Shown here: one piece after another, positions 1 to 64,000 of the stretch
Layout of the letters: the number at the start of each line of letters is the position of its first letter
Numbering within the stretch: the stretch's first letter is position 1
Source of the DNA: Sulfuritalea sp.
GTDB taxonomy: Bacteria; Pseudomonadota; Gammaproteobacteria; Burkholderiales; Rhodocyclaceae
Assembly (NCBI GenBank): GCA_030651305.1
Contig: JAUSCI010000037.1
Span: forward strand, 29,340-93,339
Length of the DNA: 64,000 nucleotides
Direction: 5' to 3'
Position numbers and translations under genes: made by a program
The notes under the pieces: generated by a model
Database searches by the model: none
What the model saw: the letters and a program-made list of their open reading frames with translations, nothing else
Told to the model about the DNA's origin: nothing

Positions 1-366
1 GTGCTGCTGGTGGACGACGACATGCGCAACATCTTCTCCCTGTCCAGCGTCCTGGCGGAGAAGAACATGGTGGTGATCGAGGCCGAAAACGGCAAGGAGG
101 CGCTCGCCCGACTGGAACAGCATGACGACATCGGCATCATCCTGATGGACATCATGATGCCGGAAATGGACGGCTACACCGCCATGCGCGAAATTCGCAG
201 GAACCCCCGCCTGGTGAATATTCCGATCATCGCGATGACCGCCAAGGCCTTGCGCGGCGATCAGGAGAAGTGCATGGCGGCGGGCGCGAGCGACTACATT
301 GCCAAGCCGATCGATGTCGACAAGCTGTTGTCGCTGATTCGCGTCTGGATCTTCCAGCACGTATGA
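1..366 (+). CDS. Response-regulator receiver domain, probably the C-terminal end of a larger (hybrid kinase) protein cut by the window start
   Basis: CheY-like receiver: LLVDDD, LMDIMMPEMDGY, PIIAMTAKA, IAKPID; open at left edge; stop overlaps the next start (ATGA). Confidence 0.85.
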   Translation: MLLVDDDMRNIFSLSSVLAEKNMVVIEAENGKEALARLEQHDDIGIILMDIMMPEMDGYTAMREIRRNPRLVNIPIIAMTAKALRGDQEKCMAAGASDYIAKPIDVDKLLSLIRVWIFQHV

Positions 367-1190
367 AATCCGGCGACGTCGAAGACGTGGAAATCCGGCT
401 CCTGCTGGAAGGGGTGCAGGAGATCTACGGCTACGACTTCCGCGACTACGCCGATGCCTCGATCAAGCGCCGCCTGACCCACTGGCTGGCCGAGTCGGAA
501 TTCGACACCTTCTCGCAGGCCCAGTCGCGGCTGCTGCGCGAGCGCAGCGTGTTCGAATCGCTGTTGCGCGGCATCACCGTCAATGTCACCGAAATGTTCC
601 GCGACCCGGCATTTTTCAGGGCGGTGCGGGAACAGGTGGTGCCCTTTCTCAAGACCTATCCCTTCGTCAAGATCTGGCATGCCGGCTGCGCCACGGGCGA
701 GGAGGCCTATTCCATGGCGATCCTGCTGAACGAGGAGGGCATGGCCGGACGCTACCGCATGTACGCCACCGACATCAACGAGGCAGTGCTGCAGAAGGCC
801 GCCGAGGGCGTGATGCCGATCACCGAAATGCAGCGCTTCACCCGCAACTACCAGAAGAGCGGCGGCAGCGTCTCCTTCGCCGACTACTACACCGCCCGCT
901 ACGATCGTGCCATCCTGTCGGCCGCCTTGAAGAAGGACATCGTCTTCGCGCCGCACAATCTGGCGGTCGACGGTGAGTTCGGCGAAATGAACATGGTCCT
1001 GTGCCGCAACGTCATGATCTACTTCAAGCCTCCCCTCAAGGAGCGCTGCCTGCAGCTTTTCGACAGCAGCCTGTTGGCGGGGGGATTTCTCTGCCTCGGC
1101 CTCAAGGAAAGCCTGGAGAAAAAGCAGATCGGGGCACGCTACGAGGAACTGGCGGCTCCCCTGCGCATCTACAGAAAGCACTATGGCTAG
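363..1190 (+). CDS. cheR: CheR-type protein-glutamate O-methyltransferase
   Basis: IWHAGCATGEEAYSMAILL SAM motif, CheR N-terminal helix region, VLCRNVMIYF; ATG at 363 overlaps upstream stop. Confidence 0.9.
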   Translation: MKSGDVEDVEIRLLLEGVQEIYGYDFRDYADASIKRRLTHWLAESEFDTFSQAQSRLLRERSVFESLLRGITVNVTEMFRDPAFFRAVREQVVPFLKTYPFVKIWHAGCATGEEAYSMAILLNEEGMAGRYRMYATDINEAVLQKAAEGVMPITEMQRFTRNYQKSGGSVSFADYYTARYDRAILSAALKKDIVFAPHNLAVDGEFGEMNMVLCRNVMIYFKPPLKERCLQLFDSSLLAGGFLCLGLKESLEKKQIGARYEELAAPLRIYRKHYG

Positions 1191-1803
1191 CACCTTCCAG
1201 GCCGTAGTGATAGGCGTCTCCACCGGCGGCTTGCAGGCCCTGCAAAAATTGCTCGGCCAGTTGCCGGCTGATTTCCCGCTGCCGATCCTGATCGTTCAGC
1301 ACGTTCGCCCGGATGCGGGAAGCAGCCTGGCGAAACTGCTCGACGAGCGCTGCGCCCTGCGGGTCAAGGAGGCCGACGAGCAGGACGAAATCCTTCCCGG
1401 CACGGTTTACATTGCACCTCCCAACTACCACCTGCTGGTGGAGCGGGCGGGCTTCCTGTCGCTTTCCGCGGACCCTTACGTGAGCTTTGCCCGCCCCTCG
1501 ATCGATGTCCTGTTCGAGTCGGCGGCCGAAGTCTTCGGGCCGGACCTGATCGGCGTGGTCCTCACCGGAGCGAATTTCGACGGCAGCCGGGGATTGCAGG
1601 CCATCAAGCAACAAGGCGGCACCGCCATCGTCCAGGACCCGGCCGACGCCGAGGCGCGACAAATGCCGCAGGCCGCAATTGCGGCAACCGCCGCAACCGG
1701 CGTAGACTATGTGGTTGCCTTGGATGGCATGGCCGCCCTGCTGCAGAAGCTGGCACCGAGACGCGCCACACTGCCGCACATCACGAGGGGGCGAAATGCT
1801 TGA
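1183..1803 (+). CDS. cheB: CheB-type methylesterase domain without receiver domain
   Basis: GVSTGG, IVQHVRPD, VVLTGANFDGSRGL; starts directly with the esterase domain; overlaps cheR. Confidence 0.9.
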   Translation: MASTFQAVVIGVSTGGLQALQKLLGQLPADFPLPILIVQHVRPDAGSSLAKLLDERCALRVKEADEQDEILPGTVYIAPPNYHLLVERAGFLSLSADPYVSFARPSIDVLFESAAEVFGPDLIGVVLTGANFDGSRGLQAIKQQGGTAIVQDPADAEARQMPQAAIAATAATGVDYVVALDGMAALLQKLAPRRATLPHITRGRNA

Positions 1804-4783
1804 GAAGGTGGCGCTGCTGCTGGTCGATGACCGCCCGGAAAACCTGGTGGCGCTGGAAGCAGTCCTCGGCAACCAGGAACTCAACCTGGTAACCGCCGCG
1901 TCGGGCAACGATGCCCTGCGCCATACCCTGAAGCAGGATTTTGCGCTGGTGCTGCTCGACGTGCAGATGCCGGGCATGGACGGCTTCGAGACGGCCGAAC
2001 TGATGCGCTCGAATCCCAAGACGCGGCACCTGCCGATCATCTTCGTCACCGCGGGGATGAAGGATATCCAGCTGCAATTCAAGGGTTACGAACTCGGTGC
2101 CGTCGATTACCTGATCAAGCCCTTCGAACCCCACATCCTGCAGAGCAAGGTAAAGGTCTTTTGCGACCTTTACCGTCAGCGCCATCAGCTCGAATCCCAT
2201 CAACTTCTGTTGGAATCCAGGATCAAGGAAAGGGTCGCCGAACTGAGAGAAAGCGAGGAACGCTTCCGCATGCTGGCGACCCACGCCCCGGTCGGTATCT
2301 ACCAGATCGACAGCGAGGGTTATTGCCATTTCGTGAATCCCCGCTGGTGCGAGATCGCCGGTCTTTCCGTCGATGAAGCCGCCGGACAGGGGTGGACCCG
2401 GACGATACATCCAGATGACAGGGATGCCGTCGCCTCGATCTGGCAGAAAGCCCTGTCGCCCGGCGGCGAATGGTCGATGGACTACCGCTTTCTGAGGGCC
2501 GATGGAAGAGTTGTCTGGGTCAGCGGCAATGCCGTCGCCATGCACAACGACAAGGGAGAAGTCACCGGGTATCTCGGCAACATTCTTGAAATCACCGTGC
2601 GCAAGCGCCGCGAGCAGCGGCAGCGCACACGCAGCACGGTCACCGGGCGGCTTGCCGAGGATTGCACGTTGGCGGAAATACTCCATCTGATTGCCGAAGG
2701 CGCGGAGCGGCAGGCCCACGGTATGAGTTGCTCCATCCTGCTGCTGGATCAACCCCACGAGCAACTGATTTATGGCGCAGCGCCGAGCCTGCCGCATCGC
2801 GTCAGCAGCGCAAGAATGTCCATCGCCGACAGTTCCCGCGCCAGTTGCGCGGCGACGGCGAATCACGGCAAGCGCCTGATCGTCGATGACATCCGCGCCG
2901 ATCGCGCCTGCGACGATTGCCGGCCGCCCTCGGCGGCCGACGAGCAGGTGTCGTGCTGGTCGGAGCCGATCCTGGCGATGAACGGCGACGTGCTTGGCGT
3001 CTTTGCCTTTTGCTGGGAGCAGCCGGCCGCCCCGGATGCCGCGGATATCGAACTGATGCACGAAGCGGCCCAACTGGCCGGACTCGCGATCGAGCGCAAG
3101 CGCACCGAAAACGAACTGCAAATCGCCGCCTCGGTGCACCAGGCGATCAGCGAGGCGATCACGGTAACGGATGCCAACAACCGAATTATCGCCATCAATC
3201 CGGCGTTCACCCAGGTGACCGGCTATGCGCCGCACGAAGCCATCGGCCGGCACGCCAACCTGCTCAAAAGCGGACGTCATGATCTGCCCTTCTATCAGGC
3301 GATGTGGCATGCGCTGGACACCACCGGCCGCTGGCAGGGTGAGATCTGGAATCGCCGCAAGTGCGGCGATGTCTACCCGGAGTGGCTGTCGATCAACACC
3401 ATCTACGACGGCGACGGAAAAGTGCTGCGGCGTATCGCGATGTTTTCCGACATCACGGAAAAAAAGCGCACCGAGGAAACCATCTGGCGCCAGGCCAACT
3501 ACGATTCCCTGACCGAATTGCCCAATCGCCGCCTGTTCCGCGACCGCCTGCAGCAGGAAGTCCTCAAGGCGGAACGCGGCGGCCTGCATGTCGCGCTGCT
3601 GTTCGTCGACCTCGACCGCTTCAAGGAAGTGAACGACAGCCTCGGCCACCATACCGGCGATCTCCTGCTGATCGAGGCGGCGCGCCGCGTCTGCGAATGC
3701 GTGCGCACCACCGATACGGTAGCGCGTCTCGGCGGCGACGAATTCACGGTCATCATGTCCGACCTGGCCGACACCGACCGCGTCGGCGAGGTCGCCCAGG
3801 CCATGCTGCAGACACTGGCCGCGCCCTTCGCGCTCGGGCCCGAGGCGGTCTATGTTTCCGCCAGCATCGGCATCACGATTTACCCGAACGACGCGGACGA
3901 CGTCGAATCCCTGCTGAAGAATGCCGACCAGGCCATGTACGCGGCCAAGGAGCAGGGCCGCAACCGCTTCAGCTATTTCACCGCGTCGATGCAGGCGACC
4001 GCACAAACACGGCTGCTGCTCAGCAATGACTTGCGCAATGCCATCGCCGCCGGCCAGCTCGAAGTGCATTTGCAGCCGATCGTGGAACTGGCCACGGGTC
4101 GCATCATCAAGGCCGAAGCGCTGCTGCGCTGGCGCCACCCCACGTACGGCATGGTCGCGCCGGCGCGGTTCATTCCGATTGCCGAGGAGATCGGCCTCAT
4201 CAACGAGATCGGCGACTGGGTGTTCAAGGAATCGGCGCGCACGGCCAAGCGCTGGTACGACGCGGGATTGCTCAAGCCGACCGATGACGGGCTGATCCAG
4301 ATCAGCATCAACAAATCGCCGCGCCAGTTCTTTTCCGGCAACACGCAGGAGACCTGGATTGATTACCTGAAGGAGATCGGCCTGCCGGCCAGATGCATCG
4401 CCATCGAAATTACCGAGGGCGTGCTGCTCGACGACCGGCCAGAAGTCGCGGCAAAACTGCTGCAATTCCGCGCCGCCGGTTTTCGGGTTTCACTCGACGA
4501 TTTCGGCACCGGCTACTCGGCGATGTCCTACCTGAAAAAGTTCCCCCTCGACTTCCTCAAGGTCGACCAGACCTTTGTCCGCGACATGGCCACCGATCGC
4601 GGCGACCAGGCCATCGTCGAGGCCATCATCGTCATGGCCCACAAGCTCGGCCTCAAGGTGATCGCCGAGGGCGTCGAGACCGCGGAACAACGCGAGCTGT
4701 TGCAAGCGGCAGGCTGCGACTACGGCCAGGGCTACCTGTTCGCCATGCCTATGCCCGCCGCCGAAATGCTGCTGGCGAACTGA
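1796..4783 (+). CDS. REC-PAS-GAF-PAS-GGDEF-EAL signalling protein
   Basis: Receiver LLDVQMPGMDGFE; PAS blocks; RLGGDEFTVIM; AEALLRW, EITEG, DDFGTGYSA, IAEGVET. Start moved from 1709 to ATG 1796 (MLEKVALLLVDD). Confidence 0.92.
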   Translation: MLEKVALLLVDDRPENLVALEAVLGNQELNLVTAASGNDALRHTLKQDFALVLLDVQMPGMDGFETAELMRSNPKTRHLPIIFVTAGMKDIQLQFKGYELGAVDYLIKPFEPHILQSKVKVFCDLYRQRHQLESHQLLLESRIKERVAELRESEERFRMLATHAPVGIYQIDSEGYCHFVNPRWCEIAGLSVDEAAGQGWTRTIHPDDRDAVASIWQKALSPGGEWSMDYRFLRADGRVVWVSGNAVAMHNDKGEVTGYLGNILEITVRKRREQRQRTRSTVTGRLAEDCTLAEILHLIAEGAERQAHGMSCSILLLDQPHEQLIYGAAPSLPHRVSSARMSIADSSRASCAATANHGKRLIVDDIRADRACDDCRPPSAADEQVSCWSEPILAMNGDVLGVFAFCWEQPAAPDAADIELMHEAAQLAGLAIERKRTENELQIAASVHQAISEAITVTDANNRIIAINPAFTQVTGYAPHEAIGRHANLLKSGRHDLPFYQAMWHALDTTGRWQGEIWNRRKCGDVYPEWLSINTIYDGDGKVLRRIAMFSDITEKKRTEETIWRQANYDSLTELPNRRLFRDRLQQEVLKAERGGLHVALLFVDLDRFKEVNDSLGHHTGDLLLIEAARRVCECVRTTDTVARLGGDEFTVIMSDLADTDRVGEVAQAMLQTLAAPFALGPEAVYVSASIGITIYPNDADDVESLLKNADQAMYAAKEQGRNRFSYFTASMQATAQTRLLLSNDLRNAIAAGQLEVHLQPIVELATGRIIKAEALLRWRHPTYGMVAPARFIPIAEEIGLINEIGDWVFKESARTAKRWYDAGLLKPTDDGLIQISINKSPRQFFSGNTQETWIDYLKEIGLPARCIAIEITEGVLLDDRPEVAAKLLQFRAAGFRVSLDDFGTGYSAMSYLKKFPLDFLKVDQTFVRDMATDRGDQAIVEAIIVMAHKLGLKVIAEGVETAEQRELLQAAGCDYGQGYLFAMPMPAAEMLLAN

Positions 4784-4796
4784 GCGCAGCATCGCG

Positions 4797-6113
4797 TCAC
4801 CGTGCAGTCATTGGCCTGGCTTGCCGCGGCGGCGCCGGGTGGCGCAGGGAATCGAGTGCGCTGGTGACGTCGAAATGGATGACGGCGTCGAACTGCGCGG
4901 ACAGCGAGGCGTAGAAATAATGGTCCTTGCGCTCGGTGCGCGGCAGGTAGATGACCCCGACCGCGCGCTCAAGTCGCCGCGCCGCATACTCCGCGGCGAG
5001 CGCCGGCGCACCGCGGAAGATCAGCAGAGAGGCTGGCGACCCGCGACGATGCAGAAGTCCGTGCCAGCTCTCGCGCAGGGCCGGCCTCAGGCGCGAGACG
5101 CGGTCGCGTGCGCCCCATTCCGGCGCCGCACGCACCCGGCCGCGCCAGGTGGACAACCCGACCAGCACCGCCTGCTGGCCATGGCGCTCGCGCATCAATT
5201 GTCCGAGACTGAGTTCGCCGCCGAGTGCCTGGTCGGTGCCGCGCGCGTCGCCCTGGTGCAGGTTGTGGCCCCAGACCACGATGCGACCCTGCGGCCCGAG
5301 GCGCTCCAGCACGTGGTCGATGGTGCCGGCCATATGATGTTCGCGCAGGTTCCACGAGCCCACGCTTTCTCCCCGGTATAGCGCCCGGTAGTAGCTTTCG
5401 CCGTTGCTCACCACCCGCGCGCTCTGCCAGGCGAGAAAGTCATCCTCGTCGACTGACGCAACCGGCATTTCCGCCAGTTGCGCCGCCGCTCCCTCGGCAC
5501 AGGAAGGGGCGCGGCCGGCCACGACCTCGCGCCCGTAGAGCATGGGATCGGGCAGGTAGTTGTCGAAGCAGACAGTGCGTTTGCGGGCCACGGCAGCGGC
5601 GTCGATCGAGCGTCGCGCGAGGTGGCGCACGACGGCATCGGCCGACTCGGGAACGCTGTAGAGGTCCATGCCATACAGCCGCACCGGCGCCATGCCCGGA
5701 GCGCGAACGCGGTTGATGGCGCGCAGGATTTCAACGAAGTCGCGGATTTCGCGGTTGCGCGTCGGCCAGTCGGGAAATCGCGCAAAGCTGCCCAGTGCGG
5801 CAGCGGCATCGGCGTCGCGGCCCTCGCCGCGAATGTAGGTATCGAGCCGCCGCACCAGTTCCCACGGCGCCTCCAGCACCACCGCGCCGAAGCCCTGCTC
5901 CTCGATCAGGCGGCGCGTGATGCGCACCCGCTCCCGATAAAACTCCCGGCTGCCGTGGGTCGATTCGCCGAGCATCACCACGCGCGCGCCGGCCGTCATT
6001 GCCAGCAGCGCGTCGTAGTCCCGATCGCTGCCGGTCAACGGCTGGTTTGCAACACAGGACCATGCCGACAGGCTCCAGGCCAGCCAGGCCAGCCTGATAA
6101 GCCGGCGCCGCAT
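4797..6113 (-). CDS. Erythromycin-esterase-family (EreA-like) predicted lipoprotein
   Basis: MLGESTHGSREFYRERVRITRRLIEEQGF and VWGHNLHQGD typical of the family; N-terminal signal ending WSC. Confidence 0.75.
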   Translation of the reverse strand: MRRRLIRLAWLAWSLSAWSCVANQPLTGSDRDYDALLAMTAGARVVMLGESTHGSREFYRERVRITRRLIEEQGFGAVVLEAPWELVRRLDTYIRGEGRDADAAAALGSFARFPDWPTRNREIRDFVEILRAINRVRAPGMAPVRLYGMDLYSVPESADAVVRHLARRSIDAAAVARKRTVCFDNYLPDPMLYGREVVAGRAPSCAEGAAAQLAEMPVASVDEDDFLAWQSARVVSNGESYYRALYRGESVGSWNLREHHMAGTIDHVLERLGPQGRIVVWGHNLHQGDARGTDQALGGELSLGQLMRERHGQQAVLVGLSTWRGRVRAAPEWGARDRVSRLRPALRESWHGLLHRRGSPASLLIFRGAPALAAEYAARRLERAVGVIYLPRTERKDHYFYASLSAQFDAVIHFDVTSALDSLRHPAPPRQARPMTAR

Positions 6114-6122
6114 CTGTGCCGC

Positions 6123-7316
6123 CTAAGTGCTGGCCATGGCCCGCGAGCGCAGCGCCAGCCACGCCAGCAGCAGGCCGGCAGCGACCCAGGCGACCCCCGG
6201 CAACCAGACCAGCATGGCGCCGACAGCGGGATCCTTGTTCAACTGCGCGGCCACCAGCGCCATGCGTGTGAAGGTGGCGATCGCCAGCAGGGCGAACAGG
6301 CCGCCGGTGGCCGCGCCTTCGCGACCGACATGGCCGATCGCAATTGCCGCCGTCATCGCGCTCATCAACACCGCAGCCCAGGCGCCGCCAGCGAGGAACT
6401 GCGTCGCCAGCAGAAATTCCAGCGAGGGCGCGGCGGCGGCCAGCGCCGAGGCGAACGCACCGAGCACGGCGCCCGCGGCCATGACGACGGTGCCGCCAAA
6501 ACGTTGGTTGGCGCGGCAGGCCGGAAAGATCAGCAGGTTGAAGCCGACCCAGAACACCGGCATGAGAGTGTCGAGCTCGGCCGGTTTGGCGAAGCGCAGG
6601 TAGAACGGCGCCGAGTTGAGCGCGAAATGCGCCTGGAAGCCCAGACCAAGCAGCGCCACGGCGCCAAAGAAGAGCACGACGTCCGCGTTCACCGGCTTCT
6701 TGACGGGTTTGGCTGAGGTCGACTCGGCCAGCGGTGCAACCGCCGCCGCGGCGAGATGCTTCTCGGCCCAGAGCATGGCGCTGACGGCGGCGATCAAGGC
6801 GATCGAGGATAGTGCAAAAGGCAACCGCGGATCGACGCCGCGCAGGCTCACCGTCAGGTAGGGCGCGCTGGCGCCGGCGATGCCCATGCCGAGCAGCGTC
6901 AGCGTCGACACCCAGGGCAGTTTCGGCGTCGGCACGTATTTGCCCAGCATCATCATGGGTGGCGCGCGCAGAGCCGAGGACGTCATGGCCCAGATCGCGA
7001 TCAGCGCCAGGAACAGCAGCGGCGGGCCCGCCGGGGCGGCCAGCGGCAATAGCAGGAAGGCGACGCAGGAAATCGCCGTGAGCACCACCAGCAAGCTTCC
7101 GAGCCGGCCCAGCGTACGCGACACCCGGTCGGCGGCGACGCCGATGGAGAAATCCATGAGCGTGAAAATCGCCTGGTCGGCCATCAGGATGTAGATGACC
7201 CACTTCTTCTCGATGCCGGCCTGCGCCGCGAGCTGCGGTAGGTAGATGACATACACCGTCCAGCAGGTGACGAAGAGGAACTGGACTGCGGCAAAGTAGA
7301 TGCCGACGCGCGTCAT
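6123..7316 (-). CDS. MFS-type multi-spanning transporter
   Basis: About 12 hydrophobic segments; MFS-like organisation. Confidence 0.7.
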   Translation of the reverse strand: MTRVGIYFAAVQFLFVTCWTVYVIYLPQLAAQAGIEKKWVIYILMADQAIFTLMDFSIGVAADRVSRTLGRLGSLLVVLTAISCVAFLLLPLAAPAGPPLLFLALIAIWAMTSSALRAPPMMMLGKYVPTPKLPWVSTLTLLGMGIAGASAPYLTVSLRGVDPRLPFALSSIALIAAVSAMLWAEKHLAAAAVAPLAESTSAKPVKKPVNADVVLFFGAVALLGLGFQAHFALNSAPFYLRFAKPAELDTLMPVFWVGFNLLIFPACRANQRFGGTVVMAAGAVLGAFASALAAAAPSLEFLLATQFLAGGAWAAVLMSAMTAAIAIGHVGREGAATGGLFALLAIATFTRMALVAAQLNKDPAVGAMLVWLPGVAWVAAGLLLAWLALRSRAMAST

Positions 7317-7322
7317 GGTCTG

Positions 7323-8228
7323 CTACGCGGCAACCGACTGCGGCGCCGGAGCATTCCGCTCGCAATGATCGGCGATGGCCGTTGCCAGACGCGGCACCAA
7401 GGCCTCGGGAAAGTCGTGGCCCATGCCGTCGATCACCAGCAGCGATGCGCCGGGGATGTTCTGTGCCGTGTCGCGACCGGCGGCCAGCGGCACCAGCGGA
7501 TCGGCGGCGCCATGGATCACCAGCGTCGGCACGTCAATGGTGCGCAACAGCTTGCGCCGGTCGCCGGAGGCGATGATGGCCAGCAACTGACGCGCAACGC
7601 CTGCCGGATCGTAGGAGCGGCGCACGCTCTTGCCGATGCGACTGCGCAATTCCTCGCGCGTCGAGGGATAGCCGGGGCTGCCGATTACGCCGAACATCTC
7701 GACCAGGTGCTCGATCACCGAGTCGGGGTCCTTCGGGTCGGCCGGTCGCGCCAGCAGCACCTTGCGCGCCGGCCTAGTCGGCTTCGAAACTTTCCGGTTG
7801 CCCGAGGTGGACATGATTGAAGTAAGGCTCAGCACGCGCCGCGGAAATTTCGCCGCCAGCACCTGCGCGATCATGCCGCCCATCGAGGCGCCGACGATGT
7901 GGGCGCGCTCCAGCCCAAGGCGGTCCATCAGGCCGACAGCATCGCCGGCCATGTCTTGCAGCGTATAGGGCGTGCGCACTGGCAGGCCGAGCGCGGCAGC
8001 TGCCATGGCCAGCAGCAGATTGGCGCGCTTCTTTCCCGGCGCTCGCCCGGATAGGCCGCAATCGCGATTGTCGAAGCGGATCACGCGATAGCCGCGCGCC
8101 ACCAGTCCATGGCAGAAGTCGTCGGGCCAGCCGGTCAACTGCATGCCGAGCCCCATGATGAGGAGAATAGTCGGCTGCGACGGATCGCCGAGCGATTCGT
8201 ATTCGATGTGCAGGGGCTGACCGGTCAT
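7323..8228 (-). CDS. Alpha/beta hydrolase
   Basis: ILLIMGLGMQLTGWP, GASMGG nucleophile elbow, DGMGHDFPE. Confidence 0.85.
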   Translation of the reverse strand: MTGQPLHIEYESLGDPSQPTILLIMGLGMQLTGWPDDFCHGLVARGYRVIRFDNRDCGLSGRAPGKKRANLLLAMAAAALGLPVRTPYTLQDMAGDAVGLMDRLGLERAHIVGASMGGMIAQVLAAKFPRRVLSLTSIMSTSGNRKVSKPTRPARKVLLARPADPKDPDSVIEHLVEMFGVIGSPGYPSTREELRSRIGKSVRRSYDPAGVARQLLAIIASGDRRKLLRTIDVPTLVIHGAADPLVPLAAGRDTAQNIPGASLLVIDGMGHDFPEALVPRLATAIADHCERNAPAPQSVAA

Positions 8229-8231
8229 CGT

Positions 8232-9764
8232 TCAGTGCACCGCCGCGCGGGTGGCGGCCTTGCGCCGCGTCACCTTTGGCACCTTCGACACTGTGGCGAC
8301 GAGCTTGCGGCGCGCCGTCCGCACCGCAACCGGCCGCGGCTTGCGCCTTGCGGGAGGATGCACCAGCGCCAGGTATTCCTGAAAGCTGTCGCGCAGGCAA
8401 TGGGCAAAGACGCCGGGATCCGGCACCTGCTCGTAGCAGGCAGTGAATGAGATGACGATCATGTCGTTGTAACTGGTCACCGAAAACACCAGCCCCATGC
8501 CGTCGGAAATCGGCATGATGGCCGATACGTAAGTCAGGCGGGCGCCCTGCAGATAGAGCGGCACCTGCGGGCCGGGCACGTTGGTGATGGCGCAGTTGGC
8601 CAGCGGCGCCCAGTCGCCGAGCAGGGCCGACGCCGAGCGCAGCATCTTGCTGGTGGCGGCAATCGCGGCGGAAGGTGCGTGTTCCGCGAGGTCGATCAGC
8701 TCGCGCGCACTGACGGCCTGCGCCATGACGGTCGAGGACGAAATGGTGGCATGGATGACGGCCAGCCGTTCCACCGGGTCGAGGATATCAGTGCCAAGGC
8801 CGAGGCGCACCCAGGCAAATTTCGCCTGCCCCGCCGCGTCGGGCCCACTGCGCACGCCCACCGGCGTCGCCGCGACCAGGCTCTCCGCGGGCAACTCACC
8901 CTGCGTGTCGAGGTAGCGCCGCAAGCCGCCGGCACAAACCGCGAGCACCACGTCATTGACCGTCGCGCCGTCGACCAGACCGCGAATGGCTTTGAAATCC
9001 TGCAGCGCAAAGCGGCGCGTCTCGAACACCCGGTGCGGCGACACCTCGCTGTTGAAGCGCGTCAGGGGAAACTCCTGCGGCTCGCCGAGAAACTCCCCGA
9101 CCAGGGTTTTCGTAGCCGACTTCAGCGTTGTCCAGCTGCGGCGCACCGGCTGTGCCATGCGCAGCGGAAAGGTGGCCAGATTCAGACTGGCACGAAAGAG
9201 CAGGCCAAAACTTCCCGGCGCCGACTCGGGAAACCAGGGCGCCGGCGGCGCCGGCGGCGGCGAGTCGGGCGAGATGTCGTGCAGCAGCGTGGTGATCTCG
9301 TTGTTGCGGCTGACATCGATCGCGGCATGATGGATTTTCAGCAACACGGCGAAACTGCCCAGCGGCAGATCGAGAAAACTGTCCAGCCCTTCGATCACAT
9401 ACATTTCCCATAGCGGACGCTGCAGATCGAGCGGCCGGGCGTGAATGCGCGAGGCCTGGATGCAGAACTGGCGCCAGTCGCCGGGCTTGGGCAGGGCGAT
9501 GTGGCGAACGTGATATTCGATATCGAAATTCTCGTCCTCGACCCAGTAGGGATAGTCGAGATCCAGCGGCACGCGCTGGATCTTCTGGCGAAAGATCGGC
9601 AGTTGGCCAAGGCGGCTCTCGACATGCGCCCGGATCTGCTTGAAGCGCACCATGCCGCCTGGCGCGGTGGACTGATCGTAGATGTGCAGCAACGTAACAT
9701 TGGAGTTGGCGTGGGCGCTGTCCGAATAGATATAAGCGGCATCGTGTTCGCTCAGTTGTCGCAT
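8232..9764 (-). CDS. WS/DGAT family wax ester synthase/diacylglycerol acyltransferase-like protein (paralog 1, altered HHxxxDG motif)
   Basis: RPLWEMYVIEGL, KIHHAAIDVS in place of HHxxxDG, VNDVVLAVCAGGLRRYL, TNVPGPQVPLYLQGA. Confidence 0.88.
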   Translation of the reverse strand: MRQLSEHDAAYIYSDSAHANSNVTLLHIYDQSTAPGGMVRFKQIRAHVESRLGQLPIFRQKIQRVPLDLDYPYWVEDENFDIEYHVRHIALPKPGDWRQFCIQASRIHARPLDLQRPLWEMYVIEGLDSFLDLPLGSFAVLLKIHHAAIDVSRNNEITTLLHDISPDSPPPAPPAPWFPESAPGSFGLLFRASLNLATFPLRMAQPVRRSWTTLKSATKTLVGEFLGEPQEFPLTRFNSEVSPHRVFETRRFALQDFKAIRGLVDGATVNDVVLAVCAGGLRRYLDTQGELPAESLVAATPVGVRSGPDAAGQAKFAWVRLGLGTDILDPVERLAVIHATISSSTVMAQAVSARELIDLAEHAPSAAIAATSKMLRSASALLGDWAPLANCAITNVPGPQVPLYLQGARLTYVSAIMPISDGMGLVFSVTSYNDMIVISFTACYEQVPDPGVFAHCLRDSFQEYLALVHPPARRKPRPVAVRTARRKLVATVSKVPKVTRRKAATRAAVH

Positions 9765-9781
9765 GCAATTCCTTTCACGCT

Positions 9782-9882
9782 AAAACCTCTTTGGCCACAG
9801 AGGACACAGAGTTCACAGAGGAAAACCCGGCCATGCCGTCTCTGTGTTCTCTGTGTCCTCTGTGGCTGGATTCAAGGGTTTT
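9782..9882. repeat. Dispersed imperfect-palindromic intergenic repeat (CCACAGAGGACACAGAG... ...CTCTGTGTCCTCTGTGG), copy 1
   Basis: Arms 9794-9821 and about 9840-9866 are complementary; second copy at 15018-15110. Confidence 0.85.
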
Positions 9883-9885
9883 GTT

Positions 9886-10749
9886 TCAATTGGCGGGAGA
9901 GTGCGGGTCGACCCGCGACGCACCCGAGGTCATGTGCCAGACGCGGCCAAGCATGCGCAGCGGGTGAAACGGCTGCCAGTCGTTTTCCGGCTGTGCCAGA
10001 CGATCGGCGACGATAGCCAGCACGATACCATTGAAGCCCAGCCCGAGATGGCTGCCGGGCACCTGGATGTTTTCATGGAAGGCCGGGTCGCCGTCGATGG
10101 TGGCCTCCTGCGGCGGCACCACGCCATCGCCCAGCGAGTATAGGCAACTGGTCGGAACCGACAGGCGACGTTGCTCGCGCAGCGTCTTGGCGCGGGGCTG
10201 CATGACATGCGCCGCGGCGCCGAGGCGATGTGACACCAGCCGGTAGAGCGCTTTCACGGCGGGAGGCGACTGGCTGCCGGCGGCATCGACGCTGACCGGA
10301 CTGCCCAGGGTGATGATCGAACGCACGCATTCGAGCGTGCTCTCGGCGCCGTAGAGCGAAAATACGCCACCCAGGCTCCAGCCGACCAGGCTCACCTTGC
10401 GTCCGGCGGAGTGGTGCAGATAACGGATTTTTTGCGGCAGGGCGCTGGCGTGCTTGCTGCGAAAACCCAGATTGCGCCCCAGCCCCCATGTGTGCACGTC
10501 GTAACCCTTGCTCTGCAAAAACAGCTTGAGCGCGATCAGCGACTTTTCGTCCGCCATGAAGCCGGGCAACAACAACACCGGATGTCCGTCGCCGCGCGGC
10601 GCCTGCAGCAGCAGCGGCAGCGAGGCCGGCAGCAGCGCCATTTCGAGCAGGGCGCGAGGTTCCAGGATCGAATACAGCGCGCGGGGCGACCCGACGTGGG
10701 CATGGCGGACGACGGCGCGGCGTTGGGGCATGGCAAGCGCTCCGGTCAT
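9886..10749 (-). CDS. Alpha/beta hydrolase
   Basis: HPVLLLPGFMADE, LVGWSLGG elbow. Confidence 0.75.
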   Translation of the reverse strand: MTGALAMPQRRAVVRHAHVGSPRALYSILEPRALLEMALLPASLPLLLQAPRGDGHPVLLLPGFMADEKSLIALKLFLQSKGYDVHTWGLGRNLGFRSKHASALPQKIRYLHHSAGRKVSLVGWSLGGVFSLYGAESTLECVRSIITLGSPVSVDAAGSQSPPAVKALYRLVSHRLGAAAHVMQPRAKTLREQRRLSVPTSCLYSLGDGVVPPQEATIDGDPAFHENIQVPGSHLGLGFNGIVLAIVADRLAQPENDWQPFHPLRMLGRVWHMTSGASRVDPHSPAN

Positions 10750-12320
10750 TTTGCGATCGCAACTACGGGGGGGCGCCTGAGCCTGGCGCGACTTGCCGCG
10801 GGCTTCGCCGCCGCGGCTTTGCGCGGTGCTCTTGCCGGCTTCTGCATGACCTGCTTCATCTCCTCGAAGGCATCGAGGAAATCGTCTGCCAGGTGGCGCA
10901 CGTCAGGCACCGCGCAACGGGCGACGACGAAGCCGAGACAGAGCTTGCCGGCGTAGCTCATCAGCGTGATGTTGAGGCCGATCCCGTGCTCGACGATCGA
11001 CAGCGGCCAGTAGCCGGTCATGCGCAAGCCATTGACATAAAGCGGCACGGTCGGGCCGGGCACGTTGGAAATCAGCACGTTGGCCAGTATCGGCAGCGTA
11101 TCGACGACGCGACTGCGGCCGTACACGGACGCCAGCGCACCGAGCAGCCAGGGCACGCCGATCAGGGGAATGTCGGTGGGGATTACCGACTTGGCGCTGC
11201 GTGCCACTGCCTTGGTGGCGCCCGCGGAGTCGCGAATCGCCCGTAGGCGCTTGACCGGGTCGGCGACGTTGGTGGCCAGGCTGACCAGGCTCAGCGTGGC
11301 CTGGGTGCGCATCTCGGTGTTGCCCTGCTCGCGCAGCGAGATGGGCATCGAGGCAATCAGCGATTTGCGCGGGATCGAGCCGCTGCGCTTCAGGTAGCGG
11401 CGCAGGGCGCCGCTGCACAGGGCAAGGACAACGTCATTGACGGTCGCGTCATTCGCGGCGGCAATCGCCTTCAGTTCGTCGCGCGGCACGGTGGCCGTAG
11501 CAAATCCGCGCGCGGGGGTGATCGCGACGTTGAATGCCGTGCGCGGGCCGAAAGAGACTGAGCGGCGCAGCTCACCAAGATCAACCGCCTGCTCGCTTCC
11601 CGCCTTGCCGCGCGCCCGGCCGGCGGAACTCTTGACCGAATTGCCGACAATCGCGGCGAGGGTTCGCACCACACCGGGCAGTTCGCGTACCAGCTTGACG
11701 TACTGCGCGGCATCGTGGCGAAACGCGGCCGCCGCCAGCGCCAGCGTTCCCGGTTTGCCAGCGGCCGCTGTTGTGTCGGCTGCAACCAGCTGCGCCTTGC
11801 GCTTCCGCGCCGGCACGACATCGGGCGTGGTATCGAACAGCGCCCCGGCCAGCGCCACGCCGGCCTGGCCGTCGAGCATGGCGTGGTGAATCTTGAAGTA
11901 ATACGCCTTGTCGCCGCTGGCGAGTCCCTCCAGTACATACAGCATCCACAAGGGGCGTGAGCGGTCGAGCAGCTCGGCATGCAGGTCGGCGACCACCGCC
12001 TCAAGTTGCGCCCAGGTGCCCGGCTTGGGAATGCGGACGCGGCGAATATGCTGGTCAAGATCGATCTCGTCCTGTAGCCAGACCGGATTCGCCACTTGCA
12101 GCGGCAGACCCGCCAGACGCCGGCGCAGCACCGGCACCATGCGGCTTGCCATCATGTGCCGGACGCTGGCAAAGAAGTCGCCCCTGAAACCGGCCGGTGT
12201 CTCGAAAAGATGCAGCGAGCCGACATGCATCGGCGTCGCCGCAGTTTCGAGGTTGAGAAAAGCGCCATCGACACCGCTCAGGGTTTCGATCCCTGATTCC
12301 TTCGGATTCCTTCTACTCAT
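10746..12320 (-). CDS. WS/DGAT family wax ester synthase/diacylglycerol acyltransferase (paralog 2, canonical motif)
   Basis: KIHHAMLDGQAG, SRPLWMLYVLEGL, VNDVVLALCSGALRRYL, SNVPGPTVPLYVNGLR; start shortened to MSRRNPKESG. Confidence 0.92.
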   Translation of the reverse strand: MSRRNPKESGIETLSGVDGAFLNLETAATPMHVGSLHLFETPAGFRGDFFASVRHMMASRMVPVLRRRLAGLPLQVANPVWLQDEIDLDQHIRRVRIPKPGTWAQLEAVVADLHAELLDRSRPLWMLYVLEGLASGDKAYYFKIHHAMLDGQAGVALAGALFDTTPDVVPARKRKAQLVAADTTAAAGKPGTLALAAAAFRHDAAQYVKLVRELPGVVRTLAAIVGNSVKSSAGRARGKAGSEQAVDLGELRRSVSFGPRTAFNVAITPARGFATATVPRDELKAIAAANDATVNDVVLALCSGALRRYLKRSGSIPRKSLIASMPISLREQGNTEMRTQATLSLVSLATNVADPVKRLRAIRDSAGATKAVARSAKSVIPTDIPLIGVPWLLGALASVYGRSRVVDTLPILANVLISNVPGPTVPLYVNGLRMTGYWPLSIVEHGIGLNITLMSYAGKLCLGFVVARCAVPDVRHLADDFLDAFEEMKQVMQKPARAPRKAAAAKPAASRARLRRPPVVAIAK

Positions 12321-12383
12321 GCACTCCCCTTCGACAGCGCCCAGTATCCGCCCAAGGCCGACCGGAAACAAATTCCTACCCAT

Positions 12384-12403
12384 CGGTAGAATAGTTTCTA
12401 CCG
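12384..12403. promoter_or_regulatory. Putative operator CGGTAGAA-TAGT-TTCTACCG between the divergent WS/DGAT and tetR genes
   Basis: Perfect 8-bp inverted repeat with 4-bp spacer; another half-site-like TTCCTACC at 12373-12380. Confidence 0.6.
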
Positions 12404-12467
12404 CCCAGTATAATCGTCGCCTGGTCCCATCCCTCGTCGCCCGGCAAACCTTTTACAACACTCCCCG

Positions 12468-13175
12468 ATGCCCGCCATCCGCAACGCCATCAAAGCCGCC
12501 GCGCCCGCCGCCAGCCGACCTGCCGAAACGCAGGCCTGCATCGACAAGCGCGAGCGCATCCTGGCGGTCGCCGAAGACCTGTTCTACCGGCACGGCTTTG
12601 CCGGCACCACGGTGGACATGATCTGCGAAGAGATCGGCGTCACCAAACCTTTCGTCTATTACTATTTCCATGACAAGCATGCGATCGTCGAAACCCTGGC
12701 CTGGCGGGCTTCCGTCGCCTGCCTGTCGACCATGAAGTTTCCGGCCGGCGACGATCGGCCGGCTCATCTCAAGCTGGCCGAGGGTCTGCAGCGCTGGGTT
12801 GCCGCCAGCGTCACGCATTTCCGCGCCAGTGCGCTGGCATTTCGCGTAACCGCGTCGCTGCGCCCGGAATTCCGCGCCGAACTGCGCAATCTCGCCAACG
12901 ACTTCTATGCCGACCTCGGCGCCCTGATGGAAGAAGGCCGGCGCCAGGGCACGCTGTCCTTCGAGGACACCACGGTCACCACGATGGCCATGGGCGGCGC
13001 GGTGGGCTTCATGTACACCTGGTATCGCCCGGAAGGACGTCTACCGCCGGATGAACTCGTCAGCCGGCTGACCGCCACGCTGTGCCAGATGATCGGCCTG
13101 CGGCCTGCCCCATCCCCTGCTGCACAGCCGGCCAAAGCGCGCAGGAAAATCCAACCACGGAGGACCCCCCAATGA
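12468..13175 (+). CDS. TetR family transcriptional regulator
   Basis: N-terminal HTH: RILAVAEDLFYRHGFAGTTVDMICEEIGVTKPFVYYYFHDK. Confidence 0.9.
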   Translation: MPAIRNAIKAAAPAASRPAETQACIDKRERILAVAEDLFYRHGFAGTTVDMICEEIGVTKPFVYYYFHDKHAIVETLAWRASVACLSTMKFPAGDDRPAHLKLAEGLQRWVAASVTHFRASALAFRVTASLRPEFRAELRNLANDFYADLGALMEEGRRQGTLSFEDTTVTTMAMGGAVGFMYTWYRPEGRLPPDELVSRLTATLCQMIGLRPAPSPAAQPAKARRKIQPRRTPQ

Positions 13176-14011
13176 AACAATTCCGCGACCGTACGGCGGT
13201 CATCACCGGCGCTGCCAGCGGCATCGGCCTCGAACTGGCGCGACGTGCCGCTGCCGAAGGCATGCAACTGGTGCTGGCCGATATCGAATACGCCCGGCTG
13301 GAGACTGCCGCGGCAACACTGGGCCTGCCCGCCGAGCGCCTACTGCTGCAGAAAACCGACGTCAGCCGCGAAGATGAAATCGCCGTACTCGCCGCCGCCG
13401 CCTTCTCCCGCTTCGGCGCCGTGCATCTGCTGTGCAACAACGCTGGCGTCGGCCTCACCCGCGTCACCTGGGAGCACAGCACGGCCGACTGGGAATGGGT
13501 GCTCGGCGTCAATCTCTGGAGCGTGATCCACGGCATCCACCACTTCCTGCCGCAGATGCTGGCGCAGGGCGACGAAGGCCACATCGTCAATACCTCATCG
13601 GTCGCCGGACTCCTGTCCACACCGGGCATGGCGGCCTACAACGTCAGCAAGCACGGCGTGGTGACGCTGTCCGAGACGCTCTACGGCGAATTGCTGGCGG
13701 CCAAGGCAAAAGTGGGCGTCTCGGTGCTGTGCCCGGCCTGGGTGCCGACCGGCATCCATGAATCCTCGCGCAACCGGCAAGATCGCTACGGCAGCGCCGC
13801 GCCCACCGCCGGCCTTTCCGCCGCCTACGAGGAGCGCATGGGGCAGGCGGTGAAGTCAGGCCGCCTCACCGCCACCGACATGGCCAGCGCCGTGTTCGAT
13901 GCCGTCGGCGAGGGACGCTTCTATGTCATCCCCCACCGCAAGATCAACAACGCCATCCAGTTGCGCATGGATGACATCATGAACCAGCGCAATCCTACGC
14001 CGCTGGCATAA
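13172..14011 (+). CDS. Short-chain dehydrogenase/reductase
   Basis: TGAASGIG, NNAGVG, YNVSKHG; ATGA overlap with tetR stop. Confidence 0.92.
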   Translation: MKQFRDRTAVITGAASGIGLELARRAAAEGMQLVLADIEYARLETAAATLGLPAERLLLQKTDVSREDEIAVLAAAAFSRFGAVHLLCNNAGVGLTRVTWEHSTADWEWVLGVNLWSVIHGIHHFLPQMLAQGDEGHIVNTSSVAGLLSTPGMAAYNVSKHGVVTLSETLYGELLAAKAKVGVSVLCPAWVPTGIHESSRNRQDRYGSAAPTAGLSAAYEERMGQAVKSGRLTATDMASAVFDAVGEGRFYVIPHRKINNAIQLRMDDIMNQRNPTPLA

Positions 14012-14029
14012 CAACAAAGGAATCCCCCG

Positions 14030-15010
14030 ATGAAAGCCCTGATGTGCGAAGCCTATGGTCCGATCGACACCCTCGTCGTCAAGGACGTCCCCTCCCCCCT
14101 GCCCGGCCCCAGACAACTGCTGATCGAAGTCAGGGCCGCCGCCGTCAACTTCCCCGATGCGCTGATGGTGCAGGGCCTCTACCAGGTCAAGCCGCCGCTG
14201 CCCTTCACGCCGGGCGCCGAGATTTCCGGCATCGTCAAGGCCGTCGGCAGCGAGGTGAAGCACTACCAGCCGGGCGACCGGGTGATCGCCCTGACCAGTA
14301 CCGGCGGCTTCGCCGAGGAATGCCTGGCCGACATGGCGCGCGTCATGCCGCTTGCAGCCGGCATGGATTTCGAAACCGGCGCCGCACTGGTGCTGACCTA
14401 CGGCACCTCGCTGCACGGCCTCAAGGATTGCGGCCACCTGCAGGCCGGCGAAACCCTGGTGGTACTCGGCGCCGCGGGCGGTGTCGGCATCTCGGCGATC
14501 GAGATCGGCAAGGCCATGGGCGCGCGGGTGATAGCCGCCGCCTCGACGGACGACAAGCTGGAGCTGTGCAAGAAAGTCGGCGCTGACGACACGGTGAATT
14601 ACAGCATTGAAAATCTCAAGGACCGCATCAACGAACTCACCGCGGGCAAAGGCGCCGACGTTGTGTACGACCCGGTCGGCGGGCCCTATACCGAGCCGGC
14701 GCTGCGCGCCCTGGCCTGGCACGGACGGCTGCTGGTGATCGGCTTCGCCGCCGGCGACATCCCGAAGATTCCGCTCAACCTGGCGCTGCTCAAGGAGCGC
14801 TCGATCATCGGCGTGTATTGGGGCGATTCGACCCGGCACGATCCGGTCGGCCACCTCGCCAATCTGCACCAACTCCATGAATGGTTCGCCGCCGGCACCA
14901 TCCACCCGGTGGTCAGCGAGCGCTTCCCGCTCGCTGAAGCCAAGGATGCGATCGCCAAGATCGCCAACCGTCAGGTCAAGGGCAAGATCGTCGTTTTACC
15001 CAATAGCTAA
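14030..15010 (+). CDS. NADPH:quinone oxidoreductase family (MDR superfamily)
   Basis: [44 protein letters not shown]. Confidence 0.9.
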
Positions 15011-15017
15011 ACCAACT

Positions 15018-15110
15018 TAAAACCTATTTGCCACAGAGGACACAGAGGTCACAGAGGAAACCCTCCTTCTGCTTTTCTCTGTGCTCTCTGTGTCCTCTGT
15101 GGCTAATGGT
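15018..15110. repeat. Dispersed imperfect-palindromic intergenic repeat, copy 2
   Basis: GCCACAGAGGACACAGAGGTCACAGAGG (from 15030) pairs with CTCTGTG..CTCTGTGTCCTCTGTGGC (to 15103). Confidence 0.85.
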
Positions 15111-15138
15111 TTGGCCTTCTATTTCAACAAGGAAACGT

Positions 15139-16578
15139 ATGGAACAGCGCACGCAGTTTTACATCGACGGCCAATGGGTTGCCCCGGCCGGCACGGGCAA
15201 CATCGAGGTTTTCTCGCCCACCGACGGCGCCCTGCTGGCGACCATCCCGCAAGGCCACGCCGCCGACGCCAACGCGGCCGTGATGGCGGCGCGAGGCGCC
15301 TTCGCCGCCTGGAGCACGACACCGGCCGCCGAGCGCGCCGCGTATCTCAAGAAGATTCAGGAAGGCCTCAAGGCCCGCAGCGATGAAATCGCCAGGACCA
15401 TCACGCTGGAAATGGGCATGCCCTACAAGCTGTCGCAGCGCATCCAGGTCGGCTCGCCGACTGCCAGCTTCGGCATGTACTCGAAAATGCTGGCCGACTT
15501 TCCCTTCGAGGAACGCGTCGGCAATTCGAAGGTGCTGCGCGAAGCGGTCGGCGTCGTGGTCGCCATCACGCCGTGGAACTATCCGTTGCACCAGATCGCC
15601 GCCAAAGTCGCCGCCGCGCTGGCGGCAGGCTGCAGCGTGGTGCTGAAGCCCTCCGAGGTCGCGCCGCTGAACGCCTTCCTGCTGGCCGAAATCATCCATG
15701 ACGCCGGCATGCCGGCCGGCGTCTTCAACCTCGTCACCGGCTACGGCCCGGTGATCGGCGAAGCCCTGGTGACGCACCCGGAAGTGGACATGGTGTCCTT
15801 CACCGGCTCGACCCGCGCCGGCACGCGCGTCTCCGAACTGGCCTCGGCCACGGTCAAGCGCGTCGCACTGGAACTCGGCGGCAAGTCGGCGGCGATCATT
15901 CTCGACGACGCCGACTTTGCGGTCGCGGTCAAGGGCGTGGTCGGCAACTGCTTCCTCAACTCGGGCCAGACTTGCACCGCCCACACCCGCATGCTGGTGC
16001 CCGCCGCGCGCTATGCGGAAGCCGCGCAGATTGCCGTCGAAGCGGCCCAGGCCTACCGTCCCGGCGACCCCATGGCCGAAGGCACCACGCTCGGCCCACT
16101 GGCTTCGAAGATGCAGCAGGACCGCGTCCGCGAGTACATCGCCAAGGGCATCGCCGAAGGCTGCGAGCTGCTGACCGGTGGCGCCGAACTGCCCGCGGGC
16201 GTCAACCCGGACGGCTACTACGTCGCGCCGACCATCTTCGGCAAGGTCAAGCCGGACACCACCATCGCCCAGGAAGAAATCTTCGGCCCGGTGCTATCGA
16301 TCATCACCTACACCGACGAAGACGATGCCGTGCGCATTGCCAACGGCACCGTCTATGGCCTCGCCGGCGGCGTCTGGTCGGCCAGCGACGAACACGCCGA
16401 GCAAGTCGCCCGCCGCCTGCGCACCGGCCAGGTCGAGATCAACGGCGGCCCCTTTAACCTCTACGCGCCCTTCGGCGGCTACAAGCAGTCCGGCAACGGC
16501 CGCGAACTGGGCAAGTACGGCCTGGAGGATTTCCTCGAATACAAGGCCATGCAGTTCAAGCCGGCGCCGAAAGCATAG
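15139..16578 (+). CDS. Aldehyde dehydrogenase family protein
   Basis: [61 protein letters not shown]; start at [14 protein letters not shown]. Confidence 0.95.
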
Positions 16579-16618
16579 GCTGGCCGTCGTCGGCCGCCGA
16601 TGCGACGCAAGAAGGGCG

Positions 16619-16740
16619 CCGCGCGAGCTGCGCCCCGTGGTCGGCGAGCACTTCTCCCTTTCCGCGGCAAAGGATGCGTTTGCCCTGGCGTCCGGCATGT
16701 GGGCGCGGCAACAGGTAAAATACAAATCAACGGATCGGCA
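16619..16740 (+). pseudogene. Possible remnant of an MDR/quinone-oxidoreductase C-terminus
   Basis: Translation ELRPVVGEHFSLSAAKDAFALASG resembles [24 protein letters not shown] of the 14030 gene; no start or N-terminal domain. Confidence 0.4.
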
Positions 16741-16805
16741 AAAGATTCTTTGCGCCGGGTTTGCGGTTGGTTTGGTGGATTTTTCTCGGAAGGGTACGGT
16801 AAGTC

Positions 16806-17498
16806 ATGAAATTACTTTTTGTGGTTTTTGCGATGCTGTGTACCAGCGTCGCCTGGAGCGCCGACCCGGCCGTGGTGGTGCTTAAGGGCGAGGTCCTCGA
16901 AGTCAACGAAGTCGGGGCTTATACCTATGTGCGTCTCAAGACCGTGAATGGAGAACTCTGGGCGGCGGTTGGCAAGGCCCCGATCAAGAAAGGCAGCACG
17001 ATCACGATCGAGAACGCCGAGCTCATGGATAACTTCGAGAGCAAGACGCTGAAAAAGACCTTTCCCAAGATCTACTTTGGCAGCCTCCGCATCGCGCAGC
17101 CAACGGCCGCCGATGCCGCCGGCCAGGTGGCTGCGGCGCATGCAGCCGCACCCAGGACCGAGTATGCCGGCGACGTGAAGGTGCCGAAGGCCGCTGGTCC
17201 CGAAGCCCGCACGGTCGCGGAAATCGTGACCAGGACAGCCGAACTCAAGGACAGGACCGTTCTGGTCCGCGCCAAAGTGGTGAAGTACTCCAGTGCGATC
17301 ATGGGCAAGAACTGGATTCATCTGCGCGACGGATCGGGTTCGGCCGCCGACAATACCAACGACGTGACGGCAACCACCAAGGATCAAGCCAAGGTGGGGG
17401 ATGTGGTACTGGTGAAAGGCGTCGTGCGCAAGGACAAGGACTTCGGCGCAGGCTACGTCTATAAAGTGCTGATCGAGGATGCCACGCTGCAAATGTGA
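16806..17498 (+). CDS. Secreted NrfJ-like/OB-fold protein
   Basis: Signal peptide; VVLKGEVLEVNEVGAYTYVRLKTVNGELWAAVGKAPIKKGSTI; second OB-like half with IHLRDGSG. Confidence 0.65.
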   Translation: MKLLFVVFAMLCTSVAWSADPAVVVLKGEVLEVNEVGAYTYVRLKTVNGELWAAVGKAPIKKGSTITIENAELMDNFESKTLKKTFPKIYFGSLRIAQPTAADAAGQVAAAHAAAPRTEYAGDVKVPKAAGPEARTVAEIVTRTAELKDRTVLVRAKVVKYSSAIMGKNWIHLRDGSGSAADNTNDVTATTKDQAKVGDVVLVKGVVRKDKDFGAGYVYKVLIEDATLQM

Positions 17499-17540
17499 TC
17501 GGTCACTGCTTCAGTTCCATCACTTCATAGAAAGAACGCC

Positions 17541-17807
17541 ATGGCCTATCCACCCGAATTCCTCAAGCTCGTCGACCAGTTCATCGATCTTGCCAACCAA
17601 CTGTCTGCGGATGGCAAGACCGGTGAGGCAAGCGCCGCAATTCTGTTCGCTGCCGGTCGCTACAACGCCTTCAATTTCATTGCCACCGGGGGCACCCAAC
17701 AGGATCGGGGAAAGGCAGTGGAGTTCTATGTTTCCGAGTATCGCAAAGCCCTTGTGTCAAACCTGGACGGTGTTGTTGGACCCGTGATAAAAAAGGCCGA
17801 AGAGTAG
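17541..17807 (+). CDS. DUF3144-like small protein
   Basis: FLKLVDQFIDLANQL...AAGRYNAFNFIATGG...FYVSEYRKALVSNLDG. Confidence 0.65.
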   Translation: MAYPPEFLKLVDQFIDLANQLSADGKTGEASAAILFAAGRYNAFNFIATGGTQQDRGKAVEFYVSEYRKALVSNLDGVVGPVIKKAEE

Positions 17808-17942
17808 GAACACGGTCGAACAGGGCCGCGCGAAGGCGATCACGCTACCAGACCGCAGATCGCCCGCGTCGGCGCGGGCAGCCGGATACGGAACGCGCGA
17901 CGATAGCGCAGACGACCGGCGACGAAACCCTGCTGCCTTGAC

Positions 17943-19181
17943 TCAGGGCAATGCCCGTACGATCAGGATCTTCGCGCTTTTGGTGCCAAGTTGCAGGGGA
18001 CCGCTCTCGCCAATCAAGTCGCCCGGCTGCGGCATGGCCTGACCGGACTTTGAAATGCGCGCCTCGATGTTCACTGCCGCGACACTGGAAAGCCTCATCT
18101 GCGGATCAAGCGCCAGGGAGTCGTCGAGCGTGAATGACAAGGGCAAGTCGGCGACACGTTTGCGCAAAACCGCGAGCGGCATGCGCGGGCCGTCGACGGC
18201 CCGCGCAAGAATGAACAGAGTGTCGTCAGGCTGTGCCTTGCCGGCCAATGCCGGCGCCAGCTTGACCGTGCCGCTGACGGCCTTGGTGGCGTCGGCGGCC
18301 ACCACGGGCGCCTGCGGCTGCGCCGCGGGCTGGGCGACCTCGAGCGGCGCCATGCCGGCCTTGCCGCGCGCCTCGGCCACCGCGCCGACGATTGATCTTG
18401 CTTCCTCCGATCCGGGCGGCAGGCCTTTCAGCAGTGTTTCCCAGTAACGGGCCGCCGTGACAAAGTCTTGGCGATTGAAGGCTGCCGTGCCGGCCAGGTT
18501 GAGGGCCGTGGCATTTTTCGGATCGGCGCCCAGCGCCCGATTGACCAGTTCCATCGGCTTGCCGTCAAAGTTCCCTTTCGCGCGAAACGCCAGCAGATCG
18601 GCATATTCGGTGAGCACGTTGGCATCGTTGCCGGCAATACCGACGACATGGTCGAAGGCTTTGTCGGCGTCGTCGAAACGCCCCATGGATTTGTAGGAAC
18701 GCGCCAGCATGATCCAGCCCTGGATGTCGTTCGGGCTGGTTTTCAGCCGCACCGCCAGTTTATCCACCATGTCCTCGAAGGCGGCGGAGGCGACCTGATG
18801 TTCGGCCGGCAGGGGCTTCATTGCGTCCGGAGCACCGAGCCAGAAATACAGCAGCGCGGCGCCGAGCGGCAACAGCAGGCCCAGTGCCAGCGCACTGTTT
18901 TTCTCCGGCGCCGCAGCAGCGGGCGGTTCATCGGCCGCGGCCGCGTCCTGCAGCAGACGCCGCTGCAATTCCTGGCGCGCCTGTTCGCAATCGCCGGCGG
19001 CGAGGCTGCCGGCAATGCGGTCGCTCTCCAGTTCGCCGAGCTGATCTCGGTAAATGGCGGCATTCAGCGCCTGGCGCGAGGTCCGCGAAGTGGATTGCCG
19101 GCCGCGTAGCAGCGGACGCAACAGCCAGGCCAGAACCAACACCGTCAGCAGCGCGGCGGCTCCCAGAAATTGCATGCTCAT
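17943..19181 (-). CDS. ccmI: Cytochrome c biogenesis protein CcmI
   Basis: N-terminal TM segments, NAAIYRDQLGELESDRIAG, TPR region; last gene of ccm operon. Confidence 0.85.
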   Translation of the reverse strand: MSMQFLGAAALLTVLVLAWLLRPLLRGRQSTSRTSRQALNAAIYRDQLGELESDRIAGSLAAGDCEQARQELQRRLLQDAAAADEPPAAAAPEKNSALALGLLLPLGAALLYFWLGAPDAMKPLPAEHQVASAAFEDMVDKLAVRLKTSPNDIQGWIMLARSYKSMGRFDDADKAFDHVVGIAGNDANVLTEYADLLAFRAKGNFDGKPMELVNRALGADPKNATALNLAGTAAFNRQDFVTAARYWETLLKGLPPGSEEARSIVGAVAEARGKAGMAPLEVAQPAAQPQAPVVAADATKAVSGTVKLAPALAGKAQPDDTLFILARAVDGPRMPLAVLRKRVADLPLSFTLDDSLALDPQMRLSSVAAVNIEARISKSGQAMPQPGDLIGESGPLQLGTKSAKILIVRALP

Positions 19182-19675
19182 TAGGTTTTCTCGCTCTCGT
19201 CTTGTTGCAGTAGGGCTTCGGCGCGTTGCCGATCTTCGGGGGACAGGATTGTCGCGTCATGCTCGACGCGCCCGCGGCGGCGGCGCAAATAAACCACCAG
19301 GCCGGCAACGGCGCCGGCCGCCAGGATGAACGGACCGAACCAGAGCAGCACGGTCGTTGCCTTCAGTGGCGGCCGGTAACGCACGAAATCGCCGTAACGG
19401 CTGACCATGAACTCCATGATTTCGTCATTGGATCTGCCCTGCTTGATCATGCCGCGAATCTCGCGGCGCAGATCTACAGCGAGTTCGGCGTGCGAGCCGG
19501 ACAGCGATTCGTTCTGGCAGACCAGGCAACGCAATTCGTCGGAAATTTCCACCATGCGCTTTTCCACTGCTTCGTCGGCGGCCAGCGGCGTCGCTTCCCT
19601 GGCCTGGGCCAATATGCCGCACAGGGCAAAGATCAGCGCGATGAGCAGCCTCGTCGCCTGGCGGGCATTGCTCAT
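19181..19675 (-). CDS. ccmH: Cytochrome c biogenesis protein CcmH/CcmL (thiol oxidoreductase subunit)
   Basis: LRCLVCQNESLSGSHAELAVDLRREIR; C-terminal TM; start at MSNARQ. Confidence 0.93.
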   Translation of the reverse strand: MSNARQATRLLIALIFALCGILAQAREATPLAADEAVEKRMVEISDELRCLVCQNESLSGSHAELAVDLRREIRGMIKQGRSNDEIMEFMVSRYGDFVRYRPPLKATTVLLWFGPFILAAGAVAGLVVYLRRRRGRVEHDATILSPEDRQRAEALLQQDESEKT

Positions 19676-20259
19676 GATTTTTCGAGTTCCTTGACCAGCG
19701 GCAGAATTTTCTTGTCCAGCGCATCGGACGTAAGCGGACCGATCTGCTTGTAGCGAATGATGCCGGTCTTGTCGATGACATAGGTCTCCGGTACGCCATA
19801 GACGCCGTAATCGATGCCGACGCGGCCGTCGATGTCGAGCGCCACCAGGGCGTAGGGATTGCCGCGCTCGGCCAGCCATGAGATGGCGCGGCTGCGCGTC
19901 ATTATGAGTTCGTCGTCCGCCGACAACTTGCTGCTGTCGATTGCGCCGTCTCCGCGAACTTCCTTGTAGCTCAATCCGACGATAGGCAGACGGCCCTGTC
20001 GAGCAAAGGCAACCAGCAGGGGATGTTCCGTGCGGCAGGAGACGCACCAGGACGACCAGACGTTCAGCAACCAGACCTTGCCCTGCATGTCCTTCGGCGA
20101 GAACGGTTTGTCGGCATTGGCGAGTTGCCGCAGATTGAACGTCGGCGCGGGCTTGCCGACCAGCGGCGAGGGCACTTCATGCGGATCCAGCGTCAGCCCG
20201 ATGCCCAGAAAGATGACCAGAATGACAAACAGGGCGACCGGAATCATGAAGCGCTTCAT
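19672..20259 (-). CDS. ccmG: Thiol:disulfide interchange protein DsbE/CcmG
   Basis: WLLNVWSSWCVSCRTEHPLL; GVYGVPETYVIDKTGIIRYKQIG; start at MKRFMIPVALF. Confidence 0.93.
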   Translation of the reverse strand: MKRFMIPVALFVILVIFLGIGLTLDPHEVPSPLVGKPAPTFNLRQLANADKPFSPKDMQGKVWLLNVWSSWCVSCRTEHPLLVAFARQGRLPIVGLSYKEVRGDGAIDSSKLSADDELIMTRSRAISWLAERGNPYALVALDIDGRVGIDYGVYGVPETYVIDKTGIIRYKQIGPLTSDALDKKILPLVKELEKS

Positions 20260-22220
20260 GCCGAAGCTCCCTGCAGCCCACCGGCAACAGGCGCCGCCAC
20301 CTTGGCACTGAGCCGATAGCGCCGGTCGCTGACGGCAACCAGCCCGCCCAGTGCCATCAGCAGGCAGCCACCCCAGATCCAGCCGACAAACGGCTTGTAA
20401 TGCACGCGCACGCTCCATGCGCCGATGCCGTCCTGCCCGCCGAGCGACTCGCCGAGAGAAACATAAATGTCGCGGAACACGTTGGAGTCGATGGCTGCCT
20501 CGGTCATCGGCATCGTCGATGAAAAATAGGCACGCTTTTCCGGATGGATCATGCGCAATACCTTGCCGTCCGTGGACAGTTCGAGATCGCCCACCGCGGC
20601 GCGATAGTTCGGCCCCATTGCCCCTCTAACTCCGAGCAGGCGCAGCGTATAACCGCCGACCTGCACGGTGTCATTGGGCGCCATGCGCACGTCTTTTTCT
20701 GTCTCATAGCCCTTGACCAGCGTCACGCCAATGACAAACACCGCGACGCCGATGTGGGCCAGTTGCATGCCCCAGAAGGCCCGCGGCACGCGCTTTCCGG
20801 CAGCACTGCGGTAGCGATCGCGGATCTGCGCCACGCCGCTGGCAATGATCCAGACTGCGAGCAGCAGGCCGAGACCCACCAGCGGCGTCCAGTTGCCGAA
20901 GACCAGCGGCACGCCGATGCCGGCGGCGACGGCGAGGGCAAGCCGCAGGCGCTTGACCAGATCGCCCGTCCTCGCCTGCTTCCAGCGGGCGAGCGGACCG
21001 ATGGCAATCAGAAACAGCAGTGGCGCCATCAGCGGCACGAACACCGCCTGAAAGTAGGGTGGCCCGACCGACAGCTTGCCCATGCCCAGCGCATCGATCA
21101 GCAGGGGATATAGCGTGCCGAGCAGTACGGAACCGCTGGCCACCACCAGCAGTACGTTGTTCACCAGCAGCAGGGTTTCCCGCGACATCAGCGCAAAGCG
21201 ACCGCCGAGGCCGACCTTGGGCGCGCGCCAGGCGAACAGCAGCAAGGAACTGCCGATGACCACGACCAGAAAGACCAGGATGAACAAGCCACGGCGCGGG
21301 TCGGTGGCGAAGGCGTGCACCGAGGTCAGCACTCCGGAACGCACCAGAAATGTACCGAGCAGGCTCAGGGAAAATGCGCCGATGGCCAGCAGCACGGTCC
21401 AATTCTTGAAGGCGCCGCGTTTATCCGTCACCGCCAGCGAATGGATCAATGCCGTACCGACCAGCCAGGGTATGAAGGAGGCATTCTCGACAGGATCCCA
21501 GAACCACCAGCCGCCCCAGCCCAGTTCATAGTAAGCCCACCAACTGCCGAGACCGACGCCGAGTGTAAGGAATATCCATGCCAGCACCGTCCACGGCCGC
21601 GACCAGCGCGCCCATGCAGCGTCGAGCTGTCCCGAGAGCAATGCGGCGATGGCGAAGGCAAAGGCGACAGAGAATCCGACATAGCCCATGTAGAGCATCG
21701 GCGGGTGAATCACCAGCCCCGGGTCCTGCAACAGGGGATTCAGGTCGCGGCCGTCGGCGGGAATGTCGATCAGTCGCTCGAATGGGCTGGAGGTGGCCAG
21801 AATGAACAGCAGCATGCCGCAGGAGACCAGGCCCAGAACTCCGATCACGCGCGCCACCATGGCTTCCGGCAAGGCGCGCGAAAACAGCGACACGGCCAGC
21901 GTCCAGGTCGCCAGCATAAGCACCCAGAGCATCAGGGATCCTTCGTGTCCACCCCACACAGCGGCGAAGCGGTACAAGGCGGGCAGCCTGGAATTGGAAT
22001 GCTCGGCAACGTAGCCCACCGAGAAATCATTCGCATAGAAAGCGTAGCTCAGGCAACCGAAGGCCAGCAGCAGCAACAGCCATTGCGCCTGCGCCGCCGG
22101 GCGCGCCAGGGCGATCCACGCACTGCGATTGCGATGTGCGCCAAGCAGCGGCATTACGCCCTGCACAATGGCCACCAGCAGGGCCAGCATTGTTGCAAAA
22201 TGTCCGAGTTCGGGGATCAT
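20256..22220 (-). CDS. ccmF: Heme lyase subunit CcmF
   Basis: WGGHEGSLMLWVL, GWGGWWFWDPVENASFIPWL, multi-TM. Confidence 0.96.
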   Translation of the reverse strand: MIPELGHFATMLALLVAIVQGVMPLLGAHRNRSAWIALARPAAQAQWLLLLLAFGCLSYAFYANDFSVGYVAEHSNSRLPALYRFAAVWGGHEGSLMLWVLMLATWTLAVSLFSRALPEAMVARVIGVLGLVSCGMLLFILATSSPFERLIDIPADGRDLNPLLQDPGLVIHPPMLYMGYVGFSVAFAFAIAALLSGQLDAAWARWSRPWTVLAWIFLTLGVGLGSWWAYYELGWGGWWFWDPVENASFIPWLVGTALIHSLAVTDKRGAFKNWTVLLAIGAFSLSLLGTFLVRSGVLTSVHAFATDPRRGLFILVFLVVVIGSSLLLFAWRAPKVGLGGRFALMSRETLLLVNNVLLVVASGSVLLGTLYPLLIDALGMGKLSVGPPYFQAVFVPLMAPLLFLIAIGPLARWKQARTGDLVKRLRLALAVAAGIGVPLVFGNWTPLVGLGLLLAVWIIASGVAQIRDRYRSAAGKRVPRAFWGMQLAHIGVAVFVIGVTLVKGYETEKDVRMAPNDTVQVGGYTLRLLGVRGAMGPNYRAAVGDLELSTDGKVLRMIHPEKRAYFSSTMPMTEAAIDSNVFRDIYVSLGESLGGQDGIGAWSVRVHYKPFVGWIWGGCLLMALGGLVAVSDRRYRLSAKVAAPVAGGLQGASA

Positions 22221-22301
22221 GGGGTTCTCATTCTTTCGGTGTCCCGGCCTGCTTTCCGGTTTGATCGGTAGCGATGGTGGCGTTGGGTTTGTTGCCTGCT
22301 T

Positions 22302-22505
22302 TCACGATGCGCTCTCCTCGCTCGCACTGTTCATGGCCCGATCCGCCGACAGTTGACGGCGCAGACCGCACACAACTTCGCTTCCATGCTTCCTGAGCAG
22401 GAAAGGCTCAATCAGCAAAGCCGCAGCCGTAACACCGAAGCTGCCCCAGACATAGAAGGCGTAGCCCCCCATGGCAAAAAAATCACTTGCACTATTCCAC
22501 TGCAT
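22302..22505 (-). CDS. ccmD: Heme exporter protein CcmD
   Basis: FFAMGGYAFYVWGSFGVTAAALLIEPFLLRK; overlaps ccmC. Confidence 0.88.
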   Translation of the reverse strand: MQWNSASDFFAMGGYAFYVWGSFGVTAAALLIEPFLLRKHGSEVVCGLRRQLSADRAMNSASEESAS

Positions 22506-23232
22506 GTTTCACCCATTCACTGTTTGGTTCGCGTTCCAGCATGATGGTGCGGGCCCGCATCAGAGACACCGCAATCGAATACATCCAGCAGGCGATGGCC
22601 ATCAGCAGCATGCCCAGCAGCATGGTTTTAGCCATGCTCGGCGCCTTGCTCATTGAGATCGACGCGCCCTGATGCAGGGTGTTCCACCATTTCACCGAAA
22701 AATAAATGATCGGCACGTTGATCACGCCCACCAGCGCCAGTATTGCGCCGGCCTTGTCCGCCCGGCGCGGCTCGTCGATGGCGGCCTGCAAGGCCATGAA
22801 GCCGAGATAGAGAAACAGCAGGATCAGTTCCGAGGTCAGGCGCGCATCCCACACCCACCAGGCGCCCCACATTGGCTTGCCCCACAGTGCGCCGGTCCAC
22901 AACGACAGAAAGGCGAACATCGCTCCGGTCGGCGCCACGGCGCTGGCCATCATCGACGACAGCCGGGTGTTCAGCGCCAGTCCCAGACCCGCCCAGAAGG
23001 CCATGATCAGATAGAGGAACATTGACAGCCACGAGGCCGGGACGTGAATGAAGATTATCCGATAGGCATCGCCCTGCGTGGCATCGGTCGGCGCCACGAA
23101 AAAGCCGGTCCACAGGCCGGCAATGCCGAACAGTACCGCCAGCATCACAAACCACGGCACCATTTTGCCGGCCAACGGATAGAAGCTCTGCGGCGATCCG
23201 TACCTGAACCAATGAATTACCCGGTTGCTCAT
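22492..23232 (-). CDS. ccmC: Heme exporter protein CcmC
   Basis: IIFIHVPASWLSMFLY, GKPMWGAWWVWDARLTSELIL. Confidence 0.95.
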   Translation of the reverse strand: MSNRVIHWFRYGSPQSFYPLAGKMVPWFVMLAVLFGIAGLWTGFFVAPTDATQGDAYRIIFIHVPASWLSMFLYLIMAFWAGLGLALNTRLSSMMASAVAPTGAMFAFLSLWTGALWGKPMWGAWWVWDARLTSELILLFLYLGFMALQAAIDEPRRADKAGAILALVGVINVPIIYFSVKWWNTLHQGASISMSKAPSMAKTMLLGMLLMAIACWMYSIAVSLMRARTIMLEREPNSEWVKHAVE

Positions 23233-23640
23233 GTTTCACTCTTGTTCATCGTTGTTCGCATTTGCGGACGAGTTTCAGCCATGGAAATGCAATCAAATGC
23301 AATCGACCGCGCTTCCGGCCGAAAGCCTCGCCCCGAAGAAGGGCGGTGGCGGAAGCACGCGGTCAAGATCGGAGATTGCAAGCATGTCGCAGGGAGCGCA
23401 AGCACGAACTGTGCGCGAGACCACGTGGGGTCTCTGGTTGATCACGCCGCGCCGGTTCAATTCATCGCGACCCAGGCCCTTTCGAGGGAGTCCGTGGCTT
23501 GTTAAAACTACCGCCCACCTTGGTGTTGCGCTGATTCGGGCCATGCGGCCCGCAACGACGCCAGAGGCGCGCCATTGCTCCCGCCGGAATTGCCTGGAGG
23601 GTGGATTCTTGCGCGGAAGGATTGCCGCAAGTGGCATGTG

Positions 23641-23658
23641 CGTTACAATTCCGTAACA
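23641..23658. promoter_or_regulatory. Palindrome copy 1: CGTTAC-AATTCC-GTAACA
   Basis: Same half-sites and 6-bp spacer as the 23976 and 24020 copies. Confidence 0.6.
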
Positions 23659-23975
23659 TCGAAAGGCAAGTTCATCAACTCACCATAGCCGACACCTTCG
23701 GCAAAGCGGTGGAAGGGCAATGAAAGCCATGCACAAAAACGCAATTACATCCACCGCCGACTCCGTTCCGGTAGATCCGGCCCGGCCCTTGTACTTTTTC
23801 GCCGCATGGTTTCGTCTAGAGTCGCGGCGCGATTTTTGCTTTTAGAACATCAACATGTCCTGTAAAAATTGCTCATCTGCGAAAACCCCCCTTATTCATC
23901 AAGGGTTATTGGCGAACAACACTGTCTGGAGACTGGTTTTATGCCAGCGATTGCCATCCGCTACACATGCAAAAA

Positions 23976-23993
23976 TGTTACGTTTTAGTAACA
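23976..23993. promoter_or_regulatory. Palindrome copy 2: TGTTAC-GTTTTA-GTAACA
   Basis: Perfect 6+6 bp inverted repeat. Confidence 0.65.
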
Positions 23994-24006
23994 TCTACGA
24001 CTTAAC

Positions 24007-24891
24007 ATGACCCCTAAAATGTTACGCTTATGTAACATTCGCAAGTCTCTGGCATGGGGCGCGTGGATCGCGGCCTGCCTTTTTTTGCTTGCGGCCGGAG
24101 CCCGCGCCGAGAACTCTTCGCGGCCCTTCCGCTTCGGGCTGCCACAAAGCATCTTTCACACTCAACACCTGCTGGTCGCCGACTGGCAACAATATCTCCA
24201 AGGCAAGCTGCGTCGCCCGGTGGAGTTTGTCAGTAGCCGAAAGTTCTCCGACTCCATAGTCCAGCTGCACGCCGCACGACTGGACTTTGCCTGGGTCACC
24301 GATTATCCCAGTCTCCGCCACGGGCTCCCGGTGCGCCTGTTGGTCGCCCCTCTCTACAAAGGCAAGCCATTTTTTACTTCCTATCTGATAGTCCCTGCCA
24401 GCGACACGCAAACCACGACATTGATGCAATTGAGGGGAAAGGTAATGGTGTTTGCCGACCCGACCTCGAACAGCCACATCGAACACCGCTACCTGTTGCT
24501 GAAAGCCGGCGAGGACCCGAAGCGGTTTTTCCGCAAGGTATTTTTCACCCATTCCCATCGCGAGAGCATTGACGCCGTGATATTGGGTCTCGCCGATGCG
24601 GTCGAAGTCGACAATTTCGTCTGGGATGCGATGGCGAAAGGCCGTCCCGAACTGACTCTGCAGACACGGACCGTCGCCCGCTCGCAGGAATATGGCGCAC
24701 CACCCATGGTTGCCAATCACTTCATCAGCAACGAGGAATTCGACAACATGCAGGGCGTGCTGATCGGTATGGCGCACGATCCCGAAGGCGTGAAACTGCT
24801 CAAACGGATGAATCTCGATGGGTTTGCCCCCGCCCAGGCAAGGTTCTACGAGCCTCTGCTGCAAATGAGGAAGGCCCTGGGCGAAGAATGA
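24007..24891 (+). CDS. PhnD-like periplasmic substrate-binding protein (AioX-type sensory binding protein)
   Basis: Signal peptide; FRFGLPQSIFHTQHLLVADWQQYLQGKLRRPVEFVSSRKFSDSIVQLHAARLDFAWV; GKVMVFADPTSNSH; start could be ATG 24007 or 24019. Confidence 0.8.
   Translation: MTPKMLRLCNIRKSLAWGAWIAACLFLLAAGARAENSSRPFRFGLPQSIFHTQHLLVADWQQYLQGKLRRPVEFVSSRKFSDSIVQLHAARLDFAWVTDYPSLRHGLPVRLLVAPLYKGKPFFTSYLIVPASDTQTTTLMQLRGKVMVFADPTSNSHIEHRYLLLKAGEDPKRFFRKVFFTHSHRESIDAVILGLADAVEVDNFVWDAMAKGRPELTLQTRTVARSQEYGAPPMVANHFISNEEFDNMQGVLIGMAHDPEGVKLLKRMNLDGFAPAQARFYEPLLQMRKALGEE
24020..24037. promoter_or_regulatory. Palindrome copy 3: TGTTAC-GCTTAT-GTAACA, overlapping the 5' end of the binding-protein gene
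   Basis: Perfect 6+6 bp inverted repeat, 44 bp from copy 2. Confidence 0.6.
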
Positions 24892-26360
24892 AAAGTCTCT
24901 TCGACTTGAGTTTCCGCATCAAGATTCCCCTGTGGGGCAGCCTCCTCATTGTCATGACCACGCTGGTCGTCTCCGGCTCGCTGATGCTGCGGACCTACGA
25001 AGATTTGCACGCAGACCTGCTGGCCAGTTCAACCCGTCTGAGTCAGCGCCTGGCCGAACTCCTGGTTTTGCCCCTGCTGGAAGACGATGTCTGGCAATCC
25101 TTTGAAATCATCAATGCGCCCCTGGTTGATTTCAATCTATTGGAAAACTTCGTCCCGAAGGCCATCGTGGTCCTCGACAACGAGTTGCAGGTTGCCGTAT
25201 CCACCCGACCCAAGGCGTTCCCGCTGCAATCGAGAATATTTCAGACCAGTCCGGAGTATGCAGCCCTGGTCAAGCGCATTGCCGCATCAAAAAACGTTGT
25301 GACCCAGGTCATTAATATGCAGGATGCGAAAAACATCTTCATCGCCGCACCGATCGCCGACGAAGGCCGCCGCTATGGCACGCTGGTCGTGATCCATTCC
25401 AAGGACGTACTGAAGCCACGCTTCCTGAGCATTGCACAGAGCGGGGGCATGGTCGGGCTGCTGGTGCTGGCGCTGTTGTTGCCGATCAACTGGTACTGGG
25501 GGCAGCGTCTGTCGCGTCCGCTGCTGATGATCGCCGAATGGATGAACCGCATCGACCACGGCCCAAGCCAGAAAGTTGCCGAGAACGTCTATCCGTACGA
25601 GGACGAACTGGGACAGCTTTTCGAGGCCTATCGCCGCATGCTGCAGGAACAGGATGCCCGCGCTGCGCTGGAACAGCAGGTCATTCATTCCGAGCGCCTG
25701 GCGGCCGTCGGCCGCCTTGCGGCCGGAGTGGCCCACGAGATCAACAATCCGCTGGGAGGAATGCTCACCGCCATCGATACGTTGAAGAGTCACGGCCAGA
25801 ACAGCCACAGCGAATTTGATGCGAGAACTGCCAAGACGATCTCCCTGATCGAGCGCGGCCTGGCCCAGATCAAGGAGACCGTGAGTGCGCTGCTGGTCGA
25901 GGCCCGCACCAAGAACCGCAATATCGAACCCCAGGATTTCGAGGACATCCGCAATCTGGTGATTCATCAGGCACAAAAGAAAGCAATCACCTTCGACTGG
26001 CAATCAAGCGTTGGCGAGTCCCTGCCTGTTCAGGCCAATCCCGTGCGACAGTTGCTGATCAATCTTCTGCTCAATGCAATTCAGGCGGCGCAGCACAAGG
26101 GACTGGTCGCTTGTTCCATCGCTGCGAGTGACGGCGAATTGCACTTGAGCGTCGAGAACGACGGCAAGCAAATGACCGCTGAGCAGGCGGCGCATCTCTA
26201 TGAGCCGTTTTCGCCGCTGAGTGAAAGTGGCCACGGCCTGGGCCTGTGGATCACTTATCAGATCGTGCAGCAACTCAGCGGCCACATTCATCTGGACCGC
26301 AACAATGGTCGCATGCGCTTCAGCGTGATGCTCCCATTCAGCGAAGGTGCTCCGGCATGA
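24888..26360 (+). CDS. Membrane sensor histidine kinase
   Basis: Two TM segments around a periplasmic domain, HAMP-like region, VAHEINNPLGGM H-box, LLINLLLNAIQAA, GHGLGLWITYQIV; overlaps neighbour genes. Confidence 0.92.
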   Translation: MKSLFDLSFRIKIPLWGSLLIVMTTLVVSGSLMLRTYEDLHADLLASSTRLSQRLAELLVLPLLEDDVWQSFEIINAPLVDFNLLENFVPKAIVVLDNELQVAVSTRPKAFPLQSRIFQTSPEYAALVKRIAASKNVVTQVINMQDAKNIFIAAPIADEGRRYGTLVVIHSKDVLKPRFLSIAQSGGMVGLLVLALLLPINWYWGQRLSRPLLMIAEWMNRIDHGPSQKVAENVYPYEDELGQLFEAYRRMLQEQDARAALEQQVIHSERLAAVGRLAAGVAHEINNPLGGMLTAIDTLKSHGQNSHSEFDARTAKTISLIERGLAQIKETVSALLVEARTKNRNIEPQDFEDIRNLVIHQAQKKAITFDWQSSVGESLPVQANPVRQLLINLLLNAIQAAQHKGLVACSIAASDGELHLSVENDGKQMTAEQAAHLYEPFSPLSESGHGLGLWITYQIVQQLSGHIHLDRNNGRMRFSVMLPFSEGAPA

Positions 26361-27709
26361 AAGCCCATCGTATCTGCCTGATCGAAGACGACGAAATCAT
26401 GGGCGAGGCAGTCTCCGACCGCTTTGGCCTGGAAGGCTTCAAGTGCGCCTGGTTCCAGACCGGGGCAGCCGCACGCAAGTCGCTGCTGAAGGACAAATAT
26501 AACATTGTCATCAGCGACATCATGTTGCCGGATTGCGACGGCGAGCAGTTGTTCGAGGAGTTGCGCGACGCCGGAGTGGAGTTGCCGCCCTACATCTTCA
26601 TCACCGGCTATGGAGCGATCGATCGTGCCGTCCGCCTGCTCAAGCTGGGCGCCGAAGATTACATGACCAAGCCGCTCGACATTCGCGAATTGATCGAAAA
26701 AATAAGGACCATCTGTGCCAAGGCGCATCCCGCCATCGACAGCAGCGACGACAAGCCGGTGCTTGGTATCTCCAGCGCAATGCGCAACATCGAAGCCATG
26801 CTCCGGCGCCTGGCGGTAGACAGAACATCGGTCCTCGTCACCGGTGAATCCGGCGTTGGCAAGGAAGAGGTTGCGCGCGCGCATCACCGCCAACGCGATC
26901 CGGACTGGCAGCGCCCGTTCATCGCGGTCAATTGCGGCGCGATTTCCGAAAACCTGATCGAGGCGGAACTGTTCGGCTACGTCAAGGGTGCCTATACCGG
27001 CGCGATCCGCGATAAAAAGGGCTATTTCGAGCAAGCAGCAGGCGGCACCCTGTTCCTCGACGAAATCGGCGACATGCCGCTATCCATGCAGGTCAAGCTG
27101 TTGCGCGCAATCCAGGAGCGGAAGATAGTTCGCGTCGGCAGCGAAACAACGATTCCCGTGGATATCCATCTGATCTGCGCCACCAACAAGAACCTCAAGA
27201 AAATGGTCGAGACCGGCGATTTTCGCGAGGACTTGTACTATCGCATCAACGTCGTAGAGATCAATGTGCCGCCCTTGCGCGAGCGCAAGGAAGACATCCT
27301 CTGGCTGACGGCAATGCTGCTCGATAGCGAAGCCGTGCAGCACGGTCGCACGCGTCGCGCCCTAAGCGCAGCCGCCGAACAGTCCCTGCTCGACTACCCC
27401 TGGCCCGGCAATATCCGCGAGCTCAAGCACATCCTGGAACGGGCTTGCGTCCTGTCGAGCCAAGCGGTACTGACTCCCGAATCCTTCTTCGACAAGCCGC
27501 AGGAAATGGCGAAGCCGACCGAATTTTCTTCGCTCAACGAGTATCTCCAGGACTACGAGCGCCGCTACATTGCGCAAATACTGGAAAGCAAGGAAGGCCG
27601 TATTGCCGATACCGCCACAGCGCTCGGCATCAGCCGCAAGACCCTCTGGGAAAAGATGCGAAAACTGAATCTGCCCGCAAAAAATGGATTGCCCGATGGG
27701 CCTGACTGA
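26357..27709 (+). CDS. NtrC-family sigma54-dependent response regulator
   Basis: REC domain; GESGVGKE Walker A; GAYTGA loop; GTLFLDEIGDMPLSMQVKLLRAIQE; C-terminal HTH GRIADTATALGISRKTLWEKMRKL; start at MKAHRICLIEDDE. Confidence 0.95.
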   Translation: MKAHRICLIEDDEIMGEAVSDRFGLEGFKCAWFQTGAAARKSLLKDKYNIVISDIMLPDCDGEQLFEELRDAGVELPPYIFITGYGAIDRAVRLLKLGAEDYMTKPLDIRELIEKIRTICAKAHPAIDSSDDKPVLGISSAMRNIEAMLRRLAVDRTSVLVTGESGVGKEEVARAHHRQRDPDWQRPFIAVNCGAISENLIEAELFGYVKGAYTGAIRDKKGYFEQAAGGTLFLDEIGDMPLSMQVKLLRAIQERKIVRVGSETTIPVDIHLICATNKNLKKMVETGDFREDLYYRINVVEINVPPLRERKEDILWLTAMLLDSEAVQHGRTRRALSAAAEQSLLDYPWPGNIRELKHILERACVLSSQAVLTPESFFDKPQEMAKPTEFSSLNEYLQDYERRYIAQILESKEGRIADTATALGISRKTLWEKMRKLNLPAKNGLPDGPD

Positions 27710-27991
27710 TGGCGATCGAAATGCATGAACGCCCGATCATGGCCTGCACAGCCTGCCTGTCGCAACAGTTCCATCGTTTCAAGACGCCCGGAATCTGCGG
27801 TCCGCCTCACGTTCACCCGTCCGGTTCGGGCCAGGTTGCGTGAATAGAGACTGTCCATGAAGCCTGTTCTGTCCACTTGTGTTTTCGCATCAAACCTGTC
27901 GCGAACCGGCGGGAAAATACCAAGAAAGCCTGTAACTTTTCAGCTTTTAATCCGTTATATGCATGTCACTTACTCACATAGGTACCCAATC

Positions 27992-28324
27992 ATGAACAAA
28001 CTGAAAATGACGCTGCTTGCCCTTACGTCGCTTGCCCTGACTTCCTCCGCCGCATTTGCGCTCGACGATGCGGGCAGGGATGCCTTGATGAAGGACAGCA
28101 AATGCACGAAGTGTCATGCCGCCGACAAGAAGAAGGATGGTCCTGCGTACAAGGAAACCGCCGCCAAGTACAAGGGCAAGGCGGACGCCGAGAAGAAGCT
28201 GTTCACGCACCTGACGACCGCACCCGAGATCGAGGTCGACGGCGCGAAAGAAAAGCACGTCAAGATCAAGACCACCAATGAAGCCGACATCAAGGCCGTT
28301 ATTGCCTGGATTCTGGCGCAGTAA
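27992..28324 (+). CDS. Small secreted class I c-type cytochrome
   Basis: Signal peptide; CTKCH heme motif; PAYKETAAKYKGK. Confidence 0.9.
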   Translation: MNKLKMTLLALTSLALTSSAAFALDDAGRDALMKDSKCTKCHAADKKKDGPAYKETAAKYKGKADAEKKLFTHLTTAPEIEVDGAKEKHVKIKTTNEADIKAVIAWILAQ

Positions 28325-28347
28325 GCAACAGCGGCAGCTAACAGGGT

Positions 28348-28384
28348 CCGCCATCCTGCAGGTCGGGATGGCGGGCTTTTTTTT
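28348..28384 (+). terminator. Rho-independent terminator after the cytochrome gene
   Basis: CCGCCATCC...GGATGGCGG 9-bp stem followed by T8. Confidence 0.9.
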
Positions 28385-28580
28385 GCAGAAGCACTCCGCC
28401 TTCGTAGTTCGTGGCCCCGCGGCACGCGGCATAAGGAAGTACATCAAGCATCAGCCGGAAGTACGTCAAGCAGCAGCCGTGAACTGGGTTCGCGCGCCAC
28501 TCGCCCCGATTTGTTGTCCGAGTCGCGGCAGATTCGCCGTTTGCCGTTTGGTGCAGCAGGCGAAAGGCACGGGTATCGAA

Positions 28581-28880
28581 CTATTTTTCAGGAATCACCG
28601 CGACCTTTTCGATAAACGTCATGTTGGGAAAGGTACGCTCGAGATCATTGCTGCGGAAGTTGAGCATCATGAAGCCTTCCTCAAAGCGAATCTGATCACC
28701 CGGCTTCAGGTTGATCAGGTCCGAGGCAAGCCAAAAACTCTTGCCATCCCGGATGATTTCAATATACGTGTAGCTCAAGGTGCTCATGGAACTGACGACT
28801 TTGGCTTCGGCAGCCATGACGGCGGACATCATGACGGCGGACAGGACGATGCCGCAAAGCAGGCGCGAGATGAATTTCAT
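28581..28880 (-). CDS. Secreted NrfJ-like small protein
   Basis: MKFISRLLCGIVLSAVMMSAVMAAEAK signal peptide; YTYIEIIRDGKSFWLASDLINLKPGDQIRF matches the first half of the 16806 product. Confidence 0.65.
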   Translation of the reverse strand: MKFISRLLCGIVLSAVMMSAVMAAEAKVVSSMSTLSYTYIEIIRDGKSFWLASDLINLKPGDQIRFEEGFMMLNFRSNDLERTFPNMTFIEKVAVIPEK

Positions 28881-29054
28881 GGACATTCCAATGGGGTGGG
28901 TGGCTGCGGAAATGCCGCAATGATACATCCGAGCGGCGGTGCCAAGGTTGCCGATGTAGGGAATCACGCCACGGCGATGACCGAAAACCGGGGAACGATC
29001 GTCGTCGCGCGGCTCATTCAGCCGCAGTATCTTGCGGACGCAACACAGGCGCAG

Positions 29055-29882
29055 TCAATCCAGCAGGTAGTCGGCCCCCGCCGTGGCGCCAGCGCCGACT
29101 TCCAAGCCGGGTATGGGTGGCACAATGATTTTGTAGGGCTGGCCACCGAGTTCGCCAGGAATGCCGCCCTTGGCCCAGGCGTGCACGCCGCCGGTTAGCA
29201 CCAGCAGGCGCGAGTCAGGATGTCGCCCCAGGTAGCGCAGGATGCCTTTGGCCATCACCCGGTTGCGCAGCACCTGCGCTTCGGCCAGATGGTACGCCGC
29301 CGCGCCGTCCCTGCTGTGTCCCGGGAAATAGCGCGTCATGAAGTTGACGTCGTCGTCTCTGATCGGCCGCGTTGACTCCGGCGGCAGGCCAAGCAGATCA
29401 CTGCTTGACAGGGCCGCGAAACCCTGTCGCGCGACCTTTTGTACGATCTCCCGCGGCGCGTTCAAGGCGATCATGGCGATGCCGTGGTCACGAGCAAAAA
29501 CAAAAATGTCGCGGTACAGCCACCAGCTCAGATTGCGCCAGTTGGCCTGGTAGATCCTGACGAATTCTGCTTCCGAAGTTTTCCTGGCGATCCATGCATC
29601 GAGTGCCGCCTGGTTTTGGATTTCGAACATCTCGATGCCGATGGCCAGCGGTCTGCCGGTTTGCTGCAAGCCCTTGATGACATCGAGTTGCAAGACGTGG
29701 TGTGCCGTCGAATCGTGACGCTCGCCGACGAACAACAGCGGCGCATCGCGTACTTCGGCAATCATCTGCTCGACATCGATGCGCTGGTTGTTTTCGGTGC
29801 GGATGGCGTGGGTAATGGAGCAACTGGCCAGCGCGAAGAAGTAGAGCGGCCAAAGTGCCCGCAACAAGCTGGGTGTGCTCAC
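29055..29882 (-). CDS. ChaN-family lipoprotein (haem-binding uptake/Tiki-like fold)
   Basis: LASC lipobox; LLFVGERHDSTAHHVLQLDVIKGL; GIEMFEIQNQAALDAW; LVLTGGVHAWAKGGIP. Confidence 0.85.
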   Translation of the reverse strand: MSTPSLLRALWPLYFFALASCSITHAIRTENNQRIDVEQMIAEVRDAPLLFVGERHDSTAHHVLQLDVIKGLQQTGRPLAIGIEMFEIQNQAALDAWIARKTSEAEFVRIYQANWRNLSWWLYRDIFVFARDHGIAMIALNAPREIVQKVARQGFAALSSSDLLGLPPESTRPIRDDDVNFMTRYFPGHSRDGAAAYHLAEAQVLRNRVMAKGILRYLGRHPDSRLLVLTGGVHAWAKGGIPGELGGQPYKIIVPPIPGLEVGAGATAGADYLLD

Positions 29883-30068
29883 GGGTTCGAAACCCGCCCC
29901 AGGAAATTCCCGGCCTTCGAAGAATTATATTTCCTACCCATGACTGTTAAGCCCCTTCCTGCTTTCCTTTCGGACCGAGATCGGCCGAACAACATGCCCC
30001 AAATCTTTGAGCATGGGGCAATGAATTAAGTTGCAATAGGTCGTTCCCGGCAAGGATGCTGCAGAGTC

Positions 30069-30092
30069 ATGGTGCCACCTTCAGGGCACCAT
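30069..30092. other. Inverted repeat ATGGTGCC-N8-GGCACCAT in intergenic region
   Basis: Perfect 8+8 bp inverted repeat. Confidence 0.6.
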
Positions 30093-30404
30093 AACGACAG
30101 GACAGATTGCGTGCTACAAAACCGGACAAACCATTACTTGCAACACTCCCAACAACCAGCGTTGCATCAGCAGGTCGTGTCGGATAGTATCCGCTTTACG
30201 GGCTTTATGATGTTCGCGTCGAGAATCGCAGAGCGCGAGAAATGGCAGCCCGCACCCTTCAATTTAGCCTTCCGCCGCGAAAAGACAGCGTGCAATCGAT
30301 GTTTTGCAAGATGTTCGAATGAGAATTCAATCAATGCCAAATTTCCTCGCTGATTGGCAGCATTCAGGGTTCGTAAGGATTAAGTCCGTACCGGAATTGC
30401 TTGC

Positions 30405-32057
30405 ATGAGCGACGGGGGCCGTGAGCGGGTGACAGAGGCGTTCGCGCGGCTTTTCCCGGCGGCGCTGCTGTGTGCCTTCTTGCTGTTCTTTTTTTACCGA
30501 CAGATCCACGACTACGACATATGGTTTCATTTGGTCGTAGGTCGCGAGATGGCGCACAACGGTGCGCTACCGAAGACGATGTTCTACCTCCTGCCGCTGC
30601 TGGGAGAACCGACGAACTACATTGAGTGGGGATTTGGCCTCGCCCAGCACCTAGCCTATGCCACAGCCGGCTTTTCCGGCATGGCCCTGCTCAATTCAGT
30701 GCTGGCGACCGGCGCGCTACTTTTTGCTTATTCCGCGGCGGTCGGGCGCAAGTCATGGTTGCATCCGGCGGCGCTGCTTGCGCTCGCCATCATTGCCTGG
30801 TCATTCAGAACACGCACCGAATATCGCGCCGAGATGGTCCTGTTTCTGGCCCTGGGCATCACCTTCTGGGCGCTTGAGCGGTTCATGGAGTGCGGACAAT
30901 GGCGCAAACTCGTTCCCATCCCTTTATGCGCCCTAATTCTGAGTCAAGCTCACCCATCGAGCCTGCTTATCGTGCCGCTGATAGGTGCCTATGGTATTGA
31001 GGCGTTGCGCACTCCGCCGTCCGGGGCGACCCGGGCCGGTTCGCTCGTCGCGCTGGCTGGAAGTGCTGGCCTGGCGCTCCTGCTCGCCTGCGTTAACCCC
31101 TATGGCTGGCGGCAGGTAGCGTTGCCGGTCATCGCCCACTTGGCTGATTTAAGCAATCCCGACCTGATGTACGCGGTCACCGAGTACCAACCGGTGATGG
31201 CAACGGATTTTCGCAGCACCTATATCGTCCTGGTACTGCTGGCCATACCAGCGGTGTTGTTGGCGCCCCGGCACCGGATCGCGGCGGGTCTTCTGCTTGC
31301 GGTCTTTGGTGGCCTTGCATTTCTCTATGCACGCAATATCGGGCTATTCGCACTCGTGCTCACGATTCCGGCCGTGCGCCTGGCGTTGCGCGTGTGGCCG
31401 CAAGAGTTGCCCGCGTGGCCGTCGCGCGCCGCCGCCGCCGCCGTTCCACTGGCGTTTCTCATGGCGTTTCCCCTGTGGCGCGGCGACTGGGGCAGTGGCC
31501 CGGTTCCGCAGGTATTCCCGGAGCAGTCGGTTAGCTACCTGCGCACCCACCTGCCGCGAGCGCGCGTTTTTAACTTTATCGATTATGGGGGTTACCTCGC
31601 TTGGGCGCTTGGGCGCGAAGCCACCGTGTTTGCTGACAGTCACGATACCGCCATGAACCGTGCCGCCGAACTGCACGACGGTGTTTTTCAGGCCGAACCA
31701 GGTTGGCAGGATGTTCTTGAACGGTATCGCATCAACGCGATTTTCACTCCGACCCTGATGTCTTACTCAGGCCGCTTGATAACGCTGGTGGTACCACTGG
31801 CGAACGACAATAACTGGCAGTTGGTGAATGTCGAAGATGCCGGCCTGCTATTTGTGCGCAGCGACCTGGCTCCAGCCACCGTGATTGACAAGCGTGAAAT
31901 TTGGCGCCACATGCTCGTCGAGGCACAATGGGTGCTCGACACCTACCCGGATCATCCGCAGCCCTGGCTAGCGCGTGCGCTGGCGCAAGAGGCGCTCGGT
32001 GATGTAGGGCAAGCGTTACTGTCCCGTCGCCGCTTCGACGCAAGTCAGCGGCGGTAA
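30405..32057 (+). CDS. Polytopic membrane protein, DxDxWWHL-like/GT-C-like
   Basis: IHDYDIWFHLVVGREMA and many TM segments, soluble C-terminus. Confidence 0.6.
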   Translation: MSDGGRERVTEAFARLFPAALLCAFLLFFFYRQIHDYDIWFHLVVGREMAHNGALPKTMFYLLPLLGEPTNYIEWGFGLAQHLAYATAGFSGMALLNSVLATGALLFAYSAAVGRKSWLHPAALLALAIIAWSFRTRTEYRAEMVLFLALGITFWALERFMECGQWRKLVPIPLCALILSQAHPSSLLIVPLIGAYGIEALRTPPSGATRAGSLVALAGSAGLALLLACVNPYGWRQVALPVIAHLADLSNPDLMYAVTEYQPVMATDFRSTYIVLVLLAIPAVLLAPRHRIAAGLLLAVFGGLAFLYARNIGLFALVLTIPAVRLALRVWPQELPAWPSRAAAAAVPLAFLMAFPLWRGDWGSGPVPQVFPEQSVSYLRTHLPRARVFNFIDYGGYLAWALGREATVFADSHDTAMNRAAELHDGVFQAEPGWQDVLERYRINAIFTPTLMSYSGRLITLVVPLANDNNWQLVNVEDAGLLFVRSDLAPATVIDKREIWRHMLVEAQWVLDTYPDHPQPWLARALAQEALGDVGQALLSRRRFDASQRR

Positions 32058-32105
32058 GCGGTGCCATAGAACGTTTTGGCTGCGCCAGAAAAATGCACCA
32101 ATTTA

Positions 32106-33849
32106 CCTATCTTCCTCAGTTGGCCGTCTTGAAACTGTTGCAAACTGAGCGCTGACGAGGGTTTTGGGCGAACAGGGAAGGTCACCCGATGGGTGAAGCG
32201 GGATTTGAGAAAAACGCGCTGGTAAGAGCGGTTGGCGAGGCGATTGCGGAGCAGATGAGAGAAGCGAGTGACCTGCGCGTCAGCACACCCGGTGGTCGGT
32301 TTCAAGTGCGGTGGGATAAGAACGGCAGCGCCAGCGCCTTGGGCCAGTTGGCGTTCTTTGCGGAGTTCCTGGAAGTACCGGGGCTGTTTGAGCGCTGGGT
32401 CAAAAGTTGCCCGCTGGCCTACACCAGCGGCAATACTCCGGAGGTAGCTGACGTACTGGGCACCCGGCTGCTCTCGATTCTTGATGGCCAGAGACGCTAT
32501 GCGCACGTGGCCGGGTTGCGCGGTGACGCGGTGGCCCCGCAACTGCTGGGCATGACCCAGATCATCAGCGACGAAAGCCTGCGCCGAGCGCTGAAACATC
32601 TCGCGCCCTGCATCGGCAAACGCTGTCCTGAGGACGAGCGCATTCGACGCGAAGCCCAATTGACCAAGAGCACCGAGTGGATGGATACCGCGCTGAAGGA
32701 AAGCATCCACGAAGCGCTGCGCACCGGCTGGATACTCGATTGTGACACCACGATCAAGCTGCTCTACGGTCATCAGGACGGCGCTGAAATCAGCTACAAC
32801 CCGACCAAACCGAAGCGTCCCAGTCATGCCATCCACACCTACTGGATCGCCAACATGCGCCTGGTGCTCGATGCCGAAGTTCAAGGCCGCAAGGCCCATG
32901 CCGCCAAACACAGCCTGTCGCGACTGATCGTTATCCTCAAGACACTCCCACCTGAGCAGCGTCCCCGGTTGGTCCGTGGCGACAATTCCTTTGGTAACGA
33001 GCCGCTCATGATCGAACTCGAAGCGATTGGTCAGACGTATCTGTTCAAGCTGCGCCAAAGCCCCGGCGTCAAGCGTCTGATTGAGCGACACTGGTCGCGG
33101 ACGGACTGGAAGGATATCGGTGAGGGGTATCACGCCGTCGAAGCGGAGCTTGCCTTGTCCGGTTGGAGCCGTGCGCGACGAGTGGTCGTGGTACGCCGAG
33201 CCGTGAAGGACACGCTCGTGGCGGAGACGAAGAAGATGAGCAAGCGGGAGAAGCGCCAGCAACGTCTGCACTTTGCCGATCCGCTGCAACCGGTGAAGCT
33301 CTGGGAATACGCCGTCCTGGTGACCAATTCCGACTACAATCCGGACGCCATCGGTCAGCTCTATCGGGATCGTTCGGATTGCGAGAACGGCTTTGATGAG
33401 TTGAAGAACCAGTGGGGCTGGGGCGGCTACACGACCCAGGATATGGAACGCTGCAATCTCTCGGCGCATGCGGTGGCCCTGATTTACAACTGGTGGAGTT
33501 GGCATGTGCGACTGGCACACCCGAAGACGCGGCTGGAGGCCATTACCTCTCGACCCTTGTTGTTGGCGGGAGTGGCGCGATTGACTCAGCATGCCGGTCA
33601 ATCACGGCTTCTACTGGCATTGACCCATGCCGCAGGTGATCAGATCAAAGCCATGATTGCCAATATACGCATGGGCTTGGACGCCGTTCTCGCATCTGCG
33701 CCTCAGCTGACCAAACCGGAGCGATGGAGGGCCCTCGTGCGTTACATCATTCAAAAAATCATCGCGGCCAAACCGAAAAATCACTCGCCACCGGCCCTCT
33801 CGCCGTCAGTTTCGCTTCTCATCCCACCGGGGTAACAGAGGAAATTAGG
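32106..33849 (+). mobile_element. IS1380-family-like insertion sequence
   Basis: Ends CCTATCTTCCTCAGTTGGCC and (reverse complement) CCTAATTTCCTCTGTTACCC match at 15 of 20; encloses one intact transposase; no clear target duplication seen. Confidence 0.75.
32189..33835 (+). CDS. IS1380-family-like transposase
   Basis: DCDTTIKLLYGHQDGAEISYNP, RGDNSFGNE, YRDRSDCENGFDELKNQWGWGGYTT. Confidence 0.85.
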   Translation: MGEAGFEKNALVRAVGEAIAEQMREASDLRVSTPGGRFQVRWDKNGSASALGQLAFFAEFLEVPGLFERWVKSCPLAYTSGNTPEVADVLGTRLLSILDGQRRYAHVAGLRGDAVAPQLLGMTQIISDESLRRALKHLAPCIGKRCPEDERIRREAQLTKSTEWMDTALKESIHEALRTGWILDCDTTIKLLYGHQDGAEISYNPTKPKRPSHAIHTYWIANMRLVLDAEVQGRKAHAAKHSLSRLIVILKTLPPEQRPRLVRGDNSFGNEPLMIELEAIGQTYLFKLRQSPGVKRLIERHWSRTDWKDIGEGYHAVEAELALSGWSRARRVVVVRRAVKDTLVAETKKMSKREKRQQRLHFADPLQPVKLWEYAVLVTNSDYNPDAIGQLYRDRSDCENGFDELKNQWGWGGYTTQDMERCNLSAHAVALIYNWWSWHVRLAHPKTRLEAITSRPLLLAGVARLTQHAGQSRLLLALTHAAGDQIKAMIANIRMGLDAVLASAPQLTKPERWRALVRYIIQKIIAAKPKNHSPPALSPSVSLLIPPG

Positions 33850-34107
33850 ATGAATTTCCTGCTCAACGATATCTGGACGTTCGGTCGCACCAGGCTGATG
33901 TCCTCCTCCAGCAGCACAAGCAAGACTGACAGTGAACCTCGCACCGGTTCCTTGCACTGACACTCCGCCTGCCCAGCCCAAGTTCTGAACCCATGAAAAT
34001 GTGTGATCCGATTTCGGTCTGCGCATTGCTACGGAAGGACTCCCCTCCCCACGATAGACCTTTTTGTCTAGTCTGCTGATGTTTTTGGCGCGAGGATGCT
34101 TGATAAT

Positions 34108-35634
34108 CTGAAGTTTAGACACACGCCACGACCCACCGCCCGGAATTTCCCCGGTGGAGAGCAATGACAACAACATGAACACGACGATTCGACGCCGACC
34201 TACTCAATGCCACACGACTCAACACTGCAAACGCTGATCCTGACCGGGGAAAGGCATCACGAAATTCCCCGACTTCGGGTCGAAGGCGCGCCTTACGCGA
34301 AGTCCGATAAATTGAATCCGCATCCACTGGCCAAACAGTCCCGCGGTGATCATGGCGCCCCTGCGCCAAGGCGCGATATCCTTCAGCGGAAAGGCTCCCC
34401 ACAGTTTCAAGGCAAGCAACTGCATCAAGGCATACGCCGTGGAACGAATCTACATCCACAGTTCCAGCGCTTGCTTCGACTGCTGCCACAGATTTGTCAC
34501 ACCCCACCAGCGCTTCAGATTGTGAAACAAGGGTTCGATACCCCAGCGCTCGGCATAGATATCCACCACGTCCCGTGCCGACAGACCCGTCTCGGTCGCC
34601 AGAATCAGCCCTGGGCGCGACCACGTGCCGTCGTCCTAGTGCATCTCGCACCACACTGCCCGTACCGGCAGCTCCTTGAGAAAGCGTGCGATCGCAATAA
34701 CCGAGCGCAGACGGACGCGCTGCGACTTGCTGTACAGCGTGAGTTCCATCTCCGTCATTGGCAGCATATCGAGCAGGGCGGCATCGATCCGTTGCCCGTA
34801 CTTGCGCTTGCGCCCTCGACGTTTTGGCTTCGGCGGCAGAAACAAGGCCGTGTCTCGCCGCACCTACCCGATGATCCGCACGCGCTGGTCGAGCAACGGC
34901 AGAATCGGACTCTTGCGTATAAACCAGGCATCGATCAGAAGGCGCGCGTCCTTGTCCTGCCCCCTCACCAAGTCGATCAACTGCCGGGCCATCCAGAGCT
35001 TGCCACGTTGGCCGGATTCCTCGACCAGCCAGGAACGAATCGGGACCGTCAGAGCCGAACCCAGCCGTACCCGCACGACCAGGGGCAAGGTCACCCAACA
35101 CTGGCTGTTCAGAAAGGTCGGCCGATTGGCCTTGCGCTCACGGTCGTGCTTGACACCGATGCCCGGCCCGGTCTTCGCTGTGCGGGGTACCAGCGTTTCG
35201 TCGACAATCAGATTCACCAGTTCGGCCGGGAACACCCATTGCACCAGTTGCGGCAGGCGAATCGACAGATCGGCGACCGAGACATGCGCCCGCTCAATCA
35301 GCTTGTAACAGGTGGTCCAATGAGCTCTCGACAAATGGCCCCGATGGCACGGGTGGCCCAACCTTCCGGGTTGAGCATGCAACCGATCAAGAGTTCGACG
35401 AAGGTCCGACGCGAGCGCGGTGGCACGGCCACCACGAGAAAGGAAATCCATTTCGAGAGCAGCAGGCAAACCGAAGCAGTGAGAGACATGAGGGAGCATC
35501 CGCGAGGGAAAACTCCTCATTGGTCGCCGCAAGCGAACGTCATGCCTGGTTTTTTTGCACTTTTTTAAAAATATATTTCGCGCCACGGGGATACCTTCGG
35601 CATCGGACGGCAGCCGAGAGTGTCTAAACTTCAG
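34108..35634 (-). mobile_element. IS4-family insertion sequence with perfect 15-bp terminal inverted repeats
   Basis: CTGAAGTTTAGACAC (34108-34122) and GTGTCTAAACTTCAG (35620-35634); 8-bp direct repeats TTGATAAT at 34100-34107 and 35635-35642. Confidence 0.93.
34219..35520 (-). pseudogene. IS4-family transposase interrupted by three in-frame TAG codons
   Basis: One frame, TAG at about 34864-34866, 34636-34638 and 34429-34431; YREK signature YAERWGIEPLFHNLK between them; no frameshift. Confidence 0.88.
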
Positions 35635-35689
35635 TTGATAATGTGAAGGTGATTTCATTTCTGTATTGTTAGCATCTGCCTCGCCCCCA

Positions 35690-38062
35690 ATGAGCGCCTA
35701 TCCCCCAATGTCATCAGCTACCGATTTGTCCACGGGAGGAGTGTGCTCCAGCAATCGACGGTGTGGGCTGTTGTTGCTCGCTTTGCAGATTCTCGTCGCG
35801 TCGGTCATCTACTGGAAATTCCTGAACGGCAGCCAGTACTTCGCATTCGCGGACATCGGCAGCGATACCTACACTCAATTCATTCCTCTGGCCATGCACA
35901 TGGCCGATTACCTCGGCAACGAGGGTTTTCCCGGCTGGTCCTTCCAGGTCGGGTTGGGCGCCAGCCTGGGCATGTTGACCGATCCATTCCTGCTGTTGTC
36001 GACGGTCTTCGGCGCGGAGGCCGTCCCCGGCCTCCGCATCTGGATTTTCATGCTCAAGATCGCTTGCGGCGGCGCTTTTTTCCTGCAGGCGTTACTCGCG
36101 CTTGAGCTCCGCCGCGAAGCTGCCCTCGTTGGCGCGCTCGCTTACTCATTTTGTGGCTACCTGCTGATCGACGGCCAGTGGGATCCGCATGCCAGCGAAT
36201 TTGTCTTCCATGCTCTGCTGCTGTGGGTCGTGGTCCGTCATCGACGCAACGGGGGTGTCCTGGTATTGCCGCTTGCCGTCGCCGCGATGGCCGCCTCTGG
36301 CATCTTCATGTTCTCGGTCGGCATCTTCCTCGCCTTGCTGTTCATCGCCAATCTCGTGGGCAGTGAGCAGCGGCAACAAGTTGCCCGCGACTGGTGCCTG
36401 AAAACCTTTCCGCTCGCCCTTCTCGGACTGCTCATCGCCGCGCCGATTGTCATTCCGAATGCCATGCAGTTGTTGGATAGCCCGCGCGTTACCGGCACCC
36501 AGTCAATGTTCGCCGATCGCCTGCGCGACCTCGCCTCGCCCAATGCCATAGATACCGTCTTTGCGCAACTCGCCGGGTTCTGGCACAAGGACATCGTCGG
36601 CATCGGCAACAACTACCGCGGCTGGATGAACTATCTCGAAGGTCCCGGATTCTGGGTCGGTATCCTGCCTCTGCTGCTCATCCCCCAACTTTGGCGCGGC
36701 GTGCGGAGCGATCGGATATGGCTGATCGCCGGCCTTGCCACGCTGGCCTTTTATATTCTTAGCCCGTTCGTTCGCTTCGCCGCGTTTGGCTTCGGCCAGT
36801 TTTACTTCCGCGTGTCGACGCTCTGGGTCGCGATGCTGCTTCTCGTGCTCTTTGCCCGCGCGCTGTCAATTGTCCTGGAGCGCGGTCTTGACCGGCGCTT
36901 GTTCGCCGTCACCGCCGTCGTTTGCCTTGCCTTGCTCGGCGCCGTTGTCGCGCACTATCAAGCCGTGGTTCGAAGCGACCATGTGTTCATGCTGCTGGTC
37001 TTGATCGGTGTCGCAACATTCGGCCTCATGCTGTGGTCGCGAAGCCGACTGACGGGCAGCCCGGTGACTATTGCCTTGCTGATCTTCGTTGCTGCCGAGG
37101 CAATGCTGATCGGTTGGCCAAGCGCCAACGAAGGCAGGCTGGCCGTGACCCGCCAGAATTTCGGCTACGCCGATGCAACACCCAGCGCAGTCAAGTTCAT
37201 CAAGAGCCAAGACCCGGCCTTTTACAGAATCGAGAAGACATACGAGTCGGTTGGATTCTGCGACTCCACTGCTCAAGGCTACTTCGGGGTCAAGTCCTAC
37301 TTCTTCCATGGATCAGGCATTGTCGCCTTCAACATTGCTCTCGGCTTGATTCCAAACCGTAGCCGCGGCACCAATTTCACCAACTGGCTGCCCGGCCTGG
37401 GAGATCGTTTTGCGCTATATTCACTGCTCGGCGTAAGGTATGTCGTCAGTCCTTTACCCTTGCACTGGCCAGGCTTTGAGGCAATCGCCGGCAACCGCGT
37501 GCTGACCATTTATCGCAACCATTACGCGCTACCGCTTGGCATCGTTCAGGAAGCCCAGTATCCTCGCGAACGTCTAGCCCAACTGCCGAACGAAACCAAG
37601 GACCTGATGATGATCAACGCAGCCATTGTTGAACGCCCGATTGACGGCCTTCGACTTGCTGACGAACGGGATCTTGACCCGTATGCGCTCGACGCTGTCG
37701 ACAGGTATCTTGCGCAACCGGCACATCGCCACCAGTCAAGTGGTCTGCAAGTTGATCGGTTCTCGCACCAGCATATTACCGGGCGCATTCCCGGCGGTAA
37801 CGGCGGCATCCTCGTGTTCTCAATTCCCAATTCCCCTGGCTGGATCGTTCGCATCGATGGTACTGATACACCGAGCTTCCGCGCCAACCTGGGAATGCTT
37901 GCGGTCCGGATCGATCGTGGCCCGCACGCCGTCGAACTTGAATTTCGACAGCCAGGACGTCGCATCGGCTATGCCATTGGGGCTGTCGCCGCGATGTTGC
38001 TGGCATTGACGTGGTGGCTGTCTACACGCCGCCAATGGGCCACTGCGGCCGGCTCGCTATGA
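35690..38062 (+). CDS. YfhO-like polytopic membrane protein
   Basis: YFAFADIGSDTYTQFIPLAMHMADYL, many TM segments; start uncertain (35666, 35690 or 35708). Confidence 0.7.
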   Translation: MSAYPPMSSATDLSTGGVCSSNRRCGLLLLALQILVASVIYWKFLNGSQYFAFADIGSDTYTQFIPLAMHMADYLGNEGFPGWSFQVGLGASLGMLTDPFLLLSTVFGAEAVPGLRIWIFMLKIACGGAFFLQALLALELRREAALVGALAYSFCGYLLIDGQWDPHASEFVFHALLLWVVVRHRRNGGVLVLPLAVAAMAASGIFMFSVGIFLALLFIANLVGSEQRQQVARDWCLKTFPLALLGLLIAAPIVIPNAMQLLDSPRVTGTQSMFADRLRDLASPNAIDTVFAQLAGFWHKDIVGIGNNYRGWMNYLEGPGFWVGILPLLLIPQLWRGVRSDRIWLIAGLATLAFYILSPFVRFAAFGFGQFYFRVSTLWVAMLLLVLFARALSIVLERGLDRRLFAVTAVVCLALLGAVVAHYQAVVRSDHVFMLLVLIGVATFGLMLWSRSRLTGSPVTIALLIFVAAEAMLIGWPSANEGRLAVTRQNFGYADATPSAVKFIKSQDPAFYRIEKTYESVGFCDSTAQGYFGVKSYFFHGSGIVAFNIALGLIPNRSRGTNFTNWLPGLGDRFALYSLLGVRYVVSPLPLHWPGFEAIAGNRVLTIYRNHYALPLGIVQEAQYPRERLAQLPNETKDLMMINAAIVERPIDGLRLADERDLDPYALDAVDRYLAQPAHRHQSSGLQVDRFSHQHITGRIPGGNGGILVFSIPNSPGWIVRIDGTDTPSFRANLGMLAVRIDRGPHAVELEFRQPGRRIGYAIGAVAAMLLALTWWLSTRRQWATAAGSL

Positions 38063-39054
38063 GTCCTTCCATGCCCTCCAGCGTTGAATCAATGCCCGTC
38101 AGGCTTGCGGTCTCCGTCACCGTCCCCGTGTATAACGAGGCCGAAAACCTTCGCGAACTCTACACTCGCCTTGTGCCGATCCTCGATGGCTTGGGTAAGA
38201 CTTGGGAGGTCATTCTGGTCAACGACGGCAGCAACGATGGAAGCGACCTCGTTCTCGATGAACTCGCAGAGTCCGACTCGCGGATCAAGGTCATCCACTT
38301 CCGGCGCAACGCCGGCCAAACCGCGGCAATGATGGCGGGCGTCGACTTTGCTCAGGGCGAGATCATCGTACCGATGGATGCCGATTTGCAAAACGATCCT
38401 GCCGACATTCCAATGCTCCTGGAGAAATTGGATCAGGGCTTCGACGTCGTCTCGGGTTGGCGTAAGGACAGGCAGGATCATTCGCTGCGACGCAACCTGC
38501 CGAGCAGGATTGCAAACTCGCTGATATCCGTGGTCTCGGGCGTTCCGCTCCACGATTACGGATGCTCGCTCAAGGCTTATCGGCGCGATGTCATCAAGGG
38601 CGTCAAGCTATACGGCGAAATGCACCGCTTTATTCCGATCTATGCCAGTTGGTTGGGTGCCAAGGTCGCCGAAGTTCCGGTCAGACACCATCCGCGCGTG
38701 GCCGGCACATCGAAGTACGGACTTGAGCGTGTTGTCAAGGTCATCCTCGACCTGATCGTCGTCAAATTTCTTGACCGTTACTACCAGAAGCCAATCTATA
38801 TCTTTGGCGGTTTTGGTCTGATTAACTTTGTCGTCAGCCTGCTTGCAGGCCTCTGGGCCGTCTATCTGAAATTTTTCCAGAACACCTCTTTCGTCCAGAC
38901 GCCGCTGCCCTTGCTTTCTGTCATGGCGACCATCACCGGCGTCATGTGCATCCTGCTCGGGCTGGTTGCGGAAATGGTGACCCGCAACTGGCACGAATCG
39001 CAGGACAAACCGACCTATATCGTCGGAGCAACCCGAAATCTCGACTCGGGTTAG
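38059..39054 (+). CDS. Family 2 glycosyltransferase (polyprenyl-phosphate sugar transferase, GtrB/DPM-like) with C-terminal TM helices
   Basis: VTVPVYNEAENLRELY, LVNDGSNDGS, PMDADLQNDPADIP, two C-terminal TM segments. Confidence 0.9.
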   Translation: MSPSMPSSVESMPVRLAVSVTVPVYNEAENLRELYTRLVPILDGLGKTWEVILVNDGSNDGSDLVLDELAESDSRIKVIHFRRNAGQTAAMMAGVDFAQGEIIVPMDADLQNDPADIPMLLEKLDQGFDVVSGWRKDRQDHSLRRNLPSRIANSLISVVSGVPLHDYGCSLKAYRRDVIKGVKLYGEMHRFIPIYASWLGAKVAEVPVRHHPRVAGTSKYGLERVVKVILDLIVVKFLDRYYQKPIYIFGGFGLINFVVSLLAGLWAVYLKFFQNTSFVQTPLPLLSVMATITGVMCILLGLVAEMVTRNWHESQDKPTYIVGATRNLDSG

Positions 39055-39059
39055 CCCAG

Positions 39060-40916
39060 ATGTGTGGAATTGCCGGTTTTATCGGTGCCGGAACATTTGA
39101 TGACCTGAAACGGATGAACGAGGCCCAGCGTTCGCGCGGGCCGGATGCCGAAGGGCATTATTGTGACCCTGACCAGGGCATCTATCTCGGCCACCTGCGA
39201 TTGTCGATCCTCGATCTGGGCGGCGGTGCCCAGCCGATGTGGACTGCCGACGGTGCGCTCGGCATCGTTTTCAATGGCGAGATCTACAACCATTCCGACC
39301 TGCGAAAGGAGCTTGTCGCTGCCGGCGCCTCTTTCCGTTCAGACCATTCCGACACAGAGGTACTGCTACACGCTTATCGGCAATGGGGGGACGATTTCGT
39401 TGAGCGCCTCAACGGCATGTGGGCGTTCGTCATCTACGACAGGGCACGGCAGCGCCTGTTCGCCAGTCGCGATCGCTTCGGCAAGAAGCCCTTCTACTAC
39501 ACGCAGACAAAGGGCCTGTTCGCTTTTGCTTCCGAACTGCGGGCCATCGCCGCACATTCCGGCGTTATTGCCCGCCCATCGCCTATGGCCCTGCGCAAGT
39601 ACTTCGCCTATGGCTACATCCCCGCGCCGTGGTCCTATCTGGACGCGGTGTTCAAGCTTCCGGGTGGCTGCAACCTCGAATTTGACTTGCGATCAAGCCA
39701 CCTCAAAACATGGCGCTATTGGCAATTTCGTCTCGAACCCGAAGAGCCCGTCGCCGGAGAAAATGATCAGGCGCTCGCCGAGAAATTGAAGGCGCTTATC
39801 ACGAGCGCGGTCAATCGGCGCCTGATCTCCGACGTTCCGATCGGCGCCTTCCTCAGCGGTGGCATAGATTCATCAACCGTCAGCGCCCTTGCTGCCCGGA
39901 GCATAGGCGCCGATCGCCTCGAAACCTTCAGCATCGGCTTCGACGATCCCAGTTTCGACGAGTCGGACTACGCAAGACGGGTCGCGGAACAAATTGGCTC
40001 CCGTCATCATCATCGCCTGTTCACCGAAGCCGAGGCACGCGCCGACCTTGCCGCCGTCGTCGCCCGACTCGACGAACCGATGGGTGACAGCTCGCTGTTG
40101 CCGACATCATTCCTCTGCCGGCACGCCCGCGAATTCGTCACCGTCGCACTGGGCGGCGATGGCGCAGACGAGCTCTTCGCCGGCTACGACCCCTTTCTCG
40201 CACTACGCTGGGCCGATCTTTACCGGCGCTGGGTACCACGACCGTTGCATCAGGCTATCGGCTTCGTCGTCGCCCGGATGCCGGTTTCCCATCGCAACAT
40301 GAGCCTCGATTTCCGCATCAAGCGCACGATGCGCGGCCTCGACTTCCCACCGCGATTGTGGTGCCCGGTGTGGATGGCACCGCTTGCGCCGGACGAACTT
40401 TCCGAACTGTTTCAACAAACGATTGATTGCGAAGAAGTGTATGCCGATGCCATTGAAACGTGGGAATCCTGTACCCAGCCCGATATCGCCAGCCATGTCC
40501 TCGAGTTCTACACACGCTTCTACCTGCAGGACGACATCCTGGCCAAGGTCGATCGTGCCAGCATGGCTTACTCGCTCGAAGTCCGCGCTCCGTTTCTCGA
40601 CATCGAACTCGTCGACTTCGTTCGCCGCCTGCCGCTGCGTTACAAGCTCGATGGTTCGCGAACCAAGTCCCTCCTCAGGACAGCCGCCACCGACCTGATC
40701 CCTGCCGACATCATCGAACGTCCGAAGAAGGGCTTCGGCGTGCCGGTCGGTCGCTGGTTCCGCGACGGCACGCTGCCGCTGCCGCAGAAAGTTCCCGCCG
40801 GCCTCGCTGTAAAATTTCTGCAGGATAAAGGCGCGGCTCATGTCGCCGGCCGCGCCGACGAACGCGCCTTCCTTTGGAACGCCTATCTGCTTGATGCCGG
40901 CGGATGGTGCGCGTGA
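39060..40916 (+). CDS. asnB: Glutamine-hydrolysing asparagine synthetase (AsnB type)
   Basis: MCGIAGFIG N-terminal nucleophile; FNGEIYNH; GAFLSGGIDSSTVSALAA; GGDGADELFAGY. Confidence 0.93.
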   Translation: MCGIAGFIGAGTFDDLKRMNEAQRSRGPDAEGHYCDPDQGIYLGHLRLSILDLGGGAQPMWTADGALGIVFNGEIYNHSDLRKELVAAGASFRSDHSDTEVLLHAYRQWGDDFVERLNGMWAFVIYDRARQRLFASRDRFGKKPFYYTQTKGLFAFASELRAIAAHSGVIARPSPMALRKYFAYGYIPAPWSYLDAVFKLPGGCNLEFDLRSSHLKTWRYWQFRLEPEEPVAGENDQALAEKLKALITSAVNRRLISDVPIGAFLSGGIDSSTVSALAARSIGADRLETFSIGFDDPSFDESDYARRVAEQIGSRHHHRLFTEAEARADLAAVVARLDEPMGDSSLLPTSFLCRHAREFVTVALGGDGADELFAGYDPFLALRWADLYRRWVPRPLHQAIGFVVARMPVSHRNMSLDFRIKRTMRGLDFPPRLWCPVWMAPLAPDELSELFQQTIDCEEVYADAIETWESCTQPDIASHVLEFYTRFYLQDDILAKVDRASMAYSLEVRAPFLDIELVDFVRRLPLRYKLDGSRTKSLLRTAATDLIPADIIERPKKGFGVPVGRWFRDGTLPLPQKVPAGLAVKFLQDKGAAHVAGRADERAFLWNAYLLDAGGWCA

Positions 40917-41800
40917 TTCCCGGTATCGTCGAGTATGTGAGCCTGCGCGTGGCACGGCGCTTCCTGTTCAGCGACGCCTTCCTGCTTCGCTGGGGGCGCT
41001 ACCTTCCGTACTACCGGACCAATGCCAACCAGGCCGACCCGAAACCCGTCTGCGATCTTTATACAGAGGCGATGAAGGCTCTTGGGCTGGAGGTTTCGAG
41101 CGAACGGACGATTCTCGAAGTCGGCAGTGGTGCCACCGACGCGGTCGGAGTGGCGCTGCTAGAACGCGGCCTCGCCGGAGAGCAAGGGCGTGTGCTCCTC
41201 TACGAACCCTACGTCACGCCGATCCCGGTTCCCGAACCCGCTGGCGAAGCCGGCTTACGCTGCCGCATCGACCGCCTAACCTCTCTGCGCCAAATTGCAC
41301 GCGGTTCAGTTGACCTCGTCGTTTCGCATTCTGTCCTTGAGCACGTCCGCGATCCGCAATCCCTGATGTTGGAGCTCGGGCGCATCCTTGCCCCCAACGG
41401 CTGGATGATCCATGCCGTCGATTACCGCGACCACTTTTTCAAGTACCCCTATCACTTTCTGTTCTTCTCGCGGCGGATATGGGAGCGCTGGCTAGATCCA
41501 GGCGACCTGCCACGCTGGCGACTTAGCGACCACCGACGGCTATTCGCCGGCCGTGGGTTCCGCATGCAAGTTCTTCGCTCGGCAACGCTGGCGGAAGAAT
41601 TTCGGTGTGTCGTCAAACACCTGGCGCCAGAATTCGATGCAAATGATCCCGACATTGCGGTAACGACTGCGATTCTGGCCTTAGAACGAACCCATCTCCC
41701 CAGCCAAGAGCAGGTGGGATCACTATTTTCTGCTAAGGCGTACGAATTCGAGACAACCGCCGATCAATCCGAGCAGGAGATGCAGCGCAAAGATGCTTAA
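40904..41800 (+). CDS. Class I SAM-dependent methyltransferase
   Basis: ILEVGSGATDAVGVALLE, VDLVVSHSVLEHVRDPQSLMLELGRILAPNGWMIH. Confidence 0.82.
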   Translation: MVRVIPGIVEYVSLRVARRFLFSDAFLLRWGRYLPYYRTNANQADPKPVCDLYTEAMKALGLEVSSERTILEVGSGATDAVGVALLERGLAGEQGRVLLYEPYVTPIPVPEPAGEAGLRCRIDRLTSLRQIARGSVDLVVSHSVLEHVRDPQSLMLELGRILAPNGWMIHAVDYRDHFFKYPYHFLFFSRRIWERWLDPGDLPRWRLSDHRRLFAGRGFRMQVLRSATLAEEFRCVVKHLAPEFDANDPDIAVTTAILALERTHLPSQEQVGSLFSAKAYEFETTADQSEQEMQRKDA

Positions 41801-42664
41801 AGAGACGGCGAGCGCCTGCTCGACCGGAATAGCAAAAGCGGCGAGGATGCCAACGAACGCTCCTTCGCGCACCCCCACTCCAGCCAGCGAAATCGGCAGA
41901 ACAGCGGCCATCGAAACCAGAGCGAAGATCCAGCACCACTCGAGGATCGGTATGTCCAATCCAAGCGATCGGGCGAGAACGACGACAATCGAGATATATA
42001 TCGCCTCCTGCACCAAGCCAACTGCTAGCGACCCCCACAACGCGACCGGCTGCCTTGTATAGGCACACCACGCATTGACGAAGAGAACCATCTGAGATGA
42101 AAGCTGTTCGAATTTCGGAAAACGTTGTCCAAAATGCGTTAATCGGCCTTCCACGAACAAACTTAGTGCCTCGAAACGAAGCCCGACCAACACCCCAAAA
42201 CCAACAACGAGCAACCCCACCAAGCTCAGCCTAGCAGCGTCACCTACCGGTAAATTGGTCATCGATGCGCCGCCGACTCCAAGCACCAAAAGCGCAATGA
42301 GGCAAGTGAGCTTGTCGAAGAGGACAGAAGCCGCGATCGCTTGAGCGTCCGCGCGTCCCCGTCCGAGCTGGTAGGCCTTGAACGCCTCGGCGCCCACCTG
42401 TCCCGGGATGACTAGCGAATAGAACTGTGCGGCCATATTTAGCCGGAACAAGGGGCCGAACGACTGGGCCGGCAAGAGTAACCACCATTTCGCTGTGGCA
42501 ACGACAATCCCAAACCATTGAAGCGCTATCGCCGCCAAGATGCCTATTGGAGCCTGGCTTGAAAGCAAGCGCCAAAGCGCTACGAGATCGGCGCGTGCAA
42601 GCAACCATCCGAGCAAGCCACAGGCAACAGCCCCCTTAAGCAACCACTTGAAACGCGGGTTCAT
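41723..42664 (-). CDS. LPG-synthase TM/UPF0104 flippase-like membrane protein
   Basis: FYSLVIPGQVGAEAFKAYQLGRG, 8 or so TM segments, PISLAGVGVREGAFV. Confidence 0.82.
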   Translation of the reverse strand: MNPRFKWLLKGAVACGLLGWLLARADLVALWRLLSSQAPIGILAAIALQWFGIVVATAKWWLLLPAQSFGPLFRLNMAAQFYSLVIPGQVGAEAFKAYQLGRGRADAQAIAASVLFDKLTCLIALLVLGVGGASMTNLPVGDAARLSLVGLLVVGFGVLVGLRFEALSLFVEGRLTHFGQRFPKFEQLSSQMVLFVNAWCAYTRQPVALWGSLAVGLVQEAIYISIVVVLARSLGLDIPILEWCWIFALVSMAAVLPISLAGVGVREGAFVGILAAFAIPVEQALAVSLSIFALHLLLGLIGGCLEFVRLSRK

Positions 42665-42776
42665 GGCTTTCTAGAAACGATTGTGACCGTCTTCAAGCTA
42701 TCGCGTCAACAATTACTCTGTCGAGTCGAATACAAATTTTCGCGCGCAATTTGCCGTCGACCTCCATAAAAATAGC

Positions 42777-43397
42777 TCACCGCGTTCTAACAACGCCACC
42801 GGGAACTCCCACCACAACCGAACGTGGTTCAACTGATCTCAGCAACACTGTGCCGGCGCCCAATATGCTGCCTTCGCCAATCGTAACGCCCATGGCGACA
42901 GAGCAATGCATGCCGACCCAGACATCGTCGGCGATGTTGACAGCGGCTTCCCGGCTACCTTGGGCACGAATCGGCACATCGCTTCGGTCTGCCACGTGGC
43001 TTGTTGACACTATGGCCGTATGGGTTGCGATCCCGCAGAAAGTCCCGATGAAGACGCCTCCACCACCGTAGATCACAACATACGGTCCGATCGCCGTTTC
43101 GTCGCCAACACTTATGCTTCCGCCTTGGCAATGAAGATAAGACCCCTCATGCAGCTCCACCCGCTTTCCGATACTGATTCCGTCGCCGCTCGCAATCAAT
43201 GTGCACCGCCCCGGAATAATTGTCCCGGCCCCAAGCCTAATATTGAATGGGTAATGAACATCAGCCTTCCAAGAAACGATGCAACGCCATCGCAATGCCA
43301 AATAGAGTGCCACGAGCGGCGCGGGTGCGGGCTTTCGGGCGAGTAGATCGGCCACCAGTAGCAGCACTGCTGCCAGCTTTTGGAAAAGAAAGCCCAT
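42777..43397 (-). CDS. Left-handed beta-helix (hexapeptide repeat) acyltransferase
   Basis: ISVGDETAIGPYVVIYGGGGVFIGTFCGIATHTAI; VWVGMHCSVAMGVTIGEGSILGAGTVL. Confidence 0.85.
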   Translation of the reverse strand: MGFLFQKLAAVLLLVADLLARKPAPAPLVALYLALRWRCIVSWKADVHYPFNIRLGAGTIIPGRCTLIASGDGISIGKRVELHEGSYLHCQGGSISVGDETAIGPYVVIYGGGGVFIGTFCGIATHTAIVSTSHVADRSDVPIRAQGSREAAVNIADDVWVGMHCSVAMGVTIGEGSILGAGTVLLRSVEPRSVVVGVPGGVVRTR

Positions 43398-43399
43398 GA

Positions 43400-44161
43400 T
43401 TACGGCTTTTTGACTCCCCTAACCACGAAGATCGTTGCCGATTTCATCCTGCCCAAACGGTCCTGAATACACTCGGCAATGAACCCGTTCCTCTCGAATA
43501 GCGCAATGATTTCCTCGATCGAGTAGAACGTCTTGTAGGGCGGGTAGTACCAGTCATCTACCTGAGCCTGGATGGAGACGTTGTCGGCGCGGACATTGAT
43601 TTCCTTGCCGCGCAGCTTAACGATGACGTTCGTTAGTTTCGCGAAACCATCAAGCACAAATTTCTTCCGACGCGTTGTATTCATGAATGCGCGACAGAAA
43701 TATCTAACCCCCTGATGAACGGGCGATAGCCAAGTCTTAAGGTACAACCCGAGGTATACCTCGCCGCCGGGGCGAGTGACGCGCATCAGGTGATTCATTA
43801 CCTTGATTGGATCGGGCGCCATCATCGCGACGCCCCAGCACCAGACTAGATCAAACTGCCCGGTTGGTGCATCCAGTTCCTGCAAATCCTGGACGCTAAA
43901 CTCAATGTTTGTTCGCTTGAACTCTGCCGCTTGCCTTCGTGCTGTATCCACGCAGTTCTTCGAAACATCAACGGCAAAGACCTTCTCCGCCAGTTCGGAA
44001 AGCACCACTGAGCAGATGCCGTGACCGCAACCACCGTCCATCGCCTGTTTGTAAGAGCGCCCGGTGATCGTATCGAGCATGTACTTTTTCGTCTCGTCGT
44101 AATGCGGGACGTTCTTGGGCCAAAACTCATCATAAAAATCTTGGGTGCGGTCGTTGCTCAT
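43400..44161 (-). CDS. Class I SAM-dependent methyltransferase
   Basis: AMDGGCGHGICSVVLSELAEKVFAVDVSKNCVDTARR; FDLVWCWGVAMMAPDP. Confidence 0.85.
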   Translation of the reverse strand: MSNDRTQDFYDEFWPKNVPHYDETKKYMLDTITGRSYKQAMDGGCGHGICSVVLSELAEKVFAVDVSKNCVDTARRQAAEFKRTNIEFSVQDLQELDAPTGQFDLVWCWGVAMMAPDPIKVMNHLMRVTRPGGEVYLGLYLKTWLSPVHQGVRYFCRAFMNTTRRKKFVLDGFAKLTNVIVKLRGKEINVRADNVSIQAQVDDWYYPPYKTFYSIEEIIALFERNGFIAECIQDRLGRMKSATIFVVRGVKKP

Positions 44162-44187
44162 ATAGGCCCGTCGTGACTGTGACTAAC

Positions 44188-44949
44188 TTACGCTTTTACC
44201 AGCAAGCGGCCGGTCGTGTCGATGCGATGTAAGAAGGTGTTGATCTTTTGCGAGGCGAAATATTCGTCAACCGCCTGCTTCGCGCCAGCGAAAGCACCGT
44301 AGTCGTCAATTATGAGTATTCCGCCAGAAACGAGCCGCGGATATAGATGATCGAGTTCGTGCTTCGTCGATTCGTACCAGTCAGTGTCAAGTCGGAGCAG
44401 GCTTATCCGATCGGGCAAATTTCCTGGAATCGTATCTTCCACACGACCTTTAATGAATTTTATCTTCGCCATTGGATATCCACAGGATTCGACGTTGGTA
44501 ACCACCTCGCCCAATTCGGCGCGACACCAATCACTGCCACCGTCGGCGCGCAGGTAGGTGGTAAAGAGCTGCGTGTGAGTGTCACCGTCTTGGCGCGTCG
44601 GCGCGGCCATACCCTCGTATGTATCGTATAGCCAAACCTCTCTGGAGATATCTTTGATCCGCGCCAATGCGAGTAACGCCGCCATCGTGCTGCCGCCCTT
44701 CCACACGCCGCACTCAACAACCGCTCCTTGAACACTGCGGCGCGAGAGGTGTTCCGCCGCCGCGATGACGGCGAACACGCGACTGAGCGATGTCATCGTG
44801 TACTGCTCGACACGATCGTTAATTTCAAAATAGTGTGGTTCGACATCGTTGGCGCTGAGCGCCACGACGTCAAAGCCGAGCTTGCGAGCGGCGGCCTTGA
44901 GCCTGCGCACCAAGTTCGGGCGGACGAAGAACTGATGATGCCAACTCAT
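44188..44949 (-). CDS. TylF/MycF-type O-methyltransferase
   Basis: VQGAVVECGVWKGGSTMAALLALA, VWLYDTYEGMAAPT, LLRLDTDWYESTKHELDHLYPRLVSGGILIIDDYG. Confidence 0.88.
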   Translation of the reverse strand: MSWHHQFFVRPNLVRRLKAAARKLGFDVVALSANDVEPHYFEINDRVEQYTMTSLSRVFAVIAAAEHLSRRSVQGAVVECGVWKGGSTMAALLALARIKDISREVWLYDTYEGMAAPTRQDGDTHTQLFTTYLRADGGSDWCRAELGEVVTNVESCGYPMAKIKFIKGRVEDTIPGNLPDRISLLRLDTDWYESTKHELDHLYPRLVSGGILIIDDYGAFAGAKQAVDEYFASQKINTFLHRIDTTGRLLVKA

Positions 44950-45143
44950 CCCAAAATACCAACTTCACAAAGTTCGTTAGCAATCTGGCGCCGGACTTGG
45001 TGATAGTCGGAGGGGTCACAAACGGCTATATTGAAGCCTGCTTTCCTGAGCCGTCGGTCACCCAAGACTGATCCGCAGCAGCCGGTTACATTTTGATCAC
45101 AAGATCTCATAGGTTCGATAAAGTGCAAACTGAAGTCAGACAT
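44946..45143 (-). CDS. Hypothetical 65-aa ORF, overlapping both neighbours
   Basis: Open frame; ATGA overlap with TylF-type gene; no recognised domain. Confidence 0.3.
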   Translation of the reverse strand: MSDFSLHFIEPMRSCDQNVTGCCGSVLGDRRLRKAGFNIAVCDPSDYHQVRRQIANELCEVGILG

Positions 45144-45936
45144 TTTTCAGGAAAACGAACTCATTGCACCCAGTAGGCACTGCGGCTGGAATGGCTTTGA
45201 TCATCTTGAAACCAATTCGATCCAAGAACATCTCGATTTCCCCGATGCTGCCGTACTCGTATGGATAGCCACCAACCCAGTCCACGACGTTGTAATAGAA
45301 GTCCATTCCACGTTCTTGCCGCAACGGGTTCTTGCCGGTAACAAGAAGTTTCGCGAGCCAGATGACGGGCGTGAAAAGCCAACAGCAAGCCGGTTGCAGA
45401 AATCGTGGCAGGAGGTTGTAAAACCATTTAATGAAAAGCCAAGGCCGACTGCTCCAGTGGCGGTTGTAAATCGCAATCACAAAGTACCCGCCCGGTTTCA
45501 CCAGAGATGCGGCATTGGTCATTGCTTTCGCCATGTCGCCAGTATGGTGGAGCACTCCCCATGAGTGCACTACGTCGTAACCCCTTTCGCCTATCACTGG
45601 CTGGAGCAAGTCCATTTGGACGAAGCCATCGTCAAGAATGGATCCAACAACTAGGTGCGGCTCATCACTACTAACCTTGACGAAATGCTTGCTTGTCGCA
45701 CGGTAGGCCTCAACGCACTTTTCGTTGATATCGCAACCGGAGACCTTTGCTCCTTGCTCTTGCGCCATCAGCACAATCAGCCCTTGACCAAAACCGATAT
45801 CCAGAAACGTGCACCCTTTGAGTGGCACTCCCGCCATCAGAACGCCAAAAGCTGCACGTGATTCACTGATACTCTCCGCAGTCAGCGCGTGTGTGGAAAA
45901 ACCAACCCAGTTCTCACCGAAATCAAATTGCCTCAT
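45136..45936 (-). CDS. Class I SAM-dependent methyltransferase
   Basis: GCTFLDIGFGQGLIVLMAQEQGAKVSGCDINEKCVEA; YDVVHSWGVLHHTGDMAKAM; start shortened to MRQFDFGENW. Confidence 0.85.
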   Translation of the reverse strand: MRQFDFGENWVGFSTHALTAESISESRAAFGVLMAGVPLKGCTFLDIGFGQGLIVLMAQEQGAKVSGCDINEKCVEAYRATSKHFVKVSSDEPHLVVGSILDDGFVQMDLLQPVIGERGYDVVHSWGVLHHTGDMAKAMTNAASLVKPGGYFVIAIYNRHWSSRPWLFIKWFYNLLPRFLQPACCWLFTPVIWLAKLLVTGKNPLRQERGMDFYYNVVDWVGGYPYEYGSIGEIEMFLDRIGFKMIKAIPAAVPTGCNEFVFLKNV

Positions 45937-47083
45937 AACTCTCTCGATGATGCTCGGCCTTGAAAAGATCCGCATAGGCGTCTGCCGTCGCCAGCCAGGA
46001 ATAGTTGCGAACGACGCGCTGCCTTGCCGCCAGTCCAATTCGTTTGGCAGCCACCGGATCGGCAAGAATCCTGCACAGGGCGTCGCTCAGCGCCAACTGG
46101 TCACAAGAAGGAAACAGCAAACCATCGACGTCATCCTCGATGACATCGATATTACCCGCGACTGCGCTTGCGATTACCGGGACACCACAGGCCATCGCCT
46201 CGAGAACCACGTTCGGCATTCCTTCGTAAAGTGACGGATTGACAAGACAGTCAGCTTCCGCGTACAGCCCAAGCATCGCCTCGCGGCTCTGCCAAGGTGC
46301 CCATTCTACAAGGTCGGCGATGCCCAGCGCGTGGGTTTGGGCCAGCAGCGCCGGCTTCAGCGGGCCGTCGCCGACGATCTTCAGGCGCGCCGCCGGTGCC
46401 TGCTGCTTTGCCAGATCGGCGAACGCCCAAAGGAGTAGCGCGACGTTCTTCTGTTCGTTCAGCCGGCCGACAAAGAGAAAGCGGAACGCCTGCCGCGGCT
46501 GCGTTGGGATCACCGGCTTGAATCGCTCGTGGTCGACCCCGTTGACAATCACCGTCACTGGTACTGGGTCTGCATGCTCGGACAAGGTCTTGAGACCGTT
46601 TGAATTCGCGACGACCGCCAACGCATCGCGCAGAATCCGGCGCCGGAATGGGGCCAGCAGACGATGCATCCGATCGAGACTGCGCTCCGTTCCTGGCACA
46701 TCTCCGCCACGCAGAGAAACAACGTAGGGAATCCGCCCGAGTCGCGACGCCCACCAGCCGACCGGCCCGCAGGGCACCGAGAAGAAGGTGATGACGGCCT
46801 CCGGCCGGTATTCGCGAAGAACACGCGGCATGGCCCAAACCGCTGAGGCAACGTAGCTCGCCATCTCGCGCATGCTGGACCGATCCGCACGGGCTCGCAG
46901 CGCGGGCACGCGCCAGACCAGGACACCGTGCTCATCGCGTTTGCCGCGCAAGTCACCGAACGCTGCGGTCAGCACGGTAACTTCGTGGCCAAGCGCCAAC
47001 AAGCCCTGCGCGATCTTTTCGGTGGCCGTCGCCGCGCCGCCGCCAATCGGCGGATATTCGTAGTTGACTAACAGAAATCGCAT
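45923..47083 (-). CDS. Family 4 (group 1) glycosyltransferase
   Basis: MRFLLVNYEYPPIGGGAATATEKIAQGL; NGVDHERFKP; FLFVGRLNEQKN; NPSLYEGMPNVVLEAMACGVPVIAS. Confidence 0.92.
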   Translation of the reverse strand: MRFLLVNYEYPPIGGGAATATEKIAQGLLALGHEVTVLTAAFGDLRGKRDEHGVLVWRVPALRARADRSSMREMASYVASAVWAMPRVLREYRPEAVITFFSVPCGPVGWWASRLGRIPYVVSLRGGDVPGTERSLDRMHRLLAPFRRRILRDALAVVANSNGLKTLSEHADPVPVTVIVNGVDHERFKPVIPTQPRQAFRFLFVGRLNEQKNVALLLWAFADLAKQQAPAARLKIVGDGPLKPALLAQTHALGIADLVEWAPWQSREAMLGLYAEADCLVNPSLYEGMPNVVLEAMACGVPVIASAVAGNIDVIEDDVDGLLFPSCDQLALSDALCRILADPVAAKRIGLAARQRVVRNYSWLATADAYADLFKAEHHRESYEAI

Positions 47084-47269
47084 GGTGCTAATTATCCCGC
47101 GTATCGTCGCCGGGGAAGGTTCTCTTCGCAATTCCGACGGACAGGGAGGGTGAGTAAACAAGACTGGGAGGTGAACAGATGTGGACCGGTCCAATCGAAT
47201 TTGGCCAGAAAACCGAGTGGCAATCTGCGGCCTTGCAACTCTTGATTGAAAATAAGCCGAGATAGCGTC

Positions 47270-47631
47270 GTGAAGATCCCATTCAACAAACCCTGCATGA
47301 CCGGCAAGGAGTTCTGGTACATCTCGCAGGCGCACGCCAGTGGCTACCCCGCGAGTGCTTGCACAACGCGCACATGTATTACTTGCTACTGCCCGGTCTG
47401 GACCAGCGCACGGCCTTTATTGAACGTCTGAAAACCAGGGGCATTCATACCGTGTTTCATTACGTGCCCCTGCATTCATCGCCTCTTGGTGAAGCCATGG
47501 GGCGCGCTGCAGGTGACATGAAGCACACCGACAATATCGGCGAAAGACTGGTGCGTTTGCCCCTGTGGATGGAGCTGGAAGAGCATTTGCCCGAGGTGAT
47601 CGCCGAGGCCGTGGCTGCGGCAGACAGGTGA
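47270..47631 (+). pseudogene. Internally deleted wecE/rffA-type sugar aminotransferase (DegT/DnrJ family)
   Basis: N-terminal VKIPFNKPCMTGKEFWYISQAHASG then, after a frame change, C-terminal ECLHNAHMYYLLLPGLDQRTAFIERLKTRGIHTVFHYVPLHSSPLGEAMG; most of the central PLP domain is missing. Confidence 0.75.
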
Positions 47632-47649
47632 AACCGCGGTTCCGGTCGT

Positions 47650-49053
47650 TCAAATGACCTTGGAGTAGCGAACGCGTTCGCGGTCGGTACGCAGGTACTT
47701 GTCGAAGGCCATGGCGATGGCGCGCACCAGCAGGCGTCCGCGCGGCAGGACGCTGATCCACTGCTCGTCGATGGTGAGCAGGCCGCCCGCTTCCATGTCG
47801 CGCAGGCCTTCCAGTTCCGCGGCGAAGTAGGACTTGAAATCGATCAGGTGGGCGATCTCGATGGATTCGATGGACAACTCGAAATGGCACATCAGCGCCT
47901 GGATGATGCTGCGCCGCAGGAGGTCGTCGGCATTGAGTTCGATGCCCCGGAAAATCGGCAGCACGCCCTGGTCGAGGCTGTCGTAGTACTCGTCGAGGGT
48001 CTTCACGTTCTGGCAGTAGCTGGGACCGACCTTGCCGATGGCGGACACGCCAAAGGCCATCAGGTCGGCTTCGGCATGGGTCGAATAGCCCTGGAAATTC
48101 CGGTGCAGCCGGCCCTGGCGCTGGGCCACGGCCAGCTCGTCGTCCGGCTTGGCGAAGTGATCCATGCCGATGAAGACATAACCCGCGTCGGTCAGGCGGC
48201 GAATGGCCAGTTGCAGGATCTGCAGGCGGGCGTCGGGGGTCGGCAGGTCGGCTTCGTTGATGCGCCGCTGCGGCTTGGCCAGGCTGGGCAGATGGGCGTA
48301 GTTGTAGATCGACAGGCGGTCGGGGTCGAGCTTGATGACCTCGTCCAGGGTGTGGTTGAAGCTGATCACGTTCTGCTTGGGCAGGCCGTAGATCAAATCG
48401 ACCGAGATGCCCTTGAAGCCGAATTCGCGTGCCGAATCGATGACCAGTTGGGTTTCTTCGAGGCTTTGTATGCGATTCACGGCGACTTGCACTTCGGGTG
48501 AAAAGTCCTGCACGCCGACGCTCATGCGATTGAGGCCGAGTTCGCCGAGCAGTTTGACGGTGTCGCGGTCGACTTTGCGCGGATCGACCTCGATCGAGTA
48601 TTCGCCACCGGGCAAAAGGCGGAAGTGCTGGCGGATGATGTCCATCAGGCGGCGCATTTCGTCGTTGCTGAGGAAGGTCGGCGTGCCGCCGCCGAAGTGC
48701 AGTTGTACGACATCCCGACTGCCGTCCAGGGCGGCTTCCTGCATGGCGATTTCCTTGCCCAGGTACTTGATGTACTTGGCGGAACGACCGTGGTCCTTGG
48801 TGATGATCTTGTTGCAGGCGCAGTAGTAGCAGATGGTATTGCAGAAGGGAATGTGGACGTATAGCGAGAGCGGTCGGCCTTCCGTTCCCACCCCATTCCC
48901 TGCCGTCGCTCTCTGTCCGAGCCAGCGTATGTAATCGTCGGCGCCGAACGTCCCGACGAAACGGTCGGCGGTTGGATACGAGGTGTAGCGCGGACCGTTG
49001 ACGTCGAAGCGTTGAATGACCTGCGGGTCGAAGACGACTTCCTGATAATCCAT
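47650..49053 (-). CDS. hemN: Oxygen-independent coproporphyrinogen III oxidase
   Basis: RYTSYPTADRF, LYVHIPFCNTICYYCACNKIITKD radical SAM motif, LHFGGGTPTFL. Confidence 0.96.
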   Translation of the reverse strand: MDYQEVVFDPQVIQRFDVNGPRYTSYPTADRFVGTFGADDYIRWLGQRATAGNGVGTEGRPLSLYVHIPFCNTICYYCACNKIITKDHGRSAKYIKYLGKEIAMQEAALDGSRDVVQLHFGGGTPTFLSNDEMRRLMDIIRQHFRLLPGGEYSIEVDPRKVDRDTVKLLGELGLNRMSVGVQDFSPEVQVAVNRIQSLEETQLVIDSAREFGFKGISVDLIYGLPKQNVISFNHTLDEVIKLDPDRLSIYNYAHLPSLAKPQRRINEADLPTPDARLQILQLAIRRLTDAGYVFIGMDHFAKPDDELAVAQRQGRLHRNFQGYSTHAEADLMAFGVSAIGKVGPSYCQNVKTLDEYYDSLDQGVLPIFRGIELNADDLLRRSIIQALMCHFELSIESIEIAHLIDFKSYFAAELEGLRDMEAGGLLTIDEQWISVLPRGRLLVRAIAMAFDKYLRTDRERVRYSKVI

Positions 49054-49247
49054 GGAATAAAGGCCTGGGTTTGCGGCGAAGGCCGCAATTTGCTTCAAGT
49101 ATATAGTCACTAACAAGTTCAGTCTTGACAGATCATGAGAAGAATCCAACGTACAGCAGCCATGGCCGGCACGATGTTGAACCGCGTGAGTGAGCAAGCG
49201 GCGGCGATGGCGGAACATCCCATGCGTGTCAGGTAGTAGCGATAGGT

Positions 49248-49513
49248 ATGCGCGACTTTCCTGATCAGTCCGAGCGCATCTGGCTGTTGCGCGCCGGGGG
49301 TTACGTTGCGGTGGTCGACCCGGGTGATCGCGCTGCCCAGGTCGCCCGCCGCCTGCGCACCGGCCAGGTCGAGATCAACGGCGCCCCTTTAACCTCTACG
49401 CGCCCTTCGGCGGCTACAAGCAGTCCGGCAACGGCCGCGAACTGGGCAAGTACGGCCTGGAGGATTTCCTCGAATACAAGGCCATGCAGTTCAAGCCGGC
49501 GCCCAAGACATGA
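49248..49513 (+). pseudogene. Chimeric scrap: gloB 5' fragment fused to aldehyde dehydrogenase 3' fragment
   Basis: 49277-49328 equals 56380-56431 with one mismatch; 49341-about 49508 nearly equals 16405-about 16573 with one 1-nt deletion. Confidence 0.85.
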
Positions 49514-49594
49514 GGGGCGACGCCTGACGCGCAGCCATGAGCGCACCTACCAAGAAGGCGGTATTGGTGCGGCGTCGTAGCGCATGTACTATGC

Positions 49595-49774
49595 ATGACT
49601 GGTGATCCCGCCAAGGACAGGGAAAAGGCGCACGCCGTGGTCGCAGCAAGCATCCGCATCGCAAAGGCCGGGTACGGCGAGCGCTTCGGTTCCGCCGCGG
49701 CTGGTGCTTTTTTGTGCGACCTGGCCGGTTGCGTCGCCATCACTGGGCAGCAGCGAGAGGCCATGGCATCGTGA
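49595..49774 (+). CDS. Possible 59-aa ORF whose stop overlaps the proposed GTG start of the hybrid kinase
   Basis: [63 protein letters not shown] overlap; no known domain. Confidence 0.25.
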
Positions 49775-52700
49775 AACCCGCTTTCACCCTCGATCTGCGC
49801 GGCCGGATGATTCTGCTGGTGCTGACGGCATTCGCCGCGCTGACTGTCCTGATCGGCTGGCACTCACTCGAGGAACCCGGGGAGCGCTTGCGCGACGCCT
49901 CGGCACGGCTGCTGGCCGACACGAGAGTAATCGCCGCCAGGCAGCAGTCCATCGTCGCGAAAGCCGACGCCATCCTGACCGGTCTGATGCTGAGGCCGGA
50001 ATTGCGGCCTGGTGTGTCCGCCGTGACATGCGCGCAGGTTCTATCGGCGCGACTCAAGCAACAGCAGGAATTCACCCAGATCGCCCGCACGCAGTCAGGC
50101 GGCGAGATCGTCTGCGCGGCGGTCGCCGCCACGGGCCGCGTCAGCTTTGCCGACCGCATCTGGTTCCAGGCTGTTCTCAAGTCCCACGGAATGGTCGTCA
50201 GCGAAGTAGTCACGGGAAAAATCCTCAACCAGCCGGTCATCGTCTTCGCCAAGGCCATGCGCGACGAGGCCGGCAGCGTGACCGGCGTCCTCTTCCTGTC
50301 GCTCAACCTGGAATGGCTGCACCACGAACTGGCCGCCGCCAGTCTGCCGGAGGGCGCCCGGCTGGCGGTGGTGGACAGCAAGGGCACCGTCGCCGTGCGT
50401 CACCCCGATCCCGAGGGCTGGGTCGGCAAGAGCGCCGAACATCTACCGCTGTTGCGGCGCATCCAAGCCACGGACGGCGACGGCATCGCAGAGGATTTCG
50501 GCCTCGACGGGGTGCGCAGAATCTTCGCTTACGCCACGCTGCTGGACACGGTGACAGGCCCCCTGCAGCTGTGGCTGAGCGTACCCAAGGAGGTGATCGA
50601 AGCTCCGGCGTGGCGTGCCGGGTGGCTCAGTTTCAGCATGACGCTCGCCGTGCTGCTGGCCACACTGGGGCTGCTGGTTTGGGGCGGCGACCGGCTGGTC
50701 GCGCGGCCGCTGCAGACGCTGTCGCGGGCGGCAACGCGCTTCAGCGCCGGAGACTCCAGGGTCCGCAGCGGGCTGCCGCATAGCGACGACGAGGTCGGAC
50801 GACTGGCGCGGATACTCGATGAAACGGCGGCCGGCATCGAAGACAGGGAGCGCAGGCTGGCCAACGCCAACCGCGCCTTGCGCGTCATTTCCACCGGGAA
50901 TCGGACCCTGCTGCATGCCACCGGTGAGCTGGAACTGGTCAAAGAAATGTGCCGGGCCATCGTCGAAGCCGGCGACTACCGCATGGCCTGGGTCGGCTAT
51001 GCCGAAAACGACAAGACCGTGCGGCCCGTGGCTTCCTGGGGCGCCGAGGCGGACTTGCTCGACCGCCTGAACATTCCCTGGGACGAGTCCGCAGCGGGCT
51101 GCGCGCCGTCCGGCATGGCGATCCGCTGGGGCATTGCCGTCACCTGCAACAACGTCCTGGCGGACCCGGACTGCGGCCTTTGGCGGGAGTTGGCGCAAGC
51201 CCATGGCTATGCCTCGTCGCTGGCCCTGCCGCTGCAGGTCGATGGCGTTGTCATCGGCGGGCTCAATATCTACGCCGCGGAAGCAAACGCCTTCACCGAG
51301 GACGCGGTCGAAATGCTCAGCCAGGCAGCGTTCGATCTGGCTTACGGCATCGCCACGCAGCGCGCAAAGGCTGCGTACAAGGGTACCCAGGCCGAACTGA
51401 ATCGGCTCGAAAAGCAGAACATCCTGATCCTCAACTCAACCGGCGACGGCATCTTCGGCCTGGATCAGGAAGGGTGCGCCACGTTCATCAATCCGGCCGG
51501 CGCGGCAATGCTGCAATGGCCGGCGGACGAGATCGGCGGCCAGATGATGGACGCCCTGCATCACCACATCAGGGCCGACGGCACTCCCTATCCAGCGGAG
51601 GAATGCCCGATCCATGCGACCTGCCGCGATGGCGTTGTGCACCGTGCGGCCGATGAAGTGTTCTGGAGAAGGGACGGCACGAGTTTTCCCGTCGAATACG
51701 TCAGCACACCGATACGCGACGAGCGGGGCGCGCTGATGGGGGCGGTGGTGAGCTTCCGCGACGTCAGCGAGCGCCACAAGGCGGAACTTCGACTCCGTTC
51801 CAGTGAACAGGCATTCCGCGCCGTCGTCGAAAACTCTCCCGATGTCATCGTGCGCTACGACAGGGAGGGCCGGCGAATATACGTGAACCCGGAGTTCGAG
51901 CGGGTCAATCGCCTTTCGGCCAGGGAAGTACAGGGCAAGACACCACTCGAACTCTCGACCGAACTCAGCCCGAGGGCCGCCGAGTTCACAGAAAGACTCA
52001 TGGCGGCAATGGCGGCCGGTACGATCGCCAAAATCGACTTGTCATGGACCAAGGATGGGAACCCGGTATGCTGGTTTGTGCGCGTCGTGCCCGAATTCGA
52101 TGCCGACGGCAAAGTGGTGAGCGCACTCACGATCTGGACCGACATCACCGAACGCAAAATCGCCGAAGCCCAACTGCGCAAGCTGTCATTGGCCGTCGAG
52201 CAAAGCCCGGAAAGCATCGCCATCACCAACGTCGATGCCGAGATCGAGTACGTGAACGAAGCCTTTGTGCGGGCCACGGGCTATAGCCGCGAGGAAGCGA
52301 TCGGGCAGAACCCGAATATTCTGCACTCGGGCAAGACCCCGCCGGAAACCTATGTGGCGATGTGGGAGGCTCTGACCCAGGGCCGGCCGTGGAAAGGCGA
52401 GTTCAATAACAAACGCAAGGACGGCAGCGAGTATGTCGAGTTCGCCATCGTCACGCCGCTGCGCCAGGCCGACGGCTCGATCAGCCACTATGTCGCGGTG
52501 AAGGAAGACATCACCGAGAAAAAGCGCCTCGGGCTCGAACTCGATGCGCATCGGCACCATCTCGAAGAACTGGTGGAAATACGCACCACGGAGCTGGTCG
52601 CCGCACGACACCAGGCCGAGGCCGCCAACCTGGCCAAGAGCAGCTTCCTGGCCAACATGAGCCACGAAATCCGCACCCCGATGAATGCCATCATCGGCCT

Positions 52701-54438
52701 CACCCACCTCTTGCGCCGTGCCGGGGCAACGCCCGAGCAGGCCGAGCGTCTCGCCAAGATCGACATCGCCGGGCAGCACCTGCTGTCCATCATCAACGAC
52801 ATCCTCGACCTGTCCAAGATCGAAGCCGGCCGGCTGCACCTGGACAGCAGCGACTTCAACCTCACGGCGGTCCTCGACCATGTCGCTTCCATGATCGGCG
52901 GCGCCGCCCAGGACAAGGGGCTGCGGATCGAAGTCAAGCGCGATAACGTACCCCTGTGGTTGCGCGGCGACGTGACGCGACTGCGCCAGGCGCTGCTCAA
53001 CTACGCCGGCAACGCCGTCAAGTTTACCGAACACGGAACCATCACCCTGCGCTCCGTCCTGCTGCATGAAAGGGGCGACGCGATCTTGGTGCGCTTCGAG
53101 GTCGAGGACACCGGCATCGGCGTCACGCCCGAGCAGATGACACGCCTGTTCCATGCCTTCGAGCAGGCCGACGCCACGACCACGCGCAAATACGGCGGTA
53201 CCGGACTCGGCCTTGCCATCAGCCGGCGCCTGGCTGAACTGATGGGTGGAGAAGTCGGCGTTGACAGCACGCCGGGGAAGGGGAGCTGTTTCTGGTTTAC
53301 GGCCCGCCTGCACCGTGGCCACGGCGTCATGCCCGCCAAGTCAGCGCCCATCGACACAGCGGATATCGAAACGCAATTGCGCCGCACGCACGGCGGCGCC
53401 CGACTGCTGCTGGCCGAGGACCAGCCGATCAACCGCGAAGTGGCGCTGGAACTGCTGCACGGCGCCGGCCTGGCGGTGGATACCGCGAGCGACGGTCGCG
53501 AGGCTTTGGCGAAGGCGCAGGCGCATGACTACGACCTGATCCTGATGGACATCCAGATGCCGAACATGAATGGCCTCGAAGCCACCCGTGCCATCCGCGC
53601 CCTGCCGGGCTGGAAGACCAAACCGATCCTGGCGATGACCGCCAACGCCTTCGACGAGGATCGCCTGGCCTGCGAAGAAGCCGGCATGAACGATTTCATC
53701 GCCAAGCCGGTCGAGCCCGAGGCGCTCTACCACACCTTGCTGATATGGCTGTCGGCGTCGACGGCAGGCAGGGAGAATGTGCCACAGGGCGGCCAGACAG
53801 ACGCCGGGATCAACGCGCCGACGGCGCAACAGCAGAGCCTGCCGCCCTCACTGGCCGAATTTGTCGGGCTCGACACCAAGCGCGGCCTGGCAGTCCTTCG
53901 CGGCAATGCGGCTGCTTATCTGCGGCTGTTGCGGCAGTTCGCCGACCGTCATGGCGGGGATACACGGAAATTACGGGATGAGCTTGCGCAGGATAGTGTC
54001 GACGCCGCGCGGCAACGCCTGCACGCACTCAAGGGTGTCGCCGCAACCCTCGGCGCCTCCCGCCTCCAGGCCGCCGCAGAAGCGCTGGAAAGGGCCTTGC
54101 GCAGTGCGGCGCCGGCAGCGACCTGGCCGGCCCTGCTCGACGCCCTGCAGACCGAGCAGAGCGCCCTGGACGCCGTGCTGGCGCTTCTGCCCGACGTTCC
54201 GCCATGCGTCGACGGCGGTGGCGTCGCCGATCCCGGCCGGGCGCGGGCGGTACTCAAGCAGCTGCGACCCCTGCTGGCCAGCGACGATACCGCGGCGGGC
54301 GATCTGTTCGAGGCCCACCGACCGCTGCTGGTGGCCACGCTTGGCGCCGACGCGATGCAACTGGGACGACAGATGGCCGCCTTCGACTATCCGGCGGCGC
54401 TGGCGACGCTGCGGGAGATGATGCGGCGTCAGACCTGA
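49771..54438 (+). CDS. Hybrid histidine kinase: periplasmic sensor (Cache-like)-HAMP-GAF-PAS(x3)-HisKA-HATPase-REC-Hpt
   Basis: [51 protein letters not shown]-terminal Hpt [13 protein letters not shown]. Confidence 0.93.
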
Positions 54439-54445
54439 ACGCAAC

Positions 54446-55153
54446 TCATGCCGGCGGCGCAATCCCGGGATCGCGCCAGAGACACTTACCCTTGCTCTCC
54501 CTGTCGATTTCACCCAGCACGCGGTCATGGTCAGCGAGTTCTTCAGCGCTGGCGCGCAACACCACCAGCGGCGGACGCTGGCGCGTGCCGCCCATGGAAT
54601 AGTCGACGGCGGGGCTGTCGAACTCGATCTCCAGCGAATTCTGGCCACGCGTCATGGCCAGGTAAACCTCGGCCAGCAACTCGGCATCGAGCAGCGCGCC
54701 GTGCAACTGGCGGCCGGAATTGTCCACGCCGAACTCGGAGCACAGGGCGTTGAGATTGTTCTTCTTGCCCGGACGCATCTCGCGCGCCATGCGCAGCGTG
54801 TCGATCACCTCGCCGCAAAGCTGCTCCATGCTCTCGACCTGCAACAGGCCCAGTTCGTTGTTGAGAAAGCCGATGTCGAAGGCGGCGTTGTGAATCACCA
54901 GTTCGGCGCCACGGACGAACTCCATGAAGTCGGCGGCGACCTCGGCGAACTTCGGCTTGTCGGCGAGGAAATCGTCGGACAGGCCGTGGATTCGTTCCGA
55001 ATCGGCCACCGGACGCCCCGGATTCAGGTAGGCATGGAAGCGCTGCCCGGTGAGTTGGCGACCGCGCAGTTCGACGCAGCCGATTTCGACGACGCGATCG
55101 CCGGTCTTGAAGTCGAGGCCGGTGGTTTCGGTATCCAGAATGACTTTACGCAC
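54446..55153 (-). CDS. dnaQ: DNA polymerase III epsilon subunit
   Basis: [61 protein letters not shown]. Confidence 0.95.
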
Positions 55154-55592
55154 TGCAGCCTCCGTTGCGAACGAGGTCGACACCACGGCGCGCCAGCACG
55201 TCGGCGCGCTCGTTCTCGGCGTGACCGGCGTGGCCCTTGACCCAGATCCATTCAAGCTCGTGCTGCGCCGCCAAGCGGTCCAGTTCGCGCCACAGGTCCT
55301 CGTTCTTCACCGCTTGCTTGCCGGCGGTTTTCCAGCCGCGCCGTTTCCAGCCGTGTATCCACTCGCTGATGCCCTTCTGCACATACTGCGAATCGGTATG
55401 CACGCGCGCCTGCACCGGCTTCTTCAAGGCACGCAACGCTTCGATCACCGCCATCATTTCCATGCGGTTGTTGGTGGTCAGGGCCTCGCCGCCGAACAGT
55501 TCCTTCTCGGTCGCGCCATGGCGCAGTATGGCGCCCCAGCCGCCGGGGCCGGGGTTACCGCTGCAGGCGCCATCGGTAAAGATTTCAATCAT
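55146..55592 (-). CDS. rnhA: Ribonuclease HI
   Basis: [54 protein letters not shown]. Confidence 0.97.
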
Positions 55593-56311
55593 TGATCGAC
55601 TCGCTGCGTAACGGTCACCAGGGCCTTGGCGCGCGCCATGCGATCGCTCCAGGTCGGGGTGATCAGGCGCATGCCTTGCTGGCGCTTGACCGCCTGCACG
55701 ATATACACCGCGCCGGCAATCGGCCACCAGCGATCACCGGCGGCATCCATGAACTTGAAGCGGCGCAGCCATTTCTCCTGCGTCACCGCGGGTGCGTAAC
55801 AGCCGAAGGCGCCCGCCTGCATCTCGAAGCCGAGCAGCGAAAACCAGTCTTTCAGGCGCGGCACGCTCAGATAGGCGCCGCGCCAGGGCGGCAGCGCCTG
55901 GCGCCGCGACAGCTTGCGCTTGGCGCCCCACAGGCTGAAGGGATTGAAGCCGGTGACGATCACATGCCCCTCCGGCACCAGTACGCGCTCGACTTCGCGC
56001 AGCACCTGGTGCGGATTGGCGTCGAATTCCAGCGTGTGCGGCATCACCACCAGATCGATGCTGTTGGCCGCAAAGGGCAGATAATGCAGATCGGAGCGCA
56101 CTTCCGAAGCACCGTCGTAACGCCCGTCATCACAGCGGAAACGCAGCGACATGCGGTTGGCGCGCAGGAAATCATGGGTGGGCAGGGAAAGCTGCACCGC
56201 ATTGAAGCCGAAAATGTCGGCAACCAGCAGATCGTGCTGCTGCTGTTCCCAGTTGAGCACATACTGGCCGGCCGGCGTTTCCAGCCAGCTTTCGAAACCC
56301 TGAATTGACAT
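55589..56311 (-). CDS. SAM-dependent methyltransferase adjacent to rnhA
   Basis: [47 protein letters not shown]; start shortened from 57058 to [10 protein letters not shown]. Confidence 0.88.
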
Positions 56312-56338
56312 TGCGCTGTATTTGGAGAAAATCGCTTT

Positions 56339-57118
56339 ATGACTGAAATACTCGCCCTGCACGCTTTCGACGACAACTACATCTGGCTGCTGCGCGCCGG
56401 GGGTTACGTTGCGGTGGTCGACCCGGGTGATGCCGCGCCGGTACTCGCCTACCTGGAGCAAAGCGGCGACCGCCTCTGCGCCATCCTGTCCACCCATCAT
56501 CACGGCGACCACGTCGGCGGTCTGGCAGACATCCTCGCCCGCTTCCCCGTCCCCGTGTTCGGCCCGGGCCTGGAGAACATCCCCGGCGTGAGCCACCCGC
56601 TGGCCGGCGGCGAACGCATCGAACTGCCGGAAATTTCGCTTCACCTCGACATCATCGCCGTGCCCGGACATACCCGCGGCCACATCGCCTATTATGGCCC
56701 AAGTCTCAACGGCCACGGTGCGGTCTTCTGCGGCGACACGCTGTTCGGCGCCGGCTGCGGACGCCTGTTCGAAGGCACGCCGGCACAAATGCAGGAGTCC
56801 CTGGCCAAGCTCGCCGTGTTGCCAGCGCCGACTCTTGTCTATTGCGCGCATGAATACACCCAGAGCAACCTGCGTTTTGCCCTGGCCGTCGAGCCGGGCA
56901 GCATCGCCGTGCAGCGGCGCAGCGAAAATGTGGCGAAAGACCGCGCGGCAGGCTGCCCTACCATCCCGACCAGCATCCGCAGCGAACTCGAAACCAACCC
57001 CTTCCTGCGCTGGGATGCACCCGCCGTGCGCGCCGCGGCGGCAAGCCGCCTCGGGCATGTTCCGGTCGACGCGGTGGAGACCTTCACCGCCATCCGCGAG
57101 TGGAAGAACCGGTTTTGA
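56339..57118 (+). CDS. gloB: Hydroxyacylglutathione hydrolase (glyoxalase II)
   Basis: LSTHHHGDHVGG, VPGHTRGHIAYY, FCGDTLFGAGCGRLFEGT, CAHEYTQSN. Confidence 0.96.
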   Translation: MTEILALHAFDDNYIWLLRAGGYVAVVDPGDAAPVLAYLEQSGDRLCAILSTHHHGDHVGGLADILARFPVPVFGPGLENIPGVSHPLAGGERIELPEISLHLDIIAVPGHTRGHIAYYGPSLNGHGAVFCGDTLFGAGCGRLFEGTPAQMQESLAKLAVLPAPTLVYCAHEYTQSNLRFALAVEPGSIAVQRRSENVAKDRAAGCPTIPTSIRSELETNPFLRWDAPAVRAAAASRLGHVPVDAVETFTAIREWKNRF

Positions 57119-57147
57119 GCATCGCCTGAGCCAGCAACAATCCCTTC

Positions 57148-59598
57148 ATGACCAGCCGCCGCCGCTTCATCCAGACCCTCGCCGCACTGCCGCCGGCCTT
57201 TGCCTTCCGGCATGCGCGGGCGGCGGCCGATCCCTCGCGGCTGGCGCTGATCATCGGCAACAGCAGCTACCGCGACGCGCCGTTGATCAATCCCGTCAAT
57301 GATGCGAAGGCCGTCACCGGACTATTCACCCAGGCCGGCTTCACCGTCGATTCCCACCTCAATGCGACGCGCAGCGACATGATGGCCGCCATCGAACGCT
57401 TCGGCGCGGCGGTCAAGCGTTCGGATACCCGGCTGGTGGTGTTCTACTACGCCGGCCACGGCGCCCAGCTCGACTGGCGCAACTACCTGCTGCCTGTCGA
57501 TGCCGTGGTGGAAAAGCAGGAGGACATGAAGCAGCGCTGCGTCGATCTCGGCCTGCTGCTCGGCCAGTTCAGCGCGGCGAAAGACAAGACCTTCGTCGTC
57601 ATCCTCGATGCCTGCCGCAACAACCCTTTCGGCGCCGCCTACCGGCCCGAACAGAAGGGCCTGTCGCAGTTCGATGCGCCGGTCGGCAGCCTGCTCGCCT
57701 ACGCCACTTCGCCCGGCAACGTGGCGTCCGACGGCGACGGACAGAACGGCCTCTACACCGAGAATCTGGTGCGCGAACTGGGAAAGCGCAACACCCGCAT
57801 CGAGGACGCGCTCAAGCGCGTGCGCCTGAATGTGCGCCTGGCCTCGCATGGCGAGCAGATCCCCTGGGAGACCACCTCGCTGGAAGGCGATGTCTTCATT
57901 TTCAATGAAGGCCAGAAGAAACTCACCGAGGCCGAGATGGATCAGGCGGTCGAGGCCGACATCACCGAATGGACGCGGATCAAGTCGTCGAAAAATACCG
58001 ACGACTGGGTCGGCTACCTGCGCGCCTTCCCCAACGGCCGCTTCGCCGAAATCGCCCAGATGCGCATGACTCGCCTGTTGGCGGAAGACGAGAAGCGTGC
58101 CGCCGAAAAGCGGCAACGGGAAGCGCAGGAGCGGCAGGAAGCGGCGGCGAGGGCCGACAAGCTCGCGGCCGAGAAGCGGCAGCAGGAAGAACAGAAGCGT
58201 ATCGAGCAGGAGCGCATCGAACGCGAACGGATTCGTCTCGCCGAAGCACAGCGCCTTGCCGCCGAACGCAAGCAACTCGAAGAGCAACAGCTTCAGGAAA
58301 CGCGGCGGCGCGAGGAAGAGCAGCAGCGCATCGAAGCCAAGCGCCGACAGGAGCAGGAACGCCTGGATCGCGAGCGCCAGCGGATTGCCGAGGCCGAGCG
58401 CCTTGCCGAGGAGCGCAGGAAACAGGAAGAACAGCGTCAGGCGGCCGAACAGAAACGCATTGAACTCGCGGCAGCGCAGAGGCAGAAGGAAGAGCAGCGA
58501 GTGCAGGATGAGCAGAAGCGCTTGAGCGAACAAAAACGCCTCGATGAGGAGCGCATGGAACGCGAGCGGATTCGTGTCGCCGAAGCGCAACGTCTTGCCG
58601 CCGAACGCAAGCAGCTCGAGGAGCAGCAACTTCAGGAACAGCGCCGCCGCCAGGAAGAGCAACAGAGCCTCGACGCCAAGCGCCGGCAGGAGCAGGAACG
58701 CCTGGATCGCGAGCGCCAGCGCATCGCCGAAGCGGAACGCCTTGCGGCGGAACACAAGCAGCAGGAGGAGCAACGACAACTGGCAGAGCAGAAACGCATC
58801 GAGCAGCAGAAGCTCGAGCGCGAACCGCGCGACCGCGCCGAGACAGCGCGCCTGACCACGGCACCGGCCCCGATGCAGACGGCTACTCCAGCTCCGGCGT
58901 TGCCCGCTGCCGCGGCAACTTCCGCATCCACTGGCTTGCCGAAATCGACTGCGGCAGCCTCATCGCCGCGCCCTGCGCCGCCGATCGAGATCGGCGAAGG
59001 TGCCGCCGTGCCGAAGCTGATCGCGCTGTCGGCCAACCCCTTCTCCGCCGGTCGCTATCCGCTCAACCGCATATTTACCGTCGGGGATGCCGCAACCATC
59101 CGCCAGTCGGACCTCCTGACGGGGATCGAGGAACAAATGCAAAGGATACGCGTGACCAAGGTTGATTACGACGAGGATCGGGTCGAATTCAATCAGGGAG
59201 CGGCCATCACGGACTTGATGGGCAACTTCATCAAGCAGGGGCCGAATGAATTCGATTCTCCGGTGCAATTCACACCGGCCGAGTTCCAGGTCGGCAAGAA
59301 ATGGACCGCCGCTTTTCACCGATCCAAGAATGACAAGACGTCGAACATTTTCTTCGACATGCAGATCGTGAAGCGGGAAACCATCACCGTTCCGGCGGGA
59401 ACTTTCGACACCTTCAGAATCGAAGGAGAAGGCTGGAACATAACCCGTGGCAACCGCAGAGAAGTGAAATTCTGGCTGGTACCGAACCTAAATTTTCCGG
59501 TCAGGAGCGAATCCGTCACCCGCAACAAGAGGGGACAGTTTGTCAAGACCGAAAGACGCGAACTCGTCGCCATGCGCCAGCACACCATCGCTTCCTAG
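57148..59598 (+). CDS. Caspase-like (peptidase C14) protein with Tat-type signal, long charged coiled coil and C-terminal domain
   Basis: MTSRRRFIQTLAALPPAF; RLALIIGNSSYRDAPLINPVNDA; VFYYAGHGAQ; VVILDACRNNPFG; K/E/R/Q-rich repeats. Confidence 0.88.
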   Translation: MTSRRRFIQTLAALPPAFAFRHARAAADPSRLALIIGNSSYRDAPLINPVNDAKAVTGLFTQAGFTVDSHLNATRSDMMAAIERFGAAVKRSDTRLVVFYYAGHGAQLDWRNYLLPVDAVVEKQEDMKQRCVDLGLLLGQFSAAKDKTFVVILDACRNNPFGAAYRPEQKGLSQFDAPVGSLLAYATSPGNVASDGDGQNGLYTENLVRELGKRNTRIEDALKRVRLNVRLASHGEQIPWETTSLEGDVFIFNEGQKKLTEAEMDQAVEADITEWTRIKSSKNTDDWVGYLRAFPNGRFAEIAQMRMTRLLAEDEKRAAEKRQREAQERQEAAARADKLAAEKRQQEEQKRIEQERIERERIRLAEAQRLAAERKQLEEQQLQETRRREEEQQRIEAKRRQEQERLDRERQRIAEAERLAEERRKQEEQRQAAEQKRIELAAAQRQKEEQRVQDEQKRLSEQKRLDEERMERERIRVAEAQRLAAERKQLEEQQLQEQRRRQEEQQSLDAKRRQEQERLDRERQRIAEAERLAAEHKQQEEQRQLAEQKRIEQQKLEREPRDRAETARLTTAPAPMQTATPAPALPAAAATSASTGLPKSTAAASSPRPAPPIEIGEGAAVPKLIALSANPFSAGRYPLNRIFTVGDAATIRQSDLLTGIEEQMQRIRVTKVDYDEDRVEFNQGAAITDLMGNFIKQGPNEFDSPVQFTPAEFQVGKKWTAAFHRSKNDKTSNIFFDMQIVKRETITVPAGTFDTFRIEGEGWNITRGNRREVKFWLVPNLNFPVRSESVTRNKRGQFVKTERRELVAMRQHTIAS
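58219..58850 (+). repeat. Intragenic tandem duplication with 339-bp (113-aa) period in the coiled coil
   Basis: GAACGCGAACGGATTCGT.. at 58219 recurs as GAACGCGAGCGGATTCGT.. at 58558, followed by RRQEQERLDRERQRIAEAERLA in both. Confidence 0.85.
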
Positions 59599-59731
59599 CA
59601 CAACCCTGGCGGACGGGCTGCGGAGCCCCCTGGTCAGCCGAAGCAAGGCAGCCTGAATCGGATCCGGCGAAAGACGCCGGCCGCGCGGCTGCGGATGATA
59701 AGATTCGCCGCCTTCACGCGCACCCTAGCCG

Positions 59732-61111
59732 GTGCCTCTCTTCCCAATGTCCCTGTTGCGCTGCCTAATCCTGCCGCTGCTGCTTCTGTTGATCGGTTCC
59801 GCACATGCCCAGCAGGCGCTGCACGTGACGGCGGAAATGACATCGCCGCCCGGTCTGTCGTTCGGCGCGGCGCTGCCGGTAATGCAACTGCCCGATCCGT
59901 CGCGGGAAGTGAAGGACGATCTGCCGCCGATGCCGACCATCGACCTCACCACGCCGCCCGACGACCTGTGGCAGCGCATGCGCAACGGTTTTTCCATGCC
60001 CGACCTCGACAGCCCGCTGGTGGCCGACCGCCAGGCCTGGTATCTGAACCGTCCCGATCTGCTGCAGCGGGTATTCGAGCGCAGCCGGCGCTATCTGTAT
60101 CACATCGTGGTCGAACTCGAAAAGCGCGGCATGCCGACCGAACTGGCCTTGCTGCCGATCGTCGAAAGCTCCTTCAATCCGCTGGCCTACTCGTCCGCCC
60201 GTGCGCTGGGCATGTGGCAATTCATTCCCGCCACCGGCAAGACCTACAAGCTGCAGCAGAACTGGTGGTTCGACCAGCGCCGCGACATCGTCGCCTCGAC
60301 CAGCGCCGCACTCGACTATCTGCAAACCATCTACGAAATGCACGGCGACTGGCATCTGGCGCTGGCCTCCTACAACTGGGGCGAAAATGCGGTCGGTCGC
60401 GCCATCGTGAAAAACCAGGCCAAGGGTCTGCCGACCGATTACCTGCACCTGAAAATGCCGGGCGAGACACGCTATTACGTGCCCAAACTGCAGGCGATCA
60501 AGAACATCATTGCCCAGCCGCAACTGTTCGGCATCAGCCTCGATCCGATTCCAAACCGGCCATATTTCGGCACGGTGGAGCGCAATGGCAACATGGACAT
60601 CGTCCTCGCGGCGCAACTTGCGGAAATCCCGCTGGACGAATTCATCGCGCTCAATCCGGCCTACAGCCGGCCGGTGATGCCGACCGCGGCCAACAGCCCG
60701 CTGGTGCTGCCGGCCGAGAAGGTGCAGACCTTTCTCGACAATCTGCAAGACCACGAAGCGCAGGACAAGCCGCTGTCCGCCTGGCACACCCACAACCTGA
60801 AGCAGGGCGAGAAGCTTGAAGCCGTCGCCAAACGCTACGGCATCAGCGCGGCACGGCTGAAACAGCTGAACGGCATCAACGCACGAACAAAGATCGCGAC
60901 CGGCTTCGCCCTGCTGGTGCCCGGCAAGGATGCGATGGGGCAGGAGTCGATCGCCGCCCACCTGCCGCAGACCCCGGCCAATCCGCCGCGCGCGACGAAG
61001 CGGAAGAAGGCCAAGGCGGGCAAGGCCCGCGTCAAACCCGGCGGCACCATCATCGTCAAGATCAGGAAAGCGCCTGCCGCCAAGCCGGCGGTGAAGCCGA
61101 CGAAGCCCTAG
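59732..61111 (+). CDS. mltD: Membrane-bound lytic murein transglycosylase D-like (SLT + LysM)
   Basis: PTELALLPIVESSFNPLAYSSARALGMWQFIPATGKTYKL; DYLQTIYEMHGDWHLALASYNWGENAVGRAI; LysM GEKLEAVAKRYGISAARLKQLNGI. Confidence 0.93.
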   Translation: MPLFPMSLLRCLILPLLLLLIGSAHAQQALHVTAEMTSPPGLSFGAALPVMQLPDPSREVKDDLPPMPTIDLTTPPDDLWQRMRNGFSMPDLDSPLVADRQAWYLNRPDLLQRVFERSRRYLYHIVVELEKRGMPTELALLPIVESSFNPLAYSSARALGMWQFIPATGKTYKLQQNWWFDQRRDIVASTSAALDYLQTIYEMHGDWHLALASYNWGENAVGRAIVKNQAKGLPTDYLHLKMPGETRYYVPKLQAIKNIIAQPQLFGISLDPIPNRPYFGTVERNGNMDIVLAAQLAEIPLDEFIALNPAYSRPVMPTAANSPLVLPAEKVQTFLDNLQDHEAQDKPLSAWHTHNLKQGEKLEAVAKRYGISAARLKQLNGINARTKIATGFALLVPGKDAMGQESIAAHLPQTPANPPRATKRKKAKAGKARVKPGGTIIVKIRKAPAAKPAVKPTKP

Positions 61112-61216
61112 ATCAGTCTGTTCGGCAGCAGACATATCGCCTGCGCGAATCCAGATAGGATTCAGATTGACGGCTGCCCTGTCGGGTTGCCGGCCAGTCG
61201 CCGAAAGGAAGGAAGC

Positions 61217-61420
61217 ATGGACTCCCGCACCGCCATCTTCTATCTGGCGCTCATCGTAATCGCCGGATGTGCGGCAGAGCTCTATGTGCGAATGAAAGGG
61301 ATGGGCGACCATGTCGAGAAGCTTCGCGGCGTCATCGTCGCCAAGAAGCCGGACCTCTTCCCTACCATGGTGCCCCTGGTCGCGGCCATCATCGTCGCCG
61401 CCATGACGATTCCGCATTGA
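61217..61420 (+). CDS. Small two-TM membrane protein
   Basis: MDSRTAIFYLALIVIAGCAAELYVRMKGMGDH...VPLVAAIIVAAMTIPH; GGAAGG-like RBS upstream. Confidence 0.5.
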   Translation: MDSRTAIFYLALIVIAGCAAELYVRMKGMGDHVEKLRGVIVAKKPDLFPTMVPLVAAIIVAAMTIPH

Positions 61421-61529
61421 GAAGTGCGATCAGTTCTCAGCAAACGGTAGAGCTTCCATAGCCGCACGCTGAACCACTTTGTTCAGCGGCTTCGCTGGCC
61501 CGCCCAATTGTCGCGCCGGGCAAGGCTTA

Positions 61530-62459
61530 CTACCGCAAGCGCGCCAGTCGCTTGGTGAGCGCGTCGCCGACGAACTGTATGAAGGCCCGTACCCGCGCTG
61601 TGTGGCGCAGATCGGGGTGGGTGAGCATCCATACCGGCTGCGCCAGTTCGGCGATGGGCTCCGACACCGCCACCAATTCAGGGTGCTTGTCTTCCATGAA
61701 GGTGGGCAGCAGCCCCACACCGATGCCGGTGCGCAGCATCGCGGCTTTTGCGTTGAAAATGTCGACCCGAACCCGGACGTTGGACTGCACCAAGCGCTCG
61801 CGCAGCCAGCGGTCGTATACACGTGTTGAGGCCTCGCGCTCAAACGCCACCCAGGGTGCCTCGCGCGTGAGCACATCGATCGGCGTCACGCACTGCGGCA
61901 AGCTCGCCGCGCCGCGCAACGCATAGACGCGGCACGGGGCCATGCCGAGTTGGTTTCCCACCAGATGCTCGGCCACGTTGCCCGACAGGCGCAGCGCCAC
62001 GTCGGCCTCGCGGCGCGACCAGTTCTGCTCCGGATCGGCGTGCCGGCTCGACAGGTCGATCAGGAAGGCGTTTTCGATCACCTCGACTTCGATGCCCGGA
62101 TAAGCGCGCGAAAAATCGGCCAAGGGCTGCGGCAACAGGTGGTCCATCAACACAAAAGCCGTGGTCACCCGCAGCACGCCGGTGAGCTCCCGGTCGCGCC
62201 CGAATACCCTGCGCTCTACCTCGTCGGCGCGTATCGCCATGTGGCGCGCCTGCTCCAGCAGGGCAAGGCCGGCCTCGGTGGGCCGGTATCCACTTCGCTG
62301 GCGGTCGAACAGGCGCGAGCCCAGTCGGGCTTCCAGCGCATCCAGTCGGCGCAGAACCGTGGTGTGGTTGACGCCGAGCGCACGCGCCGCGCCGGCTAGC
62401 GAGCCTGCGACGCCGATCGCGAGGGCGTGCCTCAGGTCGTCCCAGTCAAGGGCAGGCAT
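61530..62459 (-). CDS. LysR family transcriptional regulator
   Basis: LDWDDLRHALAIGVAGSLAGAARALGVNHTTVLRRLDALEARLGSRLFDR HTH. Confidence 0.95.
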   Translation of the reverse strand: MPALDWDDLRHALAIGVAGSLAGAARALGVNHTTVLRRLDALEARLGSRLFDRQRSGYRPTEAGLALLEQARHMAIRADEVERRVFGRDRELTGVLRVTTAFVLMDHLLPQPLADFSRAYPGIEVEVIENAFLIDLSSRHADPEQNWSRREADVALRLSGNVAEHLVGNQLGMAPCRVYALRGAASLPQCVTPIDVLTREAPWVAFEREASTRVYDRWLRERLVQSNVRVRVDIFNAKAAMLRTGIGVGLLPTFMEDKHPELVAVSEPIAELAQPVWMLTHPDLRHTARVRAFIQFVGDALTKRLARLR

Positions 62460-62593
62460 ACCTGATGTTGCGTTCTTGCAAACTCATAGTGCATTTTTAC
62501 ATATTGTGCGCATATTTGCAAAGCTCTATAGTCCATTCACTGCACGGAAACCCGAATTCACGAGTTCCGCACAATCCGCTGACTGGAGCCGCC

Positions 62594-62779
62594 ATGAACA
62601 CCTACACTTCGCCTCACGTACTCGGCCTCGACAAGCCGCGCTCTGCGCTGCGCCCGGCAACACTGGCGCGAACCCCGGCGCCAGGCATGGCTCACGCAGG
62701 CTTGATGGAGCGCCTCGCTGCCTGGGCCGAGCGGCAACCGGCTCATCACCGCCTGGGCAGTTGGGAGCGGCTCAGGTAG
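62594..62779 (+). CDS. Small hypothetical protein divergent from lysR
   Basis: MNTYTSPHVLGLDKPRSALRPATL...; good start context; divergent placement. Confidence 0.45.
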   Translation: MNTYTSPHVLGLDKPRSALRPATLARTPAPGMAHAGLMERLAAWAERQPAHHRLGSWERLR

Positions 62780-62904
62780 CCTGCCCGAGCGTGACGTCAA
62801 CCAAACCGAATGGCAGCTGCTACTGGCCGGACGTGGCCGCCCGGCATCCACTGAGCCGCCAAGTCGCCCGACAGTTTATGGCTGATGGCAAGCTCACTCC
62901 AGGG

Positions 62905-63999
62905 TCAAACCGCCTTGATGCAGCGCACGGCGTGGGTGGCGCCGAACAGCGTCTCGACCGGATAACCGCGGCGGCAAGCTTCGTCGGCCAGCGGACAGCG
63001 CGGATGGAAATGGCAGCCGGCTGGAGGATTGGCCGGCGACGGCATGTCGCCGACCAGCTTCGGCACCTCGCTGCGCGCGCCATCGACGCGCGGCACCGCC
63101 GCCAGCAAGGCCTTCGTGTAGGGATGCCGCGGCTGGCGCAGCACTTCCTCCGCCGTGCCGCGCTCGACCACGCGACCGAGGTACATCACCGCCACCTCGT
63201 GCGCCAGGTAATCCACCACCGCGATGTTGTGCGTGATGAACAGATAAGCCAGCTTCAGCTCGCCTTGCAGGTCGGATAGCAGGTTCAGGATCTGCGCCTG
63301 TACCGATACATCCAGCGCCGAGGTCGGCTCGTCGCAGATCAGCAGTTGCGGATTTACCGCCAGGGCGCGGGCAATGGCGATGCGCTGGCGCTGGCCGCCG
63401 GAAAATTCGTGGGGATAGCGGCCCGCCATGTCGGCGCGCAGGCCGACCTGTTCCATCAGGACGCCCGTACGTGCCGCCAGATCGCCACCGCTGCCACGCG
63501 GGGCCAGGGCCCGCATGCCTTCGGCGATGATGTCGCCGATGCGCAGGCGCGGGTTGAGCGAGGCGAAGGGGTCCTGGAAGACCATCTGCATCTTGGCGCG
63601 CAGCGGCCGCAATTCACCGCTTGAAAGGGTGGTCAGTTCCGCACCGTCGAGCATCACGCTGCCGCCCGTCGGCCGCAACAACTGCAACATGGCCTTGCCG
63701 GCGGTGGTCTTGCCGCAGCCCGACTCGCCGACCAGCGCCAGGGTGCGCCCCGGCATGAGTTGCAGCGACACGCCATCGACCGCGCGCACGGCGCCGACGG
63801 CGCGCTGCAGGATGCCGCGCCGGATCGGAAAATGCACCTGCAGGTCTTTCACTTCCAGCAGCGGTTTCGACTCGGCCGCTGTCGCCGTATCGCCAGCGCC
63901 GACTATCGGGGCAACGCCGGGTGCGGCGCCGGGCAGAAAGCAACGCACGCGCTGCTTCGCATCCACCTCGCGCCAGGGCGGTGGCGCCGTGCGGCAGAC
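62905..63999 (-). CDS. Oligopeptide/dipeptide ABC transporter ATPase; second domain of a probable two-domain ATPase continuing past the window end
   Basis: GESGCGKTTAGKAML, FSGGQRQRIAIARAL, LICDEPTSALD, C-terminal CPLADEACRRG; frame stays open to the edge with CRTAPPPWREVDAKQRVRCFL, like the end of a preceding oligopeptide ATPase domain. Confidence 0.88.
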   Translation of the reverse strand, partial: VCRTAPPPWREVDAKQRVRCFLPGAAPGVAPIVGAGDTATAAESKPLLEVKDLQVHFPIRRGILQRAVGAVRAVDGVSLQLMPGRTLALVGESGCGKTTAGKAMLQLLRPTGGSVMLDGAELTTLSSGELRPLRAKMQMVFQDPFASLNPRLRIGDIIAEGMRALAPRGSGGDLAARTGVLMEQVGLRADMAGRYPHEFSGGQRQRIAIARALAVNPQLLICDEPTSALDVSVQAQILNLLSDLQGELKLAYLFITHNIAVVDYLAHEVAVMYLGRVVERGTAEEVLRQPRHPYTKALLAAVPRVDGARSEVPKLVGDMPSPANPPAGCHFHPRCPLADEACRRGYPVETLFGATHAVRCIKAV

Positions 64000-64000
64000 C

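Follow-up and report, generated by a model that had tools for sequence, protein, structure and literature searches.

The window, a stretch of 64,000 nucleotides from a draft Sulfuritalea sp. genome of 82 contigs (GCA_030651305.1), carries three plus-strand genes that we designate X, S and R. X (24007–24891) encodes a periplasmic AioX/ArrX-like binding protein with a signal-type helix at its N terminus and a match to Pfam Phosphonate-bd (PF12974, E 2e-44). S (24888–26360) encodes a membrane sensor histidine kinase, in which a domain search found HisKA, HATPase and a sub-threshold HAMP domain, and R (26357–27709) encodes an NtrC-type response regulator with receiver, sigma54 activator and Fis-type helix-turn-helix domains. 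S and R are 76% and 84% identical, respectively, to their orthologs at another locus, L151. The ATG at 26357 is the likely start of R; the start given in the list of open reading frames, 26246, represents an upstream extension. Overlaps of 4 bp occur at both joints (X/S and S/R). The identical X-S-R order, with full-length homology, was found again in dozens of other loci, which places the trio far above a chance arrangement. A scan of the open reading frames in the window revealed neither arsenite oxidase nor ABC partner genes near the trio.

When X was compared with solved structures by phmmer, AioX was the best match (E 7e-38), together with ArrX; PtxB and PhnD were far behind. An AlphaFold2 model of X (pLDDT 87.9) was nearest to AioX (TM 0.89) in Foldseek, and then to ArrX. 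Against the PhnD equivalog profile, X scored 65 bits, the cut-off being 261. Because AioX and ArrX are the best matches, the model resembles them and the PhnD equivalog score is low, X belongs, by sequence and predicted fold, to the sensory AioX/ArrX/ArxX subfamily taken broadly, and is encoded in the same cluster as a kinase and a sigma54 regulator. These results agree with an earlier sequence-only reading of the locus, which had described three overlapping genes for an exported binding protein, a kinase and an NtrC-type regulator, had seen no arsenite oxidase or ABC partners close by, and had proposed an AioXSR-type sensory module instead of a transporter part, with structure prediction as one way to check it.

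AioX binds arsenite through Cys106, in a pocket formed by Tyr88, Cys106, Tyr131, Ser161, Ser163, His192 and Asp210 (PMC5908839). X has F80, T98 and F123 where AioX has Y88, C106 and Y131, and keeps S154, N155, S156, H184 and D202, the AioX positions S161, S163, H192 and D210 being conserved. Mature X contains no cysteine. The L151 ortholog shares Phe, Thr and Phe with X at the three altered positions. Around the trio, the window showed no arsenic molybdoenzyme operon. X was rejected as a standard arsenite or arsenate sensor because the pocket residues differ; as judged from its sequence, it is no standard arsenic sensor. Cys106 needs to be checked in PhnD/AioX-like sensors before they are annotated as arsenic sensors.

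XSR loci were gathered from related genomes, plasmids and named contigs; the sampling is uneven and some contigs end within loci. Partner genes carry the label of their best BLAST hit against a small, self-assembled reference set. Cys106 was kept in 98 of 111 X proteins and was Ser or Thr in the other 13. All 98 Cys-type sensors keep the AioX residues at the Tyr88, Cys106 and Tyr131 positions. Most XSR loci face a molybdoenzyme operon of the arr, arx, aio or Azoarcus KH32C-like type. Within the flanks fetched, 83 of the 98 Cys-type X had a molybdoenzyme as their nearest partner, and for none was Mtr or ccm the nearest. The 13 Cys106-less X comprise nine that adjoin MtrAB, two that adjoin multiheme cytochromes (one with ccm genes), the window X and its ortholog, which lies at a contig end. 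L064 and L243, which are among the relatives nearest to the window trio, face mtrA-mtrB. L065 faces genes for a multiheme-cytochrome b protein and a cytochrome c, mtrA, mtrB and ccm genes, and L152 faces genes for a cytochrome c, MtrA, MtrB and a multiheme-cytochrome b protein of the L065 type, with ccm genes; we read the multiheme-cytochrome b protein as CbcL/MtoC-like. In the loci tested, MtrA scored above the TIGR03508 cut-off and MtrB above those of TIGR03509 and PF11854.

In a tree of concatenated X, S and R from which the Tyr88 and Cys106 columns were left out, the 13 Cys106-less loci grouped together (92/86), and the window and L151 grouped with the MtrAB-adjacent L064 and L243 (100/100). 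In a tree of X only, the Cys106-less group did not come out as a single split, though it did so in 72% of the bootstraps. Cys106 was probably lost in a single ancestral event, so that the 13 loci represent one correlated change and are not independent. The pocket varies further inside the Cys106-less lineage, with differences in L064 and L243 at the positions of Tyr88, Tyr131, Ser163 and His192. A single shared ligand is therefore not implied, and the ligand may, to judge from these residues, differ between branches. From these comparisons, we consider it reasonably probable that the trio is an AioX-S-R-type sensor of a distinct, Cys106-less lineage whose usual target would be an outer-membrane electron conduit and no arsenic molybdoenzyme. 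The usual conduit of the lineage appears to be MtrA/MtrB, joined in many loci by a small cytochrome c, a quinone oxidoreductase of the CbcL/MtoC type and ccm genes.

Three palindromes of the form TGTTAC-N6-GTAACA flank X; the chance expectation in the window, at two mismatches or fewer, is 0.27. Operator 1 (CGTTACAATTCCGTAACA, 23641–23658, one mismatch) faces the ccm genes described below. Operator 2 (TGTTACGTTTTAGTAACA, 23976–23993) has an equivalent in L151, L064 and L243, and operator 3 (TGTTACGCTTATGTAACA, 24020–24037) overlaps the first codons of X at a position roughly conserved in the same three loci. For AioR, the literature gives GTT-N10-AAC as the site and places a footprint at GTTCGGATTTCCGAAC (PMC5335332); the putative sites in the window fit this pattern. 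Nine intact GTTAC-N6-GTAAC cores are present in the genome, three at the window trio and six at a second XSR set on contig C69; as to a genome-wide regulon beyond these two loci, no intact core was listed elsewhere in the genome. The mtr operon has a sigma54-like promoter upstream at eight of the nine mtr loci (P of 0.04 or less against shuffles for each of the eight). Together with the operators, these promoters support an AioR-like activation of mtr. The operator core was absent at the Cys106-less mtr loci L218 and L226, though both adjoin MtrAB. No sigma54 site in the window beat chance: a weak sigma54-like site on the minus strand between operator 1 and ccmC (TGGCGCGCCTCTGGCG, 23559–23574) has a P of 0.19. 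As for the other mtrA genes of the window genome, those on C20 and C36 have no operator or strong sigma54 site upstream, and the promoter of that on C25 is off-contig.

The second XSR set, on C69, is of the Cys type and faces an arrAB-like operon. The large subunit of this operon matches ArrA with 966 bits, below the 1600-bit cut-off, and ArrA in the PDB with 3e-257. A further strong PF12974 protein, the third in the genome, is encoded on C47. At the C69 locus (L011, 8675–14421), operator cores also lie upstream of genes that encode CZB and GGDEF/EAL-type proteins, which suggests that c-di-GMP or chemosensory genes belong to the arsenate regulon. The Fis-type recognition helix of R is nearly identical to that of the ArrR-type regulator on C69, so cross-talk between the two regulators would be possible. 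X could then act as an accessory arsenic sensor that detects an arsenic oxyanion, for example arsenate, with R co-controlling the arr operon in trans through the shared operator. The nearly shared helix, an operator core common to both XSR loci and listed nowhere else in the genome, and the arrAB-like operon itself are in line with this model. Nevertheless, we regard it as unlikely: Y88F, C106T and Y131F alter residues kept in all 98 Cys-type sensors, the arr locus already has a complete XSR of its own, and the nearest relatives with readable flanks adjoin mtrAB, not arr.

A second ccm set lies beside the trio on the minus strand. It consists of ccmC (22492–23232; TIGR01191), which is the second copy in the genome, a ccmD-like small open reading frame (22302–22505; CcmD assigned by eye), and ccmF, ccmG-like, ccmH-like and ccmI genes (17943–22220), G and H being assigned by similarity to the set on C67 and by eye. 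The set is without ccmA, ccmB and ccmE, the last of these being absent between ccmC and ccmF; the complete ccm operon, the genus copy, is on C67. Of 31 genus members, the window genome alone has two ccmC genes. The copy in the window groups with the ccmC of the mtr-ccm locus L176 (98/84), a locus that itself has no adjacent XSR. Neither mtrAB nor ccmAB is present beside the window trio. An uncharacterised protein encoded at 16806–17498 is conserved (61%) in Sulfuricella sp. T08, likewise next to ccm genes. Downstream of R, a plus-strand gene (27989–28324) encodes a monoheme cytochrome c (PF00034), with conserved synteny and 80% identity in L151. It is probably the last gene of the XSR transcript, if co-transcription is as the arrangement suggests, and an intrinsic-terminator-like stem-loop, a consensus match only, follows it (28343–28379, plus strand). 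A small protein without a family match (28581–28967) is 46% identical in the L151 locus. Because the second ccm set adjoins the trio and the cytochrome gene is kept downstream of R in the ortholog, we infer that both are likely local targets of R.

Such a reduced locus could also be a stranded remnant, that is, a module that came with an mtr-ccm operon, lost its target and now regulates nothing important. The missing mtrAB, ccmA, ccmB and ccmE, the lack of a convincing sigma54 promoter, the complete ccm operon at C67 and a fall in GC content at about 23.2 kb all fit this explanation. Against it, the reading frames of X, S and R are all intact, the ortholog keeps the operators and the synteny of the cytochrome c gene, and dN/dS versus the ortholog is low for X, S, R and the cytochrome (about 0.1–0.3), a value that averages the whole divergence and thus speaks against an old pseudogene while being blind to recent loss or relaxation of function. 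On balance, we find a remnant improbable. The stretch from operator 1 to ccmC was searched by tblastn and blastx against the reference set for traces of mtr; this gave a weak 22-residue MtrA stretch (E 0.2) and otherwise chance matches. The fall in GC is from ~64% to ~57%, near 23.2 kb; the region 23000–47600, which contains XSR, a transposase gene (32189–33835) and glycosyltransferase-like genes, could be an island that was acquired.

That X is an ordinary PhnD/PtxB transporter component beside an unrelated two-component system is very improbable, and X was rejected as a transporter PhnD on profile scores and gene context: PhnD-superfamily Pfam and TIGR profiles do match X, but it reaches 65 of the 261 bits of the PhnD equivalog cut-off, no ABC genes were seen nearby in the window, the X-S-R linkage is conserved across dozens of genomes, and both sequence and structure are nearest to AioX.

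The most likely reading of the window trio, on sequence evidence, is an XSR sensor that has been re-purposed for extracellular-electron-transfer genes, at a reduced locus without mtrAB or a convincing sigma54 promoter. The sequence-only reading had left the target process unnamed, and this can now be narrowed, as the Cys106-less lineage adjoins MtrAB porin-cytochrome and ccm genes. Its comparison with AioXSR stands, but it mentioned neither the change of Cys106 to Thr and of both pocket tyrosines to Phe nor the second, Cys-type XSR that has the same operator beside an arrAB-like operon in the same genome.

A further possibility, to which we give about an even chance, is that an AioXSR-type lineage changed both ligand and target. 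It would respond to a periplasmic signal other than arsenic and, by way of AioR-type operators and sigma54 promoters, switch on entire operons for extracellular electron transfer (quinone oxidoreductase, cytochrome c and MtrAB) together with dedicated ccm genes. In the mechanism proposed for the main reading, X would bind a periplasmic ligand other than arsenite and, when loaded, trigger S; the phosphorelay would then run to R, and phosphorylated R would bind the GTTAC-N6-GTAAC palindromes. With sigma54 RNA polymerase, R would bring about transcription of the divergent operon, and via the palindromes where X begins it would control its own operon. In the window genome, R would act on the second ccm set and on the downstream cytochrome c gene.

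The trio shares its gene order, the fold of the binding protein (TM 0.89), an NtrC-type regulator and the GTT-N10-AAC operator with the arsenite system AioX-AioS-AioR of Rhizobium NT-26 and Agrobacterium, whereas X lacks Cys106, has Phe in place of Tyr88 and Tyr131, and has no aioBA beside it. With ArrXSR and ArxXSR it has in common the superfamily, the operator core and the divergent arrangement, and an Arr-type set is present in the window genome as well. Unlike the window trio, these systems adjoin arrAB or arx molybdoenzyme operons and, in the homologs examined, keep Cys106. The MtrAB/MtoAB/PioAB porin-cytochrome systems, with quinone oxidoreductases of the CbcL/MtrH/MtoC type, are the divergent genes in most Cys106-less relatives, whereas the window locus itself has no mtrAB. 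In the literature searched, we found no report of an AioXSR-type regulator of mtr/mto (MtrAB/MtoAB/PioAB) genes. If the proposed reading is correct, it provides a candidate input signal and regulator for the porin-cytochrome conduits of Rhodocyclaceae, Sulfuricellaceae and related betaproteobacteria, and an example of a sensor family that switched its target from arsenic enzymes to electron export. Cys106-less XSR systems may reveal the way in which certain bacteria choose when an outer-membrane electron conduit is used.

Some Cys-type loci had features of their own. An Azoarcus KH32C-like molybdoenzyme, ~80–90% identical across genomes, occurred repeatedly with XSR (L014, L066, L068, L079, L083, L099 and L101). 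The Cys-type X at L070, L071, L073, L074, L076, L078 and L157 has Ser in place of Asp210, and several of these loci adjoin another divergent type of molybdoenzyme. In Sideroxydans and Gallionellaceae MAGs (L214, 9914–13247; L215, 3861–7641), the gene after a Cys-type X encodes a GGDEF-type protein in place of the histidine kinase.
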